Of a stretch of 64,000 nt of DNA, positions 1 through 64,000 are shown piece by piece. The notes beneath the pieces were generated by a model. It was not told the DNA's origin and made no database searches. It saw only the letters and a list, made by a program, of their open reading frames with translations. The DNA is from Luteitalea pratensis (lineage in GTDB: Bacteria; Acidobacteriota; Vicinamibacteria; Vicinamibacterales; Vicinamibacteraceae), in the NCBI RefSeq assembly GCF_001618865.1, contig NZ_CP015136.1, positions 7,227,001-7,291,000 of the forward strand, written 5' to 3'. A program made the position numbers and the translations under genes. Numbering within the stretch: position 1 is the stretch's first letter; every line of letters starts with the position of its first letter.

Positions 1-534
1 GCCGATGGCAAGGTGCTCGACTACCTGACGCAGGCACGCGCGCGGGGCGTGCTGTTCGACGTCGGCCACGGTGGCGGCAGTTTCGTCTTCCGCACAATGG
101 TGCCGGCTACGCGTGCCGGCTTCTATCCGGACACCATCTCGACGGACCTGCACACCGGCAGCATGAACGCCGGGATGACCGACATGCTGATGACGATGTC
201 GAAGTTCCTCGTCGTGGGGATGCCGTTGCAGAAGGTGGTGCAGGCGTCGACCGACACGCCCGCCAGGGTGATCAAGCGCCTGGAGCTCGGCCACTTGTCG
301 GTGGGAGCCGAAGCCGACATCGCGGTGCTGCGGGTGCTCGATGGGCGCTTCGGGTACGCCGACGGCGCCCGCGGGACGCTGGCAGGCGATCGACGGCTGG
401 CCTGCGAGATGACGCTGCGGGCCGGTCGCGTCGTCTGGGACTGGAACGCGCGATCGGGAACGGACTATCGCGAACTGCCGCCGACCTACGGCGTGCGCGA
501 CGTCGACCGCATCATCGTGCCGCCGCGCCCGTAA
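1..534 (+). CDS. amidohydrolase/deacetylase family metallohydrolase, C-terminal part
   Basis: This is the C-terminal 177 residues of a gene that starts before the window; the reading frame is open from base 1 to the TAA at 532-534. It carries late amidohydrolase-superfamily signatures: FDVGHGGGSF, then PDTISTDLH with the Asp that in this family completes the binuclear metal site, then MSKFLVVGM and the C-terminal beta-sandwich with LGHLSVGAEADIAVL. These fit the amidohydrolase/deacetylase subgroup (COG3964-like, related to dihydroorotase and D-aminoacylase) that hydrolyses C-N bonds of small acylated or cyclic substrates. The true substrate cannot be read from this part, and the N-terminal HxH metal motif is outside the window. 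It converges on the decayed gene that follows on the other strand. Confidence 0.85.
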   Translation, partial: ADGKVLDYLTQARARGVLFDVGHGGGSFVFRTMVPATRAGFYPDTISTDLHTGSMNAGMTDMLMTMSKFLVVGMPLQKVVQASTDTPARVIKRLELGHLSVGAEADIAVLRVLDGRFGYADGARGTLAGDRRLACEMTLRAGRVVWDWNARSGTDYRELPPTYGVRDVDRIIVPPRP

Positions 535-542
535 CGGGAGCG

Positions 543-568
543 GTAGGGCCGGCTCTCCGAGCCCGGCC
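543..568. repeat. palindromic repeat of the GTAGGG...CTCTCCGAG type
   Basis: The sequence GTAGGGCCGGCTC TCC GAGCCCGGCC forms a nearly perfect hairpin with a TCC loop in the short gap between two convergent genes. The same design (GTAGGG start, arms ending in CTC and GAG around TCC) recurs at 30306-30331 and 35027-35053. Its left arm matches the inverted-repeat end of the element at 44299-44509. It may act as a bidirectional terminator, but its recurrence says it belongs to a dispersed repeat family. Confidence 0.7.
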
Positions 569-578
569 GATCCAGGCC

Positions 579-1447
579 TCAGCGTGCAGCGCGACCCTGC
601 TGGAATTGGGCGAGGATCGCGCGTGTCTCGGCGATCCGTTGCACGATCCCGTCGCGCCCGCGCGAGAGCTGGTCGTTGACGGCGGTGCCGGGCGTGGCCA
701 GCTCGGTCTCGATCTCGCGGAGGTAGCTCTCGGACAACTGGAGGTATCGCTGCGCCGTCGCCGGGTTCTCGAACCCCGTGCCGTTGGCACGTACGTAGAC
801 CGGGGTCGTGTGGGCGGCCTGGGTCGGGCCGCCACGCGCTCGCGCCGGAATCCAGAGCCCATGGGCGCCGACGCGCAGATCGTGCGTCAGGCGCAGCCGC
901 TCGCTCGACTGCCCCGGCTCCTGCACCGACACCGTCTTCACGACCTCGCCGTGCACCACCAGCTCGAGGTCGCGCAACGGCACATCGGTGGCATGTCCCC
1001 TCGCCTCGACGACGACGTGCACTCGTAACCCTTCGACAACGCGATTCGGTACGTCCCCGGCGGTAGCCGCACCTCGAACGGGGCATCGACGTAGAACGCG
1101 CCATCCGGCTGGGTGGCGTAGCCGCCGGCCTGGTCGTCGTGTCCCCCCATGATGGCGAGGGCTTCCTTCGGCACGCCGAGCGCTTCTCCTGGAAGAGTCA
1201 GCGCGCCCAGCGGTGCCTTGCTGATCGGCCGCCCGTCGTCGTCAGTGATGCGGACGCGCACCGGCGTCGGCGTCGCCGAGCCACGCTCGACCACCGTGAC
1301 GCGCAGCCGGCCGTCGGTGGCTGCCGACGCCGTGTAGAAATACAGCGCCGCCAGGACCACGCCCGCCGCCATCGGCAACAGCGCGCCGGCCCGACCGCGA
1401 ACGCGTCGGCGACCAGACGGGACGGATGGAACGGAGGTATCGATCAT
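579..1447 (-). pseudogene. CehA/McbA-like metallohydrolase remnant, catalytic domain deleted and frame shifted
   Basis: Read from 1447 down, the first part has an N-terminal membrane segment (about residues 20-42) and a carboxypeptidase-regulatory-like domain that ends LPPGTYRIALSKGYE. In CehA/McbA proteins this is followed by the histidine-rich metallohydrolase domain. Here the reading frame is lost at about 1025 and, in another frame, the sequence continues directly with the C-terminal domain typical of the same family (LELVVHGEVV, AHTTPVYVRANG and a final helix), stopping at 579. The roughly 300-residue catalytic middle is therefore missing. The start at 1447 overlaps the stop of the HupE-like gene (ATGA), so the two were an operon. 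I read it as a deletion pseudogene; an assembly error could explain the frame change but not easily the missing domain. Confidence 0.75.
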
Positions 1448-2525
1448 TGCATGCGCTCCACGAACCACAGACCTGACAGTCCAAGCACTGCAGAGGACGC
1501 GTACCGCACGACCCGCGGGTGCCAGGACGATCTCGTGATGGCGATGACGAGTGGCATCGCGACGGCCACGACGGCGACTTGACCGATCTCCACGCCGACG
1601 TTGAACGCAAGCACGGCAGCGAACCACTGGCGTGCCGGCAGGTCGAGCACGTCGAGCATGCCCGCGAAGCCGAAGCCGTGAATGAGACCGAAGCCGAAGG
1701 CGGTCGGCCACCGCGACCGGTGCGGATCGCCGATCAGGTTCTCGAGCGCGACGTACGCAATCGTGACGGCAATGGCCGGCTCGACGAAGCCCGCCGGCGG
1801 ATTCACGATTCGCACCGCCGCCAGGATCAGCGTGATGCTGTGCGCGACGGTGAACGCCGAGGCGATGCCGAGCCGCGATCGCCAGGTGCCACCGGCCAGG
1901 AGCAGGCACCCGAGGAACACCAGGTGGTCGTAGCCGGCGAGGATGTGTTCGATGCCGAGCAGCAGCATCGCTCGCGTCGACCCGCCGGAGCGACACCGTC
2001 CCGCCATGACGTGCGCGGCAGTGCCTGCAAGGCATGTCGCGGCGTGGTCACGTCGAACACGAGTGGCGTAACGATGCCGTTGCGTTGGATTCGCGTGATC
2101 ACGCGGTGGGTGTCGTCGGTGAGGGCGTGGAAGGTCGCACGCACGGCGATCGCGCCGGACGAGTCGACCGACGAATACCCCAGGTCGACCTGGAGCAACC
2201 CGGACGGCAGCACGCGCGCACTCACGATGTGAGCGGCGACAGCAGCGCCGTCCTGCTCGATTACAAAATGTGCGAGGAGTGCAGCCGCCACGTCCGCGAG
2301 TCGCGACTCGTCAACAGCGCCAGTGGTCGCCATCGGCCCGTCTCCGGGCGCCATCCGACGCACGTCGTCCGGTGAAAGGAGGATCTCGCTACGCGCGCTC
2401 GGTCCGGTCAGCGTGATGCGCCAGAAGGCCACCGAGCCTGCATGCGCCGCCACGTGCGTCGCGGCGAGCAGCGCCAGCGCAGCCATGACACACGCACGCC
2501 GGATGGACGACGAGACAAGCGGCAT
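1444..2525 (-). pseudogene. HupE/UreJ-like membrane protein, frameshifted
   Basis: The gene begins at 2525 with a signal peptide (MAALALLAATHVAAHA) and a periplasmic domain running to about position 1990. The second half lies in another frame (about 2000 down to 1444) and has the HupE/UreJ_2 hallmarks: GIEHILAGYDHLVFLG, then several membrane helices with FTVAHSITL and GFGLIHGFGFAG, whose histidines are thought to bind metal. Neither frame alone covers both halves, which homologues carry as one protein, so a single-base indel near 1970-2000 is implied. Family members are proposed nickel/cobalt or other metal permeases or accessory membrane proteins. With the CehA-like remnant downstream it forms a decayed two-gene operon. 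A sequencing error is the main alternative. Confidence 0.75.
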
Positions 2526-2588
2526 CGGTCGACTTGGTGGCTGGGCCGCCCGCGAAGGCCGCCTGCCGGTGGCCAGGATGACGGCATG

Positions 2589-2697
2589 TTAGCTGACTAC
2601 GGATCGCGGAATCGGGAGTCGGAAGTCGGGAGTGGGGAGTCGGGAGTGAAGAGTTGGCAATCGGGATTCGGGATTGGCGCCCGAGTGCTGCTTGCGT
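2589..2697. repeat. intergenic short-repeat tract (GGGAGTC type)
   Basis: The gap is mostly imperfect 7-8 base units of the form CGGGAGTC/GGAAGTC/GGGAGTG followed by GGGATTC units. The same unit reappears at 56970-56995 and 62375-62400. No reading frame or promoter is evident in it. Confidence 0.7.
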
Positions 2698-3411
2698 CTA
2701 TCTCGCGCGCATGCCGAGCAACCGTACCGCGGCCTGCGCGATACCGCCGTCGTCTGCCATGAGATCGTCGATCCACGAGCGCTCGCCGGCCATGCCCGCC
2801 CAGGCGCGCTCGGTCGCGGCACGTGCTTCCAGGAGCCGGATCGGCAGCGTCGGATCGAGCTCGCGGTTTTCGGCGTCGGCAAGACGCAGCGTCGCGAGTT
2901 CGCGACGCAGCTGCTGGGGATCGACCATCGAGACCGGCGTACCGCAATGGCCGCACGCACTGGCGTCGGCCAGGCCGATCGGCGCGCCGCAATTGACGCA
3001 GTTGATCTGCTGGATGCGCGCCCGGACTTCGTCGATCTCGGCGAGCGTCAGTTCCCGCACGAGGTGCTTCTCGCGCAGGAAGTGATAGGCGGTGATGAAG
3101 CGGCCGTGACCGGAGGGACAACGCCGGTACGTGAACCTGGTGGCGCGCTGCTGGTCGTGCACTTCGAACAGCGTCTGCCGGCAGCGTGGGCACGGCGCTC
3201 GGCCCTGCACCGCCCGTGACGGCCGTAGCGTGACACGCTCGAGCAGCGCCAGGGTGGCGCCGGGCGTGAGTTGCTGACTTTCGACATCGTCGAACCACAG
3301 GCCGCCGCAGCCGTCGCACACGTCGATCTGTACGGTCCGTCCGTACCGAGCGGTGAGCCCCACCGCAGCCATCGCGTACCCGCAGCCGGGGCACAGCGCC
3401 GTCGCAGACAT
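2698..3411 (-). CDS. multi-zinc-ribbon protein
   Basis: This is a 237-residue soluble protein with at least three Cys-rich ribbons. The N-terminal CPGCGY...CDGCGGLWFDD is a TFIIB-type zinc ribbon (zf-TFIIB), CPRCRQTL begins a second, and INCVNCGAPI...CGHCGTPV is a third in the middle. The C-terminal 70 residues are helical, without recognisable motifs. The start at ATG 3411 was chosen because the first ribbon begins six residues later; longer starts upstream read through low-quality Arg-rich sequence. Such proteins are usually unassigned and may bind nucleic acid or scaffold partners. It is transcribed alone and has no clear functional neighbours. Confidence 0.7.
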   Translation of the reverse strand: MSATALCPGCGYAMAAVGLTARYGRTVQIDVCDGCGGLWFDDVESQQLTPGATLALLERVTLRPSRAVQGRAPCPRCRQTLFEVHDQQRATRFTYRRCPSGHGRFITAYHFLREKHLVRELTLAEIDEVRARIQQINCVNCGAPIGLADASACGHCGTPVSMVDPQQLRRELATLRLADAENRELDPTLPIRLLEARAATERAWAGMAGERSWIDDLMADDGGIAQAAVRLLGMRAR

Positions 3412-3539
3412 CGAAGCGGACGTCACATCCGGCCAATCGGCAGCAGGGCGCCCTTTCGGTAGGGGAACGCCATCACCGCGATCATCAGCGCGTCCGCGTC
3501 TGGCGCATAACCATCTCGGCACGGTGGTGTAGTTGTGGT

Positions 3540-3959
3540 CTAAAGCTTTCCCTGGTTGGCCTTTGCCACAAACGCCTCGAGTGTCGCGACCTGCACGTCA
3601 TCCGCTCCCACGAGACGCTTTTGTAGCGCCCCGCTAACGTACCAGTCGCGGAGCGTCCAGCCAGGCCCGCCGAGCACGAGGTAGGCTTTGCCGTAGCTGC
3701 CCTCTTTGAGGGCGTCAGCGAGGCACATCGCTTCAAAAGGGACCTTCTGCTCCGCGGTACCGCTCGCCTCCTGCCACTTCATCGAGACCAGGAGCGCCCG
3801 GTCCTGCCCTTCCCTGCTGACAACGAGATCGACCTTGTGCTTGCGTCCGCCTGGACGGCAGCCGATGCAAGTCTGCTCGGTCCAGGTGTAACCGGCCCGC
3901 CTGAGCGCGGGAAGGATCATCTCCTCGAGCACGCGGCCGGTTGTGGTCTCTCGTCCCAT
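3540..3959 (-). CDS. PD-(D/E)XK endonuclease, likely type II restriction enzyme
   Basis: This 139-residue protein starts 3 bp after the stop of a DNA adenine methylase gene on the same strand. Its core HKVDLVVSREGQ...LLVSMKWQE fits a PD-(D/E)XK nuclease: Asp in VDLVV, then a strand ending in an S-M-K-W-Q where the Lys would be the catalytic K. The following GTAEQKVPFEAMCLADAL and AYLVLGGPGW strands and helices are common in small type II endonucleases. The paired methylase supports a restriction role. The cut site is not known; because the partner resembles Dam/DpnM enzymes, GATC-type recognition is a guess. Base composition looks less GC-rich than the surrounding genes, suggesting acquisition. 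Confidence 0.75.
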   Translation of the reverse strand: MGRETTTGRVLEEMILPALRRAGYTWTEQTCIGCRPGGRKHKVDLVVSREGQDRALLVSMKWQEASGTAEQKVPFEAMCLADALKEGSYGKAYLVLGGPGWTLRDWYVSGALQKRLVGADDVQVATLEAFVAKANQGKL

Positions 3960-3962
3960 TCG

Positions 3963-4772
3963 TCAGAGATTCCTTTTAGCAAGCACTTCACGCGCCGGGG
4001 AGCGGTCTCCTGTGCAGGAGATCCGACGCGGAGCATTCAGGTAGTCGAGCTGGTAGCCGAGCTCATGGTAGAGCTCAACTATGCGCGGCGTCGCCTGGTT
4101 CACTAGGACCACGGGCCCTCGGTGACGCGCCAGACGCGTGGCGGTTCGCACCTGGTCTTCCCAGGAGAAGCCGCCTTGTGAGTAGTGCGTGAAGTCGACG
4201 TCGTAGGGTGGATCTGCGTAAACGAAATCGCCCGAGCCGAACTCGATCTTCTCGAAGTCGCCAGTCGTGAAATCCCAAGCGGCAAAGGCTGCGCGGTACG
4301 GCGAGAAGTCGCGCGTGTAGTTGATGGTCTTATACGAGCCAAATGGCACGTTGAACTCGCCCGAACGGTTAAAGCGACAGAGGCCGTTGTAGCCGGTGCG
4401 GTTCAGAAAGTAGAAGAGGCCGGCAGCTTCTTCGCTCTCACCTCCCCCATTCCGGAGCAGTTCGTTGAAACGTTCTCGGTGCTGGTAGTAGAGGGCCTCG
4501 TTGTTTTCAAGGCGAGTTCCGATCTTCAGGCCCTTCTTCAGCCAGCGGTAGAACGAGATCACGTGCGGGTTGACGTCGTTCAGTAGGGCACTGCCTGGCT
4601 GGAGACCGAGCGTGACGGCTAGCCCGCCGCAAAAGGGCTCAACGAGCCTCCGGCGAGTATGCAGGGCCCAGAGAGGCTCGAGGTAGGGCACCTGCCAACG
4701 CTTACCGCCGGCCCATTTGAGCGGGGGTTGCGGAGCGGTCTGCGGTTCGAGAGTCTTGGCATCAGCTGGCAT
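3963..4772 (-). CDS. D12-class (Dam/DpnM-like) DNA adenine-N6 methyltransferase
   Basis: This 269-residue enzyme transfers a methyl group from S-adenosylmethionine to adenine in DNA. The hallmarks are all present: KWAGGKR (residues 19-25) and VEPFCGG (44-50) for cofactor binding, NRTGYNGLCRFNRSGEFN for the target region, and the catalytic DPPY at 187-190, followed by FTHYSQGGFSWEDQ. The start at ATG 4772 places KWAGGKR close to the N terminus as usual in the family; a GTG start at 4814 is possible. It is the first gene of a two-gene restriction-modification operon, so the host would be methylated before cutting begins. It diverges from a toxin-antitoxin locus. Confidence 0.9.
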   Translation of the reverse strand: MPADAKTLEPQTAPQPPLKWAGGKRWQVPYLEPLWALHTRRRLVEPFCGGLAVTLGLQPGSALLNDVNPHVISFYRWLKKGLKIGTRLENNEALYYQHRERFNELLRNGGGESEEAAGLFYFLNRTGYNGLCRFNRSGEFNVPFGSYKTINYTRDFSPYRAAFAAWDFTTGDFEKIEFGSGDFVYADPPYDVDFTHYSQGGFSWEDQVRTATRLARHRGPVVLVNQATPRIVELYHELGYQLDYLNAPRRISCTGDRSPAREVLAKRNL

Positions 4773-4822
4773 TAGACGCTTGAAATGCTCTGTTCTGAAG
4801 CAGGTCGGATGCACCTGCGCTG

Positions 4823-4851
4823 TTGCTGAACACGTGCCACCGTGGTATGAC
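4823..4851 (+). promoter_or_regulatory. possible sigma-70-type promoter of the antitoxin gene
   Basis: TTGCTG (4823-4828) and TATGAC (4846-4851) are separated by 17 bp and lie 33 bp before the antitoxin start. The match is partial, but the gap is visibly AT-richer than most of the window. Confidence 0.35.
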
Positions 4852-4883
4852 TAGTTCATAAATAGTAGTACCGAGGCAAGCGT

Positions 4884-5150
4884 ATGAGAAGCACAAAGGT
4901 CCTCTCAATCTCCCTCCCGGAAGAGATGCTCTCTGAAGCAGAGAGTCTTGCCAAGGAGGAAAGCCGCACGATGAGCGAGCTCGTTCGCGAGGCGCTGCGC
5001 GCCTACAAGCGTGAGCGCGAGGGCTGGCGCGGGCTGCTCGATTACGGCAAGAGCAAGGGAACGGCTGTCGGCGTCAAGAGTGAGGACGATGCCGTTTCGG
5101 CTGTGCGTGAAGTTCGCCGCGGCAGGCGGCTCAAGACCACTGCCCGGTGA
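4884..5150 (+). CDS. ribbon-helix-helix (CopG-type) antitoxin
   Basis: This 88-residue protein starts with a typical ribbon-helix-helix DNA-binding fold: the strand KVLSISLPEEM, then helix SEAESLAKEESRTMSELVREALRAYKRE. The C-terminal 40 residues, with SEDDAVSAVREVRRGRR, would wrap a toxin. It overlaps the next gene, a PIN-domain toxin, by four bases (GTGA), the usual toxin-antitoxin layout. Proteins of this kind neutralise the toxin and repress the shared promoter. The toxin gene is frameshifted here, so the antitoxin may now be an orphan. Confidence 0.85.
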   Translation: MRSTKVLSISLPEEMLSEAESLAKEESRTMSELVREALRAYKREREGWRGLLDYGKSKGTAVGVKSEDDAVSAVREVRRGRRLKTTAR

Positions 5151-5570
5151 TCATCCGCGTCGTCTTTGACACAAACGTTCTCGTTTCGGCGTTCGTTTTC
5201 GGCGGCGCTCCTCAAACGCTTTTTCTTGCCGCGGGCGGCGGCGCATTCCCCCTCTACTCCTCCCCCCTTTCTGAAGAGTGAACTCTTGGAGGTGCTCGAG
5301 GAGCGTTTTGCTTGGGAAGCTGGAAGGCTGCGCGAGCTCGACAGGCGCCTGACGGCGCTCTGGACCGAGGTCGAGCCCCAGATTGAGCTGGCTGATTGCT
5401 CAGACTCTGACGACAACCGCGTCCTTGAGTGCGCGGTTACCTGCGGCGCGACGCACATCGCAACAGGCGACAACGCTCTCTTGAAGCTGGATCCGTTCCG
5501 CGGCATTCGCACCCTTCGACCTGCTGTGCTTGTTGCCGAGGGGCCGTGGCTGGATTCGGGTAACTTCTGA
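5147..5570 (+). pseudogene. PIN-domain toxin (COG1569-like), frameshifted at a C6 run
   Basis: The gene opens with GTG at 5147 and gives IIRVVFDTNVLVSAFVFGGAP, the N-terminal signature of COG1569-type PIN toxins with the first catalytic Asp. It hits TGA at 5278-5280. Removing one C from the C6 run at 5262-5267 restores a frame that continues SELLEVLEERF and ends with DDNRVLECAVTCGATHIATGDNALLKL, which holds the remaining acidic PIN residues, to the stop at 5570. So the toxin is otherwise complete but broken by one extra base. Such toxins are Mg-dependent RNases. A true inactivating mutation, slippage-based switching and a sequencing error are all possible. Confidence 0.8.
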
Positions 5571-5749
5571 CGTTTTTTGAGCGGCATATCGGGAGTCGAT
5601 GTGGCAAGCATCTGACGTGAGCCAAGCCCGTGCTCATGGAAAGTGGCTTTCGCATCAAGCATTGACTCGGTCGCGAGTGCAGGAGCACAGGGAGCAACCG
5701 GGGCGGGCAACCCAGATACAAGCTGCTGGCCCGTCTGGTACTACCGGCC
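5571..5749. other. gene-free gap between convergent genes
   Basis: This 179-bp gap holds no supported gene. It contains a short GTTTTTTGAG run just after the toxin stop and a GGCCCTACC end-motif near 5745 that resembles the edges of the dispersed GTAGGG repeats. Confidence 0.5.
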
Positions 5750-6889
5750 CTACCGTGTGAGTAGGCGCCGGGCTTCGCGCACCAGCGATTCCGCCTCGTC
5801 CGGCGACGAGGCGGTGGCGGTCAGGTGACCCATCTTCCGGCCGGGGCGTGCCTCGACTTTGCCGTACAGGTGGAGTTTCACGCCTGGCATCGCCAGGGCG
5901 GCGGCCCAGTCGGGCTCACCGCCGGCCCACACGTCGCCCAGCAGGTTGGCCATGGCCGCGGCCGGCACGCGCGCTGCGGTGGTGCCGAGGGGCAACCCGC
6001 ACACCGCGCGCAACTGCTGCTCGAACTGGCAGGTCACGTGCGCGTCGATGGTCAAATGGCCAGAGTTGTGAGGCCGGGGCGCCAGTTCGTTCACGACCAC
6101 GTCGCCGGCGTGGGTGACAAACATCTCCACGCACAGCACGCCGACGAGGTCGAGCGCCTCACAGGCGGCGCGCGCCAGCGTGACGGCCTTGCGTGCGGTC
6201 TCGGCTGGCACGCGCGCCGGCCACACCGAGACGTCCAGGATGTGGTTGCGGTGGCTGTTCTCGATGGCGCCGTAGTCGACCATCGCGCCGTCGGCGCCCC
6301 GCGCCACGACCACCGACACCTCGCACGCAAAGTCGACGACCGCTTCGAGCACGGCCGGCTGCCACCCGATCGTCGCCCACGCGGCGGCGGCCGCATCGGC
6401 GTTGGTGACTCGCACCTGTCCCTTGCCGTCATAGCCGAAACTGGCGGTCTTCAGGATCGCGGGCACGCCGACCCGCGCCAGTCCACTATCCAGTGCGGCG
6501 GCATCCTGCACGATCGCGAATGGCGCGACGGGAATCCCGGCGCCCGCCAGGAATTGCTTCTCGCGCACGCGGTGCTGCGTCACGTACAACGCGTGCCCGG
6601 ACGGACGCACGAGGGTGTCACTCCCGAGCGCGTCGACGGTACGGGACGGCACGTTCTCGAACTCGAATGTGACGGCTGACACCTGACGCGCGAAGGCGGC
6701 GACTGCCGCGAGATCGTCGTACGACGCCGTCACCTCGTGATCGGCCACCTGACCCGTCGGGGAATCCTGATCCGGCGAGAAGGTGTGCACGCGGTAGCCG
6801 AGCCGCCGCGCGGCGATCGTGAACATGCGCCCGAGCTGACCGCTGCCAAGCACACCGATGGTGGCGCCGGGAAGAATCGCCGGCGTCAC
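5750..6889 (-). CDS. purK: 5-(carboxyamino)imidazole ribonucleotide synthase
   Basis: PurK uses ATP and bicarbonate to carboxylate aminoimidazole ribonucleotide in purine synthesis. The 379-residue length is normal. It begins with the Rossmann-like [25 protein letters not shown]. It continues with the ATP-grasp core, including [17 protein letters not shown] and [19 protein letters not shown] near residues 265-285, and closes with [19 protein letters not shown]. Its ATG overlaps the stop of purE by four bases (ATGA), so the pair is translationally coupled in the order purE-purK. Confidence 0.97.
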
Positions 6890-7377
6890 TCGAGCGGCTC
6901 GCTGCGCACGGCCTGCTCCTGCCGCTCACGGAACGCGCGAAGCTGCTCGCGCAGTTCGGGGCGACGCACCGCGAGCATCGCCACCGCCATCAGCCCCGCG
7001 TTCCTGGCCCCAGCCGTGCCGATCGCCATCGTCGCCACCGGAACGCCACCCGGCATCTGCACGATCGACAGCAGTGAGTCGAGCCCATTGAGGGCGCGGC
7101 TCTGCACCGGAACACCGATTACGGGCAACAGCGTCTGCGACGCCACCATGCCCGGCAGGTGCGCAGCGCCACCGGCGCCGGCAATGATCACTTCGAGGCC
7201 GCGACCCTCTGCCTCGTTCGCGTACTCGCGCATCAGATCCGGCGTGCGGTGGGCGGAAACGACACGCGCTTCGAAGGCGACGCCGAACTGCTCGAGGACT
7301 TCAACAGCCTGCCGCATGGTCTCCCAGTCGGAACGGCTGCCCATGATGACGCCGACGAGCGGCTGCGTGTCTGGCAT
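6886..7377 (-). CDS. purE: 5-(carboxyamino)imidazole ribonucleotide mutase
   Basis: PurE converts N5-CAIR to CAIR, the step after PurK. The 163-residue protein shows the class I signature: [14 protein letters not shown] at the N terminus, [15 protein letters not shown] with the catalytic His, [14 protein letters not shown], and [25 protein letters not shown]. The presence of purK next to it supports the two-step bacterial route. The gene is the first of the pair; its upstream gap faces the SulP transporter gene and must hold two divergent promoters, but no convincing boxes were identified. Confidence 0.97.
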
Positions 7378-7546
7378 GGTCGTATGGGCAGTATATCGAG
7401 GGGCGACATCGCCTCATGCCTGATGCCGGATGCGTCAGGTCTCAGGTCTGAGGCGTAACGCCCGCGGCCTGCGGCCTGCAGCCTACCGCCTAAGGGCTAC
7501 GGGCCATGCCCTTACGGCTCAGAGCCGAGAGGCGGCTCGATCCACA

Positions 7547-9250
7547 ATGTGTGATGTGAGTACGTTGCTGGAAGATCTCGATCCTTCCCGTCTGCGGCCA
7601 CGGCTCCTCGACGTTCTGCGTGACGGCTATTCCGCCGGGCAGCTGACATCGGACGTCGTCGCCGGGCTGACCGTCGGGCTCGTCGCCTTGCCATTGGCGA
7701 TGGCTTTCGGCATCGCCTCGGGCACGACACCAGAGGCCGGGCTGTACACCGCCATCGTCGGCGGACTGCTGGTCTCCGCGCTCGGCGGCTCGCGTGTCCA
7801 GATCGGCGGCCCGACCGGCGCCTTCGTCGTCATCGTCGCCGGGATCATCGCGCAGCACGGCCTTTCGGGGCTGTTGATGGTCACGATGATGGCGGGAGTG
7901 CTGCTGGTTGGCCTCGCCGTCACCGGCCTCGGCACCGCCGTCAAGTTCATTCCGCGCCCGATCCTGATCGGCTTCACCAACGGCATCGCCATCCTCATCG
8001 CGTCGACGCAGATCAAGGATGCGCTCGGGCTGGCCATGGGGCCCTTGCCCGGCGAGTTCATCGCGAGGATGGAGGCGTACCGGCATGCGCTGCCGACGAC
8101 CCACGGCCCCGCAGTCGCGTTCACCGCCGCCTCACTCGCGATCATCCTGATCGTGCCGCGACTGCTGCCGCGGGTGCCTGGGGCGATCGTGGCGCTGTTG
8201 GCCGGCACAGCCGCCAGCATGCTCATGCCCGGCGTGGTCGAGACGGTCGGCTCCCGGTTTGGCGGCATCCCGTCGGGATTGCCCACGTTCGCGGTGCCGC
8301 AGTTGCGGATCGACCTGATCCTGCCGCTGCTGCCTGCAGCCCTGACCGTTGCGCTCCTGTCCGCCGTGGAGAGCCTGCTGTCGGCGACGGTTGCCGATCG
8401 CATGACCGGAGACGTCCACAACCCGCACGCCGAGTTGCTCGCGCAGGGGGTGGCCAACCTGTTGGTGCCGATTGTCGGCGGCATCCCGGTCACTGGCGCG
8501 ATCGCCCGCACGGCCACGAACGTCAAGGCAGGTGCTGTTTCGCCCGTATCTGGCCTCGTCCACGCCGGGACGCTCCTGGCGGTCGTGCTCGTGGCAGCAC
8601 CACTCGCCAGGCATATCCCGATGGCGACGCTCGCCGCCGTCCTGTTCGTGGTGGCGTGGAACATGGGCGAGTGGTTCGAGATACCGGGCGTCGTCCGGCT
8701 CGGGAAGACGGACCGCGTGGTGTGGCTCGTGACGCTGGCGTTGACGGTGCTGGCCGACCTCACCGTCGCCGTGGAGGTGGGGATGGTGCTCGCTGCCCTG
8801 CTCTACGTCTATCGCGTCTCCGAGACCAGTTCAGTGTCCATCGTCACGCCCGAGTACATCGAGGAAGGGCAGATGCACAGCCTGCAATTGCAGGACGTGC
8901 CGCCTTACGTCAGCATCCTCCGCATCCACGGACCGTTCCTGTTCGGAACTACCGACAAGCTTGCGCTGGCGACGCGGGATCTCTCGCAGTTGCAGCCGAT
9001 CGTGATCGTCCGGCTGCGGAACATGACGGCCATCGACGCCACGGGCCTCTACGCCCTGGAGTCGTTGGCGGACCGGCTCGAGCAGTCGGGACGGCACCTG
9101 TTGCTGTGCGGCGCGCACGACCAGCCGGCCCGCATGCTGCGCCAGGCCAATTTCGTCCAACACATCGGCGCCGACAACATCACGCCAAGCGTCCAGCACG
9201 CGCTGAATCGCGCGAAGGAGATTCACGGCTCATTGATGCCTCATGCCTGA
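7547..9250 (+). CDS. SulP-family anion transporter with STAS domain
   Basis: This 567-residue inner-membrane protein has about a dozen hydrophobic segments. It begins DVVAGLTVGLVALPLAMAFG, the SulP signature, followed by GLYTAIVGGLLVSALGGSRV and IGGPTGAFVVIVAGI. The C-terminal 110 residues form a STAS domain (VSILRIHGPFLFG...NMTAIDATGLYALESL). Members move sulfate, bicarbonate or other anions by symport or exchange; the substrate is not predictable here. The start at ATG 7547 was chosen because a GAGAGGCGG ribosome site precedes it and the sequence upstream is repetitive. Confidence 0.93.
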   Translation: MCDVSTLLEDLDPSRLRPRLLDVLRDGYSAGQLTSDVVAGLTVGLVALPLAMAFGIASGTTPEAGLYTAIVGGLLVSALGGSRVQIGGPTGAFVVIVAGIIAQHGLSGLLMVTMMAGVLLVGLAVTGLGTAVKFIPRPILIGFTNGIAILIASTQIKDALGLAMGPLPGEFIARMEAYRHALPTTHGPAVAFTAASLAIILIVPRLLPRVPGAIVALLAGTAASMLMPGVVETVGSRFGGIPSGLPTFAVPQLRIDLILPLLPAALTVALLSAVESLLSATVADRMTGDVHNPHAELLAQGVANLLVPIVGGIPVTGAIARTATNVKAGAVSPVSGLVHAGTLLAVVLVAAPLARHIPMATLAAVLFVVAWNMGEWFEIPGVVRLGKTDRVVWLVTLALTVLADLTVAVEVGMVLAALLYVYRVSETSSVSIVTPEYIEEGQMHSLQLQDVPPYVSILRIHGPFLFGTTDKLALATRDLSQLQPIVIVRLRNMTAIDATGLYALESLADRLEQSGRHLLLCGAHDQPARMLRQANFVQHIGADNITPSVQHALNRAKEIHGSLMPHA

Positions 9251-9279
9251 TGCCTCATGCCGCAGGTCTCAGGTCTCAG

Positions 9280-9300
9280 GTCTCAAGCCTTACTTGAGAC
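9280..9300 (+). terminator. hairpin after the SulP gene
   Basis: GTCTCAAG and CTTGAGAC pair perfectly around a CCTTA loop 30 bp after the SulP stop, inside a tract of CAGGTCT tandem units. There is no following T-run, so it is only a weak candidate terminator and could simply be part of the repeat tract. Confidence 0.45.
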
Positions 9301-9334
9301 TTGAGACTTGGCGCACAGGCTGTAGCCTACGCCT

Positions 9335-9634
9335 ATGCCCGCCTACTTCATCGTCGAAGTCCACGTGACCAACCCGGAACCCTATGCCGCGTATCGCGAT
9401 CTCGCGACGGCGAGCGTGGCGCGGCATGGTGGCCGCTTTCTCGCACGCGGCGGCGCAGTCACGGCGCTCGAAGGCGACTGGCAGCCGGAGCGGTTCGTCA
9501 TCATCGAGTTTCCGTCGGTCGACGCCGCGAAGGCGTTCTACACGTCGGCCGACTACCAGGAGGCGCTGCAGGTGCGGCTGGCCAACTCGGTCGGCAAGGC
9601 CTTCATCGTCGAGGGGTATTCCCCGCCGATGTGA
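9335..9634 (+). CDS. DUF1330 family protein
   Basis: This 99-residue protein is a single ferredoxin-like alpha+beta barrel of the dimeric DUF1330 type: MPAYFIVEVHVTNPEPYAAYR at the start, GGRFLARGG in the middle and WQPERFVIIEFPSVDAAKAFYTS, then a C-terminal EGYSPP. The function of the family is unknown; related folds are small oxygenases and stress proteins. It overlaps the end of the convergent lipoprotein gene by 32 bp. Confidence 0.88.
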   Translation: MPAYFIVEVHVTNPEPYAAYRDLATASVARHGGRFLARGGAVTALEGDWQPERFVIIEFPSVDAAKAFYTSADYQEALQVRLANSVGKAFIVEGYSPPM

Positions 9635-10472
9635 GCGGTGCCGGCGCGACCGGGGCCACAGGGGCCGGTGGCCCCTCGAGGGCGCGACGGGCCTCGTTGC
9701 GCAGCGTCCGCGCGACGCGGGCATTGACGGCCAGGGCGCGCAGCGTGTCCGGTTCGGCCCTGGCGAGTTCCGCCGGCGTCATCACGAGCGACTTGAGCAG
9801 CGAGACCGGCACACCGCGTGCCTCCGCCTTCCGTGAGAGCGCGACGGCGCGGGGTGTGCGCTCGAACTCCTCGAGCTTCCGCATGCAGTCCGGGAACTTG
9901 GCCGATGCCTTGCGGTAGAACTCCAGGTTGGCGCGGAAGACGTCGGCCGACCCGGTCTTCTCGGCCACGATCGCCTGACCTTCCAGGTTGCGTCCGAACG
10001 CCTCGCCGTTGCCATTGGCAAACAGCGCCATCGTCCAGCGTATGCGGTCCATGACCACATCGGGCACGCGCGATGCGTAACGGCGCTCGTCGTTCACGTC
10101 GAGGAACTCGGTGACCGACGCCTGGTACGGCACGGCCTCGAAGTAGAGGCGAACACGCTTGCCGGGGACGACCTTGAAGGCGAAGAGGTCACCCGTGCTG
10201 TCGCGATCCCTCGGCGCGACGTCGGTGCCGTCTTCGTACTCGGCGGTCACGCGCACCTGCCAGTCTGCGGGCGGCGCGGCCTGGTGGTCCGATCCGATCA
10301 CGCGACCGTAAAGCACGGCGGTTGGTCCGCTTCCCGTGTCGCCACCAGCCTTGGCCTCCACCAGCCCCTCGACCGCCGATCCGTCTGCTCTAGACGAGTG
10401 CGGTGTGTCGCGACATCCCCACAGCGCCAGCGACACGACGGCAACGGCGGCGGCAACGCGGACAGGCGTCAT
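9603..10472 (-). CDS. lipoprotein of unknown function, last gene of the protease/STAND operon
   Basis: This 289-residue protein starts with a lipoprotein signal, VRVAAAVAVVSLALWGC, with the lipidated Cys at about residue 20. A beta-rich middle (VLYGRVIGSDHQAAPPADWQVRVTAEYEDG...PGKRVRLYFEAVPY) resembles a carboxypeptidase-regulatory-like fold. The rest is helical and ends in a Pro-Ala stretch. The ATG at 10472 has a strong ribosome site (GGAAGGAGGT) and overlaps the stop of the trypsin-like gene (ATGA), so it is co-transcribed with it. A membrane-anchored partner for the membrane-spanning trypsin-like and STAND proteins is plausible but not shown. No family was recognised. Confidence 0.7.
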   Translation of the reverse strand: MTPVRVAAAVAVVSLALWGCRDTPHSSRADGSAVEGLVEAKAGGDTGSGPTAVLYGRVIGSDHQAAPPADWQVRVTAEYEDGTDVAPRDRDSTGDLFAFKVVPGKRVRLYFEAVPYQASVTEFLDVNDERRYASRVPDVVMDRIRWTMALFANGNGEAFGRNLEGQAIVAEKTGSADVFRANLEFYRKASAKFPDCMRKLEEFERTPRAVALSRKAEARGVPVSLLKSLVMTPAELARAEPDTLRALAVNARVARTLRNEARRALEGPPAPVAPVAPAPLTSAGNTPRR

Positions 10473-12142
10473 GGTGCGACCTCCTTCCAGGTGTTGAGGC
10501 GGAACGTCGGCAGCGGCGGTGACGACGTCTTCGACCGCACGCAGGCGACGACGACGATCGGGGACGTGACCGGCTCGGGAAACAGCCACTTGCGTGCGAC
10601 GAACCTATCGGGTTGCGAGACGTTGGTGGCGTCCGCACCGCCGCCGATCATCGCGATGTTTGCGTCCTCGATCTCGATGTTCTCGAGGGCGACCAGTTGC
10701 ACCTCGCGCGAACGCGGCCCGCTCGGCGCCGGCCACGCGCCGGTGGACTCGAGCCGGAACAAGGCTCGTTGCCGAGCCTGATCGGACTTGCACTGATCCG
10801 CAGCGATACGCTCGAACCGGTAGGACACGGAAATCTCACGCACCACGCGACGCGTGGCTGGCGCGATCGGCCGTGATTCCGCCGGCTTCGCGGGGCCAGG
10901 GGCGGCCGCTGGCGCCTCGACGATCGACCACCACAAAGGCACCGCGGCCAGGGCGACAACCGCGGCCACGCCGATGGCCACGAGTGCGGGCGACCGGCGA
11001 CGACGGGGCTTCTGCGTGCCCTCGGTGCCAGGCCGCGCCGCGGCGTCGATACTTGCAACCATGGCCGCGACCGACCCTGTCGAATCAATCGCCGAGGTCT
11101 CGGGCCGCGCGGGCGGGAAGAAGCCGGCCGGCAGCGCTTGCCCGATCGCATCGAAGGGCACCCCCTGATTCGCGAGGCCCTCGGCCGACCCTCGATGGAG
11201 CGCGACGAGCTCCATCTGGGCCGTGAAGCACGGCGAGCCGGAGGAACCCGGCTCGGTATCCACCCGGTAGCGTAGTCGCGTCGGCTCGCGGCTGTCGTAG
11301 CGCCCCGACGCGAGCTTCAACGTGTCGCCCTGCGGATGCTGGATCACGAAGATCGTCTCGTCGGGCTCGAGCTCCCGCCAGCGAGGAGTGATCCACCCGC
11401 GCGGCGGCGCGTTCGCCGTCCCTCCCGTCGGATTCAGTCCGGCGGGCTCGGCCAGCCGCAGTACTGCGAAGTCGAGCTGCGCGACCGGACTGCTGGCTAC
11501 CAGCCAATCGCGCGCGACGTCGAAAGCCTGCCCTTCGCGAAGCCGGGTGCCGTCAGGCGAGAGCTTGAAGTCGAAGCGCACGAGGAGTGGCGGCGCCGCC
11601 TCTGAGGCCATCGCCTCCACCACGTGCCGGTTCGTCATGACGAGATCGGGTCCCACCAGGAAGCCGGTGCCCAACGCCCGCCACGCCGGCGCCTCGATGC
11701 GACACACGGCCCGCTCCGCCTGACCCAGTCGCGCGCGCCACTGCGCGATGTCGGAGAACCCAGCCCGGAAGACGCGCTTCTCGATGTCCGGCTCGTCCGG
11801 CATTGCGGGAGCCAGCTGCAGACGCTCGGCGAACTGACGCAGCGGCGCGTCTTCCGGTCGCGCGTCGCCAGCCTCGACGATCGTCCGCTCGAACGCGATG
11901 AGCTGCGGGTTGCCTGGCGCCTCCGCGCGTGCACCGTTGACCAGCGCATCGAGTCGTCCCTGCGCTTCCGCCCACGCGATCAGCCGGAAGATGACGTCGT
12001 CGAGGGCCCCTTCGCCGGCGATGACGGCGAACGGCTCATCGAGGTGGAACTCGACCAGCCGCTCCAGCGCCGCCTGGCGTGGAAACGCGGTGCGCAGCGC
12101 GACATGCAGCGCCTTCTTCTGCCGACCGTCGAGCGTGTACAC
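10469..12142 (-). CDS. EAD1-trypsin-like serine protease with a membrane segment
   Basis: The 557-residue protein begins with an effector-associated domain 1 (about residues 3-85: LDGRQKKALHVALRTAFP, then FRLIAWAEAQGRLDALVNGAR and PGNPQL), a death-like adaptor fold used in bacterial conflict systems. A trypsin-2 domain follows with a full triad: His173 (TNRHVV), Asp224 (LDFAVLRL) and Ser301 (PGSSGSPCF). After it come a basic stretch and one hydrophobic helix (about 385-405), then a C-terminal domain of unknown type. GTG is the start, 7 bp after the caspase gene stop. In known systems the EAD recruits the protease to a sensor carrying a matching EAD; no second EAD1 was recognised in this operon. 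Confidence 0.85.
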   Translation of the reverse strand: MYTLDGRQKKALHVALRTAFPRQAALERLVEFHLDEPFAVIAGEGALDDVIFRLIAWAEAQGRLDALVNGARAEAPGNPQLIAFERTIVEAGDARPEDAPLRQFAERLQLAPAMPDEPDIEKRVFRAGFSDIAQWRARLGQAERAVCRIEAPAWRALGTGFLVGPDLVMTNRHVVEAMASEAAPPLLVRFDFKLSPDGTRLREGQAFDVARDWLVASSPVAQLDFAVLRLAEPAGLNPTGGTANAPPRGWITPRWRELEPDETIFVIQHPQGDTLKLASGRYDSREPTRLRYRVDTEPGSSGSPCFTAQMELVALHRGSAEGLANQGVPFDAIGQALPAGFFPPARPETSAIDSTGSVAAMVASIDAAARPGTEGTQKPRRRRSPALVAIGVAAVVALAAVPLWWSIVEAPAAAPGPAKPAESRPIAPATRRVVREISVSYRFERIAADQCKSDQARQRALFRLESTGAWPAPSGPRSREVQLVALENIEIEDANIAMIGGGADATNVSQPDRFVARKWLFPEPVTSPIVVVACVRSKTSSPPLPTFRLNTWKEVAP

Positions 12143-12149
12143 GTTCTCG

Positions 12150-12953
12150 TCAGGTGAACAGCTTCCGCCGCTTGTTGGCGGTGCTCCCCTCGAGCTGCGG
12201 ATGCTGCGGGTAATCCCCGATCAGGCTGGTGATGCGACCGTGCAGTCGATTGTACGTGAGGGCCTGCGGCGCCTCGCGGATCGCCTTCAGGGCGTAGTAG
12301 GTCATCGCCCCGTGATAGGTGCCGTCGATGTTGGCGTCGTACGAGTACTCCTTGTCGGAACAGCCCGACAACAGCACGTCCTTCATCGCCGATTCGGGGT
12401 GCTTCTCCACCCGCTTCGGTTTGGCCTTCCAGGGGTTCTGCAGCACCTTGCCGCCGCGAAGGGCAGGGCTCAGGAAACGGACTCGGCGGTCGTCGGGCGT
12501 GCGCAGGCCGGGAATGATGTCCGACACCGGTGCGCGTGTCGCAGTTCCGGAAAAGCAGTTGTCGAGGATCACGGTCAGCCGCACGTCAGCGCTGACGTTC
12601 TCGAAGAGGTTGCGTAGTTCGTCGTCGACGATGTCGTTGTCGGAGATGTCGTAGGGGCAGAGGATCTCGTCGTACTTTTCCTCGTCGCCGTCGGTGTCGG
12701 CCTTGTAGGACCCGTGCGACGAGTTGGTGAACACGAGCACGTCGCCCCCCTTGGCCTTCTTGAGGAGCGTCTTGATCCCGTCGAGCATCCGCTTCTTCGT
12801 GGCGTCCTTGTCGAGCGAGATGGTGATGTCCTTGAAGCCGTAGAGCTCCTTGAGCACGCTGGCCCATTCGGTGGCGTCGTTGACGCAGCCGTTGAGGTCC
12901 GAGCCGTCGTACGGGTAGTCGTTGATGCCGACGCAGAATGCCTTGTTCGCCAT
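12150..12953 (-). CDS. caspase-family (C14) cysteine peptidase
   Basis: The 267-residue protein is essentially one caspase-hemoglobinase domain. The N terminus ANKAFCVGINDYPYDGSDLNGCVNDA is typical of bacterial metacaspase/orthocaspase p20 domains. The catalytic His is residue 80 (FTNSSHGSY) and the catalytic Cys residue 133 (VILDNCFSGT). The His motif reads NSSHGS instead of the common SGHG. Substrate specificity is probably for a basic or acidic P1 residue and cannot be read here. The ATG has an AAGGAG site. It sits between the unknown 354-residue protein and the EAD1-trypsin gene, so it is probably an effector that the operon's NTPase controls. Confidence 0.92.
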   Translation of the reverse strand: MANKAFCVGINDYPYDGSDLNGCVNDATEWASVLKELYGFKDITISLDKDATKKRMLDGIKTLLKKAKGGDVLVFTNSSHGSYKADTDGDEEKYDEILCPYDISDNDIVDDELRNLFENVSADVRLTVILDNCFSGTATRAPVSDIIPGLRTPDDRRVRFLSPALRGGKVLQNPWKAKPKRVEKHPESAMKDVLLSGCSDKEYSYDANIDGTYHGAMTYYALKAIREAPQALTYNRLHGRITSLIGDYPQHPQLEGSTANKRRKLFT

Positions 12954-12982
12954 CGCCTGCTCCTTGCCCCCGGATCCCCGTG

Positions 12983-13012
12983 TTCCTGAATTCCTGAATT
13001 CCTGAATTCCTG
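12983..13012. repeat. 8-bp tandem repeat upstream of the caspase gene
   Basis: The unit TTCCTGAA is repeated 3.75 times in a 79-bp gap inside the operon, ending 30 bp before the caspase start codon. The core GAATTC is palindromic. Copy-number changes here could change spacing or mRNA structure ahead of the caspase. Confidence 0.85.
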
Positions 13013-13032
13013 CGGTCCTGTGATCCTGTTTG

Positions 13033-14097
13033 TCACTCGTCCAGGTCGAGCAGCGCGTCGAGAGTCGGCGGCTGCACCTGGGCGTGCTCGGCGAGCGGCA
13101 CGGCTCCGGCCATCGCATCGGCGAGGGTCGTGGGGGCGCGCTCGAGCCCGAGTCCGAGGTTGCGCGCATCCTGGTAGCTTCGCTTGAGCTCGTTGCAGAC
13201 ACGCGTGCGATCTGCGCGCGTGAGGTCCGGCGACGTCCACGCCTCGAGCATCGCGCGACGCACGTGCGCCTCGGCGATCTGGCTGTTGCCGTGACTGAGA
13301 GCCGTCAGCGCGTCGCGAAACGGGTTGGCGATCGACGTGAGGCTGTCCCAGTCGTCGCGCTCGTCCACTCGCTCGATCCGGAACAACATGTAGTCCATGC
13401 CCGCCGGGGGAACACCCCGCAATCGCAGGACGCCCTGCTGCACCGATAGATCGTGCACGGACAACTGCGAAGCATCGCGCCGGATCACGGCGAGGTAGCC
13501 GGCGTGCAATGCCTGCGGCAGCTGCTCGCCCGCATACGAGAGATGGACGCCGAGGTGCTGTCGCCCGGCCCCCGCACCGAAGAGCGTCTGCATGGCCCGG
13601 GTGACCGGGCCGACCGCTGCCAGGGCTGACGACAGTGGCGGCTGCACGAGGACCTGGGTGACGGCGTCGATGGCCTTCACGAACTCGCCCAGCACCCGGG
13701 TGCCCTCGAGCGCCACCAGTCCGGCCGACAGTTCGACGATGCCGCCGTTGTAGGGCAACAGCGGCGTCAGCGGGTGATCGAGGTGCACGACCGCACCGAG
13801 ATGCGCCTGATCCAGGCCGGGCAGGGTCATCGGACCCGACAGGCGCGGCAGCTCCACGTCGTGGTCACCGAATCGCAGCCGTACCAGCGAATGCACGGCG
13901 GGGTGTCGCGTCGTGAACCAGGCCTGATCCTGCGCGAGGCGCATCTCCGCGAGCCACAGCCGGAAGTAATGCGTCCCGGCCAGGCACGGCGCGCCCGTAT
14001 CGCCAGCGGGCTGGACCGCCGCGGCCGAAAGGTCGTGCACGACGTAGTGCGGCGCCTCGCGAGCCCACCACTCCTTCAGCGTGTCGAGCAGTGGCAC
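13033..14097 (-). CDS. protein of unknown function in the protease/STAND operon
   Basis: The 354-residue soluble protein was not recognised. It starts with a Trp-rich helix (LLDTLKEWWAREAPHYVVHD), contains beta-rich stretches with FRLWLAEMRL, RLRFGDHDVELPRLSG and VHLDHPLTPLLPYNGGIVELSAGL, then a region with SIANPFRDALTALSHGNSQIAEAHVRRAML and an acidic C-terminal tail. GTG at 14097 is the start, 54 bp after the STAND gene stop and 79 bp before the caspase start. Its position between NTPase and caspase suggests an adaptor or regulator. Confidence 0.65.
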   Translation of the reverse strand: MPLLDTLKEWWAREAPHYVVHDLSAAAVQPAGDTGAPCLAGTHYFRLWLAEMRLAQDQAWFTTRHPAVHSLVRLRFGDHDVELPRLSGPMTLPGLDQAHLGAVVHLDHPLTPLLPYNGGIVELSAGLVALEGTRVLGEFVKAIDAVTQVLVQPPLSSALAAVGPVTRAMQTLFGAGAGRQHLGVHLSYAGEQLPQALHAGYLAVIRRDASQLSVHDLSVQQGVLRLRGVPPAGMDYMLFRIERVDERDDWDSLTSIANPFRDALTALSHGNSQIAEAHVRRAMLEAWTSPDLTRADRTRVCNELKRSYQDARNLGLGLERAPTTLADAMAGAVPLAEHAQVQPPTLDALLDLDE

Positions 14098-14151
14098 GGG
14101 ACGGTTCGCTGGCGTGGACCTTCCGATTGACGCGTCGAAGTGAATCTGGAG

Positions 14152-17100
14152 TCACGCATTCGGAACCTGCCCTCCGGGAAGGGGCGCGTAGACCGTGACC
14201 TGCAAAGCGAGTTCGATGGCGGCATCGCGGGCGAGCAGGCGCTGCGCATGGCCGAACACGATTTCCCTGGCGCGGGACGTGAACTCGTGCGCATCGAGCA
14301 CCGCCCCGTCGCGCAGGTACGGGATGCGGCGTCCGAGCAGCCGGACCAGGTGGGCAGAGAGTTCGCCGTCGAGCGGTGGCAGCACGATCACGGTCGACAC
14401 TCCCTCCTCCGCCAGCGATGCGCCGATGATCCGCAGGTACGCACACGCTTCGCGCCCCGCGGCCGTGAGGTCCAGTGCCGGCCGGCGAGGCGGCTGCAGC
14501 AAGGCGCACGTCATGTCGGGAAAGGCGTGGGCCAGCTGTGAGCCATCGAACAAGGTGCCGCGATCGGTCGTGAGCGACTCGAGCGACTCCTGGATCAGCA
14601 GCGTGTCGCCGCCGACGACCTCGAAGAACAGTCCCTGCGGCGTCTCCACCGGCTGTGCCGTGACATGCACCAGGCGAGTGCCGGGATGCGGCACGCCCCC
14701 GCGCACCGCGTGCGCGGGGATGGACACGAGCGTGGCCCGTCCGGCTCGCAAGGTGGCCTCCCATGCGTACGACGCCTGCCGGTCGTCACCAGCGGTGGCC
14801 GCCACGCTCGCGATCGGCCAGGGCGTCGTCGATGGCGTCGTGGCCTGACGAGCAGGTCGAGAGGCGTGCACCATGCGCACGACCGTCGGCCGCAACCGCA
14901 GGTCATCGACGACACCGGACCACAGCAACGCCTCCCAGCACGGCCACGACGTCGCCAAGGCCAGATCGAGGCACACACGTTCGAGCGGTGGGTCGGTCGG
15001 CAACGGTGTACAGAGGGCGGTGCCGGTTGGCGGCTGGCGCAGCGCATCGAGGCCGGAGAACGCATCGGTCTTCCGGATCCGAAGCGGCGCCACCGTGACC
15101 GGCATGCCCTTGTCGTCGACCAGGGCAACGGAGACGTCGAGTGCGCCGACGCGGCTGCCGGCAATCTCGGTACCTGTGGCGGTCACCCTCGCGAGCCACA
15201 TCGGGACCACGGGCGGACCCGTATCGACAGGCGTGCGGCTTCGCAACAGCAGCCACGCGCCGGCGCCGAACAGCCCGACAGCCGCGAGCAGCCCGAAACC
15301 AACCACCAGCGAGGTCGAGGCGCTCGTGCCGGCGACGGGCTCGGCCGGACGGGTGCCGACATTGCCCCCTGGTTCATCCGACGGGACGGGCGATTGCGCT
15401 CCCGCCGCGCTGGGCGCCGACCCTCCAGCGCGCGGCTCGACAGCTTGTTTGGGGGCAGGTGTCGCCTGGGGCGTTCCGGTTCGCGCGAGCCACCACAAGA
15501 TCAGGAGCAGCGCGACAAGAACTGCCGCGATCAACGCGGCCCGTCCGAGCCACCGGCCGGATGCGCTCGAGGCGACCCGCTTCGCGACCGGGACACCAGC
15601 CGATTCCGGTGGCGGCACGGCCATCGGTGCCGCGGCGGGTGGTGGCTCGGGCATGGGCGGGGCGGGTCGCCCAGGCACGGCCGCAGTGCCTGCCGAGGTG
15701 ATGCGTGCACTGGTGATGGCCGTGGTGCCACCAGTCGATCCGTCCGTAGGCCAGTCGCGCAATTCCACTGGCAACAGGTCCGTGGCGCTGAACAGGACCT
15801 CGGGCCGAACGCCCCCCGTAATCCAGTGGTGCAGGGCGATGACGCGATGCAGCCACGGCGCCCATTCGGTGAGGCCCGGCGCATCGGCCATCGGCAACTG
15901 CTGGATGCTCTCGATCCAGGACCACGGCGGCAGGCCGCTCGCGGCGCGGTCCGCGTCGTGCCTGACGAGGGCGTCGTGGGCCACGCGCAGGGCCGTCAGA
16001 TCGACACTGTCGCGCGGGACGCCGGCGCGTACACGTGTCAGCGCCAGGAGAATCGTGAGCTGCCAGGCGCCGAGGACATCGTGTGCGTCCTCGTACCAGG
16101 TGAGCGAAAGCGACAGCAGTCGGAGGGCCTGAGTCGGCAGGCGCAGCGCTAACAGTTCGCCCTCTTCCATGGCGATCGCGGCTGCGTGCCGCACCCCGAC
16201 GCGACGCACGAGCAACGTCGTCGGCCCACCTGGCGACACACCCAGTGCCGCGCTGCGCATCCATAGCCGAAGCGCGAGTTCGGGCCGTGCGGGATGGCGG
16301 CTCCACCAGTCCTCGGGCGAGACGGGCGTCAGTCCCTGCGTCACGACGTCGACGTCGGCTCCGAGTTCTCCGCACTCGACCAGATCGAGCGCGATGCTTG
16401 CGCGCGCCCACTCGCCCTCGCTGTCGTCCTGCGTCTTCGTGAGCTCGACCTTGCCGAGGTCGGCCAATGCATGCCGGGCCTTCTCGTCGAACGCGCGGCG
16501 GGCCCTCCACGTGGCGTGGATGTCGGCGAGCGAGTGGACCTCCGCATCCACGAACCAGGCGCCGGTGGACTCGGGACTGAGCGGCCGTTCCACGATGAAG
16601 GCGCGCATCCGCTCGCGATCCGCGATCGGCAGGGCCTCCGACGTCGCCAGGAGATGTCGGTTGAGCCTGCCGTGCTCGCCGAGGCGCAGACGGGTGACCG
16701 CCTCGATGCGCGCACGCTCGACGACATTGGCCACCTGCGTGTTGCGGGCACTCGTGGCCACGGAGGTCAGCTCGGCGAGCAACCGCAGGCCCTCGTCCGC
16801 GCGCCCCGTCTCCACGTAGTCGAGCGCGATGGCGACGGCCCTCGGCCGGACGAGTACCTGCCCGGGATGCTCCGGTACGGCCACGTCGCCTGGCAGGATC
16901 GGCGAGGCGCCGCGCAACGAGACCACCGTGGGCACCTCCGGGACGCGGAGGGCAGCGGTGAGCCGCAGCCGCAGCGACTCGAGGCGATTGGCTGCGATAT
17001 CGCTGCGCACAGCCGGCAATGCGTCGAAGCGGGCGAGCGTCTCCTCGATGGTTTCGAGCCCGACGAGGCCGCGCATCGCCTCCAGCGACACCCACGACGG

Positions 17101-19761
17101 CGCGTCGAGGCGGGGCGGCCACTGAAGGCACGGCAGGACGCCGCGATCGTGCGATCCGGTCATCGTCTGCAGCGCGTCCTGGAAGCGCTTGCGCGCCAGG
17201 TCCGCGTCCTGGCGCCGCGCGGCGAAGCGGCCCACGCACGCGAGCGCGATGGCGCGTGCCGGCGCGTGCCGGACGTCGGCCGCCGTCACCGCCATCCGTT
17301 CGAGGAGCGGTTGTGCCGGCGCGAACGGGTCGGCTTCTCGCTCGACGGCATCGGCGCAGGCCATGAGCGCGGCGATGGCCGGCGCCAGGTGCGACGGGGC
17401 CGTCACCGGCACGGTGCGATCAGACAGCAGGTTGTACAGGCGGAGCGCCCACATGTCGAAGGCAACGGCCGTGTCGGGCTCTCTCGAGGCGGAGGCCAGC
17501 GCGCCGCTTGCGATGCGCACGAGCACGCTGGCGCGTTCATACGGCTCCTGCAGTACCTGCGCGCCCTCCCAGGCCTTCCGCCAGAGTTCCGCCGTCGCTG
17601 CGGCCCCCGACTCGTGCATCGCACACTCGCCGAACGTGGTGACCAACGCGCCCCAGGCGCCCGCGTCTACCGACTCCGTGGCCAGCGCCGTTTCGTCCGC
17701 GAGCAGTCGTCCGAGGACGCGCATCCCCCAGGGGGCCTGCGCCCCGTGCACGACGCGGGTATCGAGGATCCGCCATGCGCGCAGCAGGTCCTCGCGGTCG
17801 CCACGCACCATCTGCACAAGCGCCTGGACGACCGCTTCGTCTGGCACCTGGTCGGCCGGACCCGCGTCGAGCAGGGTCCACAACTGGGGCAGCATCCGTC
17901 GCCGCGCGTCCTGCAGTTCGCGCGGCGCCTCGCGCTCGAAGTAGCCGATCAGGCGCGCCCGCAACTCGGGCTCCACCGCGTAGTACCCGCCTGCCTGCCG
18001 ATCGATCCACTCCTGGGAACCGATCTCGCGCAGCACCGCATCGGCCACCTCGCTGCGCACGTCCACGCACGCGCGCAGCGTCATGTCGTCGAAGCGGCCG
18101 AGCAGGGCGACGTGCGGCAACAGGCGGCGCACGTCCTCGTTGCGGATGCGATCGAGGATGCGGATGCGGACGAAGTGATCGACACGATCGCCGAGGATGG
18201 TCTCGGGACCGATGTCGTGCTGCTTCGCGATCCAGGTGGCGTACACCGACAGGCTGAACGGACTGTACCGGGGTGGGGAGTCGTCCTGCGCGAGCCCCAG
18301 CGCCGCCGACGATGCGACCGCGATGCTCCGGCTGAGCACAGGTGGTACCAACGCTGCCGGCACCGCCGTTCGTCCGAGGTATTCCCTCGCCTCCTCTTCC
18401 GAGAACGCAAAGACCCGGTGCAGGCGCAACCACGGCCGGGACGGCAGCCGCGACGTGACGGCCTCGCCGCCGGCGTAGGCGCCAGCGAGCGGACGGCGTC
18501 CGCACAGCACGACCCGCAGCGCGGGCATCTTCGAGTGAAGTCGCTCGAGCAGGTCGAACGTGCGCTCGACGCTGGTCGGGAGCGTGCCGTCGGGACCCAA
18601 CCGGTCGAGTTCCTCGCATGTATCGAGGAGCAGCACCACACGCGCGCCGCGCTGGGTCGCCACGCCGTCGCACGCCCAGCGAAACACGTCGAGCATGTCG
18701 TCGATGTCGGCCGCCGGCGTCGCGTCGCGACCAACGCGCTCGTGCAGCAGCGCGATCTTGTTGAACAACAGCCCGAAGTTCTCCGATGCGCGCAGGCTGT
18801 CGTCCTTGAGCCGCAGCTCCTCGGCCAGTTGCGCGAACAGCAGGCCGGGCCGGCGGGCCGGGTAGTCGGGGTTGATGTGGTCGAAGTCGATGCGTGCGGT
18901 GACCGTCGGCGGCACCGTAAAGCCCGGGGGCACATGCTCCGCAGTACCCGACGTCAGCGCCCGCATCAGCATCGTCTTGCCGACACCGCCGCCACCGAGG
19001 TAGTGGATTGCCCAGAGGTCGTCCGGCCCGGTCAGCAGATCGTGATACGCGTCGAAGAGCGCGGGGCGCGGGAGGTAATCACGCAGCATCGCGCGGTCGT
19101 TGCGCTGCCGGTCGAACAGTGCAAGGCGCCGCACCGCGCGCTGGTGCAGCGTCGTGGCTTCTCCCGGCACGATCTCGGCAACCCGCTGAAGGGCCTCGAT
19201 CCATAACCACGCCTCGTCCGGCCGCGCGCGCGCCAACGCGTCGGTGAGTTCGCGTTCGACGACGTCCCGCAACGTCGACGTCGGGCCGGTGGCGTTGGCA
19301 GTGACGACAGCCCAGCGCCAGGTGGCGGTGGGCATGTGCTGGTCGCGCGGTTGCACGAGGATGCGGCCTGCAATGTCGCGCGCCAGCGCCGCGAGCCGAT
19401 CGCGACCGTCCTCGGCCTCGATCCGCGAGAGCCAGGCCGCGCGCGCGTTGCGGGGCACCCAGAACAGGCGCTGTTCGGGCGTGACCTGGCCGGTGTCGTC
19501 GATCGACAGCGGCGTCACCATCGTCTCGATCAGCCCTTCGTCACGCCAGGCCGCGAGGACGTCGAGATCGGAAGCGAGTGTCCACCCGGGCATGCCGCAC
19601 CGCGTCGCCAACGTCGGCGTCCACACCGGGACGAGGCAGACCCAACGAATGCACGCAGGATCGAGCCGATCCGGCACCCGGGGACCAGCGCTGCCCGCAA
19701 GCAGTGACTCCACACGCGCAAGTGCGTCGCTCACGTCTGGCAAACCCGGTGCGGTAGCCAT
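14152..19761 (-). CDS. giant STAND-like NTPase with C-terminal membrane segments
   Basis: This 1869-residue protein has an N-terminal domain of about 240 residues and then a STAND-type NTPase: Walker A GGGGVGKT at 256-263 and a hydrophobic Walker B strand VVLLLDTCEEL near 375-384. A long helical section (about 560-1330) resembles TPR-like sensor arrays. Two hydrophobic segments near residues 1400 and 1490 are separated by a Pro/Ala/Gly-rich linker, and a 350-residue C-terminal domain is unassigned. STAND ATPases act as switches that oligomerise on sensing a trigger and activate effectors. Its ATG overlaps the CHAT gene stop (TGATG). As the only intact P-loop protein in the operon it is the likely sensor-switch for the proteases. 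Confidence 0.85.
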   Translation of the reverse strand: MATAPGLPDVSDALARVESLLAGSAGPRVPDRLDPACIRWVCLVPVWTPTLATRCGMPGWTLASDLDVLAAWRDEGLIETMVTPLSIDDTGQVTPEQRLFWVPRNARAAWLSRIEAEDGRDRLAALARDIAGRILVQPRDQHMPTATWRWAVVTANATGPTSTLRDVVERELTDALARARPDEAWLWIEALQRVAEIVPGEATTLHQRAVRRLALFDRQRNDRAMLRDYLPRPALFDAYHDLLTGPDDLWAIHYLGGGGVGKTMLMRALTSGTAEHVPPGFTVPPTVTARIDFDHINPDYPARRPGLLFAQLAEELRLKDDSLRASENFGLLFNKIALLHERVGRDATPAADIDDMLDVFRWACDGVATQRGARVVLLLDTCEELDRLGPDGTLPTSVERTFDLLERLHSKMPALRVVLCGRRPLAGAYAGGEAVTSRLPSRPWLRLHRVFAFSEEEAREYLGRTAVPAALVPPVLSRSIAVASSAALGLAQDDSPPRYSPFSLSVYATWIAKQHDIGPETILGDRVDHFVRIRILDRIRNEDVRRLLPHVALLGRFDDMTLRACVDVRSEVADAVLREIGSQEWIDRQAGGYYAVEPELRARLIGYFEREAPRELQDARRRMLPQLWTLLDAGPADQVPDEAVVQALVQMVRGDREDLLRAWRILDTRVVHGAQAPWGMRVLGRLLADETALATESVDAGAWGALVTTFGECAMHESGAAATAELWRKAWEGAQVLQEPYERASVLVRIASGALASASREPDTAVAFDMWALRLYNLLSDRTVPVTAPSHLAPAIAALMACADAVEREADPFAPAQPLLERMAVTAADVRHAPARAIALACVGRFAARRQDADLARKRFQDALQTMTGSHDRGVLPCLQWPPRLDAPSWVSLEAMRGLVGLETIEETLARFDALPAVRSDIAANRLESLRLRLTAALRVPEVPTVVSLRGASPILPGDVAVPEHPGQVLVRPRAVAIALDYVETGRADEGLRLLAELTSVATSARNTQVANVVERARIEAVTRLRLGEHGRLNRHLLATSEALPIADRERMRAFIVERPLSPESTGAWFVDAEVHSLADIHATWRARRAFDEKARHALADLGKVELTKTQDDSEGEWARASIALDLVECGELGADVDVVTQGLTPVSPEDWWSRHPARPELALRLWMRSAALGVSPGGPTTLLVRRVGVRHAAAIAMEEGELLALRLPTQALRLLSLSLTWYEDAHDVLGAWQLTILLALTRVRAGVPRDSVDLTALRVAHDALVRHDADRAASGLPPWSWIESIQQLPMADAPGLTEWAPWLHRVIALHHWITGGVRPEVLFSATDLLPVELRDWPTDGSTGGTTAITSARITSAGTAAVPGRPAPPMPEPPPAAAPMAVPPPESAGVPVAKRVASSASGRWLGRAALIAAVLVALLLILWWLARTGTPQATPAPKQAVEPRAGGSAPSAAGAQSPVPSDEPGGNVGTRPAEPVAGTSASTSLVVGFGLLAAVGLFGAGAWLLLRSRTPVDTGPPVVPMWLARVTATGTEIAGSRVGALDVSVALVDDKGMPVTVAPLRIRKTDAFSGLDALRQPPTGTALCTPLPTDPPLERVCLDLALATSWPCWEALLWSGVVDDLRLRPTVVRMVHASRPARQATTPSTTPWPIASVAATAGDDRQASYAWEATLRAGRATLVSIPAHAVRGGVPHPGTRLVHVTAQPVETPQGLFFEVVGGDTLLIQESLESLTTDRGTLFDGSQLAHAFPDMTCALLQPPRRPALDLTAAGREACAYLRIIGASLAEEGVSTVIVLPPLDGELSAHLVRLLGRRIPYLRDGAVLDAHEFTSRAREIVFGHAQRLLARDAAIELALQVTVYAPLPGGQVPNA

Positions 19762-22070
19762 CAATGGTCTCCGAGCGTGCTCAAGACGTCCTCGTCGGTG
19801 GCGGCCACCACGACGTCGACGTCCTGCAGCGTCAGGAGCACGTTGTTGAGTGGCTCGGCCTTCTCGCGAAACTGGGACGGGTAGCCCGACGCCGTCGCGC
19901 GGTGGATCGAGTTGTAGAACCGATCGACGTCGAGCAGCGCGAGCTTGGGCGAGAACACCAGCGGTTTTGCGCGGTGCAGCAGCAGGTGCAGGTAGATCGA
20001 CCGGTCGCTGACCGCTTCACGCAGCGGCTGCAGTTCCTCGCGGATGGCCCAGTTGGACACGGCGTCGAGCGCCTTGCGCACCTGCTCGTACGGCTCGGCG
20101 TAATTCAGGTCCTTGCGGTAGGTGAAGGCGACCGGAATCGGGTCCTGCTCGGTGCCGAGACCGCCGGATCGCAGGAGATCGACGATGAAACGGCCGGCGG
20201 CGCCGGCATATCGCTGCACTTCGTCGAGGAGGACAACGGCGAGCGCACGCCCCTGCCGACCACCCGGCGTGTTGAGTTGTGCGACGACCTCGTCGCGCAG
20301 GCGCCACAGATCCATCTGCAGGGCTGTCCGGAATCCTTCGGCCTCATTGATCGCGAACGCATCCTCGACAGACGGGTCCAGGGTCGCCGGACGGCCCTTG
20401 ATCGACTTCGTGAGCTCGAGCACCTGCGACGAAAGCGTGTGCGCTGGCAGGCCGAAGTGCAGGCGCGTCGACATCGCGGCGGCGAGAATCTCGCGTACGA
20501 CGCCGGGAATGTCGGTGGGCCGCTCCGGGGATGCCTGGCTGTGCAGCCGGAGGCAGGGCACGTGCCCGGCGTGGATGGCCGCGGCGGCGAGTTCCTCGAG
20601 GAGCCTCGACCCGCCGAGCTGCTTCTCGGTGTCGGTGTCACTCATCGCGATGCCGAGCAGGCGGCGCGTCCCGCGCGGCGGCGGTGTCGTGGCCTCGCGC
20701 CACTGATCGAAGAAGCGCAGTCGTCCGCAGAACGCGGGCGGATCGGCCTGATGCCGGAACTGGCGTGCCGCCGACTCGCGCTTGCGCGCGGCCTCGAGTT
20801 CGACGTCGTCCACCACCAGCGTCGCCGAGGCCTCGATGAAGACCACCGGTGTTGCCCAATCCACGGTGTCGAGGGGGTCGAAGCCGTGCGTGAAGGCGCC
20901 GCGGCGCCCGGCAGCCGCCGACCACGTGGGGTCACCACGCAGCAGCGACTGGTAGAACTGCCGCGTGAACAGGCGGCACGCGATGTCGGCCACCTTGCCG
21001 CCCATGCCAATCACGAGTCCGGGCCCACCGCGGACGCCATCGCCTGCCACGAGTTCGGCGCCGAGCGGCAGCGTCCCTGCCCTCGTCGGCAGCACGCCCG
21101 CGCCGCCGCCGAACACCTCGATGCCCGAGAGGCTGTCGATGGGATCGGAGGCCGGTGGCAGAGGCGTCGCGCTGTAGCACGCGTTGAGGACCAGGACCGG
21201 TGGATAGGTCACATGCCCGGCCGCGTCGGTGGTGGCGAGCAGCGCCAGCAGCTGCGGCGCGGTGTAGTCCTGGAATGGCAACCCGGGGTCGGACGCGAGC
21301 AGGCGCAGGGCGCCGCGACCGTCCGAGAATCCGCCGTGACAGATGAAGTGCACGACCGACGGCTGGAAGTCCGCGACCGAGGCCTGCAGCGTCTCGGCGG
21401 TAGCATCGCGCAACACACGGCAATCGAGAGTGAGATCGAGCGCCTCCAGCCGGCGCAACAATCCGAGGTACTCGGCGCCGGCGCGAATCTCCGCGTCGTC
21501 CTGGAGTGCGCCGATGACGAAGAGCACGCGGGGCGTGAACGAGCGGGGCGCCGTGTCGGCGACGGTCGCGGTGATCTGCCGGCTCATGAGCACCAGCGGA
21601 CCGGGGCGCGCAGCAAGGAAGTGCTGCCCGTCGTGCATCAATTCCCACGGCAGGCGCATCAGCGCCCAGGCGTCCGCCGGACAATCGAGGCGGAGGTCGA
21701 CCGCTGCACCGCCGGCGCGTGCGAGCACCTTCGCCCATGTCTCCCCGCCGAGCACGAGTTCGAACAGGTAACGCCCGAATCGGCGTGGCATGCCGTCCGA
21801 GGCCTGTCCGGACGCCATGTTCGCGTACCAGCGGCCGAGCGTGTTCGCGTCGAGCGCGTGGAGGTCGGCCGCGTCGGCGGCCGCTGCCGCCAACGGCGCA
21901 TGGCAGGCCGGGAACGTCAGCAGCTGATCATCCGGATCCGGGAGCGGCAGGGCTGCGAGGGTCCGCTCGGATCCCGCAACGGGGAGCCCGTCCGGATCGC
22001 GCACGTCGACCGTCCAACCGCCTGTGGCGGTGGGTCGCAGCTGCACCACGAAGCGGACCGGCACGGTCAT
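19761..22070 (-). CDS. CHAT-domain cysteine protease with degenerate NTPase-like module
   Basis: The 769-residue protein has a CHAT (caspase-HetF-associated) domain at about residues 95-420, with the helix motif LPWELMHDGQHF, catalytic His245 (VHFICHGG) and Cys298 (VLNACYSA), separated as in separase-like and Craspase proteases. The C-terminal half (about 440-769) reads like a P-loop NTPase whose Walker A is not recognisable (IAMSDTDTEKQLGGSRLLEE at the expected place), although a Walker B-like strand remains (AVVLLDEVQRY). The gene overlaps its upstream neighbour by four bases (ATGA) and the STAND gene by one, so all three are coupled. It probably acts as an effector or as an activating protease for another operon product. 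Confidence 0.85.
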   Translation of the reverse strand: MTVPVRFVVQLRPTATGGWTVDVRDPDGLPVAGSERTLAALPLPDPDDQLLTFPACHAPLAAAAADAADLHALDANTLGRWYANMASGQASDGMPRRFGRYLFELVLGGETWAKVLARAGGAAVDLRLDCPADAWALMRLPWELMHDGQHFLAARPGPLVLMSRQITATVADTAPRSFTPRVLFVIGALQDDAEIRAGAEYLGLLRRLEALDLTLDCRVLRDATAETLQASVADFQPSVVHFICHGGFSDGRGALRLLASDPGLPFQDYTAPQLLALLATTDAAGHVTYPPVLVLNACYSATPLPPASDPIDSLSGIEVFGGGAGVLPTRAGTLPLGAELVAGDGVRGGPGLVIGMGGKVADIACRLFTRQFYQSLLRGDPTWSAAAGRRGAFTHGFDPLDTVDWATPVVFIEASATLVVDDVELEAARKRESAARQFRHQADPPAFCGRLRFFDQWREATTPPPRGTRRLLGIAMSDTDTEKQLGGSRLLEELAAAAIHAGHVPCLRLHSQASPERPTDIPGVVREILAAAMSTRLHFGLPAHTLSSQVLELTKSIKGRPATLDPSVEDAFAINEAEGFRTALQMDLWRLRDEVVAQLNTPGGRQGRALAVVLLDEVQRYAGAAGRFIVDLLRSGGLGTEQDPIPVAFTYRKDLNYAEPYEQVRKALDAVSNWAIREELQPLREAVSDRSIYLHLLLHRAKPLVFSPKLALLDVDRFYNSIHRATASGYPSQFREKAEPLNNVLLTLQDVDVVVAATDEDVLSTLGDH

Positions 22071-23404
22071 CGCCTTGGCTCCATGGCCATCAGTTCGCGT
22101 GCCAGCAGCACCGCCTGCGCATCCGCGATCCTGGTGACGTCGACGGCGGCCGCGCGACTCCCTGGCTCGCGCACCGCCGGCAGCCAGGTGAGCAGGTCAT
22201 CGCCGATCGACTCGCCGTCGAACCCGGCAGGGCTGCCCTCGCCGTCCTTTCGCCGGACGACGCTGGCGGCAACGAGCGCACGCGCCCAGGATCGTCGAGG
22301 CTTGGCGGTGAGCGTGGTCGGACGCTTCCGTAGTGTCGCCGACCATGTGCCGAGGGCCTGACGACACCACTGCGACGACTCCCAACCCGTCAGCGTTACC
22401 CATTGCGTTCGCCGTACCTCGTGGCTCAGCATCGCCTCGACGACGCGTTCCCCGTCGTGGACCTGCGTCGACAACGCTGGATCCCCGTCGGCAATGACGC
22501 GCCATCCCGCAAGGTCGGATTCGACGTCGGTCAGCGACGCACCCAGCACCCGGCACGCATGCGCCATGACCAACAGACGCACGACGGGGGGCGGATAGCT
22601 GTCGCGGCGCGCGACCATGGCAGCGACGTCGTGTGTCTCGGCGGTGGCAAGCGCCCACAAGGCCCAGGGGCCATGCATCAGGGCCGCGTACATGTCGGCA
22701 AATGTCTCGCCACTCCATTGCATCCAGTCGTCGGTGGCGCGCGCGTCGAGGCCGAGCGCCTGCACGATGGCGACGCGCTCGGTGTAGCCCAGCAGCCGGG
22801 CGTCGACGACGTGGCCAACCTCGTGGCCGAGATGAATGAGCCACCATGGCGCCGTGACGCAGGAGGCCGGCACTCTTACGACGGCAAAGGGCAGTTGATC
22901 GAGCGCGCGGCGCAGGAATGGCGCGTCGATGTCGCGCCGCAAGGCACCCGGCACGAGGCCGTTCGGGAACACTTCCGGCGTGAGCGACGGCTCGACGTAG
23001 GGCAGCGGCGGCGGCCCCGACTCGGCGCCATCTTTGGACACGAGCGCGGCAAAGGGTTCGCGATGGCAGCTCCACACCACCTCGTCGGCACCCGTCAGCA
23101 CCGCGCCGAGTGCGGGGTCGTCGCGCTGATCGAATCGCTCGCGAAAGAAGTCCCACAGCCGGCGGAGCCACGCGAGGCGACGGTCGTGCACGCGAGCCTG
23201 CTCGGCGAGTGACGGGCCTGCGCCTGTCATCGAGGCCATTGCGACCCGCAGTTCCGCCAACACCCGGTCCACGAGCGTGAACGCGGCATCCAGCTGTGAG
23301 CGATGCTGCCCGAGCGCGTCAGCACGCACCCGAAGCGCCCGCCACGCGTCGAGTTCGCGTTTCAGGCGACGCCACTCGGCCTCTGACTCCCAGGCGCCAG
23401 GCAT
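22067..23404 (-). CDS. HExxH zinc-metallopeptidase-like protein, first gene of the protease/STAND operon
   Basis: The 445-residue protein starts with a helical, coiled-coil-like region (EWRRLKRELDAWRALR onward). A gluzincin-like motif is centred on HEVGH at 194-198, preceded by APWWLIHLG, and followed 35 residues later by GETFADMYAAL, where Glu233 could be the third zinc ligand. The rest is helical and ends in an Ala/Arg-rich tail. No exact family was recognised. It is the promoter-proximal gene, overlapping the CHAT gene (ATGA). If active it adds a metalloprotease to the serine and cysteine proteases of the operon; it could instead be an inactive scaffold. Confidence 0.7.
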   Translation of the reverse strand: MPGAWESEAEWRRLKRELDAWRALRVRADALGQHRSQLDAAFTLVDRVLAELRVAMASMTGAGPSLAEQARVHDRRLAWLRRLWDFFRERFDQRDDPALGAVLTGADEVVWSCHREPFAALVSKDGAESGPPPLPYVEPSLTPEVFPNGLVPGALRRDIDAPFLRRALDQLPFAVVRVPASCVTAPWWLIHLGHEVGHVVDARLLGYTERVAIVQALGLDARATDDWMQWSGETFADMYAALMHGPWALWALATAETHDVAAMVARRDSYPPPVVRLLVMAHACRVLGASLTDVESDLAGWRVIADGDPALSTQVHDGERVVEAMLSHEVRRTQWVTLTGWESSQWCRQALGTWSATLRKRPTTLTAKPRRSWARALVAASVVRRKDGEGSPAGFDGESIGDDLLTWLPAVREPGSRAAAVDVTRIADAQAVLLARELMAMEPRR

Positions 23405-23707
23405 GCAGTCTCATTCACGCCAGCTGAGCCAGCAGCGCGTGAGCCCTCACGTTGGAGGCGCGCCACGGGCCCACGGCCGCCGCTCGCGTGCGTGCGGAAC
23501 TGGCTGCCCTGGGCATGCCGCCGGTGCGAGACGAGCGCTTGGCCATCGTGTTACCTCGACGCGACATGCGTCCCGGCGAGCGAATTCGGGGTCATGAGCG
23601 ACAACGCTCAGTCGGTGCGCAACGAACACGCGTGTGCGATCTGACGGGTTTCGCCGTTCTTGTCGGTACACGGCAATACGCAAGCTGGAGCTTTCAGGAG
23701 GTTCCCC
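23405..23707. other. divergent intergenic region between the STAND operon and cytochrome gene
   Basis: About 300 bp with no supported gene. It must carry the promoter of the minus-strand seven-gene operon and that of the plus-strand cytochrome gene. No convincing -35/-10 pair was found. A strong ribosome site, AGGAGG at 23697-23702, precedes the cytochrome ATG at 23708. Confidence 0.5.
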
Positions 23708-25684
23708 ATGGTGCACCGGCGCATCTGGACGACGACGTTGACGCTGATGTGCCTGACCTGGGCAGGGTTGGTCGCACTGTCGAGCACGCGGCCCATCGGA
23801 TCGGCACCACACGCCGCAGCGCGGTACGAGCAGGACAATCCAACGGCGCAGCCGAAATATGCGACCGAAGACGACTACGGCTATGGCGGTCGGCTGACCG
23901 ACCTGCAGCGCACGGGTCGAGACACCTGGTACTTCTGGACCGGTGGCAACCAGAACTTCTGGGTCCGTATGGCAGAGCTTACGGACGGCAACGTCGACCT
24001 GCTGAACTATGTGGACTCGCGCCGCCATGGCCGACGGTTCCGCGAACTCGGCGCGGTGACGCAGCCGGGCTGTGAGGCCGCGACCGGTGCCGATGAGTTC
24101 GGCCTCTGGATGGACACGTGTGCGCCGGACAAGCTCCCTGACGCCTTCGGTCAGCCTGCAGGCATCGTCGGACTGCGGCGATTCCGCAACCCCAAGTTCG
24201 ATCCCGCGACGTGGAATGCCGAGAAGTACCGGACGCAGCCGAAAGGGATGCAGCCGCCGTATCTCATCGGTATGGCGTGCGGGTTCTGCCACGTCGGGTT
24301 CAATCCCCTGAACCCGCCCGTGGACCCCGAGCGGCCGAAGTGGAGTGAACTCGCCGGTGCCATCGGCAACCAGTATTGGGAGGAAGGGCGCCTGTTCAAC
24401 CTGAAGATGACGCCGAAGGACTTCCGCTGGCACCTCGGCAACCGGCAGCCGGCGGGCACGTCCGACACGTCGCGCTTCGCGACCGACCACAACCACAACC
24501 CGAGCAACATCAACTCCATCTTCCTGCTTGGCCATCGGCCCACGGCGATGGAGAAGATGCCAGACGGCACCGAACGAGCCGTGCCCCATATCCTCAAGGA
24601 CGGCGCCGACTCGGTCGGCGTTGCCGGAGCGTCGCTGCGCGTGTACGTGAACATCGGCATGTGCTCTGAGATCTGGCTGACGCGAATCGATCCAGTGGCC
24701 GGCCTCTCACCGCAGCAGCCATTCCGCATGGCCGAGGCGCGCGCGAAGTGCCAGGGCTGGCGAGACACCGAGGCGCGCATGGAAGCGGCCGAGGCGTTTC
24801 TGAAGACCGTCGGCCCGATGCACCTTGCGGATGCACCGGGTGCGGCCCGTTACCTGGCAGAGCCGGCGGCCGAGGTCAGCAAGGGCGCGCGGGTGTTCGG
24901 GCGCGAATGCGCGCAGTGCCATTCGAGCAAGCAGCCGCCGACGCCGCTGTCGGACGCCGCCGCGCGCAAGGCGTGGTTCGACGAGGCCGTGCAGGATCCG
25001 GCGTTTCTCGAGAACAACTTCCTCTCCGACGACCGCCGCTACTCGGTGCGCGAGCTGGGCACCAATGTGGCCCGCGCCATGGCGACCAACGCGCAGAAGG
25101 GTCACGTCTGGGAGGAGTTCTCGTCCGAGACGTACAAGCAGCTGCCGCCCGTTGGCAAGATCACGGGGCTGTACAACCCGAACAAGCCCGAGGATCAGCT
25201 CTCGGTGGACGTGGCGCAGGGCGGTTACTACCGGACGCCGTCACTCGTCTCGATGTGGGCGACGGCGCCCTACCTGCACAACAACGCCCTCGGGACGTTC
25301 GTGAAAGACCCGTCGATCGCCGGCAGGATGACGGCCTTCAACGATGCGGTCGAGAAACTGCTGTGGCCGGAGAAGCGGCTCGGCGTTCAGTCGATCATTG
25401 TGACCAGCACGCCAAGCGAGCTGAGGATCCCCGAACGAGACAAGCCGGTCGTGGTTCCGGTGGGCACGCCCGTCGACCTGATCGCGCGCGTCGACCCGAC
25501 CCGGCTGCCAGAAATCGTCCGCAAGCGGGCGGTGCTGAACCTGCTCTCGGACGAGACGTTGTTCCAGGGATTCCGGCGCAACAACATCGCGCCCGACTTC
25601 GTGCTCGATCGCGGCCACACTTTCGGGGCACAGCTGAGCGACGAGGACAAGCGCGCCCTCATCGCGTTCCTGAAGCGGCTGTAA
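23708..25684 (+). CDS. secreted dihaem c-type cytochrome (RoxA/MauG-like)
   Basis: This 658-residue exported protein has an N-terminal signal/anchor segment (LTLMCLTWAGLVALSS). It carries two haem c sites, CGFCH at 191-195 and CAQCH at 401-405. GGYYRTPSLVSMWATAPYLHNN near the C-terminal third is typical of the dihaem cytochrome c peroxidase/MauG/RoxA superfamily. The length and haem spacing resemble RoxA-type dioxygenases that cleave polyisoprene; this similarity is from memory and needs checking. A simple electron carrier is the alternative. A very strong ribosome site fixes the start. It precedes the OYE-cytochrome pair by 287 bp. Confidence 0.85.
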   Translation: MVHRRIWTTTLTLMCLTWAGLVALSSTRPIGSAPHAAARYEQDNPTAQPKYATEDDYGYGGRLTDLQRTGRDTWYFWTGGNQNFWVRMAELTDGNVDLLNYVDSRRHGRRFRELGAVTQPGCEAATGADEFGLWMDTCAPDKLPDAFGQPAGIVGLRRFRNPKFDPATWNAEKYRTQPKGMQPPYLIGMACGFCHVGFNPLNPPVDPERPKWSELAGAIGNQYWEEGRLFNLKMTPKDFRWHLGNRQPAGTSDTSRFATDHNHNPSNINSIFLLGHRPTAMEKMPDGTERAVPHILKDGADSVGVAGASLRVYVNIGMCSEIWLTRIDPVAGLSPQQPFRMAEARAKCQGWRDTEARMEAAEAFLKTVGPMHLADAPGAARYLAEPAAEVSKGARVFGRECAQCHSSKQPPTPLSDAAARKAWFDEAVQDPAFLENNFLSDDRRYSVRELGTNVARAMATNAQKGHVWEEFSSETYKQLPPVGKITGLYNPNKPEDQLSVDVAQGGYYRTPSLVSMWATAPYLHNNALGTFVKDPSIAGRMTAFNDAVEKLLWPEKRLGVQSIIVTSTPSELRIPERDKPVVVPVGTPVDLIARVDPTRLPEIVRKRAVLNLLSDETLFQGFRRNNIAPDFVLDRGHTFGAQLSDEDKRALIAFLKRL

Positions 25685-25971
25685 GGCCTCGTCACGTCGG
25701 CCTTCGGCATTGGGCCGTCGGCCTTCGGAAACCACGCAGGGCTGTAGCTGTCGACCTTCCACCTTCGCCAAGGCTACGGCGGACAAGTCAGGTCGACGGT
25801 TCGAATCGGAATCGCGTCGAGCTGAAGCTCGACGCCTACGTCTGAGGCAGCGTTGCAGCGCCCAGCGTTCGGCGTTCGGCGTTCGGCGTTCGGCGTTCGG
25901 CAAGCGTCAAGCGTCAAGCGTCAAGCATCAAGCATTCGGCGTTAAGCGTTAAGCGTTAGTGAGGCCACCCT
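25685..25971. repeat. composite intergenic repeat region
   Basis: The gap holds several stacked elements. At 25750-25797 the palindrome GTCGACCT-AGGTCGAC is interrupted in its loop by a 30-bp block starting CCACCTTCGCCAAGG (25759-25788). At 25814-25835 GCGTCGAGCT-GA-AGCTCGACGC is a perfect hairpin. From about 25867 there are GTTCGGC tandem units, then GCGTCAA and GCGTTAA units up to the OYE start. No gene was seen. Confidence 0.8.
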
Positions 25972-27285
25972 ATGCCCGTCGATCCCATCTTCGAGCCGAT
26001 CGCGTTCCGTAACCTTTCGGTGAAAAATCGCATCTTTCGCTCGAACGTGTCGGGCCGGTTCGACAACTACGACGGTTCGGGCAACCAGGCCCGCATCAAC
26101 TGGGAGACCAAGTTCGCGCGAGGCGGTGTCGGTGCGATCGTCTCTTCGTTCGTCCCGGTGACGATCCGTGGCCGCATCGTCCCCAACTACGCCACCGTCG
26201 ACTGCGACGCGCGGATCCCCTTCTGGCGAGCCCTCGGCAACGCCGTCCACGAGCACGACTGCCGGTTCATCATGCAACTCTCGCATGGCGGCCGGCAGCG
26301 CGACATTCCCGGCATCGAGTACGAGCAGGGGTGGAGTGCCACCGAGCGCGATGAACCGCTGCACGGCTTCCCGTGTGTCGCCATGACCCGCGCCCAGATC
26401 GACGAGACCGTCGCCGCGTTTGCCGCCGGCGCCCGGCGTGCTCGTGCGGCGGACCTCGACGGCGTCGAACTGCACGCGGCCAACGGCTACCTGTTCACGC
26501 AGTTCCTCAGCTCGGCGATCAACGATCGCGACGACGACTACGGCGGCCCGCTGCGTCAGCGTGCCCGCTTTCTTCTCGAGGTCGTCGCCGCCATCCGCGC
26601 CGAGGTCGGCACCGACTTCCATCTGCAGGTCAAGATCAGCGCCGAGGATCACAACGACGCGATCGACCGCAACGAGAAGCCGGGCAACACGCTGGAGGAG
26701 ACCGTCGAGGTGTGCAAGTGGCTCGACGCCGCCGGCGTCGATGCCATCCACGTCTCGTCCGGGAGCTACTTCCCTCATCCACGCAACCCGGCCGGCGAGT
26801 TTCCCGTCGACGAGCTCGTCAAGACCTACGACCAGTTGCTCTCGAGCGGCAGTCACGCGCTGCGCAACTACCTCCTGTTCCGGTTGGAGCCGACGCAGCG
26901 GCTGTTCGAGGAGCGGTGGGAGAAGGCGCGCGGCGACCGCATCGAAGGCATCAATCTCCCGGCCGCCAAGGCGATCAAGGCGGTGGTCGGCGTGCCGATC
27001 CTGTGCACCGGTGGCTTCCAGACCGCGGAAGTGATCCGCGAGGCGATCCGTCAGCAGTTCTGCGATGCGGTGACGATCGCGCGGCCCCTGATTGCCAACA
27101 ACGACCTCGTGCAGCAGTTCGCTGCGGGCATGGGCCGGCCGGCCCGGCCCTGCACGTACTGCAACAAATGCCTCGTGAACGCCGTCGAGAATCCGCTCGG
27201 CTGCTACGACCAGACACGCTTCGATTCGCGCGAGGCGATGATCGCGCAGATCATGAGCGTCTTCACCCCGGCGCCGTTCGAGTGA
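25972..27285 (+). CDS. NADH:flavin oxidoreductase (Old Yellow Enzyme family) with C-terminal Cys cluster
   Basis: This 437-residue TIM-barrel flavoenzyme has the OYE signatures: FEPIAFRNLSVKNRIFRS at the start, IMQLSHGGRQ, FAAGARRARAADLDGVELHAANGYLFTQFLS, and VGVPILCTGGF late in the barrel. After the barrel comes CTYCNKCLVNAVENPLGCYD (CX2CX2CX11C), the [4Fe-4S] pattern of the 2,4-dienoyl-CoA reductase/trimethylamine dehydrogenase branch, but without the C-terminal FAD/NAD domain of those enzymes. It would reduce an activated alkene using electrons from a partner. Its stop overlaps the start of a c-type cytochrome gene (TGATG), implying coupled expression. Confidence 0.92.
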   Translation: MPVDPIFEPIAFRNLSVKNRIFRSNVSGRFDNYDGSGNQARINWETKFARGGVGAIVSSFVPVTIRGRIVPNYATVDCDARIPFWRALGNAVHEHDCRFIMQLSHGGRQRDIPGIEYEQGWSATERDEPLHGFPCVAMTRAQIDETVAAFAAGARRARAADLDGVELHAANGYLFTQFLSSAINDRDDDYGGPLRQRARFLLEVVAAIRAEVGTDFHLQVKISAEDHNDAIDRNEKPGNTLEETVEVCKWLDAAGVDAIHVSSGSYFPHPRNPAGEFPVDELVKTYDQLLSSGSHALRNYLLFRLEPTQRLFEERWEKARGDRIEGINLPAAKAIKAVVGVPILCTGGFQTAEVIREAIRQQFCDAVTIARPLIANNDLVQQFAAGMGRPARPCTYCNKCLVNAVENPLGCYDQTRFDSREAMIAQIMSVFTPAPFE

Positions 27286-28691
27286 TGGTCATCCGCCGCG
27301 CCGTTCCGGTTCTCCTGCTCGCGGCGACCGTCTGCGTACGCGCGACGCCGGCCGGCAACGATGGCCCGTCGTTTCCCGACATCGTCGAGCACTTCAAGTA
27401 CGGGTCGATCGGCGCCGAGGAGAACTCCGGTGTGCCCTCCCGGATCTGGAGGGTGCTGCCAACGGTCTGCGAGTCATCGCTGCCCAGGCGGCCCGGCGTG
27501 GGTTACGAGCGGATCGGGTTCATCAGCGACGGGGCTGGGCACGGACGACCGATCGGCACGTCGTTCCGGCCCGGCAACGGCGATCGCATCGGCCTGAACT
27601 GCGCCACGTGCCACGTCGGCACGCTGCGTGACGCCCCCGACGCGCCACGGCGCGTGATCGTGGGCATGCCAGCCAACCAGATGGACCTGCAGGGATACGG
27701 ACGGTTCCTGACGGCGTGCGCGCAGAGCCCGGCCTTCGAGACCGGGCGATTGATCGACGCGATCCACAAGGCCGACCCCGGGTTCGGCTTTTTTTCCCGG
27801 CTCGGCTACCGGCTGTTCGTCGTGGGGGCGACGCGCAAGGGCATCCTCGACCGCGCCCGCGACAACGCGTGGTTCGACGATCGGCCGGCCTTCGGCCCCG
27901 GACGCGTCGACACCTTCAATCCCTACAAGGTGTTGCTGCAGGTGCCTCTGGACAAGACGGTGGGGACGGTGGACCTGCCGTCGATCTGGAACCAGCGCCC
28001 GCGGCAGGGACTGTGGCTGCACTGGGATGGCAACAACGATCGCGTCGAGGAGCGGAACAAGAGCGCCGCGATCGGCGCCGGCGCGACGCCGAAGTCGCTC
28101 GACCTCGCCTCGATGGCTCGCATCGAGCAGTGGCTGCTCGACTTCCCGGCGCCGAAGTACCCGGCCGAACGCATCGACGCGTCGCGCGCCGAGAACGGGC
28201 GGCGTGCCTACGCGTCGGCCTGCGCGTCGTGCCACGACCTTGGCGCCGCGTCGGTCGGCCAGGTCACCCCGATCGAGAAGGTGGGCACCGATAGCGGCCG
28301 CCTCGACTCATTCACCCCTGCGCTGGCAACGGCGATGAACACCATCGGTCGCGGCAGGCCGTGGGCGTTCTCCCACTTCAGGAAGACGCAGGGCTACGCC
28401 AACATGCCACTCGACGGCCTCTGGCTACGGGCGCCGTACCTGCACAACGGATCGGTGCCCGATCTGCGTTCGCTCCTGTTCCCGGAGGAGCGCCCCGCAA
28501 CGTTCTTCCGTGCCTACGACGTGTACGACTGGGACCGCGTCGGCTTCGTCAGCCGCGGTGCCGGCGCCGAACGGGAAGGCGTGCCATTCGACACGAGTCT
28601 GCGCGGCAACGCCAACACCGGACACATCTACGGCGCTGACCTGCCCACCGCCGACAAGCTCGCTCTCCTCGAATATCTCAAGACCCTGTAG
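27285..28691 (+). CDS. secreted dihaem c-type cytochrome
   Basis: The 468-residue product has a signal peptide (VPVLLLAATVCVRATPA) and two haem c sites, CATCH at 106-110 and CASCH at 313-317. It ends with the dihaem-peroxidase-like stretch GLWLRAPYLHNGSVPDLRSLL and an N-G-N-T-G-H motif. The ATG at 27285 shares one base with the OYE stop. It may pass electrons between the periplasm and the respiratory chain or act as a dihaem oxidase, since it is similar in layout to the cytochrome upstream of the OYE gene. The three genes together suggest a redox pathway for one organic substrate. Confidence 0.85.
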   Translation: MVIRRAVPVLLLAATVCVRATPAGNDGPSFPDIVEHFKYGSIGAEENSGVPSRIWRVLPTVCESSLPRRPGVGYERIGFISDGAGHGRPIGTSFRPGNGDRIGLNCATCHVGTLRDAPDAPRRVIVGMPANQMDLQGYGRFLTACAQSPAFETGRLIDAIHKADPGFGFFSRLGYRLFVVGATRKGILDRARDNAWFDDRPAFGPGRVDTFNPYKVLLQVPLDKTVGTVDLPSIWNQRPRQGLWLHWDGNNDRVEERNKSAAIGAGATPKSLDLASMARIEQWLLDFPAPKYPAERIDASRAENGRRAYASACASCHDLGAASVGQVTPIEKVGTDSGRLDSFTPALATAMNTIGRGRPWAFSHFRKTQGYANMPLDGLWLRAPYLHNGSVPDLRSLLFPEERPATFFRAYDVYDWDRVGFVSRGAGAEREGVPFDTSLRGNANTGHIYGADLPTADKLALLEYLKTL

Positions 28692-28985
28692 GGGAATCGG
28701 CCTTCGTCAATCGGCCGTCGGCCTTCGGCCTTCGGGGGGTCGGGGCTCGGGAGTCGGGTAGCCGTCGGACTCTGTCCGACGGTCTGCGCCCTCGCCGCGA
28801 CGCCGTGAGCGTCGACCTCAAGGTCGACGCCTGCAGCCCTCGGCGGAGCCGTCGAGCAGCGCACATCGGTCACCGCTGCAGTCGCGCGTCGGTGTGGCCA
28901 ACCCGAGCCCTCCGGGCGCGTCTGTAGCGGTCGACCTTCAGGTGGACCGGCGGCAGCGCGTGTTCTTGTGAATATGATCGTCCTC
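28692..28985. repeat. intergenic repeat region with GCGTCGACCT palindrome
   Basis: It begins with GGCCTTCGG-type units and a GGGAGTCGGG unit. A perfect hairpin, GCGTCGACCT-CA-AGGTCGACGC, lies at 28809-28830, and a degenerate TGTAGCGGTCGACCTTCAGG element at 28931-28950. No gene or clear promoter was found for the next gene. Confidence 0.75.
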
Positions 28986-29936
28986 ATGCGTCGAACACTC
29001 CTGCTCCTCGCAGGCGCGCTGATCGCGATCCTGCTGCTGACCGCGATGCGCCCGGCTGCCCAGGCGCCCGGTGCGAAGCCGTCGCTGGCCGAGCGTCTCG
29101 GCTTCAAGGCCTCCGACATCGTCCTGATCGTGAACGCCGACGATGTGGGCATGAGCCACGGGGCGAACGTGGCCGTGCGCACCGGCATGGAGCAGGGCCT
29201 GATCACGAGTGGGTCGATCATGGTGCCCTGCCCGTGGTTCGAAGAGGTCGCCGTGTATGCGACCGCTAACCCGACCCGCGATTTCGGCCTGCACCTGACG
29301 CACACCAGCGAGTGGAAGGTCTACAAGTGGGGACCCGTCGCAAACAAGGCAGAGGTCCCCGGGCTGCTCACGCCCCAGGGATACCTGTGGCCGGACATCG
29401 AGCCGATCTACAAGAACGCGACGCCCGCCCAGGCGGAGATCGAGGCACGCGCGCAGGTGCGCAAGGCGCTCGATCGCGGCATCGACGTCACGCACCTGGA
29501 CTCGCACATGGGCGCGTTGCAGTACGACATGCGCTACCACGCGGTGTATCGCAAGCTGGCGAAGGAGTTCGATCTGCCCATTCGCATGGGCAACCAGGAT
29601 CTGCTGACGGCGATGGGCGGCGGGCACCTGCGGGGCGAACTGGATGCCGACGGCACGATCTACCCGGACTACCTGATTCACCAGCAGCGCAAGCCGGGCG
29701 AAGCGGTGGACGTGTACTGGAAGCGGATGATCTCCGAGTTGAAACCGGGCGTGACCGAGCTCTACATCCACCCTGCGGTAGCCGGCGAGGAAATGCAGCA
29801 CATCACTGGCAGCTGGAAGGAGCGCGATAGCGAGTACCACCTGTTCACCGATGACGCCTCGGTGAAGCAGTTGCTGGAACAGCGCGGCGTGAAACGCATC
29901 GGCTGGCGCGCGCTACGCGACCTGCAGCGGAAGTAG
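28986..29936 (+). CDS. exported ChbG/HpnK (YdjC-like) deacetylase family protein
   Basis: This 316-residue protein has a signal peptide (RTLLLLAGALIAILLLTAM). The YdjC/ChbG fold is shown by LIVNADDVGMSHGAN (metal-binding Asp-Asp), FGLHLTHTSEWK and THLDSHMGALQYD with the paired histidines, and a C-terminal ELYIHPAVAGEE with a further His. Relatives deacetylate chitooligosaccharides or the hopanoid-linked N-acetylglucosamine, releasing acetate; here the substrate would be periplasmic. ATG 28986 was chosen because the signal peptide starts there; ATG 28974 and GTG 28968 are possible. No operon partner is obvious. Confidence 0.88.
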   Translation: MRRTLLLLAGALIAILLLTAMRPAAQAPGAKPSLAERLGFKASDIVLIVNADDVGMSHGANVAVRTGMEQGLITSGSIMVPCPWFEEVAVYATANPTRDFGLHLTHTSEWKVYKWGPVANKAEVPGLLTPQGYLWPDIEPIYKNATPAQAEIEARAQVRKALDRGIDVTHLDSHMGALQYDMRYHAVYRKLAKEFDLPIRMGNQDLLTAMGGGHLRGELDADGTIYPDYLIHQQRKPGEAVDVYWKRMISELKPGVTELYIHPAVAGEEMQHITGSWKERDSEYHLFTDDASVKQLLEQRGVKRIGWRALRDLQRK

Positions 29937-30370
29937 AGATGCGCGTCGACCTGAAGGTCGACGCCTACAGTCGTCGGCGGAGCCGTCCGGAATCCGATGC
30001 GGGTCGCCTCTGCACCGGCGAGCCTGGCGTTTCGGCCGTCCGGGCAGGTCTGTAGCGGCAGACCTTCAGGTCGGCCGACAGTGATGTTCGGCGTTTCGTC
30101 ATTCGGCCTTCCCGGGTTCGACATTCCGGCATTCCCGGCATTTCGGCATTTCGAAGGACGAAGTCCCTGATGCCCGGAAGGCGGCCCGGACCGATCGGCG
30201 TCCGCGCTCCGGCAGTAGGCGCCGCCATTCGTCCCTCCTCGTCAGCGTGTCGGCCCGCGACGGCGGCGCGCTGTCGAATCGGCCTCTATACTCGCGTCCT
30301 GTATAGGTAGGGACGCCTCTCCGAGGCGTCCATCTCCATAGGCGGACGGAGAGTATTGAGGAGGGGGACG
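29937..30370. repeat. long intergenic repeat region
   Basis: About 430 bp without a gene. It starts with the perfect hairpin GCGTCGACCT-GA-AGGTCGACGC (29943-29964), followed by a TGTAGCGGCAGACCTTCAGG element near 30053-30075. ATTCCCGG/ATTTCGG tandem units cover about 30095-30155. A second palindrome type, GGACGCCTC-TCC-GAGGCGTCC, lies at 30311-30331, 40 bp before the DinB-like gene. Confidence 0.8.
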
Positions 30371-30910
30371 ATGACGCGATCACGATGGCCGGCGTCCGTG
30401 ACGTTGGCGCTCGCGATGGGCGCCGGCGCGGTGTGGGCACAAGGGGCACCGGGCCCGTGGAGTTCGACGGTGAAGTCGGGCTGGGGCGGCCTCAAGAAGA
30501 ACCTGGCGGCTTCGGCGGCGCTGCTGCCGGAGGCTGACTATGGCTTCAAGCCGGTACCGGCGGTGCGCAGCTTCGGACAACTCATCGGGCACCTCGCCAA
30601 CGATCATTACCTGATCTGCAGCGCCGCCAAGGGCGACAGGAATCCGCAGGCCAACACCGACTTCGAGAAGACGACCGGCAAGACGGCGCTCGTCAAGGCT
30701 CTGCAGGATTCGATTGCCTACTGCGACGGCGTGTACGACGCGATGACCGACGCGAAGGGGGCCGAGATCGTCGAGATGTTCGGCGGCCAGTACCCACGGC
30801 TTGGCGCCCTGACCATCAACGTCACGCACTCGAGCGAGCACTACGGCAACCTGGTGACCTACCTCCGCCTCAAAGGGCTCGTCCCCCCGTCGTCCGCGGC
30901 TGCACAGTAG
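30371..30910 (+). CDS. exported DinB-like protein
   Basis: This 179-residue protein has a signal peptide (SVTLALAMGAGAVWAQ) followed by a four-helix DinB/YfiT bundle. The usual metal-binding His residues are visible in FGQLIGHLANDHY and in THSSEHYGNLVTYLRLKGLVPPSS near the end. Most DinB proteins are cytosolic thiol-dependent transferases or of unknown role; exported forms are common in Acidobacteriota but uncharacterised. The start was taken where the signal peptide begins. Confidence 0.85.
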   Translation: MTRSRWPASVTLALAMGAGAVWAQGAPGPWSSTVKSGWGGLKKNLAASAALLPEADYGFKPVPAVRSFGQLIGHLANDHYLICSAAKGDRNPQANTDFEKTTGKTALVKALQDSIAYCDGVYDAMTDAKGAEIVEMFGGQYPRLGALTINVTHSSEHYGNLVTYLRLKGLVPPSSAAAQ

Positions 30911-30914
30911 ACGT

Positions 30915-30937
30915 AAACCGCTGAGAGAGAGCGGTTT
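30915..30937 (+). terminator. hairpin terminator after the DinB-like gene
   Basis: AAACCGCT and AGCGGTTT pair perfectly around GAGAGAG, 5 bp after the stop codon. The right arm ends in TTT but no long T-run follows. It is a reasonable intrinsic terminator candidate. Confidence 0.6.
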
Positions 30938-31250
30938 GGCGTCCGCCTGACACGTGTTTGCCGCCCGGCTTCCCGCCGGGTGGCTCGAGCCGCCGCCGCC
31001 GCCGGCACCCTCCCGCGGGCGGTTCCCCTCCGCGATCTTGCGACTCGTCGCAACTTCTGCGTGCTAACTGCTTCCGAATCAGCGACTTGCGATCGGCCAC
31101 GCTTGATCGCCGACCGTGTAAGTCGTATATTGAGTCGTTCGACGAGCGGCGAAGGCGTGGTCAAAGGCCCAGTAACACCGCAGCGACTGCCCGCGGCGTC
31201 CGAACCATTCCGGGATGGGGCTCCCAGAAGCCGACCCAGAAGGAAGACTT
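30938..31250. other. gene-free region with the suf promoter and leader
   Basis: The 313-bp stretch contains a GC-rich hairpin (GCCGCCCGGCTTCCCGCCGGGTGG, about 30960-30983), a CCGCCGCCGCCGCC run, and the sufB promoter. A leader of about 110 nt would precede sufB. I see no Fe-S-responsive riboswitch or clear IscR/SufR site. Confidence 0.5.
31103..31131 (+). promoter_or_regulatory. sigma-70-type promoter of the suf operon
   Basis: TTGATC (31103-31108) and TATATT (31126-31131) are separated by exactly 17 bp. This is the best promoter match seen in the window. Transcription would begin near 31138, leaving a leader of about 110 nt before sufB, long enough for post-transcriptional control. Confidence 0.7.
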
Positions 31251-32693
31251 ATGAGCACTTCTACCGACACCATCGAGCAGCTTGCGACCCAGGAATACAA
31301 GTACGGGTTCACCACTGACGTCGACGCGGATCAGCTGCCGCCGGGCCTCGACGAGGACACGGTGCGCGCCATCTCCCTCCGCAAGGAGGAGCCGGAATGG
31401 ATGCTCGAGTGGCGTCTCAAGTCCTACCGGGCGTGGCAGAAGATGGCGTACCCGGACTGGTCGAACGTGCACTACCCGCCGGTGGACTTCCAGGACATCA
31501 GCTACTACTCGGCCCCGAAGCCCAGGAAGCAGCTGAACAGCCTCGACGAGGTCGATCCGGAAGTGCGCGCCACGTTCGACAAGCTCGGTATCCCGCTGGC
31601 TGAGCAGATGGCGCTGGCCGGCGTTGCCGTCGACGCCGTGTTCGACAGCGTCTCGGTGGCCACCACGTTCAAGCAGAAGCTCGCCGACCTCGGCATCATC
31701 TTCTGCTCGTTCTCGGAGGCGGTGCGCGAACACCCGGACCTCGTGCGCAAGTACGTGGGTTCGGTCGTCCCGCACACCGACAACTTCTACGCCGCCCTCA
31801 ACTCCGCCGTGTTCAGCGACGGCTCCTTCGTGTACGTGCCGAAGGGCGTGCGCTGCCCGATGGAGCTGTCCACGTACTTCCGCATCAATGCCAAGGGCAC
31901 CGGTCAGTTCGAGCGGACGCTGATCGTCGCCGACGAGGGCGCGTACGTCAGCTACCTCGAAGGCTGCACGGCGCCGATGCGTGACGAGCACCAGCTGCAC
32001 GCCGCCGTCGTCGAGCTCGTGGCTCTCGATGGCGCCACGATCAAGTACTCCACCGTCCAGAACTGGTACCCCGGCGACAAGGACGGCAAGGGTGGCATCT
32101 ACAACTTCGTCACCAAGCGTGGCAAGGCGATGACCAACGCCAAGATCACGTGGACGCAGGTGGAGACGGGGTCGGCCATCACCTGGAAGTACCCGAGCTG
32201 CATCCTGCAGGGCGACAACTCGGTCGGCGAGTTCTACTCGGTGGCGGTGACCAACAATCGCCAGCAGGCCGACACCGGCACCAAGATGGTGCACCTCGGC
32301 AAGAACACGAAGAGCACGATCGTCAGCAAGGGCATCTCGGCCGGCAAAGGCCAGAACACCTATCGCGGACAGGTCAAGATCGCCAAGGGCGCCGAGGGTT
32401 CGCGCAACTACTCGCAGTGCGACTCGCTGCTCATCGGCGACCGCTGCGGCGCGCACACGTTCCCGTACATCGAGGTGAAGAACACCACTTCCACGGTGGA
32501 GCACGAGGCGTCGACGTCGAAGATCGGGGAGGACCAGATCTTCTACTGCCGCCAGCGCGGGCTCTCGGCCGAGGATGCCGTCAACATCATCGTCAACGGC
32601 TTCTGCAAGGAAGTGTTCCGCGAGCTCCCGATGGAGTTCGCCGTCGAGGCGCAGAAGCTCCTCGGCATCAGTCTCGAGGGGAGCGTCGGCTAG
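31251..32693 (+). CDS. sufB: Fe-S cluster assembly protein SufB
   Basis: SufB is the scaffold subunit of the SufBC2D complex on which Fe-S clusters are built. The 480-residue length is normal. Typical features include [12 protein letters not shown] at the start, [15 protein letters not shown], the beta-helix core, [40 protein letters not shown], and near the C terminus [22 protein letters not shown]. The start at ATG 31251 follows an AGAAGGAAG ribosome site. It is the first gene of sufBCDSU-sufT behind a clear promoter. No iscR or sufR regulator gene lies next to it. Confidence 0.98.
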
Positions 32694-32872
32694 CGCCGAC
32701 ACTCCACACACGGCCTTCGTCGGTCGGCCTTCCGCCTTCGCCACGGCTGCGGCGGACAGGTCGGCCTTCGGAAGCCACGAACACAGTGCGAGGACCCGAG
32801 GCGGTGCCGACGGGTCGGGTGATTTTGCGAGGGCCGACGGCCGAATGCCGACGGCCGGCGGTGACAACGAAC
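32694..32872. repeat. repeat element between sufB and sufC
   Basis: The gap holds a degenerate form of the dispersed element: GGCCTT, then a block close to CCGCCTTCGCCACGG, then TCGGCCTTCGG, followed by GGCCGACGGCCGAATGCCGACGGCC units before the sufC start. The suf transcript must run through it. Confidence 0.7.
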
Positions 32873-33628
32873 ATGCTGACGATCAAGAACCTTCAAGCGC
32901 GCGTCGAAGACAAGGACATCCTCAAGGGCATCACGCTGAGCGTGAACGCCGGTGAAGTGCACGCCATCATGGGGCCCAATGGCTCCGGCAAGAGCACGCT
33001 GGCCAGCGTGTTGGCGGGCCGCGACGCGTACGAGGTCACCGGCGGCGAGGTCCTGTTCGAGGGCAAGGATCTCCTCGACATGGACCCCGAGGAGCGCGCC
33101 CGCGCGGGCGTGTTCCTGGCGTTCCAGTACCCGGTCGAGATCCCGGGGGTCAACAACAGCTACTTCCTGAAGGCGGCGCTCAACGCCATCCGTCAGCACC
33201 GCGGTCTGCCGTCGCTCGACGCGATGGAGTTCGCCCGCCACATGAAGGAGAAGATGAAGCTGCTGCGGATGGACCCGAGCTTCATGCAGCGCTCCGTCAA
33301 CGAGGGCTTCTCGGGCGGCGAAAAGAAGCGCAACGAGATCTTCCAGATGGCCGTTCTCGAGCCCAAGCTGTGCATCCTCGACGAGACCGACTCCGGCCTC
33401 GACATCGACGCGCTGCAGGTCGTTGCCGCAGGCGTCAACGCGCTCCGGAACCCGGAACGCGCGGTCATCGTGGTCACGCACTACCAGCGCTTGCTGAACT
33501 TCATCGTCCCGGATTTCGTGCACGTGCTCTCCGAGGGGCGCATCGTCAAGAGCGGCGGCAAGGAGCTGGCGCTCGAACTCGAGGCGAAGGGCTACGGCTG
33601 GATCGAAGGCGCAACGGTCACCGCGTAG
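32873..33628 (+). CDS. sufC: Fe-S cluster assembly ATPase SufC
   Basis: SufC is the ABC-type ATPase that drives conformational change in SufBC2D. The 251 residues contain Walker A GPNGSGKSTL (about residues 34-43), Q-loop FQYPVEIPGV, the signature NEGFSGGEKKRNE, Walker B LCILDETDSGLDIDAL and the H-loop VVTHYQRLL, all standard for SufC. The ATG at 32873 agrees with the family start. It is separated from sufB by 179 bp of repeats, unusual for an operon normally packed more tightly. Confidence 0.98.
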   Translation: MLTIKNLQARVEDKDILKGITLSVNAGEVHAIMGPNGSGKSTLASVLAGRDAYEVTGGEVLFEGKDLLDMDPEERARAGVFLAFQYPVEIPGVNNSYFLKAALNAIRQHRGLPSLDAMEFARHMKEKMKLLRMDPSFMQRSVNEGFSGGEKKRNEIFQMAVLEPKLCILDETDSGLDIDALQVVAAGVNALRNPERAVIVVTHYQRLLNFIVPDFVHVLSEGRIVKSGGKELALELEAKGYGWIEGATVTA

Positions 33629-33732
33629 ACGGATTGATTTACGCAGCCTGCTTGCCCGCCGAAACCCATGGCGAAGGCGGGTAGCCCGAGAAAGAACCGG
33701 CCGGCTGGGACAGCCGGCCCTACCAACTGACG

Positions 33733-35031
33733 ATGTCACCAATTGCTGCCCAGGATTCCCTGCTGACGGGATTCGACGAGTTCACCGCCGCGCGCGCGAG
33801 CGAGCCTGCGTGGCTGCGCGCCAGCCGTGCCAGCGCGGCCGCCACGTTCCGGGACGAGGGCCTGCCGACGACACGGCGGGAGGAATGGCGGTTCACGCCG
33901 ATCACCGGTATCACCGACGTGGCGCCGCAGCCGGTGGCCTCGGCCCTGGCCGACACGGGCGTCGTCGACGGCTTCCTGTTCCGCGAGTTCGAAGGACCGC
34001 AGCTGGTGTTCGTCAACGGACACTACTCCGTGGCGCTGTCGCGGCTGCACGCCTTGCCTGCCGGCATCCGCGTGAGTTCGATCGCGGCGATGCTCGAGGC
34101 TGATCCGGACACGCTGCAGCGGCATCTCGGCACCGCCATCCGTTTCCGTCAGCAGGGCTTCACGGCCCTCAACGACGCATGGTTCACGGACGGCACCGCC
34201 ATCGTCGTCGACGCCAATGCCGTCGTCGCGACGCCTGTTCACGTGCTGTATTTCTCGACTGGCGCCGGCGCATCCTATCCGCGCACGCTGGTGATTGCCG
34301 GTGCCAACAGCCAGCTCTCGTTCGTCGAGAGCTTCGCGGGCACCGACTCGACGTACGTGACCAACGCCATCACCGAAGTCATCTCGGCCGAAGGCGCGCA
34401 CGTCGACCACTACAAGGTGAACCGCGAGAGCCTGCAGGGGCACCATGTCTCGAGCACGCACATGCAGTTGGCACGCGCCTCGGTGTTCGCGACCCACAAC
34501 ATCTCGCTCGGCGGCCGGCTCACGCGCAACGACATCAACGCGACGCTGGACGGCGAGGGCATCGAGTGCACGGTGAACGGGCTGTACCTGGCCGACGGCG
34601 ACCGGCTCGTGGACAACCACACGGCAATCGATCACGCCAAGCCGCATTGCCACAGCTACGAGATCTACAAGGGCGTGCTCGACGGCCACAGCCGGGGCGT
34701 GTTCAACGGCAAGATCTTCGTGCGCGAGGACGCGCAGAAGACCGACGCGAAGCAGACCAACCAGGTGCTGCTGCTCTCCGATGACGCGACCATCGACACC
34801 AAGCCGCAGCTGGAGATCTTTGCCGACGACGTGAAATGCACGCACGGGGCGACCGTCGGTCAGCTCAGCGCCGAGGCGCTGTTCTACCTGCGCGCCCGCG
34901 GCATCGGCAAGGACGACGCCCGCGCCCTCCTGATCCACGCCTTCGCCGAGTCGGTCGTGGAGAACATCCGGATCGACGCCGTGCGTCACGCGCTGGAGCA
35001 GGTGCTGCTGACGCGCCTGCCATTGAGGTAG
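33733..35031 (+). CDS. sufD: Fe-S cluster assembly protein SufD
   Basis: SufD pairs with SufB in the scaffold complex and is needed for iron entry. The 432-residue protein has the N-terminal TRREEWRFTPITGI motif, the beta-helix core and the conserved C-terminal region SRGVFNGKIFVREDAQKTDAKQTNQ and ADDVKCTHGATVGQLSAEALFYLRARGI with the functionally important Cys and His. It follows sufC after 104 bp, which contain a GGCCGGCTGGGACAGCCGGCC hairpin, and its stop codon touches a palindromic repeat. Confidence 0.97.
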   Translation: MSPIAAQDSLLTGFDEFTAARASEPAWLRASRASAAATFRDEGLPTTRREEWRFTPITGITDVAPQPVASALADTGVVDGFLFREFEGPQLVFVNGHYSVALSRLHALPAGIRVSSIAAMLEADPDTLQRHLGTAIRFRQQGFTALNDAWFTDGTAIVVDANAVVATPVHVLYFSTGAGASYPRTLVIAGANSQLSFVESFAGTDSTYVTNAITEVISAEGAHVDHYKVNRESLQGHHVSSTHMQLARASVFATHNISLGGRLTRNDINATLDGEGIECTVNGLYLADGDRLVDNHTAIDHAKPHCHSYEIYKGVLDGHSRGVFNGKIFVREDAQKTDAKQTNQVLLLSDDATIDTKPQLEIFADDVKCTHGATVGQLSAEALFYLRARGIGKDDARALLIHAFAESVVENIRIDAVRHALEQVLLTRLPLR

Positions 35032-35053
35032 GGGCGCCTCTCCGAGGCGCCCC
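35031..35053. repeat. palindromic repeat at the sufD stop
   Basis: GGGGCGCCTC-TCC-GAGGCGCCCC is a perfect 10-bp-arm hairpin starting at the last base of the sufD stop. The related copy at 30311-30331 has the same loop and GTAGGG entry. It may stabilise the sufD 3' end or attenuate transcription into sufS. Confidence 0.8.
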
Positions 35054-35068
35054 TCCCGTGAAGGCCGA

Positions 35069-36286
35069 ATGTTCGACGCTGCTGCTGTCCGACGCGAGTT
35101 CCCTATCCTGGACCAGCAAGTCCACGGCAAGCCCCTCGTGTATCTCGACAACGCGAACACGACGCAGAAGCCACTGTCGGTGCTCGAGGCGCTGGACCAC
35201 TACTACCGCGCCGACAACGCCAACATCCACCGCGCGACGCACCTGCTCAGCGAGCGTGCGACCAAGGCCTACGAAGGCGCGCGGGAGCGCATTGCGCGCT
35301 TCTTCAATGCCCGTGAATCGGCCGAGATCGTCTTCACACGCGGGTGCACCGAGGCCATCAACCTCGTCGCGTACAGCTACGCCAGGCCGCGCCTGAAGCC
35401 CGGCGACGAGATCGTCGTCACGCGCATGGAGCACCACTCCAACATCGTGCCGTGGCAACTGGTGGCGCAGCAGACCGGCGCCGTCCTGCGCGTGGTGCCG
35501 ATGGATGACGCAGGCGTGCTCGACATGGCGGAGTGTGCGCGGCTGATCGGGCCGCGCACGGCGCTGGTGTCGGTCATCCACGTCTCCAATGCGCTCGGCA
35601 CCGTCAACCCGGTGCGAGACGTGATTGCGCTGGCGCGCGCCCACGGCGTGCCAGTCCTGCTCGATGGCGCCCAGGCAGCACCGCACATGACCGTCGACGT
35701 GCAGGAGCTCGACTGCGACTTCTACACGTGCTCGGCGCACAAGATGTACGGACCGACAGGGATTGGCGCGCTCTACGGCCGCAAGGAACTGCTCGAGTCG
35801 ATGCCGCCATGGATGGGTGGCGGCGACATGATTGCGTCGGTGACCTTCGAGCACACCGAGTACAACAAGGTGCCGTACAAGTTCGAGGCCGGCACACCCA
35901 ACATCGCGGGCGTGGTGGGGTTCGGTGCCGCGGTGGACTTCCTGTCGCGTTTCGACCTGCGTGAGATCGCGGCGCACGAACACGCACTGCTCGAGCAGGC
36001 GACGGCCGGACTGGCGGCCCTGGACGGCATCCAGTTCGTTGGCCGCGCGCCCGAGCGTGCTGGCGTGGTGTCGTTCCTGGTCGGTGACGTGCACCCGCAC
36101 GACGTCGGCACGTTCCTCGATCAGGACGGCGTGGCCGTGCGTACAGGCCAGCATTGCGCACAGCCAGTCATGGACTATTACGGGATCACGTCCACCGTGC
36201 GGGCCTCGTTCGGGCTCTACAACACGCCGGCCGATGTGGACGCGCTGGTCGCGAGCGTCAAGAAGGTGCAGGGGTTCTTCTCGTGA
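35069..36286 (+). CDS. sufS: cysteine desulfurase SufS
   Basis: SufS is a PLP enzyme that takes sulfur from cysteine and hands it to SufU. The 405-residue sequence has the group II layout: FPILDQQVHGKPLVYLDNANTTQKP at the start, the PLP lysine at 225 (CSAHKMYGPTG), FEAGTPNIAGVVGFGAAVDFL, and the catalytic Cys363 in RTGQHCAQP. The gene lies between sufD and sufU, and no sufE is present, so SufU is the expected sulfur acceptor as in Firmicutes-type systems. Confidence 0.97.
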   Translation: MFDAAAVRREFPILDQQVHGKPLVYLDNANTTQKPLSVLEALDHYYRADNANIHRATHLLSERATKAYEGARERIARFFNARESAEIVFTRGCTEAINLVAYSYARPRLKPGDEIVVTRMEHHSNIVPWQLVAQQTGAVLRVVPMDDAGVLDMAECARLIGPRTALVSVIHVSNALGTVNPVRDVIALARAHGVPVLLDGAQAAPHMTVDVQELDCDFYTCSAHKMYGPTGIGALYGRKELLESMPPWMGGGDMIASVTFEHTEYNKVPYKFEAGTPNIAGVVGFGAAVDFLSRFDLREIAAHEHALLEQATAGLAALDGIQFVGRAPERAGVVSFLVGDVHPHDVGTFLDQDGVAVRTGQHCAQPVMDYYGITSTVRASFGLYNTPADVDALVASVKKVQGFFS

Positions 36287-36371
36287 GCAACATGACCTTC
36301 GCAGGCTGCAGCCTACCGCCTGCGGCCTGCCAAAAGCACGTCGCCTGTAGGCAGCAGGCCATAGGCCAACG

Positions 36372-36815
36372 ATGACCGACCTTCGCGATCTCTACCAGGA
36401 AGTCATCCTGGACCACAACAAGCGCCCGCGCAATTTCGGCGTGATCGACGGCGGCTCGCACGCGGCCGGTCACAACCCGATGTGCGGCGACCGCGTCAGC
36501 GTGTACGTGCGCATGGAAGACGGCAAGGTCGCAGAGGCGCGCTTCACCGGCAATGGTTGCGCGATCAGCAAGGCGTCGGCATCGTTGATGACCGAAGCGG
36601 TCACCGGTCACACGGCCGCGGAAGTCCGCGACCTGTTCTCGACCTTCCAGGAAACGGTCACGGGCAAGGCCGAACCTGACGACGAGAAGATCGGCAAGCT
36701 CGTCGTGTTGTCTGGCGTGTCGGAGTACCCGTCGCGCGTGAAGTGCGCGATGCTGGCGTGGCACGCGCTGCAGGCCGCGATCGAAGGCGCGGATGCGACG
36801 GTCAGCACCGAGTAG
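36372..36815 (+). CDS. sufU: Fe-S assembly scaffold/sulfur-transfer protein SufU
   Basis: This 147-residue NifU-N-like protein has the three conserved Cys sites: NPMCGDRV, FTGNGCAISKASASLM and YPSRVKCAMLAWHAL. The 18-21 residue insertion between the second and third Cys (around EVRDLFSTFQETVTGKAEPDDEKIGKL) marks SufU rather than IscU. SufU uses a Zn site to accept persulfide from SufS. The 85-bp gap from sufS contains CTGCAGCCTACCGCCTGCGG repeats. Confidence 0.95.
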   Translation: MTDLRDLYQEVILDHNKRPRNFGVIDGGSHAAGHNPMCGDRVSVYVRMEDGKVAEARFTGNGCAISKASASLMTEAVTGHTAAEVRDLFSTFQETVTGKAEPDDEKIGKLVVLSGVSEYPSRVKCAMLAWHALQAAIEGADATVSTE

Positions 36816-36823
36816 CACCCTGC

Positions 36824-36937
36824 AATTTCACAATTGCAGGAATTTCACCGCTGCACCAACAGCGCCGACGCTCCCGAAGGTCGTTGTGGTAAGTGAAATT
36901 CTGAAATTGTGAACGTCTGAAATTCTCGAGGCCTCTC
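36824..36937. repeat. dispersed intergenic element, copy A (before sufT)
   Basis: It starts with a CTGCAATT-TCAC-AATTGCAG hairpin, contains GCTCCCGAAGGTCGTTGTGG, then AAATTCTGAAATT and ends ATTCTCGAGGCC just before the sufT ATG. Copy B at 48811-48921 has the same order of parts and the same end before another gene. The terminal GAGG serves as the ribosome site in both. Confidence 0.75.
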
Positions 36938-36939
36938 CC

Positions 36940-37449
36940 ATGTTCTCGTCGCTTTTCAAGAAATCTGGCAGCACGACACCCGAGCCGACCCCAGCGCCAG
37001 CCGACAACCCGCTTGCCGCTCCGGTCGAAACGCCGGACGTGCCCAAGCCGGACGGGCACGGCCTCGATGTAGGCGCCCTGCTGGAGCCGCCAGCGGCACC
37101 CGCCGGCGGAGGCCCGCAAATCGGGCCGAAGGATGACGCGCGCACGGCGGAGCTGACGCCGAAGGTGGTGGAAGCGATCAGCACCGTGTTCGACCCGGAG
37201 ATCCCGGTGAACATCTACGAACTCGGCCTGATCTACAAGATCGAGGCCGACGCCGACAGCCGTGTGAAGGTCGAGATGACCCTCACATCGCCGGCGTGCC
37301 CGTCGGCGCAGCAGCTGCCGAGTGAGGTCCGCTACAAGGTGAAGGCGCTCGAGGGCGTCACCGATGCTTTCGTCGAGGTCGTGTGGGAACCGTCGTGGAC
37401 CAAGGACCTGATGTCGGACGACGCCAAGATGGCGCTCGGGATGTTCTGA
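36940..37449 (+). CDS. sufT: DUF59/MIP18-like Fe-S maturation protein SufT
   Basis: This 169-residue protein has a disordered Pro/Ala-rich N-terminal 60 residues and a MIP18/DUF59 domain from about residue 70: VFDPEIPVNIYELGLIYKIE, then VEMTLTSPACPSAQQLPSEVR with the conserved Cys, and VEVVWEPSWTKDLMSDDAKMALGMF at the end. SufT helps mature Fe-S proteins when demand is high. It ends the suf cluster. The low-complexity N-terminal extension is longer than in most SufT proteins. Confidence 0.93.
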   Translation: MFSSLFKKSGSTTPEPTPAPADNPLAAPVETPDVPKPDGHGLDVGALLEPPAAPAGGGPQIGPKDDARTAELTPKVVEAISTVFDPEIPVNIYELGLIYKIEADADSRVKVEMTLTSPACPSAQQLPSEVRYKVKALEGVTDAFVEVVWEPSWTKDLMSDDAKMALGMF

Positions 37450-37491
37450 AGCGAATCACCTGCACCCGCAGGGCCCTGGCGCCCGCTGGCG

Positions 37492-38457
37492 TCACTTGCT
37501 CGACGAGGTGAACTTCACGACGACGCCGCCGACGAAGGTCACTTCGGTGACGCTGTCGGTGGTCTCCCACGTCTCGACGACCGACTCGAGATCCCCCTGC
37601 TTGCTTGATCGCCGGCGGGTCGGCGCGCCGAGCAGGTCGTGCACCTCCGCGGTGCCCATGCCGCGCTTCAGCGCCGTCGCGGCGCTCTCGATGTCGCGCG
37701 GACGAGCCGTGGCAGACGAGGAGCCCTGCGGGCTGCCTGCAGCCAGGCGATTGCCGGCCGTGCCACGCACCACGCCCGGAATGCCGTCGCCATTGCCGCC
37801 GAAGTCGAGATAGCTCGCCAGCGACAGCATCAGCTCTTCGGGCGTCGGGGCCCACTTCTCGAGCCGCTTGTCGGCGTACCAGATGTTGAAGCGCGAGCCG
37901 CCGTCGAGGCGCTTGGTGGCGATCTCACGCTGCTTGATCGCGGTCAGGGCCTCTGCCTCGCGCTTGTTGGCGCGCTCCTCCCGCTCACGCTCCTCCCGCA
38001 GGTACGAGAGTTCGCGGTCGATACGCCGGCGCCGCTCGGCGTCGGTGGTGTTCTTGCGCTCCTTCTCGAGGTCCGACTCGCGCTTGGACTTGCCGACGTA
38101 CTCCGGCGCGACGGTGCCGGTGTCGTCCCCCCACGTGCCGTATCCGCCGCCGCCAAGGTGAATCTCGATATTCTTCTTGTTCACCTTGATGGTCGTGATC
38201 ATGACGCGGTCTTCCTTGCGGAGGGCCACGCCATAGGCCTTCATCCGGCGGGCGTACTCGCCGAACTCGATCTCCGGCTCGCGCTGCAGGTACAGATCCA
38301 CGCCGGTGTGGCTCGCCGGCATGTCCATCAGTACGACCACATCGCGGCCTTCAAAGGCCTTTTCGAGGGCGGCCTGGTTCTGGGCAGCGGCCGGGATGGC
38401 GACGCCCAGCAAGGCAGACACGGTCAGGAACGAGGAGAGGGTCAGGTTCGTTCGCAC
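37492..38457 (-). CDS. exported protein with C-terminal BamE/SmpA-like domain
   Basis: The 321-residue product starts at GTG 38457 with a signal peptide (LSSFLTVSALLGVAIPAAAQ). The N-terminal half (VLMDMPASHTGVDLYLQRE...) has no recognised domain. A long charged helix (KRESDLEKERKNTTDAERRRRIDRELSYLREEREREER), probably coiled coil, follows at about 120-165. The C-terminal 60 residues (ALKRGMGTAEVHDLLGAPTRR...VETWETTD) resemble the BamE/SmpA fold. It could sit at the outer membrane; the function is unknown. It converges with sufT and diverges from the glycosidase-like gene. Confidence 0.7.
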   Translation of the reverse strand: MRTNLTLSSFLTVSALLGVAIPAAAQNQAALEKAFEGRDVVVLMDMPASHTGVDLYLQREPEIEFGEYARRMKAYGVALRKEDRVMITTIKVNKKNIEIHLGGGGYGTWGDDTGTVAPEYVGKSKRESDLEKERKNTTDAERRRRIDRELSYLREEREREERANKREAEALTAIKQREIATKRLDGGSRFNIWYADKRLEKWAPTPEELMLSLASYLDFGGNGDGIPGVVRGTAGNRLAAGSPQGSSSATARPRDIESAATALKRGMGTAEVHDLLGAPTRRRSSKQGDLESVVETWETTDSVTEVTFVGGVVVKFTSSSK

Positions 38458-38597
38458 GGCAAGAGGCTCCGAGGTAGCGCGGCTCAACCAAGAACAACGT
38501 CTGTCCTCGGACCGGCGAACAACCCGGAGCTGGACCATGCGTGAATCGGCAGAATGGGGAATCTCGTTCAAGCGGCGCGTGGCGATACACTCGTTCG

Positions 38598-40025
38598 ATG
38601 GCACACACCCGTCGTGCCCTTCTGGCCGGCGCCACGGCCCTGTTGACGACGGCCATCACGCGGCGCCAGACGCAGGCCCTGGGCTCGGGGCAGCCGGCGG
38701 CCGCCGATCCGGGCCGGATCAGGCCATGGCCGGCCAACTCTTCGTACTGGCAGTACCGCGGCGCTCCGGTCCTCCTGCTTGGCGGCAGCAAGGACGACAA
38801 CCTGTTCCAGATCCCGGACCTGCAGGCTCACCTCGACGAGATGAAGGCGGCCGGCGCCAACTACATCCGCAATACGATGAGCGACCGCCGCGATGGCGGT
38901 TTCGAGGTGTACCCGTTCGCGCAGACGGCCGACGGGACGTACGACCTGACGCAGTGGAACGGGGAGTACTGGGCCCGGTTCGATCGGCTCCTGGCTCTCA
39001 CGCGTGAGCGCGACATCATCGTCCAGATCGAACTGTGGGATCGGTTCGACTACTCGCGCAACAACTGGGGACCGCACCCCTACAACCCCGCCAATACGCG
39101 GACGTACACGGCCGAGAGCACAGGGCTGGCACGCGACTACCCGAACCATCCGGGCACCAATGAGCAGCCCTTCTTCTTCAGCACCCCCGCCCAGCGCAAC
39201 ATCAAGCCGCTGCTGGCCGTGCAGCAACGCTTTGCCGAGCAGGTGCTGACGCGCACGCTGCCGCAGCCACACGTGCTGTACTGCATCGACAACGAGACCT
39301 CGGGCGACGAGTTGTGGAGCACGTACTGGGCGGACTTCATTCGTGAGCGCGCCAGCCGCGCCGGCGTCGAAGCATACGTGACCGAGATGTGGGACGACCA
39401 CGATCTGAAGGGATCGCAACATCGCCGGACGTTCGACCATCCCGAGCGATACACGTTCGTGGACGTGTCGCAGAACAATCACCAGAAGGGGCAGGCGCAC
39501 TGGGACAACTTCCAGTGGGTTCGCCAGCACCTGTCCGCCCGACTCCGCCCGATCAACACCGTGAAGACCTATGGCTCAGACGAGGGCCCGTACGGCACGG
39601 ACCTCGACGGCCTGCAGCGCTGGTGGCGTCACCTGATTGGCGGCGCGGCGGCGATGCGGTTCCATCGGCCGAAATCGGGGCTCGGCTTCTCGCCGAAGGC
39701 AGCGGCGGCGATTCGCGCCGCCCGCAAGCTCGAAAGCGTGGTCAAGCCGTGGGCGCTGACACCGGCCAACGAACGTCTGCGTGAGCGCGCCGCGGATGCG
39801 GCGTATCTCGCCATGGCCGCCGACGGTGGCTGCGCGCTATTCTTCCCGGCGCCCGGCAAAGTCGTGGTGGATCTGACGTCGGTCACGCGGCCGCTGAACG
39901 TTCGCTGGATCTCGATTGACACTGGCGACTGGGGTCCTGCGACGACGTGGGCCGGCGGCGCGCCCTTGCTCGTCGAGACGCCCGGGCCAGGCCTGTGGGT
40001 CGCGGCCGGTGTCGGCGGGCGGTAG
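38598..40025 (+). CDS. Tat-exported glycosidase-like TIM-barrel protein
   Basis: The 475-residue protein starts with a twin-Arg-like leader (AHTRRALLAGATALLTTAI). The rest looks like a (beta/alpha)8 glycoside-hydrolase-like barrel: VLLLGGSKDDNLFQIPDLQAHLDEMKAAGANYIRNTMSD, then ALTRERDIIVQIELWDRFDY, HVLYCIDNETSGDELWSTYW with an Asn-Glu that fits a catalytic acid, and a C-terminal beta domain. It is similar in style to DUF4038-type putative collagen- or glycan-binding glycosidases. No exact family could be assigned and no polysaccharide locus surrounds it. Confidence 0.65.
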   Translation: MAHTRRALLAGATALLTTAITRRQTQALGSGQPAAADPGRIRPWPANSSYWQYRGAPVLLLGGSKDDNLFQIPDLQAHLDEMKAAGANYIRNTMSDRRDGGFEVYPFAQTADGTYDLTQWNGEYWARFDRLLALTRERDIIVQIELWDRFDYSRNNWGPHPYNPANTRTYTAESTGLARDYPNHPGTNEQPFFFSTPAQRNIKPLLAVQQRFAEQVLTRTLPQPHVLYCIDNETSGDELWSTYWADFIRERASRAGVEAYVTEMWDDHDLKGSQHRRTFDHPERYTFVDVSQNNHQKGQAHWDNFQWVRQHLSARLRPINTVKTYGSDEGPYGTDLDGLQRWWRHLIGGAAAMRFHRPKSGLGFSPKAAAAIRAARKLESVVKPWALTPANERLRERAADAAYLAMAADGGCALFFPAPGKVVVDLTSVTRPLNVRWISIDTGDWGPATTWAGGAPLLVETPGPGLWVAAGVGGR

Positions 40026-40089
40026 CAGGCTCTCGACATTCCGGCATTCGGCATTCCCGGCATTCCCGGCATTCCCCTAAACTCCCCCC
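40026..40089. repeat. CGGCATTCC tandem tract
   Basis: The 9-bp unit CGGCATTCC/CGGCATTCG is repeated about five times between 40040 and 40075, ending 14 bp before the GTG start of the helicase-nuclease gene. Confidence 0.8.
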
Positions 40090-43000
40090 GTGCCCACTCC
40101 CGAGTCCGTGCAAGCCATCGTCAATGCGTCGCTCGATACGTGGAAACGGCAACTGCTCGACCTCACGCGCCGCAACCGGGCCCTCAACTTCCGGGCCCTG
40201 AAAGTCTCCACGATCGCCGTGGTCGACGAGCAGCCTGCCGAGATCTATCGCCTGCTCTACGACGAGGAGAGGGCGCTGACGTTCGCCGCCGCGCCCCAGC
40301 CGGCATCGTCTGCCGCACGCCCACGGGCCGACGAACCTGCCAAATCGGCAAACGCTGGCGAGGCCGACGATCCGTTCGACGATGCCGAGCATGCGCCCGA
40401 GGGGCGGACGTTCGAACCATACGCTCCGGACTCGCTGCCCGGCATGCACCTGGACACGGTGCTGCAGACGAGCCTCGAGCCCGAGGCCCTCGATCGTTCG
40501 CTGCGTCGCATCGAGGAGCAGGCGCGGCTCTCGCTCGAGGAACAAGGCGTGAACACGCTCTTCCTGGCGCTGGGCCTGCTCCACTACACGGAGGCCGAAG
40601 CGTCGGACGAGATCTTCAAGGCGCCCCTGGTCCTGCTGCCAGCGTCCCTGCGACGCGAGTCGGCGCGATCGCCATTCGCCCTCAGCGTTGGCGACGGCGA
40701 ACCGATGGTCAACCCGGCCCTCGCCGAGTTGCTGCGACGCCAGCACAATCTCGCGCTCCCCGAACTGCCGACCGGCGAGGGCGCTTCGCTCCAGTCACTG
40801 TTTCTCGAGGCGCAAGCAGTCATCGACAAGCTGTCCGTGGCGAGAGCAGAACCGCGCTGGCGGATCACCAACGACATCTACCTCGGGCTGTTCTCGTTCC
40901 AGAAACTGGTGATGTACAAGGACCTCGAGGCGAATGCCGCTGCCGTGACGCAGCATCGCCTCGTCCATCAGCTCATCACCCGGCGCGGGGCGGTGACCGG
41001 TGGCGGCCTCGGCCTGCCAGACGACGTGCGCACTGCGACGCTGGACGACGAGTATCCACCGGAGCGTGGCGCACATGTAGTGGACGCCGATGGCAGCCAG
41101 CAACGGGCCCTTGCAGCGGCCGAGCGGGGCTACGACCTCGTCGTCGAAGGTCCACCCGGAACGGGCAAGTCGCAGACGATCACCAACCTCGTGGCGCAGA
41201 CGCTGCACGCCGGCAAGACCGTGCTGTTTGTCGCCGAGAAGATGGCTGCCCTGGATATCGTGCACCAGCGACTGCAGCACGCGGGTCTCGGTGAGTTCTG
41301 CCTGGAATTGCACTCGACGCGTTCGAGCAAGCGCGAGGTGATCAAGAGCATCGCCGCCGCGCTGGACGCGTCATTGCAACGCGGCGCCACCCCCGGGGAT
41401 GCCGCGGCAAAACTGCCGGACGTTCGCGCGACGCTCGGAAGGTACGTCGAGGCGGTACACAAGCGTTTCGGTGCCATCGATACGACGCCCTTCAGCGCGT
41501 ACGGGCAACTGGCCGGAGTGCTCGATGCCCCTCGGGTCGACTGGACCGGCGATCCTGTCCAGGTGACGCAATCGGCGCTGGACCTGGCCGATGCACGCCT
41601 GCAATCGCTCGCCGCGGCCGCTGCAGCCGCGGGAGACATCTCCACGCATCCCTGGCGCGATACCTCGCATACTTTCTATCCACAGGACCAGCTCGACGCC
41701 GTCGTCGAAGCGGCCAGGGGCGTGGCCGATGGTGTTGCTGGCGTCGAGGCTGCGTCGGCAGACGCGACGGCCGCACTCGGCCTTCCCGCGCTCGAGAGCC
41801 TCGCCGATCTCGGACGCGTGCGAGTCGTCATGGACCTGTTGCGACAGTCGCCGGGTGCGCCGCGTGACGTCATCGAAAGCGCCGACTGGAACACGGTTCC
41901 GCGCGAGGCCCTCGACCTGATCGAGAGGGCGAGCGAGGCCCAGCGGCTGACTGCCGAGGTGAGCGAGCGGTTCCTGCCCGGCGTGCTGCAGGACGACCAT
42001 GCCGGCGACATCGCGTACATCGAGAGCAGGTCGGGCGTGCTGGCGTCGCTCTTGTGGTGGCTCGATAGTCGGCAGCGCGCGATCCGCACGCGATGGGCAG
42101 CGCAACGGCAGCCCACGTACGTCCCCTCCTATGCGGCGCAGGCGCATGACCTCAAGTCGGTCGTGGCCCTGCGGGAGACGCGCGCCACACTGGAGGTGGC
42201 ACACGATCGCGGCACGGCGTTGTTCGGAGTGCTCTGGCAGGGCACCGCGTCCGATGTTGCAAAGCTCGAGGCCTACGCGCGCTGGGTGTCGTCGCTTCGC
42301 CAGGTGCACGTCAGCACGCCGCTATCGGCGGTGACCCTGACGGTCGCTGCCCAGGGTCGCGTCGACATGGCGACCGCTCACCGGCTCGAGGTGCGCGCGA
42401 CGGCACTGATCACCGCGGTGGAGCGACTGGCCACCATGGTGCAGTGGCGAGCGGACCGGCAAGCGTTGGTGATGCTTCCGCTCGCCGAGTTGCAGGTGCG
42501 GGTGTCCGGACTCGTTTCCGAGTCACACCGGGCGGCCCGGTGGGGCGCCTTCGTTGCGGCCACGCAAGAGGCGCGCGAGACGATTGCCGCCCCGTTGGTG
42601 GATCTGGCGGAAGCCGATCGTGTGCGGTATGCGGACCTGCCGCGTGCGTTGCGTCGTGCGTTCTGGTTTGCGTGGCTGGCCAGGTGCGTCGAGGACCGGC
42701 CAGCGTTGGCCCGCTTCCAGGCGCTCACCCACGAGCAGCGCGTGCGCGAGTTCCGCGACCTGGACCGGCGCGTGCTCGCCGACAACCGCTCGCGGCTTGT
42801 CACATCGCTGCGGGCACGGGTGCAGACGTCGCTCCGGGATGACGCCGTCGAGGCGGTGATGCCGGTGCTTCGGCGCGAGATGGCGAAGCAACGCAATCAC
42901 CGGCCGATCCGCGAGACGCTGCGGCTGGCCGCGCCAGCCGTACGTGCCATCAAGCCCGTGTTCCTGATGAGCCCATTGTCGGTCGCCCAGTTCACGAAAG

Positions 43001-45042
43001 GCGAGACGCCGACCTTCGATCTCGTCGTGTTCGACGAGGCGTCGCAGTTACCTCCGGAGGATGCGATCGGCTCCATCGTTCGCGGCGCTCAGCTCGTGGT
43101 CGTCGGTGACCCGAAACAGTTGCCGCCGACGAGTTTCTTCGCGAGCCCGCACGATACGCCCGCCGTGACCGATAGCGAAGACGGCGTCGACGTCCCCGAC
43201 GCCGAGAGCATCCTCGAGGCGTTCATGGGCTGCGGCGTGCCCATGAGCCGGTTGAAGTGGCACTACCGTAGCGCGCACGAGTCACTGATCTCGTTCTCGA
43301 ACGTCAGCTTCTACGACGGCGACCTGCTGACCTTCCCCAGTGTCGAACCGCTGTCCGATCGCCTGGGCCTTCGTTTCGAGCACGTGAGCGGCGGTATCTA
43401 CGAAGGCAAGGGCCTGAATCTCGCCGAAGCACGTCGCGTCGCCGACGCGGTCGTCCGGTTCGCCCGCGAACAACTGGCCGGAGCGAGAGCCGGTGTGCGT
43501 CCCTTGTCGCTTGGCGTCGGCACATTCAACCTGCGCCAGCAGCTGGCGATCCAGGATCTGCTCGAGGAGCGACGGCGCGATGAGCCGGATATCGAGCTGT
43601 TCTTCGATCGCAGCCGCGACGAACCGTTCTTCGTGAAGAACCTGGAGAACATCCAGGGCGACGAGCGCGACGTGATCTTCCTCAGCGTCACCTACGCGAA
43701 GGGACGCGATGGCCGCCTGCGACAGAACTTTGGTCCGCTCAACGGCGAGAACGGCTGGCGGCGTCTCAACGTGCTGACGACGCGCGCGCGGCGAGCGATG
43801 CGCGTCTTCTCGTCGATGCGGGCCAGCGACATCCAGGAAGGCCAGTCGAAAGGGGGCCCGCTGCTCAAGGGCTTCCTCGAGTATGCAGAGTCCGGCAGAC
43901 TCGATCACCCGTCGATCGTCGCCGCCGCGCTCACCGAGTCCCCGTTCGAACGCGAGGTCGTCGCCGATCTGACGCGGCGCGGCCACGTCGTGCAGCCGCA
44001 GGTGGGCGTCGCCGGCTATCGCATCGACATCGGGGTGCGTGACCCTGATGCACCGGGCCGGTTCCTGCTGGGGCTCGAATGTGATGGTGTGGCTTACCAC
44101 GCGTCCGACACCGCGCGGGATCGGGACCGGCTGCGTCAGCAGGTGCTGGAAGCACGCGGCTGGACCATCGTGCGGCTATGGAGCACCGACTGGTTCAAGG
44201 ATCGAGCGGGCCAGATGGAACGACTCGAAAAGGCGATCGCCGACGCGCGTGCGACGCGACCCGCCGCGACCCTCGAACAAGCGAATGACGAGACCGCAAA
44301 GGTAGGGCCGGCTCTCCGCCCGCGCGCCGAAGCCTTGGCGGAGGCGGGAGCCGGCCATGACCCCAATGTTCCGAACTCGCCACCGATTCATGCGGTCGTG
44401 GAGCCCTTGGGATCCGACGCCACGAATGACCGCGTCCGTGGTCCAGGCGCTGGCCCCCTCCACCTTCGCCAAGGCTCCGGCGGACAAGTCGGAGAGCGGG
44501 CCCTACCTTACAGAAAGGCACCGCCGCCCTCGCTGCCGGCCGGCGACGTACTCGAGTGCGACGCGCGGCAGTTGGCGTCGATCGTCGCGCACGTCGTCGG
44601 CGTCGAATCACCGGTGCATGAGGACGATCTCGTGAGCCGGGTGACGGGCTACTTCGGCCAGCGTGCGGGTACTCGGGTCCGTGCGCACGTGCTCGCGGCG
44701 TGCGCAGACGCGGCCGTGCGGGGATCGGTCGAGCGTCGCGGCGAGTTCCTCTGGCAGCCGGCAGGAAGCGTGCGCGTTCGGGATCATTCGGGCAGCGGCA
44801 TCGGCGCGGACCGCATCGCGACCGAAGAATACGACGCGGCCCTGCGAGCGGCGCTCGAGGGCGGGCAGTCGGTTCGGCACGACGCCCTGCTGACCGGGGC
44901 GCGGACATTGCTCGGCTTCGAGCGCACCGGCAGTACGCTGTCGGCCGCGCTGGATGCGGCAATCGGCCGGCTGCTTGCGAGCGGCGAGATCGGGGAAGGC
45001 AGCGCCGGCTATCGGCTCCTGGACCCGCCTGCGTCGACGTGA
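40090..45042 (+). CDS. DUF4011 superfamily-1 helicase fused to MTES_1575-type endonuclease and DUF3320
   Basis: This 1650-residue protein begins with a DUF4011 region (WKRQLLDLTRRNRALNFR). Its split helicase core has Walker A GPPGTGKSQT near residue 354, Walker B VVFDEASQLPPED near 979, VVVGDPKQLPP, KWHYRSAHESLISFSN, and NIQGDERDVIFLSVTYA with the helicase motif VI Arg in TTRARRAMR. A Vsr/PD-(D/E)XK-like nuclease (about 1277-1400) follows: FEREVVADLTRRGH, YRIDIGV and LGLECDG. A DUF3320 C terminus ends it. Such enzymes are often in defence islands and recall Mokosh-like helicase-nucleases in layout. A 211-bp repeat is inserted in frame at residues 1403-1473, so nuclease and C-terminal domain are joined by an artificial linker. 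GTG start. Confidence 0.88.
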   Translation: MPTPESVQAIVNASLDTWKRQLLDLTRRNRALNFRALKVSTIAVVDEQPAEIYRLLYDEERALTFAAAPQPASSAARPRADEPAKSANAGEADDPFDDAEHAPEGRTFEPYAPDSLPGMHLDTVLQTSLEPEALDRSLRRIEEQARLSLEEQGVNTLFLALGLLHYTEAEASDEIFKAPLVLLPASLRRESARSPFALSVGDGEPMVNPALAELLRRQHNLALPELPTGEGASLQSLFLEAQAVIDKLSVARAEPRWRITNDIYLGLFSFQKLVMYKDLEANAAAVTQHRLVHQLITRRGAVTGGGLGLPDDVRTATLDDEYPPERGAHVVDADGSQQRALAAAERGYDLVVEGPPGTGKSQTITNLVAQTLHAGKTVLFVAEKMAALDIVHQRLQHAGLGEFCLELHSTRSSKREVIKSIAAALDASLQRGATPGDAAAKLPDVRATLGRYVEAVHKRFGAIDTTPFSAYGQLAGVLDAPRVDWTGDPVQVTQSALDLADARLQSLAAAAAAAGDISTHPWRDTSHTFYPQDQLDAVVEAARGVADGVAGVEAASADATAALGLPALESLADLGRVRVVMDLLRQSPGAPRDVIESADWNTVPREALDLIERASEAQRLTAEVSERFLPGVLQDDHAGDIAYIESRSGVLASLLWWLDSRQRAIRTRWAAQRQPTYVPSYAAQAHDLKSVVALRETRATLEVAHDRGTALFGVLWQGTASDVAKLEAYARWVSSLRQVHVSTPLSAVTLTVAAQGRVDMATAHRLEVRATALITAVERLATMVQWRADRQALVMLPLAELQVRVSGLVSESHRAARWGAFVAATQEARETIAAPLVDLAEADRVRYADLPRALRRAFWFAWLARCVEDRPALARFQALTHEQRVREFRDLDRRVLADNRSRLVTSLRARVQTSLRDDAVEAVMPVLRREMAKQRNHRPIRETLRLAAPAVRAIKPVFLMSPLSVAQFTKGETPTFDLVVFDEASQLPPEDAIGSIVRGAQLVVVGDPKQLPPTSFFASPHDTPAVTDSEDGVDVPDAESILEAFMGCGVPMSRLKWHYRSAHESLISFSNVSFYDGDLLTFPSVEPLSDRLGLRFEHVSGGIYEGKGLNLAEARRVADAVVRFAREQLAGARAGVRPLSLGVGTFNLRQQLAIQDLLEERRRDEPDIELFFDRSRDEPFFVKNLENIQGDERDVIFLSVTYAKGRDGRLRQNFGPLNGENGWRRLNVLTTRARRAMRVFSSMRASDIQEGQSKGGPLLKGFLEYAESGRLDHPSIVAAALTESPFEREVVADLTRRGHVVQPQVGVAGYRIDIGVRDPDAPGRFLLGLECDGVAYHASDTARDRDRLRQQVLEARGWTIVRLWSTDWFKDRAGQMERLEKAIADARATRPAATLEQANDETAKVGPALRPRAEALAEAGAGHDPNVPNSPPIHAVVEPLGSDATNDRVRGPGAGPLHLRQGSGGQVGERALPYRKAPPPSLPAGDVLECDARQLASIVAHVVGVESPVHEDDLVSRVTGYFGQRAGTRVRAHVLAACADAAVRGSVERRGEFLWQPAGSVRVRDHSGSGIGADRIATEEYDAALRAALEGGQSVRHDALLTGARTLLGFERTGSTLSAALDAAIGRLLASGEIGEGSAGYRLLDPPAST
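44299..44509. mobile_element. MITE-like element inserted in the helicase-nuclease coding sequence
   Basis: The 211-bp segment is bounded by 19-bp inverted repeats: AAGGTAGGGCCGGCTCTCC at 44299-44317 and GGAGAGCGGGCCCTACCTT at 44491-44509, differing at one position. It contains a GAGCCGGCC inner palindrome and the 30-bp block starting CCACCTTCGCCAAGGCTCCG at 44460-44489, both found in intergenic repeats. No transposase is encoded, and no target-site duplication was evident. The reading frame of the host gene stays open through it. Confidence 0.75.
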
Positions 45043-45304
45043 ACCGAGGGCAGGCGGTTCCGAGAGCGGCCGACGTCCGTAGGCAGACGATGCGTAGGCG
45101 TCGAGCAAGCTCGACGCCTACGTGATTCGCGTGGATGCGATACGTCGCCTGCGGTGTAGCTGCCGACCCTGGTCAGCAGAAGGGGTTAGTGTAGCCGCCG
45201 ACCTTGGTCGGCGGGTGGGTTCGATGTAGCCGTCGACCTTCCACCTTCGCCAAGGCTACGGTGGACAAGTCAGGTCGACGGGGGATCCCTGCGGGTAACG
45301 AAAC
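45043..45304. repeat. palindrome-rich intergenic region
   Basis: Four stacked elements fill the gap: the 13-bp perfect palindrome GTAGGCGTCGAGC-AA (45094-45121), a degenerate TGTAGCTGCCGACCCTGGTCAGC near 45155, the perfect CCGCCGACC-TT-GGTCGGCGG (45195-45214), and at 45232-45279 the GTCGACCT/AGGTCGAC palindrome split by the 30-bp CCACCTTCGCC block (45241-45270). No gene was seen. Confidence 0.85.
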
Positions 45305-46990
45305 TCACAAGAGGGGCCACAGGGTGGCCAGGATCAAGGTGGCGACAAGGCCGACGCAGCCCTCGATGAAGACCATGACGCTCACGGTCTTGAGCGTCTC
45401 GGCCTCGGTCATGCCGCTCATCTTGGCGATGACCCAGAATCCGCTGTCGTTCATCCACATGCCAATCTTCGAGCCGGCGCCGATGGCCACGGCCACGTAC
45501 ACCGGGTGGTACGACAAGCCTCCGGCAAGCGCGATCGGCCCGACGATGCCAACGGCCGTGATCATGGCCACTGTTGCCGATCCCTGGGCAATGCGGACGA
45601 GCGCCGTGATTCCCCACGCGATGGGTAACAGCAACAGCTTCTGCGTGGGTACGGTGGCCGCCGCGAGCTCGGCCATTCCGGCTTGTCGCAGCACAGTCCC
45701 CAGTGCGCCACCCGCCGCGATGACGAGGATGATTTCGCCGGCTTCGATGACGCCGTCCTTGACGGTCTTGCGCACGAGATCGGCACGGGAGGAGGCATGG
45801 GCCGGGCTCGCTGGCGCGTACCAGGCCAGCAACAGGATCGCGGCAGCAGCGGAGAGAGTGAGCGCCAGGTTCTTGTCGCCCAGCACGCGAATGATGCTCA
45901 CGGCCCACGAGGGCAGGCCGTACGAAGACGTGGCGAGTGCCGAGTCAGCGCTGATCAGGATGACCGGCAGCAGGATTGGCAGCAGTGAGAGGACCAGTGG
46001 CGGAAGCTGGGTCTCGCCGGCTGTGGATTGGGGTGCTGTCGCCTCGGGCGAATCCGGCCCGCTCCCGATGGCAGATCGCACTTCGAGCGGCCAGCGTCGA
46101 TCGGCGTAGCGCGCGTAGGTGTACCCGGCAAAGGCCGCAATCGTCGAGACGATCAGGCCCTGCTGCATCATGAGCGCGATATCGATGCCCATGGCCTGCG
46201 CCACGAACAACGGCCCCGGCGTCGGTGGCACGAGCGAATGCGTCATCGTCGCGCCAGCAACGATGGTCATCACGAACAACAGATAATTCTTGCGCGTCTC
46301 GCGCCACATTGCCTTGGCGAGTGGCAGCAGCAGATAGAACACGGCCTCGGCAAACATCGGGATGCCGAGGAGCAGGCCACTGCCGAGGAAGGCGAACGGC
46401 GTGCGCGACGGGCCCAGCGCGTTACGCAGGGAGATGACGATACGCTCGGCGCCATGGGCGGCCATGAGGCAGCCGCCGAGGATCGAAGCCATCGCGATGA
46501 GGATGCCGATGTCGAGGGCGGTGCGGCCGAAGCCGTTGGCGACGCGCGCGCCGATGGTCTCACCGGCAGACCTGGCGGCCGCTGCTGCTGTCCCGTCAGT
46601 GGCGACCCAGGCGCCCACGAGGGAGGCGGATGGATCGTCGGACACCACGGAGAGCGTGGTCTCGGCCCCCGCTACTCCGGGGACGGCAACCGTTGCGGTT
46701 CCTACACGTCGAGGCCTGGCTCCCGGATCGAGACGGAATACTCCGTACGCCACTCCCTGCTTCAGCTGTCCTGGTCGCGCGAGCACCAGCGCACCGCGAT
46801 TGCCGGGCTCCAGTTGGTCGATGCGCACGCCTTCCTTCGACAGTTCGTACCGCTCGATCGCTGACGCGGGTGTCAGCGCGGCGACCGCCAGCGCGGCAAC
46901 GATGAGCGTAAGGAAAGCGTGCAGGCGGAACGCCAGCACACCCGTGATCACGATCGCGAGCGCGATCGCCAGGATGGGAAGTGGACTCAA
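45305..46990 (-). CDS. GntP-family permease with inserted soluble domain
   Basis: The 561-residue inner-membrane protein has about 12-14 hydrophobic helices and GntP signatures such as TPASAI-flanked helices, GIPMFAEAVFYLLLPLAKAM, MTHSLVPPTPGPLFVAQAMGID and SKIGMWMNDSGFWVIAKMSGM. Members import gluconate or related sugar acids with protons. Between the second helix and the next conserved segment lies an extra soluble stretch of about 100 residues (about 42-138), absent in typical GntP proteins. TTG at 46990 fits the family start and leaves 47 bp to the divergent dehydratase gene; longer starts overlap that gene. The neighbouring sugar-acid genes suggest a sugar-acid substrate. Confidence 0.85.
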   Translation of the reverse strand: MSPLPILAIALAIVITGVLAFRLHAFLTLIVAALAVAALTPASAIERYELSKEGVRIDQLEPGNRGALVLARPGQLKQGVAYGVFRLDPGARPRRVGTATVAVPGVAGAETTLSVVSDDPSASLVGAWVATDGTAAAAARSAGETIGARVANGFGRTALDIGILIAMASILGGCLMAAHGAERIVISLRNALGPSRTPFAFLGSGLLLGIPMFAEAVFYLLLPLAKAMWRETRKNYLLFVMTIVAGATMTHSLVPPTPGPLFVAQAMGIDIALMMQQGLIVSTIAAFAGYTYARYADRRWPLEVRSAIGSGPDSPEATAPQSTAGETQLPPLVLSLLPILLPVILISADSALATSSYGLPSWAVSIIRVLGDKNLALTLSAAAAILLLAWYAPASPAHASSRADLVRKTVKDGVIEAGEIILVIAAGGALGTVLRQAGMAELAAATVPTQKLLLLPIAWGITALVRIAQGSATVAMITAVGIVGPIALAGGLSYHPVYVAVAIGAGSKIGMWMNDSGFWVIAKMSGMTEAETLKTVSVMVFIEGCVGLVATLILATLWPLL

Positions 46991-47037
46991 GAGGCGGTTA
47001 GCGTAGACTTCCGCGACGGTTTTTTCCAGCGCCAACC

Positions 47038-48807
47038 ATGACCGACCCACGAGTCCCAGCCCCATCTGGTGCCCCGGGGCGCCCCGCCCGTCGCGCGGCC
47101 GCCGACTTGCGGTCGCAACGGTGGTTCGCTCCGGATGACCTGCGCAGCTTCGGTCACCGCAGCCGGCTCCGGCAACTGGGGTACTCGGCCGACGATGCCG
47201 AGGGCAAGCCGGTCATCGCGATCCTCAACACCTGGAGCGACCTGCAGCAATGCCATGGGCACTTCCGCGAGCGCGCGGAGGACGTCAAGCAGGGTGTGTG
47301 GCAGGCTGGTGGGTTCCCCGTCGAGATGCCGGTGCTGTCGCTGTCGGAGATGTTCGTCAAGCCGACGGCGATGTTCTACCGCAACCTGCTGGCGCTCGAG
47401 GTCGAGGAAATCCTGCGATCGCACCCGATCGACGGCGTGGTCCTCATGGGCGGGTGCGACAAGACGGTGCCCGGGCTGATCATGGGCGCGATTTCGATGA
47501 ACCTGCCCGCGATCTTCGTGCCTGCCGGCCCGATGCTGGCCGGTCGCTTCCGCACCGAGCGCCTCGGCAGCGGGACCGACGTGTGGAAGTACTGGAACGA
47601 ACGCAAGGCCGGCAACCTGGACGAATGTGCGCTGCGACAGGTCGAGGAAGGCATCGCGCGATCGCCTGGCACGTGCATGACGATGGGAACCGCGTCGACG
47701 ATGGCGTCGATCACGGAGGCGCTGGGGCTCACCCTGACGGGTGCGGCGACGATCCCCGCCGTGCACTCGGCGCATGCGCGGATGGCAACGGCCGCAGGGC
47801 GACGTGCCGTGGAGCTGGTGTGGGAGGATCTCCGCCCGTCGGCCATTCTCACCGCCGACGCATTCCGTAACGGCGTCGTCACCGACATGGCGCTGTGCGG
47901 GTCCACCAACGCGATCATCCACCTCATCGCCATGGCCCGCCGGGCGGGTGTTCCACTGACGCTCGAAGACTTCGATCGGATCTCGCGAGAGGTCCCGGTC
48001 GTGGTGAACCTGCGGCCCGCCGGTGAGTTCCTGATGGAGGACTTCCACGATGCGGGCGGTGTGCCCGCGTTGTTGTCGCGCCTGCGACCACACCTCGCGC
48101 TCGGCTGCCGGACGGTCGGCGGCAGCACGATCGGCGAGGTCATCGCTGGCGCCGAGGTGTTGTCAGACGAAGTCATCCGGCCGCTCGACCGACCGCTCGC
48201 CCGTGCCGGTGGGACCTTCGTGTTGCGGGGGAACCTCGCTCCAGACGGGTGCGTGATCAAGCCGACGGCGGCCGAGCCACGGCTGCTGAAGCACACGGGC
48301 CCGGCATTGGTCTTCGCGACCTATGCCGACCTCAAGGCGCGGATCGACCAGGACGATCTCGATGTCACGCCCGATCATGTCGTGGTGCTGCAGAATGCCG
48401 GCCCTGTCGGGGCGCCGGGCATGCCGGAATGGGGCATGCTGCCCATCCCGAAGAAGTTGTTGCAGCAGGGCATCCGCGACATGGTGCGTATCTCGGACGC
48501 GCGGATGTCGGGCACGAGCTACGGTACGTGCGTGCTGCACGTGGCGCCGGAGGCTGCCGTCGGGGGGCCACTCGCGCTGGTACGCGATGGTGACCTGATC
48601 GAGATCGACGTCGAGGCACGGCGGATCCACCTGCATGTCGCCGACGAGGAGTTGGCCGCCCGCAAGGCCACGTGGAGCGCGCCGCCGCGGCGCTACGAGC
48701 GCGGTTACTCCCGCCTGTTCCTGGACCAGACGTCGCAGGCGCCGGACGGCTGCGACTTCACGTTCCTCGAAGGCGGTTGGCCGACGCCGGAACCGGACAT
48801 TTACTGA
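47038..48807 (+). CDS. IlvD/Edd-family sugar-acid dehydratase
   Basis: This 589-residue Fe-S dehydratase removes water from a sugar acid. Family marks: WSDLQQCHGHFRERAEDV, MGGCDKTVPGLIMGA and SPGTCMTMGTASTMASITEALG (Cys ligands of the [2Fe-2S] cluster), ILTADAFRNGVVTDMALCGSTN, and late NAGPVGAPGMPEWGMLPIPKKLL and ISDARMSGTSYGTCVLHVAPEA with the catalytic Ser/Lys region. The sequence fits the L-arabinonate/D-xylonate branch better than dihydroxyacid dehydratase IlvD. It diverges from the GntP permease and is followed by a DHDPS-family lyase, which matches a 2-keto-3-deoxy sugar acid pathway. Confidence 0.92.
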   Translation: MTDPRVPAPSGAPGRPARRAAADLRSQRWFAPDDLRSFGHRSRLRQLGYSADDAEGKPVIAILNTWSDLQQCHGHFRERAEDVKQGVWQAGGFPVEMPVLSLSEMFVKPTAMFYRNLLALEVEEILRSHPIDGVVLMGGCDKTVPGLIMGAISMNLPAIFVPAGPMLAGRFRTERLGSGTDVWKYWNERKAGNLDECALRQVEEGIARSPGTCMTMGTASTMASITEALGLTLTGAATIPAVHSAHARMATAAGRRAVELVWEDLRPSAILTADAFRNGVVTDMALCGSTNAIIHLIAMARRAGVPLTLEDFDRISREVPVVVNLRPAGEFLMEDFHDAGGVPALLSRLRPHLALGCRTVGGSTIGEVIAGAEVLSDEVIRPLDRPLARAGGTFVLRGNLAPDGCVIKPTAAEPRLLKHTGPALVFATYADLKARIDQDDLDVTPDHVVVLQNAGPVGAPGMPEWGMLPIPKKLLQQGIRDMVRISDARMSGTSYGTCVLHVAPEAAVGGPLALVRDGDLIEIDVEARRIHLHVADEELAARKATWSAPPRRYERGYSRLFLDQTSQAPDGCDFTFLEGGWPTPEPDIY

Positions 48808-48810
48808 GTA

Positions 48811-48921
48811 CTGGTAATTTCAGAAGCTCAGAATTGCAGAATTGCACTAAGGGCTCAGCGCTCCGAAGGTTGGTGGTGGTGGTGAAATTCTGAAATTCTT
48901 GAATTCTGCAATTCTCGAGGC
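48811..48921. repeat. dispersed intergenic element, copy B (before the DHDPS-family gene)
   Basis: It repeats the parts of copy A in the same order: an AATTGCAG-rich start, GCGCTCCGAAGGT, a GGTGGTGGTGG run, AAATTCTGAAATTC and a final ATTCTCGAGGCC four bases before ATG. The similarity to 36824-36937 is clear although the genes that follow are unrelated. Confidence 0.75.
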
Positions 48922-48924
48922 CCC

Positions 48925-49860
48925 ATGATCACGACGCCCCTGTCCCCATCCCACTTCGCCCGCTCCGTGATGGCCGTGCCGCCGTTGGCGCGACTGCTCG
49001 ATCGCTCGCTGTCGGAGGCGGGTAACGGCCGCATCATCCGGCATCTCGAGGCGGGGGGCGTGTCGTTGCTGCTGTATGGCGGCAACGCGAACTTCTACCA
49101 CATGCCGCTATCCGAGTACGACGCGGCCCTGGCGATGCTCGAGCAACTGGCGGGTCCGGATTCGCTCGTCGTGCCGTCGGCCGGCCCGAGCTACGCGTTG
49201 CTGCTCGAGCACGCCCGGATTGTCCGGCGTCACCGGTTTCCCACCGTGATGGTGTTGCCGCAGCAGGGGATCACCACGAGCGTCGGTGTGGCCAACGGGA
49301 TCCGCGAGTTCGTGGCGGCCGCCGGCGTGCCGGCACTGGTCTACGTGAAGAACGACGGCTACATCGAGCCCGAGGAGATTGCCGCGCTCGACAAGGAGGG
49401 GCTGGTCAGCGCGATCAAGTACGCGGTCGTGCGCAAGGACACCTCTGACGACCCGTATCTGCGCAAGCTCGTCTCGATGGTCGACACGAGCAAGATCATC
49501 AGCGGCATCGGCGAGCAGCCCGCGATCGTCCACGTCCGGGACTTTGGCCTCGCGGGCTTCACGAGCGGATGCGTCTGCGTCGCGCCGCGACTGTCTCAGA
49601 CCATGCTGGCGGCCGTGCACCGGCAGGACTGGGTCGAGGCCGAGCGGGTCCGCGGCATCTTCGTGGCGCTCGAAGACCTCCGCAACGCCATCAACCCGAT
49701 CCGCGTTCTGCACCAGGCGGTGGAGAGCGCCGGCATCGCCGAGACGGGGCCGTTGCTGCCGCTATTGAGCAACGTCGGAGAAGAGCACGTCGAGGCGATC
49801 GAGGCGGCGGCGCGAGCACTGCTCGCCGCTGACGGGCAGCCGGCGAACCCTGTGTCTTGA
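48925..49860 (+). CDS. dihydrodipicolinate synthase/N-acetylneuraminate lyase family protein
   Basis: This 311-residue (beta/alpha)8 class I lyase or dehydratase has VLPQQGITTSVGVANGIREF and PALVYVKNDGYIEPEEIA, then SAIKYAVVRKD where Lys165 is the likely Schiff-base lysine. Tyr140 in VYVKN matches the conserved active-site Tyr. It probably acts on the 2-keto-3-deoxy acid made by the dehydratase upstream, either dehydrating it (L-KDA dehydratase, to 2-oxoglutarate semialdehyde) or cleaving it. The gap to the dehydratase is filled by the copy-B repeat, whose GAGG supplies the ribosome site. Confidence 0.88.
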   Translation: MITTPLSPSHFARSVMAVPPLARLLDRSLSEAGNGRIIRHLEAGGVSLLLYGGNANFYHMPLSEYDAALAMLEQLAGPDSLVVPSAGPSYALLLEHARIVRRHRFPTVMVLPQQGITTSVGVANGIREFVAAAGVPALVYVKNDGYIEPEEIAALDKEGLVSAIKYAVVRKDTSDDPYLRKLVSMVDTSKIISGIGEQPAIVHVRDFGLAGFTSGCVCVAPRLSQTMLAAVHRQDWVEAERVRGIFVALEDLRNAINPIRVLHQAVESAGIAETGPLLPLLSNVGEEHVEAIEAAARALLAADGQPANPVS

Positions 49861-50168
49861 CGCGTCATGCGTCGCCGCCGCCTGACGGCGCGTCGCGCGT
49901 CGACCTGAAGGTCGACGCCTACATTCGTCGAGGTGAAGGCTGTAGCGGCGGACCTTCAGGTCGGCGGGTGAGAGTGGACGCGGCCGACTGCCGGCCAAGA
50001 TCGGGGTATTCCGAAGGCCGAAGGCCGCATGCCGAAGGCCGATGGTCGAGATGTTTCGATCGGGAGGCACTTGTGTCAGACCCCGCACACCGGCCGCGTC
50101 TTCGCTCCGTCAGGGCCCGAGTGAACGCGGACCGTGGGCCCACAACGTAGGAACGAGACACCCTGGGT
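49861..50168. repeat. intergenic repeats before the sigma/Lon-like/SMC operon
   Basis: A perfect GCGTCGACCT-GA-AGGTCGACGC hairpin lies at 49897-49918 and an imperfect CTGTAGCGGCGGACCTTCAGG element at 49940-49965, followed by CCGAAGGCCGAAGGCC units to about 50045. The last 120 bp before the operon are free of repeats and must hold its promoter; no clear -35/-10 pair was seen. Confidence 0.75.
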
Positions 50169-50999
50169 ATGACCCTGTCCGACGCGTTGGTCCTGATGGC
50201 GCCACCCGATCGCACGCTCTCGCCTGACGAGGACGCGCGACGCCAGGCGGCCATTGCAATCGTGTACGCCGCTCTCGAAGCACTGGCGCGACGCGTCGTG
50301 CCGGAACCGAAACGCGGCGACGTGGTCAACGACGTCGTCATGCGCCTCATGAAGAACCGTCCTGGTCCGCGGCGGTACACGTCCACCGACGCCGAAGCCA
50401 CCGGCTACCTCGTGACGGCGCTCAAGAACATGCTTCGCGACAGCATCAACCGTGACCGCGACGATCTCCACCGCCTGGTGTCCACGACGCCGGATGACGA
50501 CGATGGTCGCCCGCGCGACCTGCCCTCTCCCGACCTGGACATCCGCTCGGTGCTCATCGACCGCGAGAACCACACGGCCAACTCTGCGTTGCTGGCCAAG
50601 GCCGACCAGGTGCTCTACGAACGAGCAATTCCGGCCATCGCGGGCACGCTGCGCGAAGGCGATGGGTTCGTGGCCACCGTACGCGACATCCGCGCGATCG
50701 CCCGTGAGATCACCACCATCGACGATATCGTGACGCGCGAACAGCGCGGCAACGACACGTTCGTGCGGACGCGCAACCGCATCTACCAGCGCCAGAAGCG
50801 CGCACGCGGCTACCTGCTCGAAGTGCCACGCAACCGCCCCGACGACGTGCCGCGGCTGTCGGCGTGGCTGATCGGTGCCGCCCTGGCCCGCGAGCTCGAG
50901 GAAGCCGTCCGCGGCGTGGCGCGCTCCGACTTCGCGCCGCGCGTACAGCACGGCAGCAACCCACTTGTCGCCTCAGGCGACGAGGTCATGTCCGAATGA
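50169..50999 (+). CDS. sigma-70-like (region 2-type) protein, first gene of a conflict-type operon
   Basis: This 276-residue protein shows sigma-factor region 2-like helices: VNDVVMRLMKNRPGPRRYTSTDAEATGYLVTALKNMLRDSINRDRDDL at about residues 52-100. The rest is helical, with ARGYLLEVPRNRPDDVPRLSAWLIGAAL near the C terminus; a normal region 4 was not recognised. It may direct RNA polymerase to the operon or act as a regulator derived from a sigma factor. Its stop overlaps the next start (ATGA). It shows no similarity I can see to the first protease operon's regulatory parts. Confidence 0.65.
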   Translation: MTLSDALVLMAPPDRTLSPDEDARRQAAIAIVYAALEALARRVVPEPKRGDVVNDVVMRLMKNRPGPRRYTSTDAEATGYLVTALKNMLRDSINRDRDDLHRLVSTTPDDDDGRPRDLPSPDLDIRSVLIDRENHTANSALLAKADQVLYERAIPAIAGTLREGDGFVATVRDIRAIAREITTIDDIVTREQRGNDTFVRTRNRIYQRQKRARGYLLEVPRNRPDDVPRLSAWLIGAALARELEEAVRGVARSDFAPRVQHGSNPLVASGDEVMSE

Positions 51000-52003
51000 A
51001 CCCCCACGTGCAGATGCAGCAGGAACTCGCGGCGCTCGGGATTGCCTCGGAAATGCTCGGGCCCTCCGAAGACCTCGCCCTGCCAGGTGCTGGTCCACAA
51101 CAGGCGCTGCAGGCGTCGCCGCGCGACGTCACGTCGTCGATCGCCGCCCACAGTCCAACGCTCGACACGCTCGGGCTCCGTCTCGAGCTCGACCCCGGCG
51201 CGCGCATGCTCAGCGTCATATCTCGACACGGCGCGACGTTTCAGGTGCGACCGGGGTTGGTCGACGAGCCGCCCCGGGCCGCGGACGAGGCCGGAATGGC
51301 CCGCGTGGAGTTGGTGCGGCAGGGCCGGTTCCTGATCGAAAGCCTCGGCGGCACGCCGCTGGTGCTGGGCTACACACAGCCCCCGTACCTGCACCTGCGG
51401 CCGATCTACGCGTGGCCCGTGCCTCCACTGGAGGAATGGATCGTGAGCTCGAGGGACAAGTGGATGCTCGGTGAAGTGCACGAGGGAGTCGGCGCCGACG
51501 CGTGGAGGCGTACCTCTCTGGCCGGCCAGCTGGCGCGGCTGTCGGAATCGGACGCCATGGACGTCGCCGCGCTGATTGCTGCCGGCCGTTTGCAGGACCT
51601 GGTCAGCGACGTCGAGCTGGCGCCACGGCGCTGGGCCCGTTCGCTCGACGCCGCGGCGAAGGCCGCGCTCGAGCAGCAGGCCGTGCGGCGCGCAGAGGCA
51701 CTTGGCGATGACCTCGAGGACCTGTTCGAGACCTTGTCGGCCGACATGAGCGAGGCCTCGCTGGCCTGGCGCCGGCTGTGCCATCGCCGCGACGACATCG
51801 AGAGCGTGCGTGTGCTGCTGCGCGAGGCGAGTGCGGGCAGCGAGCTGGAGAAGGTACTGGAAAGTGCCGACCGTACCGGCCGCGCCGTGCGCATCAATCT
51901 CGATCAGACGGTGTCGGCTGCCGACGAACGGCTGCGACGCGTTGCGCTGGGCGATCCCTCCGCCTGGTGGGGCAGCACGGACCTCGAGGCTCACTACTTC
52001 TGA
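50996..52003 (+). CDS. unknown protein, sigma/Lon-like/SMC operon
   Basis: The 335-residue protein was not recognised. It is mixed: an N-terminal helix (VQMQQELAALGIASEML), then beta-rich parts (GLRLELDPGARMLSVISRHGATFQVRPGLVDEP, PPYLHLRPIYAWPVPPLEEWIV), then helices (VRRAEALGDDLEDLFETLSADMSEASLAWRRL). The ATG overlaps the sigma-like gene stop, and its own stop shares one base with the next start (TGATG). It may be an E2- or adaptor-like partner, since LHLRPIYAWPVPP reads like a UBC-fold Tyr-Pro region, but this is only a suspicion. Confidence 0.55.
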   Translation: MNPHVQMQQELAALGIASEMLGPSEDLALPGAGPQQALQASPRDVTSSIAAHSPTLDTLGLRLELDPGARMLSVISRHGATFQVRPGLVDEPPRAADEAGMARVELVRQGRFLIESLGGTPLVLGYTQPPYLHLRPIYAWPVPPLEEWIVSSRDKWMLGEVHEGVGADAWRRTSLAGQLARLSESDAMDVAALIAAGRLQDLVSDVELAPRRWARSLDAAAKAALEQQAVRRAEALGDDLEDLFETLSADMSEASLAWRRLCHRRDDIESVRVLLREASAGSELEKVLESADRTGRAVRINLDQTVSAADERLRRVALGDPSAWWGSTDLEAHYF

Positions 52004-53697
52004 TGACTGAGGCTCCCGACAGCGCGCTGCGGGCAGGTCCGTGGTGCTGGCCACGGTCGGACGCACGCTGCGATAAGCTTGCGCAACGACTTGGTCCCAT
52101 GCCCCGGCCCAGTCGCGGCTCCTTGCCGGTGGTCAGTGTCAGCGAGGACGACGAGACGGTCGTCGCCTGGTGCATCGCACCCACCCCCCATGCGACGTCG
52201 CACAACCATGCGATCGGTACGACGCTCGGGCCGCAGATGCGCCAGTCGTGGCGTGCCGCAACCGTGGCGTTGCCGCGGGCGCTACCCGTCCTCTGGCGGA
52301 ACGTGCGTGACGCGACCCGGCTGTTGCCCGAGATCACGCCACTGCACGGCCTGCGCACGACGCCAGGCTTTGTCGACCCGGGCGTGCTGGTCGAAGGGCC
52401 ATCATTCGGGCTCGCGTTCTGCCTGCATCTCGCCTCGGTCGTGCTCGGGTGTCCGGTGCCGCCGCAGGTCGTGGCCGCGGCGGCCATCGATCCGTCTGGT
52501 TCCGTCCTGCCGGTAGGGGGGCTCGAGCGCAAGATCGCGGGGATCGCGACGCTGCTGCCGCGCGTCACGGACGTGCTCGTTTCGGCCGATCAGGAGGCCG
52601 AGGCTCGTCACGTCGCGCCCGACGGACTGTGCGTGGTCGGCGTCGGCCGTGCCGCCGACGCCATCGCGCATGTGTTCGGCAATGCGCTGACGCGACTGCT
52701 CGTGGAAGCAGGGAGCGACCCCGAGCGGCGCGAGGAACTCACCGCCAGCTTCTTCAGGCTTGCCCTTGTCGGCAGCGACGCGATGGTCGATTGGGCGCCG
52801 GTCGCTCGGGGGGCAACCCTCGCGCTCGAGCATTGGTCGGATCTGACGGCCGATGCGCGTTACCGGCTCGACTTCGCACGCGCCGTCGCTGAACGACACT
52901 GCGACAACAGCGGACGCATTGCCCTGCCGCCGAGTGGCTGGCTCGAGGGACGTCCGCGCATGCTGCGCATCCAGGTCGTCGCGCACCTCGTACAGCAATG
53001 CGCAGACACGGGCGTCCCCCATCCAGACCGTATCGAGCCGCTTACGCGCGACCTGCTCGCCGCGGATCTGCACGAGGCGGCCGAGCCGCAGTTGCGATTG
53101 CGCGGTGCACTGGCGCGGCTCGAGGCGCTCACAGGGCGCGCCCAGGACGCGCTCGCCGCACAGGAGTCTGTCGCGTGCGTGCTCGCCGATCTCCATGCCG
53201 ACGCTGACATCGCATACCCGCTGTCGGAGTGGTGCCGCCTGGCCGGCGCCCTCCGGGATGCGGCGTCGCTGCAGCGCGCCGTGGGATTTCACGAGCGGCT
53301 GTCGAGCACAGGCGGACTCAAGGGGCTGGGCGCACGCTACGTGGAATTCGCGCTGGTGCGTGGCAGGCTGCTGCTCGAACCGGGAGACGAGGCCGCCCGC
53401 ACCATTGCCATTCAGCTCGCCGGCGACCTCACCCTGCCCGATCATCTTCGCTGGGCCGCGCACCGGTGGGCCGGAACTGCCTGTCGCCCGGTCCTCGTAG
53501 AGGCGGCGGGGCACGGCAACGTGCTCGCGTCACGCAACCTCGTGATGCTCGATCTCGACACAGCCATAGCAGCAGGCGACCTAGAGGCCGCCGCCGCGTG
53601 CGTCGTCGCACTCGAGCGATATGATCCGGGACCAACAGGCCATCTGATCCGAAGCGGTGCGCATCCATCGGATGTCGCGCGGCTCTACCCGTACTGA
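52003..53697 (+). CDS. protein with stand-alone Lon-type (S16) Ser/Lys protease domain
   Basis: The 564-residue protein carries a clear Lon protease-domain core at about residues 128-210: EGPSFGLAFCLHLASVVLGC with catalytic Ser134, then VAAAAIDPSGSVLPVGGLERKI with catalytic Lys177, and the following strand VTDVLVSADQE. There is no AAA+ module, so it is not a housekeeping Lon. The C-terminal 330 residues are helical and TPR-like (HEAAEPQLRLRGALARLEALTGRAQDALAAQES). It sits between an unknown protein and an SMC-like ATPase, suggesting that ATP-dependent sensing next door switches on proteolysis. The ATG shares one base with the preceding stop. Confidence 0.82.
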   Translation: MTEAPDSALRAGPWCWPRSDARCDKLAQRLGPMPRPSRGSLPVVSVSEDDETVVAWCIAPTPHATSHNHAIGTTLGPQMRQSWRAATVALPRALPVLWRNVRDATRLLPEITPLHGLRTTPGFVDPGVLVEGPSFGLAFCLHLASVVLGCPVPPQVVAAAAIDPSGSVLPVGGLERKIAGIATLLPRVTDVLVSADQEAEARHVAPDGLCVVGVGRAADAIAHVFGNALTRLLVEAGSDPERREELTASFFRLALVGSDAMVDWAPVARGATLALEHWSDLTADARYRLDFARAVAERHCDNSGRIALPPSGWLEGRPRMLRIQVVAHLVQQCADTGVPHPDRIEPLTRDLLAADLHEAAEPQLRLRGALARLEALTGRAQDALAAQESVACVLADLHADADIAYPLSEWCRLAGALRDAASLQRAVGFHERLSSTGGLKGLGARYVEFALVRGRLLLEPGDEAARTIAIQLAGDLTLPDHLRWAAHRWAGTACRPVLVEAAGHGNVLASRNLVMLDLDTAIAAGDLEAAAACVVALERYDPGPTGHLIRSGAHPSDVARLYPY

Positions 53698-53704
53698 TGA
53701 CACC

Positions 53705-56173
53705 GTGTCCGACAATCCCATCCTCGCCGATCTCCTGAGGCGCCTTGCCGCTGGCGGCAAGGACGCCGAGCCGTTTGCCATCTATGTCGCATACGCGTGC
53801 GACGGTACCGACGCGCTCGCCGGCGCCATCGACGCGGGAGCGGACCTGGCGCCCAGGGCGGCGGCCGACGCGCTGCCGCTCACCGCACCTGCAGACGTGC
53901 CTCGCGCGTACTTGAAGACCATCAAGGTGCGTGCGTTCCGTGGCATCGGCCCAGAGCGCGCGCTGGAGATTCCCGAAGGCCGGGGCCTCACGATCGTGAG
54001 CGGTCGGAACGGCTCCGGCAAGAGCAGCTTCGCAGAGGCCGTGGAACTGTTGTTCACCGATACCTGCGCGCGCTTCGGTGCGGCGCGCGCCGCCGAAGGC
54101 TGGCGCAATCACCACGTCGATCAGCTCCCGTTCATTGCCGCGGACGTGGTGGTCGAGCAGACCGGAACCGTCACGTTTTCGCGCCGGTGGGGCAAGGGCG
54201 CAGAGCTGAAGGACGGGGAAACCGTCGTCAAGGACGCGGGCCCCACCCGGACGCTCTCGGAAACGCCCTGGCTCCGCGCCTCTCTCGACTACCGGCCGTT
54301 CCTGGCGTATTCGCAGCTCGGCGAGATGCTCGACGGCAGGTCAGCACTTTACGACGCGCTGATGACAGGGCTGGGCCTGGAGCAGTACGTCGACGTGCGT
54401 CAGCGGCTCATGGATGCCGCGCGTGCGATCGACAAGTGCCAGGACGATTCGAAGCGAGCCGCGAGCGGTGTGGTGGCCGCGGCCCAGTCGGCCAAGGCAC
54501 TCGGCGACGACCCGCGGCTCGACGAAATCGTCACGCTACTCGGCGCCAGGACGTGGGACTTCGACGCCATCCAGCGACTGGTGGCCGACGACCTCACCGA
54601 TGACGGGCAGGGACAGCTGCTTCGCCAACTCGCCACGTTGCGGGCGCCCGCTCTCGCCGACGGCACCGACGTCGTCGCCGGACTGCGCGAGGCCGGGGAC
54701 AGGGTGCGCGAGATAGGAGAACGATCGGCGGGGCGGGCGCGACAGCTTGCAGACCTGCTCGAGCGTGCACTCGATGTGACGAAGGCCACGGAGTCCGACG
54801 CGTGTCCAGTGTGTGGCACCGCGGACGTCATCGACGATGCCTGGCGAAGCCGTACGCGGCAGGCCGCCGACATACTGCGGTCAGATGCCGCCGAGGCGGA
54901 CGGCGCGCAAGCAACGCTGGACAGGGCGCGGTCGCGCGCCATGCAGTTCTGCGTCGCGGCCCCAGCCGTACTGGCGACCGCCGCACGCGCTGCCCTCGAC
55001 GTGCAAGCCGCGCTCGACGCATGGCAGACCTTTGCCAGCGCACCTGCAGGCGCCGGTGAGATCGAGCCACTGGCGGCGCACATCGAGTCGACGATGCCGC
55101 CGCTGCTATCAGCGGTGACTGCCGTCATGGCCATGGCGCAGGCCGAACTCGCCCGTCGCGAAGACGTCTGGCGGCCCGTGGCCCTGCAGTTGGCCGCGTG
55201 GTTGCCGCCGGCGCGGCAGGCCGAGGCCGGCAAGGAGGCCAAGAAGCACCTTCGCAAGGCCGAGGACTGGCTGAAGGACGTCATCGAGGACATCCGTCGC
55301 GAGCGCTTCGAACCGATTGCGCAGCAGGCCACGCACTACTGGTCGATGCTGCGGTTGCAGAGCAGCGTCGATCTGCGCGACGTGCAGATGGTCGGTAGCG
55401 GCACGCGTCGCAGCGTGCAACTCGACGTGAGCCTCGAAGGCACCGAGACGTCGGCGTTGAGCGTCATGAGCCAGGGCGAACTGAACAGCCTCGCGCTGAG
55501 CCTCTTCCTGCCTCGTGCGACGATGCCGGAGAGCCCGTTCGGGTTCGTGCTGATCGACGATCCCGTGCAGGCGCTCGACCCGGCCAAGGTCGAGGGCCTG
55601 GCCCGCGTGCTCGCCCAGGCGGCCCGAAGCCATCAGGTCGTGGTGTTCACGCACGACGATCGCCTGCCCGAGGCCGTGCGGCGGCTGGAGATTCGCGCGA
55701 CGTTCGTCGACATCCTGCGGCGGGACCGGTCCGTCGTGGACATCCGTCGCGTCAAGGGACCGGTCGCGATCCTCCTCGACGATGCGAAGGCCATCGCGAT
55801 GACCGAGCACATGCCGGACGGGATCAAGCTGCGGCTCGTGCCGAATTTCTGCCGTTCCGCGCTCGAGGCGGCGTGCCAGGAGGTCGTCCGTGCCCGTCGG
55901 CTTCGCGAAGGGGCATTGCACACCGACGTCGAGGACACCCTCGTGAAGGCGGGCAAGTTCCGTAACCTCATGGCGCTGGCTCTTTTTGACAACATGGATC
56001 GTGGCGGAGATGTCGAGCAGCGCCTCGGCTCGATGCGCAAGCTGCCGCACAAGCAGACGTTCCGCGATTGCCTCGAGGGCGCACATGGCGACTTCACTGG
56101 CGATCCGTTAGCACTCGTGAGCGCGACGCAGGCATTGGTCGACATGATCAGGGCGCAGGTGGCCAAACCATGA
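53705..56173 (+). CDS. SMC/Rad50-like ABC ATPase with zinc-hook-like CPVC motif
   Basis: This 822-residue protein has an N-terminal extension of about 75 residues, then a RecF/Rad50-type ATPase: TIKVRAFRGIG, Walker A SGRNGSGKSSFAEAVELL near 99-106, long helical arms, a zinc-hook-like CPVCGT at 367-372, ABC signature VMSQGELNSLALSLFLP near 585-600 and Walker B FVLIDDPVQALDP. The arms are short compared with Rad50. Such ATPases drive many anti-phage systems (for example Wadjet, Septu-like, PARIS-type), usually with an effector partner; here the partners are the Lon-like protease before it and the small protein after it. GTG 53705 was chosen, 7 bp after the preceding stop. Confidence 0.85.
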   Translation: MSDNPILADLLRRLAAGGKDAEPFAIYVAYACDGTDALAGAIDAGADLAPRAAADALPLTAPADVPRAYLKTIKVRAFRGIGPERALEIPEGRGLTIVSGRNGSGKSSFAEAVELLFTDTCARFGAARAAEGWRNHHVDQLPFIAADVVVEQTGTVTFSRRWGKGAELKDGETVVKDAGPTRTLSETPWLRASLDYRPFLAYSQLGEMLDGRSALYDALMTGLGLEQYVDVRQRLMDAARAIDKCQDDSKRAASGVVAAAQSAKALGDDPRLDEIVTLLGARTWDFDAIQRLVADDLTDDGQGQLLRQLATLRAPALADGTDVVAGLREAGDRVREIGERSAGRARQLADLLERALDVTKATESDACPVCGTADVIDDAWRSRTRQAADILRSDAAEADGAQATLDRARSRAMQFCVAAPAVLATAARAALDVQAALDAWQTFASAPAGAGEIEPLAAHIESTMPPLLSAVTAVMAMAQAELARREDVWRPVALQLAAWLPPARQAEAGKEAKKHLRKAEDWLKDVIEDIRRERFEPIAQQATHYWSMLRLQSSVDLRDVQMVGSGTRRSVQLDVSLEGTETSALSVMSQGELNSLALSLFLPRATMPESPFGFVLIDDPVQALDPAKVEGLARVLAQAARSHQVVVFTHDDRLPEAVRRLEIRATFVDILRRDRSVVDIRRVKGPVAILLDDAKAIAMTEHMPDGIKLRLVPNFCRSALEAACQEVVRARRLREGALHTDVEDTLVKAGKFRNLMALALFDNMDRGGDVEQRLGSMRKLPHKQTFRDCLEGAHGDFTGDPLALVSATQALVDMIRAQVAKP

Positions 56174-56559
56174 CGACGCCCGGCGCACCGGAGCTGCTTG
56201 CGCTGTGCCGAAGGCTCGTCAATACGGACGATTGGACCACCGCGTTCTGGTGGGGACGTGCGGCCGCTGTCCTTGCGCGCCAGGCAGTCGAGTTGTCCGT
56301 GGACGAGTTCTGGGCGCAACGCTCAATCCCGATGGTCGGTACCTCGGCACGTAGCCAGTTTCTGGCCCTGCGGCTGTACCTGCCACACGCCGAGTTGGCG
56401 GCCGAGGGTCATGCCACGTGGTCGCTCCTCAGCCGCGCCTGCCATCACCATCCCTACGATCTGCAGCCGTCGCGCGACGAGGTCCTCGGTTGGATCGACG
56501 CGGCGGAGCGCTTCCATGCGCTGCTGCAGGCGGCCGGGCACGACGTCGTTGCGCGCTGA
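56170..56559 (+). CDS. small helical protein coupled to the SMC-like ATPase
   Basis: The 129-residue, all-helical protein starts at ATG 56170, overlapping the ATPase stop by four bases. It contains ARSQFLALRLYLPHAELAAEGHATWSLLSRACHHHPYDLQPSRDEVLGWIDAAERF, a His-rich pattern I associate with small proteins encoded beside AAA/SMC ATPases. It may be HEPN-like or an adaptor that links ATPase and effector. No catalytic residues are certain. Confidence 0.6.
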   Translation: MTTPGAPELLALCRRLVNTDDWTTAFWWGRAAAVLARQAVELSVDEFWAQRSIPMVGTSARSQFLALRLYLPHAELAAEGHATWSLLSRACHHHPYDLQPSRDEVLGWIDAAERFHALLQAAGHDVVAR

Positions 56560-56959
56560 ACTGCTCGCCGCTTACCGACGCACCGAGTACCGCGTGGACG
56601 ATGCGGGGTACGCGTTGGTGCTGCGTGTCGGCGTGCCGTCCGAGCAACTGCGCAGGTGTCACGACGCGTTCGGTGTCACCTGCTCCGCCTTCATTACCGC
56701 GTGGAATCCTCGCAGTACGCCGACGCCGCGAGAGCAGAACGACCTGGCCATGACTCGCCTCGAGCAGGCGCTGGCGGCGCCGGGCTGCCGTTGGCTTCGC
56801 GGCGAGGGGGTCGATCCCGAGGAAGAGTGGCCAGGCGAGCCGAGCGTCCTCGTGTTGGGCCTCGACGAGGCCGCAGCCCTCGCCATCGCCCGCCGCTTCG
56901 ACCAGTACGCCATCGTCTGGAGCGGAGCCGACGCTACGCCACGGTTGGTCATGGCGTGA
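56549..56959 (+). CDS. DUF3293 protein
   Basis: This protein of about 136 residues has the DUF3293 signature: LLAAYRRTEYRVDD at the start and CSAFITAWNPRSTPTPREQNDLAMTRLEQALAA in the middle, with YAIVWSGADATPRLVM at the end. The start is uncertain: TTG 56549 fits the family and overlaps the preceding stop; ATG 56516 is also possible. DUF3293 function is unknown. It is the last gene of the operon and may be a passenger. Confidence 0.75.
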   Translation: MRAELLAAYRRTEYRVDDAGYALVLRVGVPSEQLRRCHDAFGVTCSAFITAWNPRSTPTPREQNDLAMTRLEQALAAPGCRWLRGEGVDPEEEWPGEPSVLVLGLDEAAALAIARRFDQYAIVWSGADATPRLVMA

Positions 56960-57073
56960 CTGGGAACGGGAGTCGGGAGTCGGGAGTCGGGAGTGAACGC
57001 CGAACGCCGAACGCTGAAGAGGAAAGGTCGAAGGGGAAGGGTGAAGGGGAAAGGGAAAGGGCGAAGGGAAAGG
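56960..57073. repeat. GGGAGTC tandem and purine-rich tract
   Basis: GGGAGTC is repeated four times at about 56971-56995, followed by CGCCGAACG units and a 55-bp almost pure purine tract (about 57015-57072, GGGAAAGGG-type units). The tract separates two convergent transcription units. Confidence 0.8.
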
Positions 57074-57451
57074 CTAGGCCAGTAACAGGCCGGCGTCGGC
57101 GAATCGCGCGAAGCTGTTGTCCGCGGTAGCCAGCGGGGCTCCGCCCTCGATCGCCGCCGCGGCAATCAGGCAGTCGGCCAACGAGCCACGACGACGCCCC
57201 GACGTGTTGTAGAGGCGCGCTGCGAGTTCGGCCTCTCGCCCTCCGACCGCAACGGGTTCACCGACGACCTGCATCGCCAGCGTCCTCTGGCCGTCCGTGA
57301 GCGGGCCGCACAGAAACTCCGCCCACACCATCGCACTGATCATGACGGGGCGCCCCTGCTCGAGCCATTCGAGCAGGGACGCCGCCTCCACGTTCTCCGG
57401 GCATACCGAGCGGACCAGGAAGCTCGTGTCCAGATGGACCGGCGTCGTCAC
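57074..57451 (-). CDS. vapC: PIN-domain (VapC-type) RNase toxin
   Basis: This 125-residue protein has the complete set of PIN acidic residues: Asp7 in HLDTSFLVRSV, the Glu in SAMVWAEFLCGP, Asp in RRGSLADCLIAAAA and Asp in PLATADNSFARF. VapC toxins cleave tRNA or rRNA. GTG at 57451 overlaps the antitoxin stop by four bases. Unlike the PIN gene at 5147-5570, this one is intact. It is transcribed convergently to the DUF3293 gene. Confidence 0.9.
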   Translation of the reverse strand: MTTPVHLDTSFLVRSVCPENVEAASLLEWLEQGRPVMISAMVWAEFLCGPLTDGQRTLAMQVVGEPVAVGGREAELAARLYNTSGRRRGSLADCLIAAAAIEGGAPLATADNSFARFADAGLLLA

Positions 57452-57720
57452 TGGCCGTCTCCCGGAGTGGGCCAGGCATCTCGCTCCGCACGGATGTCGG
57501 CGACCCAGCCTTCCGCGCGTTCGCGCGAGAGATCCATGGACACCTGCAGTTGCTTGAGGGCCTCCACACGCTCCGATCGCGTGGACTGCTCGTCCGCGAT
57601 CCGGAGCGCCCGCCGCAGCACTTCCGATTTCGACACGTCCCACCGCCTCGCAAGGTTGTCGATGCGTCTCATGGTCTCCATGTCCAATGAGTACGTTGAC
57701 CGCACCGATGTTGTTGCCAT
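57448..57720 (-). CDS. ribbon-helix-helix antitoxin of the VapC toxin
   Basis: This 90-residue protein begins with ATTSVRSTYSLDMETMRRIDNLARRWDVSKSEVLRRALRIADEQ, a ribbon-helix-helix DNA-binding fold. The C-terminal LSRERAEGWVADIRAERDAW would bind the toxin. The ATG sits inside a palindrome and only 6 bp after a -10-like box, so its mRNA may be leaderless and its operator overlaps its own start codon. Confidence 0.85.
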   Translation of the reverse strand: MATTSVRSTYSLDMETMRRIDNLARRWDVSKSEVLRRALRIADEQSTRSERVEALKQLQVSMDLSRERAEGWVADIRAERDAWPTPGDGQ

Positions 57721-57756
57721 ACTCGAAGTATGGCCACAATTATTGTGGCTGGTCAA
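57719..57756 (-). promoter_or_regulatory. promoter and palindromic operator of the toxin-antitoxin pair
   Basis: Read on the minus strand, TTGACC (57756-57751) and CATACT (57732-57727) flank an 18-bp spacer that is almost entirely the perfect palindrome GCCACAAT-A-ATTGTGGC (57749-57733). A second palindrome, ATACT-TCG-AGTAT (57731-57719), covers the start of the coding sequence. RHH antitoxins bind such sites, so repression by the antitoxin-toxin complex is expected. Confidence 0.7.
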
Positions 57757-58086
57757 CCTGTTTTCTGGCTTGCTTCCTCCCTTGAGGGTCGCTTGGCCGG
57801 CCCTGACCACCTCACCAATGCGGGACGCCGCCATGCCGGAAATGTCGAATGCGCTGTTTCTCGACACTTCAGCATTTCGGCCTTTCGGCCTTTCTCGGTC
57901 TGATCCCGTGCAGGAGCAGACCACGTGCCACGAGCCCGGTCCAGAGAACTCGGCCCGGCGTCCACTCCAGGCGGGACCGGTTGAATCTTCTGCAGCGGCG
58001 GGGCTTCTCCAGGGAAGCGGATTCTGCAGTGACGCTGTCCGGCACTGGCCTCAGCGTTCGGAGTTCGGCGTTCGGCGTTTGTCTAA
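57757..58086. other. gene-free region upstream of the toxin-antitoxin pair
   Basis: A stretch of 330 bp with no convincing gene. It contains CATTTCGGCCTTTCGGCC tandem units (about 57870-57895) and, near the sbcC end, a GTTCGGAGTTCGGCGTTCGGCG tract. Confidence 0.55.
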
Positions 58087-61000
58087 TCAGTCCTGACGCC
58101 AGCGCGATCCGTCGGGCCGCTTCTCGATCACGATGCAGGCAGGCATGCGATCGGTGAGCTCGCGGACGTGGGTGATGATGCCGACCATCCGGCCACTCAC
58201 CTGCAGCGACTCGATCGCCGACGCGACGACGTCCTGGGCGGCGGCGTCGAGCGTGCCGAAGCCTTCGTCGATGAACAGGCTGTCCAGCCGCACGGCGCCC
58301 GCGGCACGCTGTACCTGCTCGCTCAACTCGAGCGCGAGCGCGAGCGAGGCGAGGAAGGTCTCGCCACCACTCAGCGTGTCCGCTCCGCGCCGCTCCTGGG
58401 CGTTGTCGTGATCGACGACGACGAACTCTTCGTCGGCCCACTGCAACGTGTATCGACCCGAGAGTTCCATCAGCCGCGTCGACGCACCGATCACGAGCCG
58501 CTCGAACGACTCGCGCAGCAGCCAGGCCTGGAAGGCATCCGCCTTGAGGTCTGTCGCGAGGCGCGAGTACACCTCATACGTCTGGCGAGCAACCGATAGT
58601 TGCATGTGCAGGGCGACGGCGTTGAGCGCCCGGGTCCGCATGGCCTCGAGCTGCACCTCGAGTTGCGTTGTTCGTCGCAGGTTCGCACTCACCGCATCGT
58701 CGGCCTGCCGCTCGGCGGACACGCTCGCGGCCAGGTGCGCGTCACTCGCGGCCACGGTGCCGACGCGCGCCGCGAGATCGGCGACCTGTGCTTCCAGTGC
58801 CGCACGGCGCCGGTCGTGAGCGTCGGTCGCATCGGCGAGAGCGGCGAGGTCGACCTCCGCCATCAGTGCCGCCGTTGCCTCGTCGACCGATGCGAACCCG
58901 AAGGCCGAGAGCGCCGTCGTGATGCGGGCGGTGATCGCATCGAGGGCGCGCTGCGCGTCGTCCATCGCACGGGAGGCATGCACCTCCGCTTCTATCGCGG
59001 CAGCGAGTTCCGTGTCGTGGCGTGTCGCTTCCACGCGAGCGGTGTCCAGTGCACCCTCGGCGTCCGCGAGTTGTCTCACGAGCGTGGCGAGTTCCGCCCG
59101 CGGATCGGCCGCATCGGTCGTACGCCGAATCTCCGTCATCAGTGCATCGTGCGCCGCGGTCCGGGCCGTCTGTTGATCGGCAAGGACCTGCGCCTCGCGT
59201 TCCGCACCGGCGAGGGCCAGCGCGGCGAGCGCGAGGAGGTGATCGGCATCCACGCGAACGGCCTCGGCAATCTGCCGCCTGCGCTCGCGTGCCTCTCTCT
59301 CTGTTCGCAACGCTTGCAGGTCATCGAGTCGCTCGAGCAGCCAGTGCTCGGGCATCGCGCTTCGCGACGCCGGGAGATACCGCGCGAGATCGGTCGCCAG
59401 CGTCGCCATGCTCGCGGTGATCCTGTCGCGCAGGGCGGAGCGATTCGCTTCGGCGGTGGCGAGTTGATGGCGGGCGCCCTCAGCGGCGGCGTCCGCGCGT
59501 GCATGGCGCTCCTGCTGTTGCGACACGCGAGCCGCAAGCGTGCGGCAGGCTTCGGCGGCCTCGTTCTGCGCATCGAACAGGCTGGCGAGCGCAGGGGCGA
59601 GGGCTATGGGGGGCACCGTCTGCACTGATTGCGCACAGACAGGACACGCATCGCCCGGATGCAGGTGGCGGCGCAGGGTCATCGCCCGGTGTGCGTCCTG
59701 CGCCTCGGTGAGCAGCCGGACCGACTCGTCGCGACCGGCTTCTGCGCGGGCGAAGGCAGCGCGGGCCTCGGTGACGGCTGCCAACTCGGCCCGGGTGACT
59801 TCCTCTGCGCTTCGCAGGTTCGCCTGTGCCCGGCGCACGAGATCGTCGACGGCCGATCCCTGTTCACGTGCGCTGCGGAGCTCGCGGGCGATGTCCCGAC
59901 CCCGCTCGCACGCCTGGAGCTCCAGCGGGTCGAAGGTCGGCGAAGCCAATGCGCGGTCGAGACGCGCGACCTCTTCGGACGCCTGGGTCAACGCTTCGGA
60001 CTTCGTGCGCAGATCGGTTTGTCTCGCCGTGACCTCGTTGCGACTCGCGTCGTGACTGCGCGCGAGTACGCGGCATTCCGCCGCGAGGGCGTCCAGGTGC
60101 TGCAGTCGTCCTTCGAGCGCGCGGAGCGTCTCGGCCCGGGTGCGGAGCGGCGCCGCGTCCGTAAACGCACGCTGCGCGGCGTCCAGCCTGACCCCAGCCT
60201 CGCCAGCCGCCGCCTGCGCCGCGGCCAGACGCCCCTGTGCAGTGGCGTGCGCATTCACGCGCGCCTGGTGCGTTTCGCGGTCCCGCGCGTGCTGCGCGAG
60301 CTCCGCGCCGACCTCCCGGGCACGGCGGGCACGCGCAATGGTGTCGACCCTGACGCGCTGCTCGGTGTCGGCGGCTCGAACCAGTTCGAGCTCTTGACGG
60401 CGAACGCCCAGCTCCCGCGCCAGGGCCACGCGCGTCTCCATCTGCACACGCGCCTCACGAACACCATCGCGCGTCTCGACGAGGGCCGCGTGTCGCTGCG
60501 ACGCGCCGGCCAGTTCGATCTCGGCATGACGGATCGCGTCGGGCGTCGCGTCGGCGTGCATCACGAGTTGCCGTTCGGCGGCCTCGACGTCTCTCTTCGC
60601 GTCCCGGCATCGCTCGCCGGCGAGCTTGTGCATCCGCCCGTAGACACCGAGTCGCAGCAGGTCCTGCAGGATCTGGCGTCGTTGCGCCGGCGCGCCCTTC
60701 AGGAACCTCGCGAACTCGCCCTGGGGCAACACGACCGCTTGCGTGAAGGCGTCGTAGTCGAGCCCGACCAGGTGCTCGACGGCCTCGTCGACCTCACGCA
60801 CACCGGACGCGATCGTGCGCGTCGCGGCGCCGACCTGCTCATCGAGCTGGCAGACGCCGGGGCCGCCATTGCGACGAATCATCCGCGTGACGATGCAGGT
60901 GCGATCGGCCACCGAGAAGCGCATGGTCACGCAAAGGCGATCGCGGCCGTGGGAGATCAGGTCCTTGACGCTGCCGCGGCCCATGCGTGGGACCTTGCCG

Positions 61001-61152
61001 TAGAGGGCAAAGGTCATCGCATCGAGCACGGAGCTCTTGCCCGCGCCGGTCGGCCCAGTAATCGCGAACAGCGTGTGCGACGAGAGGTCGAGTGCCGGTT
61101 GGGAATCGCGGAAGCAGGTGAAGCCGTGCACCTCGATGGTGAGTGGCCTCAT
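58087..61152 (-). CDS. sbcC: exonuclease SbcCD ATPase subunit
   Basis: SbcC is the ATPase of the SbcCD nuclease that opens hairpins and processes DNA ends. The 1021-residue protein has Walker A GPTGAGKS at 33-40, VVLPQGEFARFLKGAPAQRR, two long coiled-coil arms around the zinc hook CPVCAQ, ABC signature LSGGETFLASLALAL and Walker B LDSLFIDEGFGTLD. Its ATG overlaps the sbcD stop by four bases. SbcCD cuts long palindromes, notable in a genome region so rich in perfect palindromic repeats. Confidence 0.96.
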   Translation of the reverse strand: MRPLTIEVHGFTCFRDSQPALDLSSHTLFAITGPTGAGKSSVLDAMTFALYGKVPRMGRGSVKDLISHGRDRLCVTMRFSVADRTCIVTRMIRRNGGPGVCQLDEQVGAATRTIASGVREVDEAVEHLVGLDYDAFTQAVVLPQGEFARFLKGAPAQRRQILQDLLRLGVYGRMHKLAGERCRDAKRDVEAAERQLVMHADATPDAIRHAEIELAGASQRHAALVETRDGVREARVQMETRVALARELGVRRQELELVRAADTEQRVRVDTIARARRAREVGAELAQHARDRETHQARVNAHATAQGRLAAAQAAAGEAGVRLDAAQRAFTDAAPLRTRAETLRALEGRLQHLDALAAECRVLARSHDASRNEVTARQTDLRTKSEALTQASEEVARLDRALASPTFDPLELQACERGRDIARELRSAREQGSAVDDLVRRAQANLRSAEEVTRAELAAVTEARAAFARAEAGRDESVRLLTEAQDAHRAMTLRRHLHPGDACPVCAQSVQTVPPIALAPALASLFDAQNEAAEACRTLAARVSQQQERHARADAAAEGARHQLATAEANRSALRDRITASMATLATDLARYLPASRSAMPEHWLLERLDDLQALRTEREARERRRQIAEAVRVDADHLLALAALALAGAEREAQVLADQQTARTAAHDALMTEIRRTTDAADPRAELATLVRQLADAEGALDTARVEATRHDTELAAAIEAEVHASRAMDDAQRALDAITARITTALSAFGFASVDEATAALMAEVDLAALADATDAHDRRRAALEAQVADLAARVGTVAASDAHLAASVSAERQADDAVSANLRRTTQLEVQLEAMRTRALNAVALHMQLSVARQTYEVYSRLATDLKADAFQAWLLRESFERLVIGASTRLMELSGRYTLQWADEEFVVVDHDNAQERRGADTLSGGETFLASLALALELSEQVQRAAGAVRLDSLFIDEGFGTLDAAAQDVVASAIESLQVSGRMVGIITHVRELTDRMPACIVIEKRPDGSRWRQD

Positions 61153-62369
61153 GCCTCGTCCTCGCCGACGAGCGAAGCCTGGTACAGGGCGTCGAACGCG
61201 CCGAGCATGGCCTCGGTGCCCCTCTGGCCCTGGTGGTGCAGGTAGGCCGCATAGAGGTCACGCGGGGCGAACATTCCCTGCAGTACCGGCTGGGTGTCGC
61301 CAGGGACGGGCCGAGGCCGCAGCAGATCCACGCTGACGACGCCGGGGATGACGGCCCGCACCTTGCGGTTGATGTCGGGATCGACCGCTCCGGCGGTGCA
61401 ATCGACAATCACGCGCAGGTGCGGCCGCTCCGAGACGTCCACGCGTGGTTCGTCGAACTGCAGTGAGGGCGTCGACGCGGAGGCAATCGAATCTCCTTCG
61501 AACATCGACGCGAGGACGGTCACCGTGCGAAGGGGTCGTGCGCCGACGTAGGGGCGTGCGGTCACGCGCGCGGGTTCGTCGGGATGAACCTCGACGATGT
61601 TGTACGCCTTGACCTCGCCCTCTTCGCCGAAATCCAGCTGCATCGGCGCGCCCGCATACCATGTCGGCACCGGCGCGGCAGCGATGGCCTGGTTGCGATG
61701 GATGTGGCCGAGCGCAACGTAGTGCGCAGTGGCAGGCAGCATGTCCACGGTCGCCGCCCATGCTTCGGCCACGTGGACGCGACGCTCGCTCGTGCCGACA
61801 ACCGCGCCCTCCATGTGCGTGTGCGACATCAGGAGGTTCACCGCATCGGCCCGGAAGCCGCGAGTGATGTCGGCAACGAGCCGTTGCATGTGGCGAGCGT
61901 ACGCGCCAACTGCCTCACCACCGGCCACGCCAAGCTCCTGGGCCGACAGGAACTGCGACGGCCCAACGAACGGCAGCATCGCGACGACCGCTGGCTCGCC
62001 CGAGCGCGTGGGAATGGTGACGCACCCGCCCTGGTCGTGCGGCTTCACCACGCCGCAGGCCGTCACCTGCGCCAGTTCGGCGAGTTGCCCCCACGCCTCG
62101 ACCCGTGCGGGGCTGTCGTGGTTGCCGGCGATCACCACCGACGGCACGTCGAGCTGGCCGACGCGGCGGAAGAATCGGAAGACGAGCCGCTCGGCCTCGG
62201 CCGACGGCGACGCGACGTCGAAGACGTCCCCGGTCATCAGGACGAGATCGATCCGCTCGCGCTCGACCGCCACGGCGAGATCGTCGAGCACGGCCTCGAG
62301 CTCCTGGATGCGCGATTGCCCTTTCCACGCCTTGCCAGCGTGCCAGTCTGAGGTGTGGAGGATTCGCAA
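61149..62369 (-). CDS. sbcD: exonuclease SbcCD nuclease subunit
   Basis: SbcD is the Mn-dependent phosphoesterase partner of SbcC. The 406-residue protein has the calcineurin-like motifs in order: ILHTSDWHAGK at the start, VLMTGDVFD, VIAGNHDS, MSHTHMEG and ALGHIHRNQ. The start is TTG at 62369, two residues before the first motif; no ATG or GTG suits, and upstream lies only repeat sequence. It precedes sbcC in one operon. Confidence 0.95.
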   Translation of the reverse strand: MRILHTSDWHAGKAWKGQSRIQELEAVLDDLAVAVERERIDLVLMTGDVFDVASPSAEAERLVFRFFRRVGQLDVPSVVIAGNHDSPARVEAWGQLAELAQVTACGVVKPHDQGGCVTIPTRSGEPAVVAMLPFVGPSQFLSAQELGVAGGEAVGAYARHMQRLVADITRGFRADAVNLLMSHTHMEGAVVGTSERRVHVAEAWAATVDMLPATAHYVALGHIHRNQAIAAAPVPTWYAGAPMQLDFGEEGEVKAYNIVEVHPDEPARVTARPYVGARPLRTVTVLASMFEGDSIASASTPSLQFDEPRVDVSERPHLRVIVDCTAGAVDPDINRKVRAVIPGVVSVDLLRPRPVPGDTQPVLQGMFAPRDLYAAYLHHQGQRGTEAMLGAFDALYQASLVGEDEA

Positions 62370-62371
62370 GA

Positions 62372-62501
62372 AGGGTCGGGAGTCGGGAGTCGGGAGTCGA
62401 AATCGGGTACCGGGTACCGGGTACCGGCAGATCCAGGCGTCGGTGTAGCCGCCGACCTTCAGGTCGGCGGTAGGCAAGCATTAAGCGTTAGGCGTTAGGC
62501 G
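62372..62501. repeat. repeats upstream of sbcD
   Basis: The gap has three kinds of repeat in a row: GGGAGTC units (62377-62399), CGGGTAC units (62404-62424) and a perfect CCGCCGACCT-TC-AGGTCGGCGG hairpin (62449-62470), then AGGCGTT units at 62480-62500. The sbcDC promoter must lie in or beyond them. Confidence 0.85.
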
Positions 62502-63404
62502 TTACTGAGGTGCGCTTCCGGTTTTGACGGGCGCGCTCTCAGTGCGCGACCACTCCTCATATGAGCCGTCGAACAGCTTCACGTCGTAGCCGAGCATGCG
62601 GGCCACGAAATACGGGACGGTCGCCTGCTGGCCGATATGACAGTAGGTGGCGACAGTCGTGCCGGTCCTGGCCCCGGCGGCCTTCAGCATCGCCTCGAGT
62701 TCCGCGCGCGGCTTGAAGGAGCCGTCCTCGCGGACCCATGTGTCAAACGGCGCGCTCACCGCGCCAGCCACATGGCCGGGCCGCGGAATCCGTCCGTTGT
62801 TGTTGCTCTCGCCGGTGTAGAACTGCGTGTTACGGGCGTCGATCACCACGCAGTCCGACTTGCCCGCATGAGACTGCACCCACGCGAGATCTGCTACCGC
62901 CTCCGGGCGCGCCTTGATCGTGAGCGTACCCGTCGCTGGCGCCGCAGGCACGTCCGTGACCACGGCCTTCCCTGCCGCCTTCCATGCTTGCATCCCGCCG
63001 TCGAGCACCATCGTCCGGCCACCGAGCCCCGCGTAGTCGAGCGTGAATACCACGCGCGTGAGGGGACTGATCCAGTCCTTGCCCATGTAGACGACGATGC
63101 GTGAGGTGTCGCTGATACCGAGCGCCTCGAGCTTCGTTTCGAGCTCGGCGGGTATCGGCAATTGCAGGGTCAGCCCTCCCTGCTGTGGCGTGGCGGCCAG
63201 CGACCGGACCTCGATGTGCCGTGCGCCGGGAAGGTGCTCTGCGTCATATTCGGCCTTGTCGCCGACATGGAGGAGCACGAGTGCGCGATCGGCGAGCATC
63301 GGCTCGAGTTGCGTCGGCGTGATCAGGGAAGGTGCGTTGGACTGCGCATGAGCGGCGACGCTGGCGGCGACGAGACAGGCGAGACCCAGGATGGCTTGGC
63401 GCAT
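62502..63404 (-). CDS. exported tandem-rhodanese sulfurtransferase
   Basis: The 300-residue protein has a signal peptide (AILGLACLVAASVAAHAQ) and two rhodanese domains. The N-terminal one (about 35-145) has no Cys at its active-loop position (VVYMGKDWISPLTR), as is normal. The C-terminal one has Cys255 in the loop YCHIGQQAT and the conserved CVVIDARNTQFYTG and GHVAGAVSAPF. It would transfer sulfur from thiosulfate or mercaptopyruvate in the periplasm. It stands alone, downstream of which only repeats separate it from sbcD. Confidence 0.92.
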   Translation of the reverse strand: MRQAILGLACLVAASVAAHAQSNAPSLITPTQLEPMLADRALVLLHVGDKAEYDAEHLPGARHIEVRSLAATPQQGGLTLQLPIPAELETKLEALGISDTSRIVVYMGKDWISPLTRVVFTLDYAGLGGRTMVLDGGMQAWKAAGKAVVTDVPAAPATGTLTIKARPEAVADLAWVQSHAGKSDCVVIDARNTQFYTGESNNNGRIPRPGHVAGAVSAPFDTWVREDGSFKPRAELEAMLKAAGARTGTTVATYCHIGQQATVPYFVARMLGYDVKLFDGSYEEWSRTESAPVKTGSAPQ

Positions 63405-63612
63405 GTGATCAGGATGCCACCAAACGCGGCGGGCCGGCGCCCGTCACCTAATGCCGGAATGCCGGGATGCCGGACTGTCGAGTGCTTGGGGCTTGACCCC
63501 ATGACGGCGTGAGCGCCGTCCGGCGCTCGGGCGGGCCGGCACGAACGCACTCAGGAGGTTTCGACATTCTCGGCATTTCAGCATTTCAGCATTGCGTGGT
63601 TCGATCCCCCTG
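63405..63612. repeat. repeat-containing divergent gap
   Basis: The gap between the rhodanese and NHL genes has ATGCCGG units (63450-63475) and CATTTCAG units (63568-63595), the latter ending 20 bp before the GTG start of the next gene. An AGGAGG motif at 63552-63557 is too far away to serve as its ribosome site. Confidence 0.65.
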
Positions 63613-64000
63613 TGCGTCTCACCCGCCTCATCTGGGTGCTGCTGGCCCTCGTCCTCGCGGTCGCCCTGGCGGTGACGTGGGTGTTGACGCGCCCGCAGGG
63701 CCCCGAGCCGCCATGGCTGGGGGCGGTCGGCGTGCTTGCGGGCGACGGACGGGATGGCTGGCAGGACGGCTCGGCCGATGACGCCCGCTTCTCAGAGCCG
63801 TTCGGGCTGGCTGCCACGCCGGACGGGCGGATCTTCGTGAGCGACGCCGGCTCGTCGCATCGCATCCGCCAGATCGCAATCGACGGTACGGTGACGACGG
63901 TTGCCGGTGGCGGACGTGGATTCGCGGATGGTGTTGGCAGCCAGGCGCGGTTTGCCACGCCCTCGGGCCTTGCGCTCGCGCCTGACGGCTCGCTCGTGGT
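63613..64000 (+). CDS. membrane-anchored NHL-repeat protein, N-terminal part
   Basis: The gene starts at GTG 63613 and runs off the window, so 129 residues are visible. A membrane anchor or signal (LIWVLLALVLAVALAVTWVL) is followed by NHL beta-propeller repeats: ARFSEPFGLAATPDGRIFVSDAGSSHRIRQI, then VTTVAGGGRGFADGVGSQARFATPSGLALAPDGSLVV. These repeats form a propeller used for protein or ligand binding outside the membrane. The rest cannot be judged. Confidence 0.85.

Follow-up and report, generated by a model that had tools for sequence, protein, structure and literature searches.

A GTAG-REP hairpin pair, probably inserted in frame in a helicase-nuclease gene of Luteitalea pratensis, and the small module in its loops

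We analysed a 64,000-nt stretch from the genome of Luteitalea pratensis, a species assigned to Vicinamibacterales in the Acidobacteriota (hereafter the window; G000:C1:7227001-7291000, where G000 is the strain's own genome, a single contig of 7,480,314 bp) that contains a helicase-nuclease gene (Table 1). The gene has a strong coding score over its 1650 open codons, and a domain search of the 1650-aa protein found DUF4011, an AAA (SF1) helicase, an MTES_1575 nuclease (aa 1286-1383), and DUF3320 (aa 1493-1532). The protein scores 1444 bits against PADLOC PDC-S37, and 1309 bits against the profile of the anti-phage protein ProA (NF058533), under the curated cut-off of 1500; it is therefore no more than a relative of ProA. 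A 211-bp block (44299-44509) lies between the nuclease and DUF3320 domains, and the reading frame runs open through it. A sequence-only reading had described the block as a MITE-like element joining these two domains in frame, and its account of the position and of the open frame agrees with our results.

The block is bounded by inverted ends (44299-44318 and 44490-44509) that had been given as 19 bp long with one mismatch; the single mismatch is real, and the length is 20 nt. The block contains a further inverted pair (44325-44347 and 44460-44482) and its halves are 80% alike, indicating two related hairpins: the left half aligns over its full length with the reverse complement of the right half, and both fold as hairpins. 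Both start with GGTAGGGCC, that is, GTAG followed by a palindrome, so each half has the GTAG beside an imperfect palindrome that is characteristic of GTAG-REPs. At 56 nt the hairpins are beyond the GTAG-REP norm of 20-40 bp with a loop of 2-20 bp, because their loops hold a module of about 30 nt, described below. An Rfam search gave two matches, both far below the gathering scores, which we take as chance.

Table 1. Coordinates of the features discussed (positions in the window unless a contig or locus is named).
Feature	Location	Strand	Remarks
Host gene, helicase-nuclease	40090..45042	+	single ORF, 1650 codons, open through the block
Predicted disordered linker	44263..44517	+	pLDDT under 50; holds the whole block
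Left REP hairpin, class A	44301..44356	+	arm type CCGGC; GTAG at 44302-44305; loop is a module variant
Centre	44357..44451	+	95 nt, 31 residues; native linker or REP-pair spacer
Right REP hairpin, class A	44452..44507	-	arm type CCCGC; minus-strand GTAG at 44506-44503
Loop module within right hairpin	44459..44488	+	30 nt, TCCACCTTCGCCAAGGCTCCGGCGGACAAG
Class B GTAG-REP, same module in loop	25744..25799	+	another window copy
Class B GTAG-REP with module	45226..45281	+	another window copy, downstream of host gene
RAYT gene 1, Y1	G000:C1:4000308-4000772	-	NF047646, 94.7 bits (cut-off 80)
RAYT gene 2, Y1	G000:C1:1497523-1497927	+	NF047646, 86.1 bits (cut-off 80)
15 tandem class A heads beside RAYT gene	L047:487-1360 = G000:C1:3999441-4000314		

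Pieces of the block recur in the window and in the genome at large, and further copies of the ends are abundant. Chance does not explain this: with at most three mismatches the left end is found five times in the window (two of these being the ends of the block itself), where shuffled sequence gives 0.01, and the inner core four times (one being the block itself), against 0.00. A BLAST search of the block against its own genome gave at least 57 matches, a lower bound since 40 of the 504 first-look candidates were scored. The hairpins belong to a genus-level GTAG-REP family, which we call class A, with the head GGTAGGGCC[CG]GCTCTCCG. At one mismatch or fewer, there are 368 class A heads in G000, a high copy number such as is expected of a GTAG-REP, 212 in G004, 87 in G002, 19 in G001, and one each in G003 and G028; the 54 remaining genomes, of 60 searched, have none. 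The reversed head, used as a control, gave no match in G000 and between zero and three in single genomes among the 60. Four-letter tags beside 10-bp palindromes were also counted blindly: GTAG occurs 139 times, and eleven control tags 44-246 times; with loops of at most 8 nt, GTAG has 64, the overlapping GGTA 82, CGTC 49, and the remaining tags 3-28. By itself, then, GTAG is not the top tag.

How class A copies are arranged was followed in a 1.6-Mb sample (four 400-kb blocks, L051-L130, 21% of G000), which holds 135 heads at two mismatches or fewer. The GTAG tags face outward in 27 of 42 pairs of neighbouring heads, with 10 pairs direct and 5 having GTAG inside, an excess with a probability of 9e-8 against an expected one quarter. 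None of the 27 outward pairs has identical arms (5.5 expected, P 0.001), and the spacers of REP pairs in the sample span 4-125 nt. The pair in the helicase-nuclease gene fits this pattern, with its tags outside, unlike arms (CCGGC with CCCGC), and a spacer of 95 nt.

The genome also encodes two RAYT proteins (Table 1), and both genes are flanked by the REPs, as in REPIN/RAYT systems: RAYT gene 1 lies between the 15 tandem class A heads, accompanied by one inverted head, and a group of three heads on its opposite side, and RAYT gene 2 has one head on each side. The TAG stop codon of the RAYT gene beside the tandem heads is apparently supplied by the GTAG of the inverted REP. In a search of seven genomes with the RAYT 2 protein, G000 was matched, G001 and G004 each have a relative at 52%, G005 gave a weak match, and G002, G003, and G006 gave none; since G002 has 87 heads, there is no simple link between this RAYT and REP numbers. 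RAYTs are reported to cut single-stranded REPs and to need the GTAG (PMC8266576). By analogy with that family, RAYT action on class A REPs is likely, and the resident RAYTs may well have moved the class A copies described here. In such a mechanism a resident RAYT (a single-strand transposase) would recognise the GTAG and the hairpin, cut beside the hairpin, and join the hairpin to another site, where the target would not be duplicated. Insertions into genes would mostly be lost, and the survivors would be those in linkers or surface loops whose reading frame stays open. We consider it very probable that the block consists of two GTAG-REP hairpins, paired with tags outside and inserted in frame in the disordered linker of a defence-type helicase-nuclease, with a RAYT mechanism as the proposed route.

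The block could instead descend from a DDE-type insertion sequence and be a classical MITE whose terminal repeats measure 20 bp. The terminal inverted repeats with their one mismatch would suit this origin, but the halves occur alone: the block itself is the sole copy covering the full 211 bp among the at least 57 scored matches, the others covering one half each (one of them extending into the centre, query 112-194). The flanks GACCGCAAA and TTACAGAAA show no direct repeat at the block ends, each half is a REP, and the genome has RAYTs, so a single MITE was rejected as very unlikely. What stands of the MITE-like element in the sequence-only reading is the in-frame insertion of a non-autonomous repeat; its type is a GTAG-REP pair. 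A decaying host gene, open by luck, would agree with the rarity of REPs within genes (see below), which suggests that such insertions are usually harmful; it is nevertheless very unlikely, given the 1650 open codons, the strong coding score, the presence of every domain, and like insertions in enzymes such as ThiL.

Insertion of the hairpins into the host gene is well supported; the point to be weighed is whether the centre arrived with the hairpins. The C-terminal part of the host protein was matched in 12 of the 60 genomes (own included); both close orthologues from the same genus (G004 and G001) lack the hairpins, in keeping with an insertion, and within the searches made no orthologue from a distant phylum came up with the same linker. 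Delimited alike, the linker has 94 residues in the host, 55 in G004, and 66 in G001. The two hairpins account for about 37 residues, and subtracting them leaves about 57, the length seen in the orthologues; the "about 70 foreign residues" of the sequence-only reading is thus an upper bound. Subtracting 207 bp leaves 25. These lengths slightly favour two hairpins placed either side of a native linker. The pair statistics favour one REP pair, that is, a single event bringing in an element of about 207 bp (REPIN-like, a REP pair with its own spacer), in which case the centre would be foreign and the native linker short or shortened. REPs in this genome commonly occur as outward pairs whose arms are unlike, 95 nt is inside the observed range of spacers, and 207 is divisible by three; against these stand the 25 remaining residues and a centre that shares at most 9 nt with any of 26 other REP-pair spacers (BLAST matches of 8-9 nt at most). 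We give this single-element origin a substantial chance, somewhat short of even. Against the 1.6-Mb sample, the centre matched itself and otherwise only stretches of 12-17 nt, none of them strong, and its codon score, which exceeds those of 83% of open intergenic windows but ranks at the 16th percentile among coding windows, favours neither origin. In an AlphaFold model (host protein from 43900 on, four-sequence alignment, mean pLDDT 68), the linker is predicted to be disordered. Because the frame is open and the flanking domains are intact, the linker is probably translated. It is presumably neutral.

REPs within genes are not confined to this locus. Among genes called within this analysis in the 1.6-Mb sample (some calls may be wrong; coding fraction 0.877), we found 28 of 120 class A heads (two of them the block's own), 3 of 84 class B matches (the second family, below), and 7 of 38 module matches inside genes. 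The remaining 92 class A heads lie outside called genes, as expected of mostly extragenic GTAG-REPs, and the block's copy lies inside one; the earlier statement that the pieces are otherwise found only between genes therefore did not hold. By chance, the coding fraction would put far more heads inside genes than are seen there, so most insertions into genes are evidently lost. Some of the other genes with REPs encode conserved enzymes. For example, a REP pair in ThiL codes for about residues 196-227, where the alignment to structure 6xep_A is broken between 199 and 231; in a biotin ligase the REP head (about 166-171) is within a break, at 138-188, of the alignment to a solved structure; and in a ketopantoate reductase (about 156-161) it falls where the alignment to 3hwr_A is gapped. 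REPs also lie between the Pfam domains of a HEAT-cyclophilin protein and a DUF7133-cytochrome protein. In the repair protein Mfd (G000:C1:7444633-7448373), a class A REP that carries the module lies in the C-terminal region; the Mfd alignment stops before the REP, and the C-terminal position is all that is shown. One open frame (L114:10212-12491) contains a module-bearing class B REP together with a SpoIID domain and a transposase of the IS110 type, and is either a fusion or adjacent genes read together.

Events of this kind are already known: the survey by Di Nocera et al. (2013; PMC3733652) describes in-frame GTAG-REPs in genes, many of them repair genes and helicases. What had been seen as a direct view of an intergenic repeat becoming coding is thus not unique, either in print or in this genome. 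The same survey, which names Acidobacteria once, gives pairs with GTAG outside ("HH") as the privileged type in most families, unlike arms in many families, spacers of 20-100 bp in most, and loops of 2-20 bp in its Table 1, with some Bradyrhizobium loops to 27 bp. The elements described here share with those intragenic REPs the GTAG and palindrome, the HH pairs, the unlike arms, spacers mostly of 20-100 bp, the in-frame copies, and the REP-flanked RAYTs; they differ in being an Acidobacteriota genus-level family and in the loop module of about 30 nt. With REPINs (PMC3116915, PMC8266576) they have in common the inverted REP pairs, known here from sequence alone. By description, they also resemble the palindromic elements of about 150 bp known from Rickettsia (PMC10969869), in which palindromic repeats are also read in frame in proteins. 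REP insertion into a tolerant linker, though familiar as an event, here has an unusual component. An acidobacterium now joins the genomes whose proteins incorporate palindromic repeats, in this case some housekeeping enzymes and one enzyme of defence type, and whether such peptides are only tolerated or become useful can be tested outside Rickettsia.

Less expected than the in-frame insertion is the loop module, which occurs with identical boundaries in a REP family unrelated to class A, in Bradyrhizobium hairpins, and exactly in at least 119 stretches from many phyla. Its consensus, about 30 nt, is TCC[GA]CC-TTCGCCAAGGCTNC-GG[CT]GGA-CAAG. The loops of the 135 sampled class A heads are short in 113, the module in 14, and something else in 8. 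Another GTAG family, class B (GTAGCCGTCGACCT-TC-AGGTCGACGG), has 188 matches to its short form in G000 at two mismatches or fewer; in the sample, 54 copies have a loop of 1-3 nt (TC in 45 of them) and 11 carry the module, with a loop of exactly 32 nt, i.e., TC plus 30, in 10 of the 11. Two unrelated REP families therefore have one module in their loops, with boundaries that coincide.

Exact copies of the 26-mer CCTTCGCCAAGGCTACGGCGGACAAG occur in GTDB genomes, in at least 119 stretches (L146-L264). The 80 of these that were compared come from Verrucomicrobia, Lentisphaerae, Kiritimatiellae, Acidobacteria, Cyanobacteria, Alpha- and Deltaproteobacteria, Doudnabacteria, Gottesmanbacteria, and others, and the flanks of the module vary between them; most module-bearing records are MAGs, so that single records may be contaminants, and four Bradyrhizobium records are not labelled as MAGs. 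In 149 drawn Acidobacteriota genomes, the module was found at two mismatches or fewer in seven (including our own, with 92 copies). Three of the four Bradyrhizobium loci have it within ATTGCTTC...CGCAATGAC (L180 has the short form too), so that these loci carry the module in a hairpin. In layout they resemble the long-loop GTAG-14 REPs of Bradyrhizobium, which are described as having a self-complementary long loop in a GTAG hairpin (PMC3733652). In two Lacunisphaera loci it lies between GTCGGGC and GCCCGACCTAC, again a GTAG hairpin. After deduplication, 5 of the 49 foreign sites from the same 80 stretches have a hairpin stem of at least 7 around the module, about 20 times the mean of permuted pairs (0.5%; highest permutation 4%), and 44 have no clear hairpin; in our own sample, 1 of 13 deduplicated copies is in hairpin arms, not above the highest permutation. 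Loops are thus at most preferred by the module.

In some genomes (L317, L323, L344, and L202) the module is nested in its own loop, giving arrays of 18-nt left and 12-nt right units. The numbers of extra left and right units are equal in several arrays, 4+4 in L323 (five levels), 3+3 in L317, and 1+1 in eleven rows; of the 28 complete rows, from the 80 stretches plus further loci, 13 are equal and 15 unequal (rank correlation 0.16, P 0.42), where one array in L317 contributes two rows as inner readings and the search behind many rows had required a left repeat. Over all 119 listed stretches and 39 other sources, unusual module stems are paired in 25 of 36 cases, against 18.5 in shuffles (highest shuffle 24), a weak excess. 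Six 17-mers of the module were not found in PMC (5.39 million papers), nor did we find a published account of it at the level of literature listings.

We tentatively suggest that the module may be a minimal mobile element of its own across many phyla, which would enter the apical loops of palindromes, both of unrelated REPs and its own, nesting to five deep, and which would have come into the host gene with the REPs and now code for part of the protein. Peptides such as LRQGYGGQ and FAKATADK are common in metagenome proteins. Should the module move by itself, it would rank as a very small mobile DNA, and these recurring peptides would be explained as translations of one repeat. Its mobility is for now a lead: a search for a dedicated transposase gave 25 Y1 matches in seven of eight module-bearing genomes, and four module-like sequences lie near 3 of the 25 Y1 loci, which is suggestive only.
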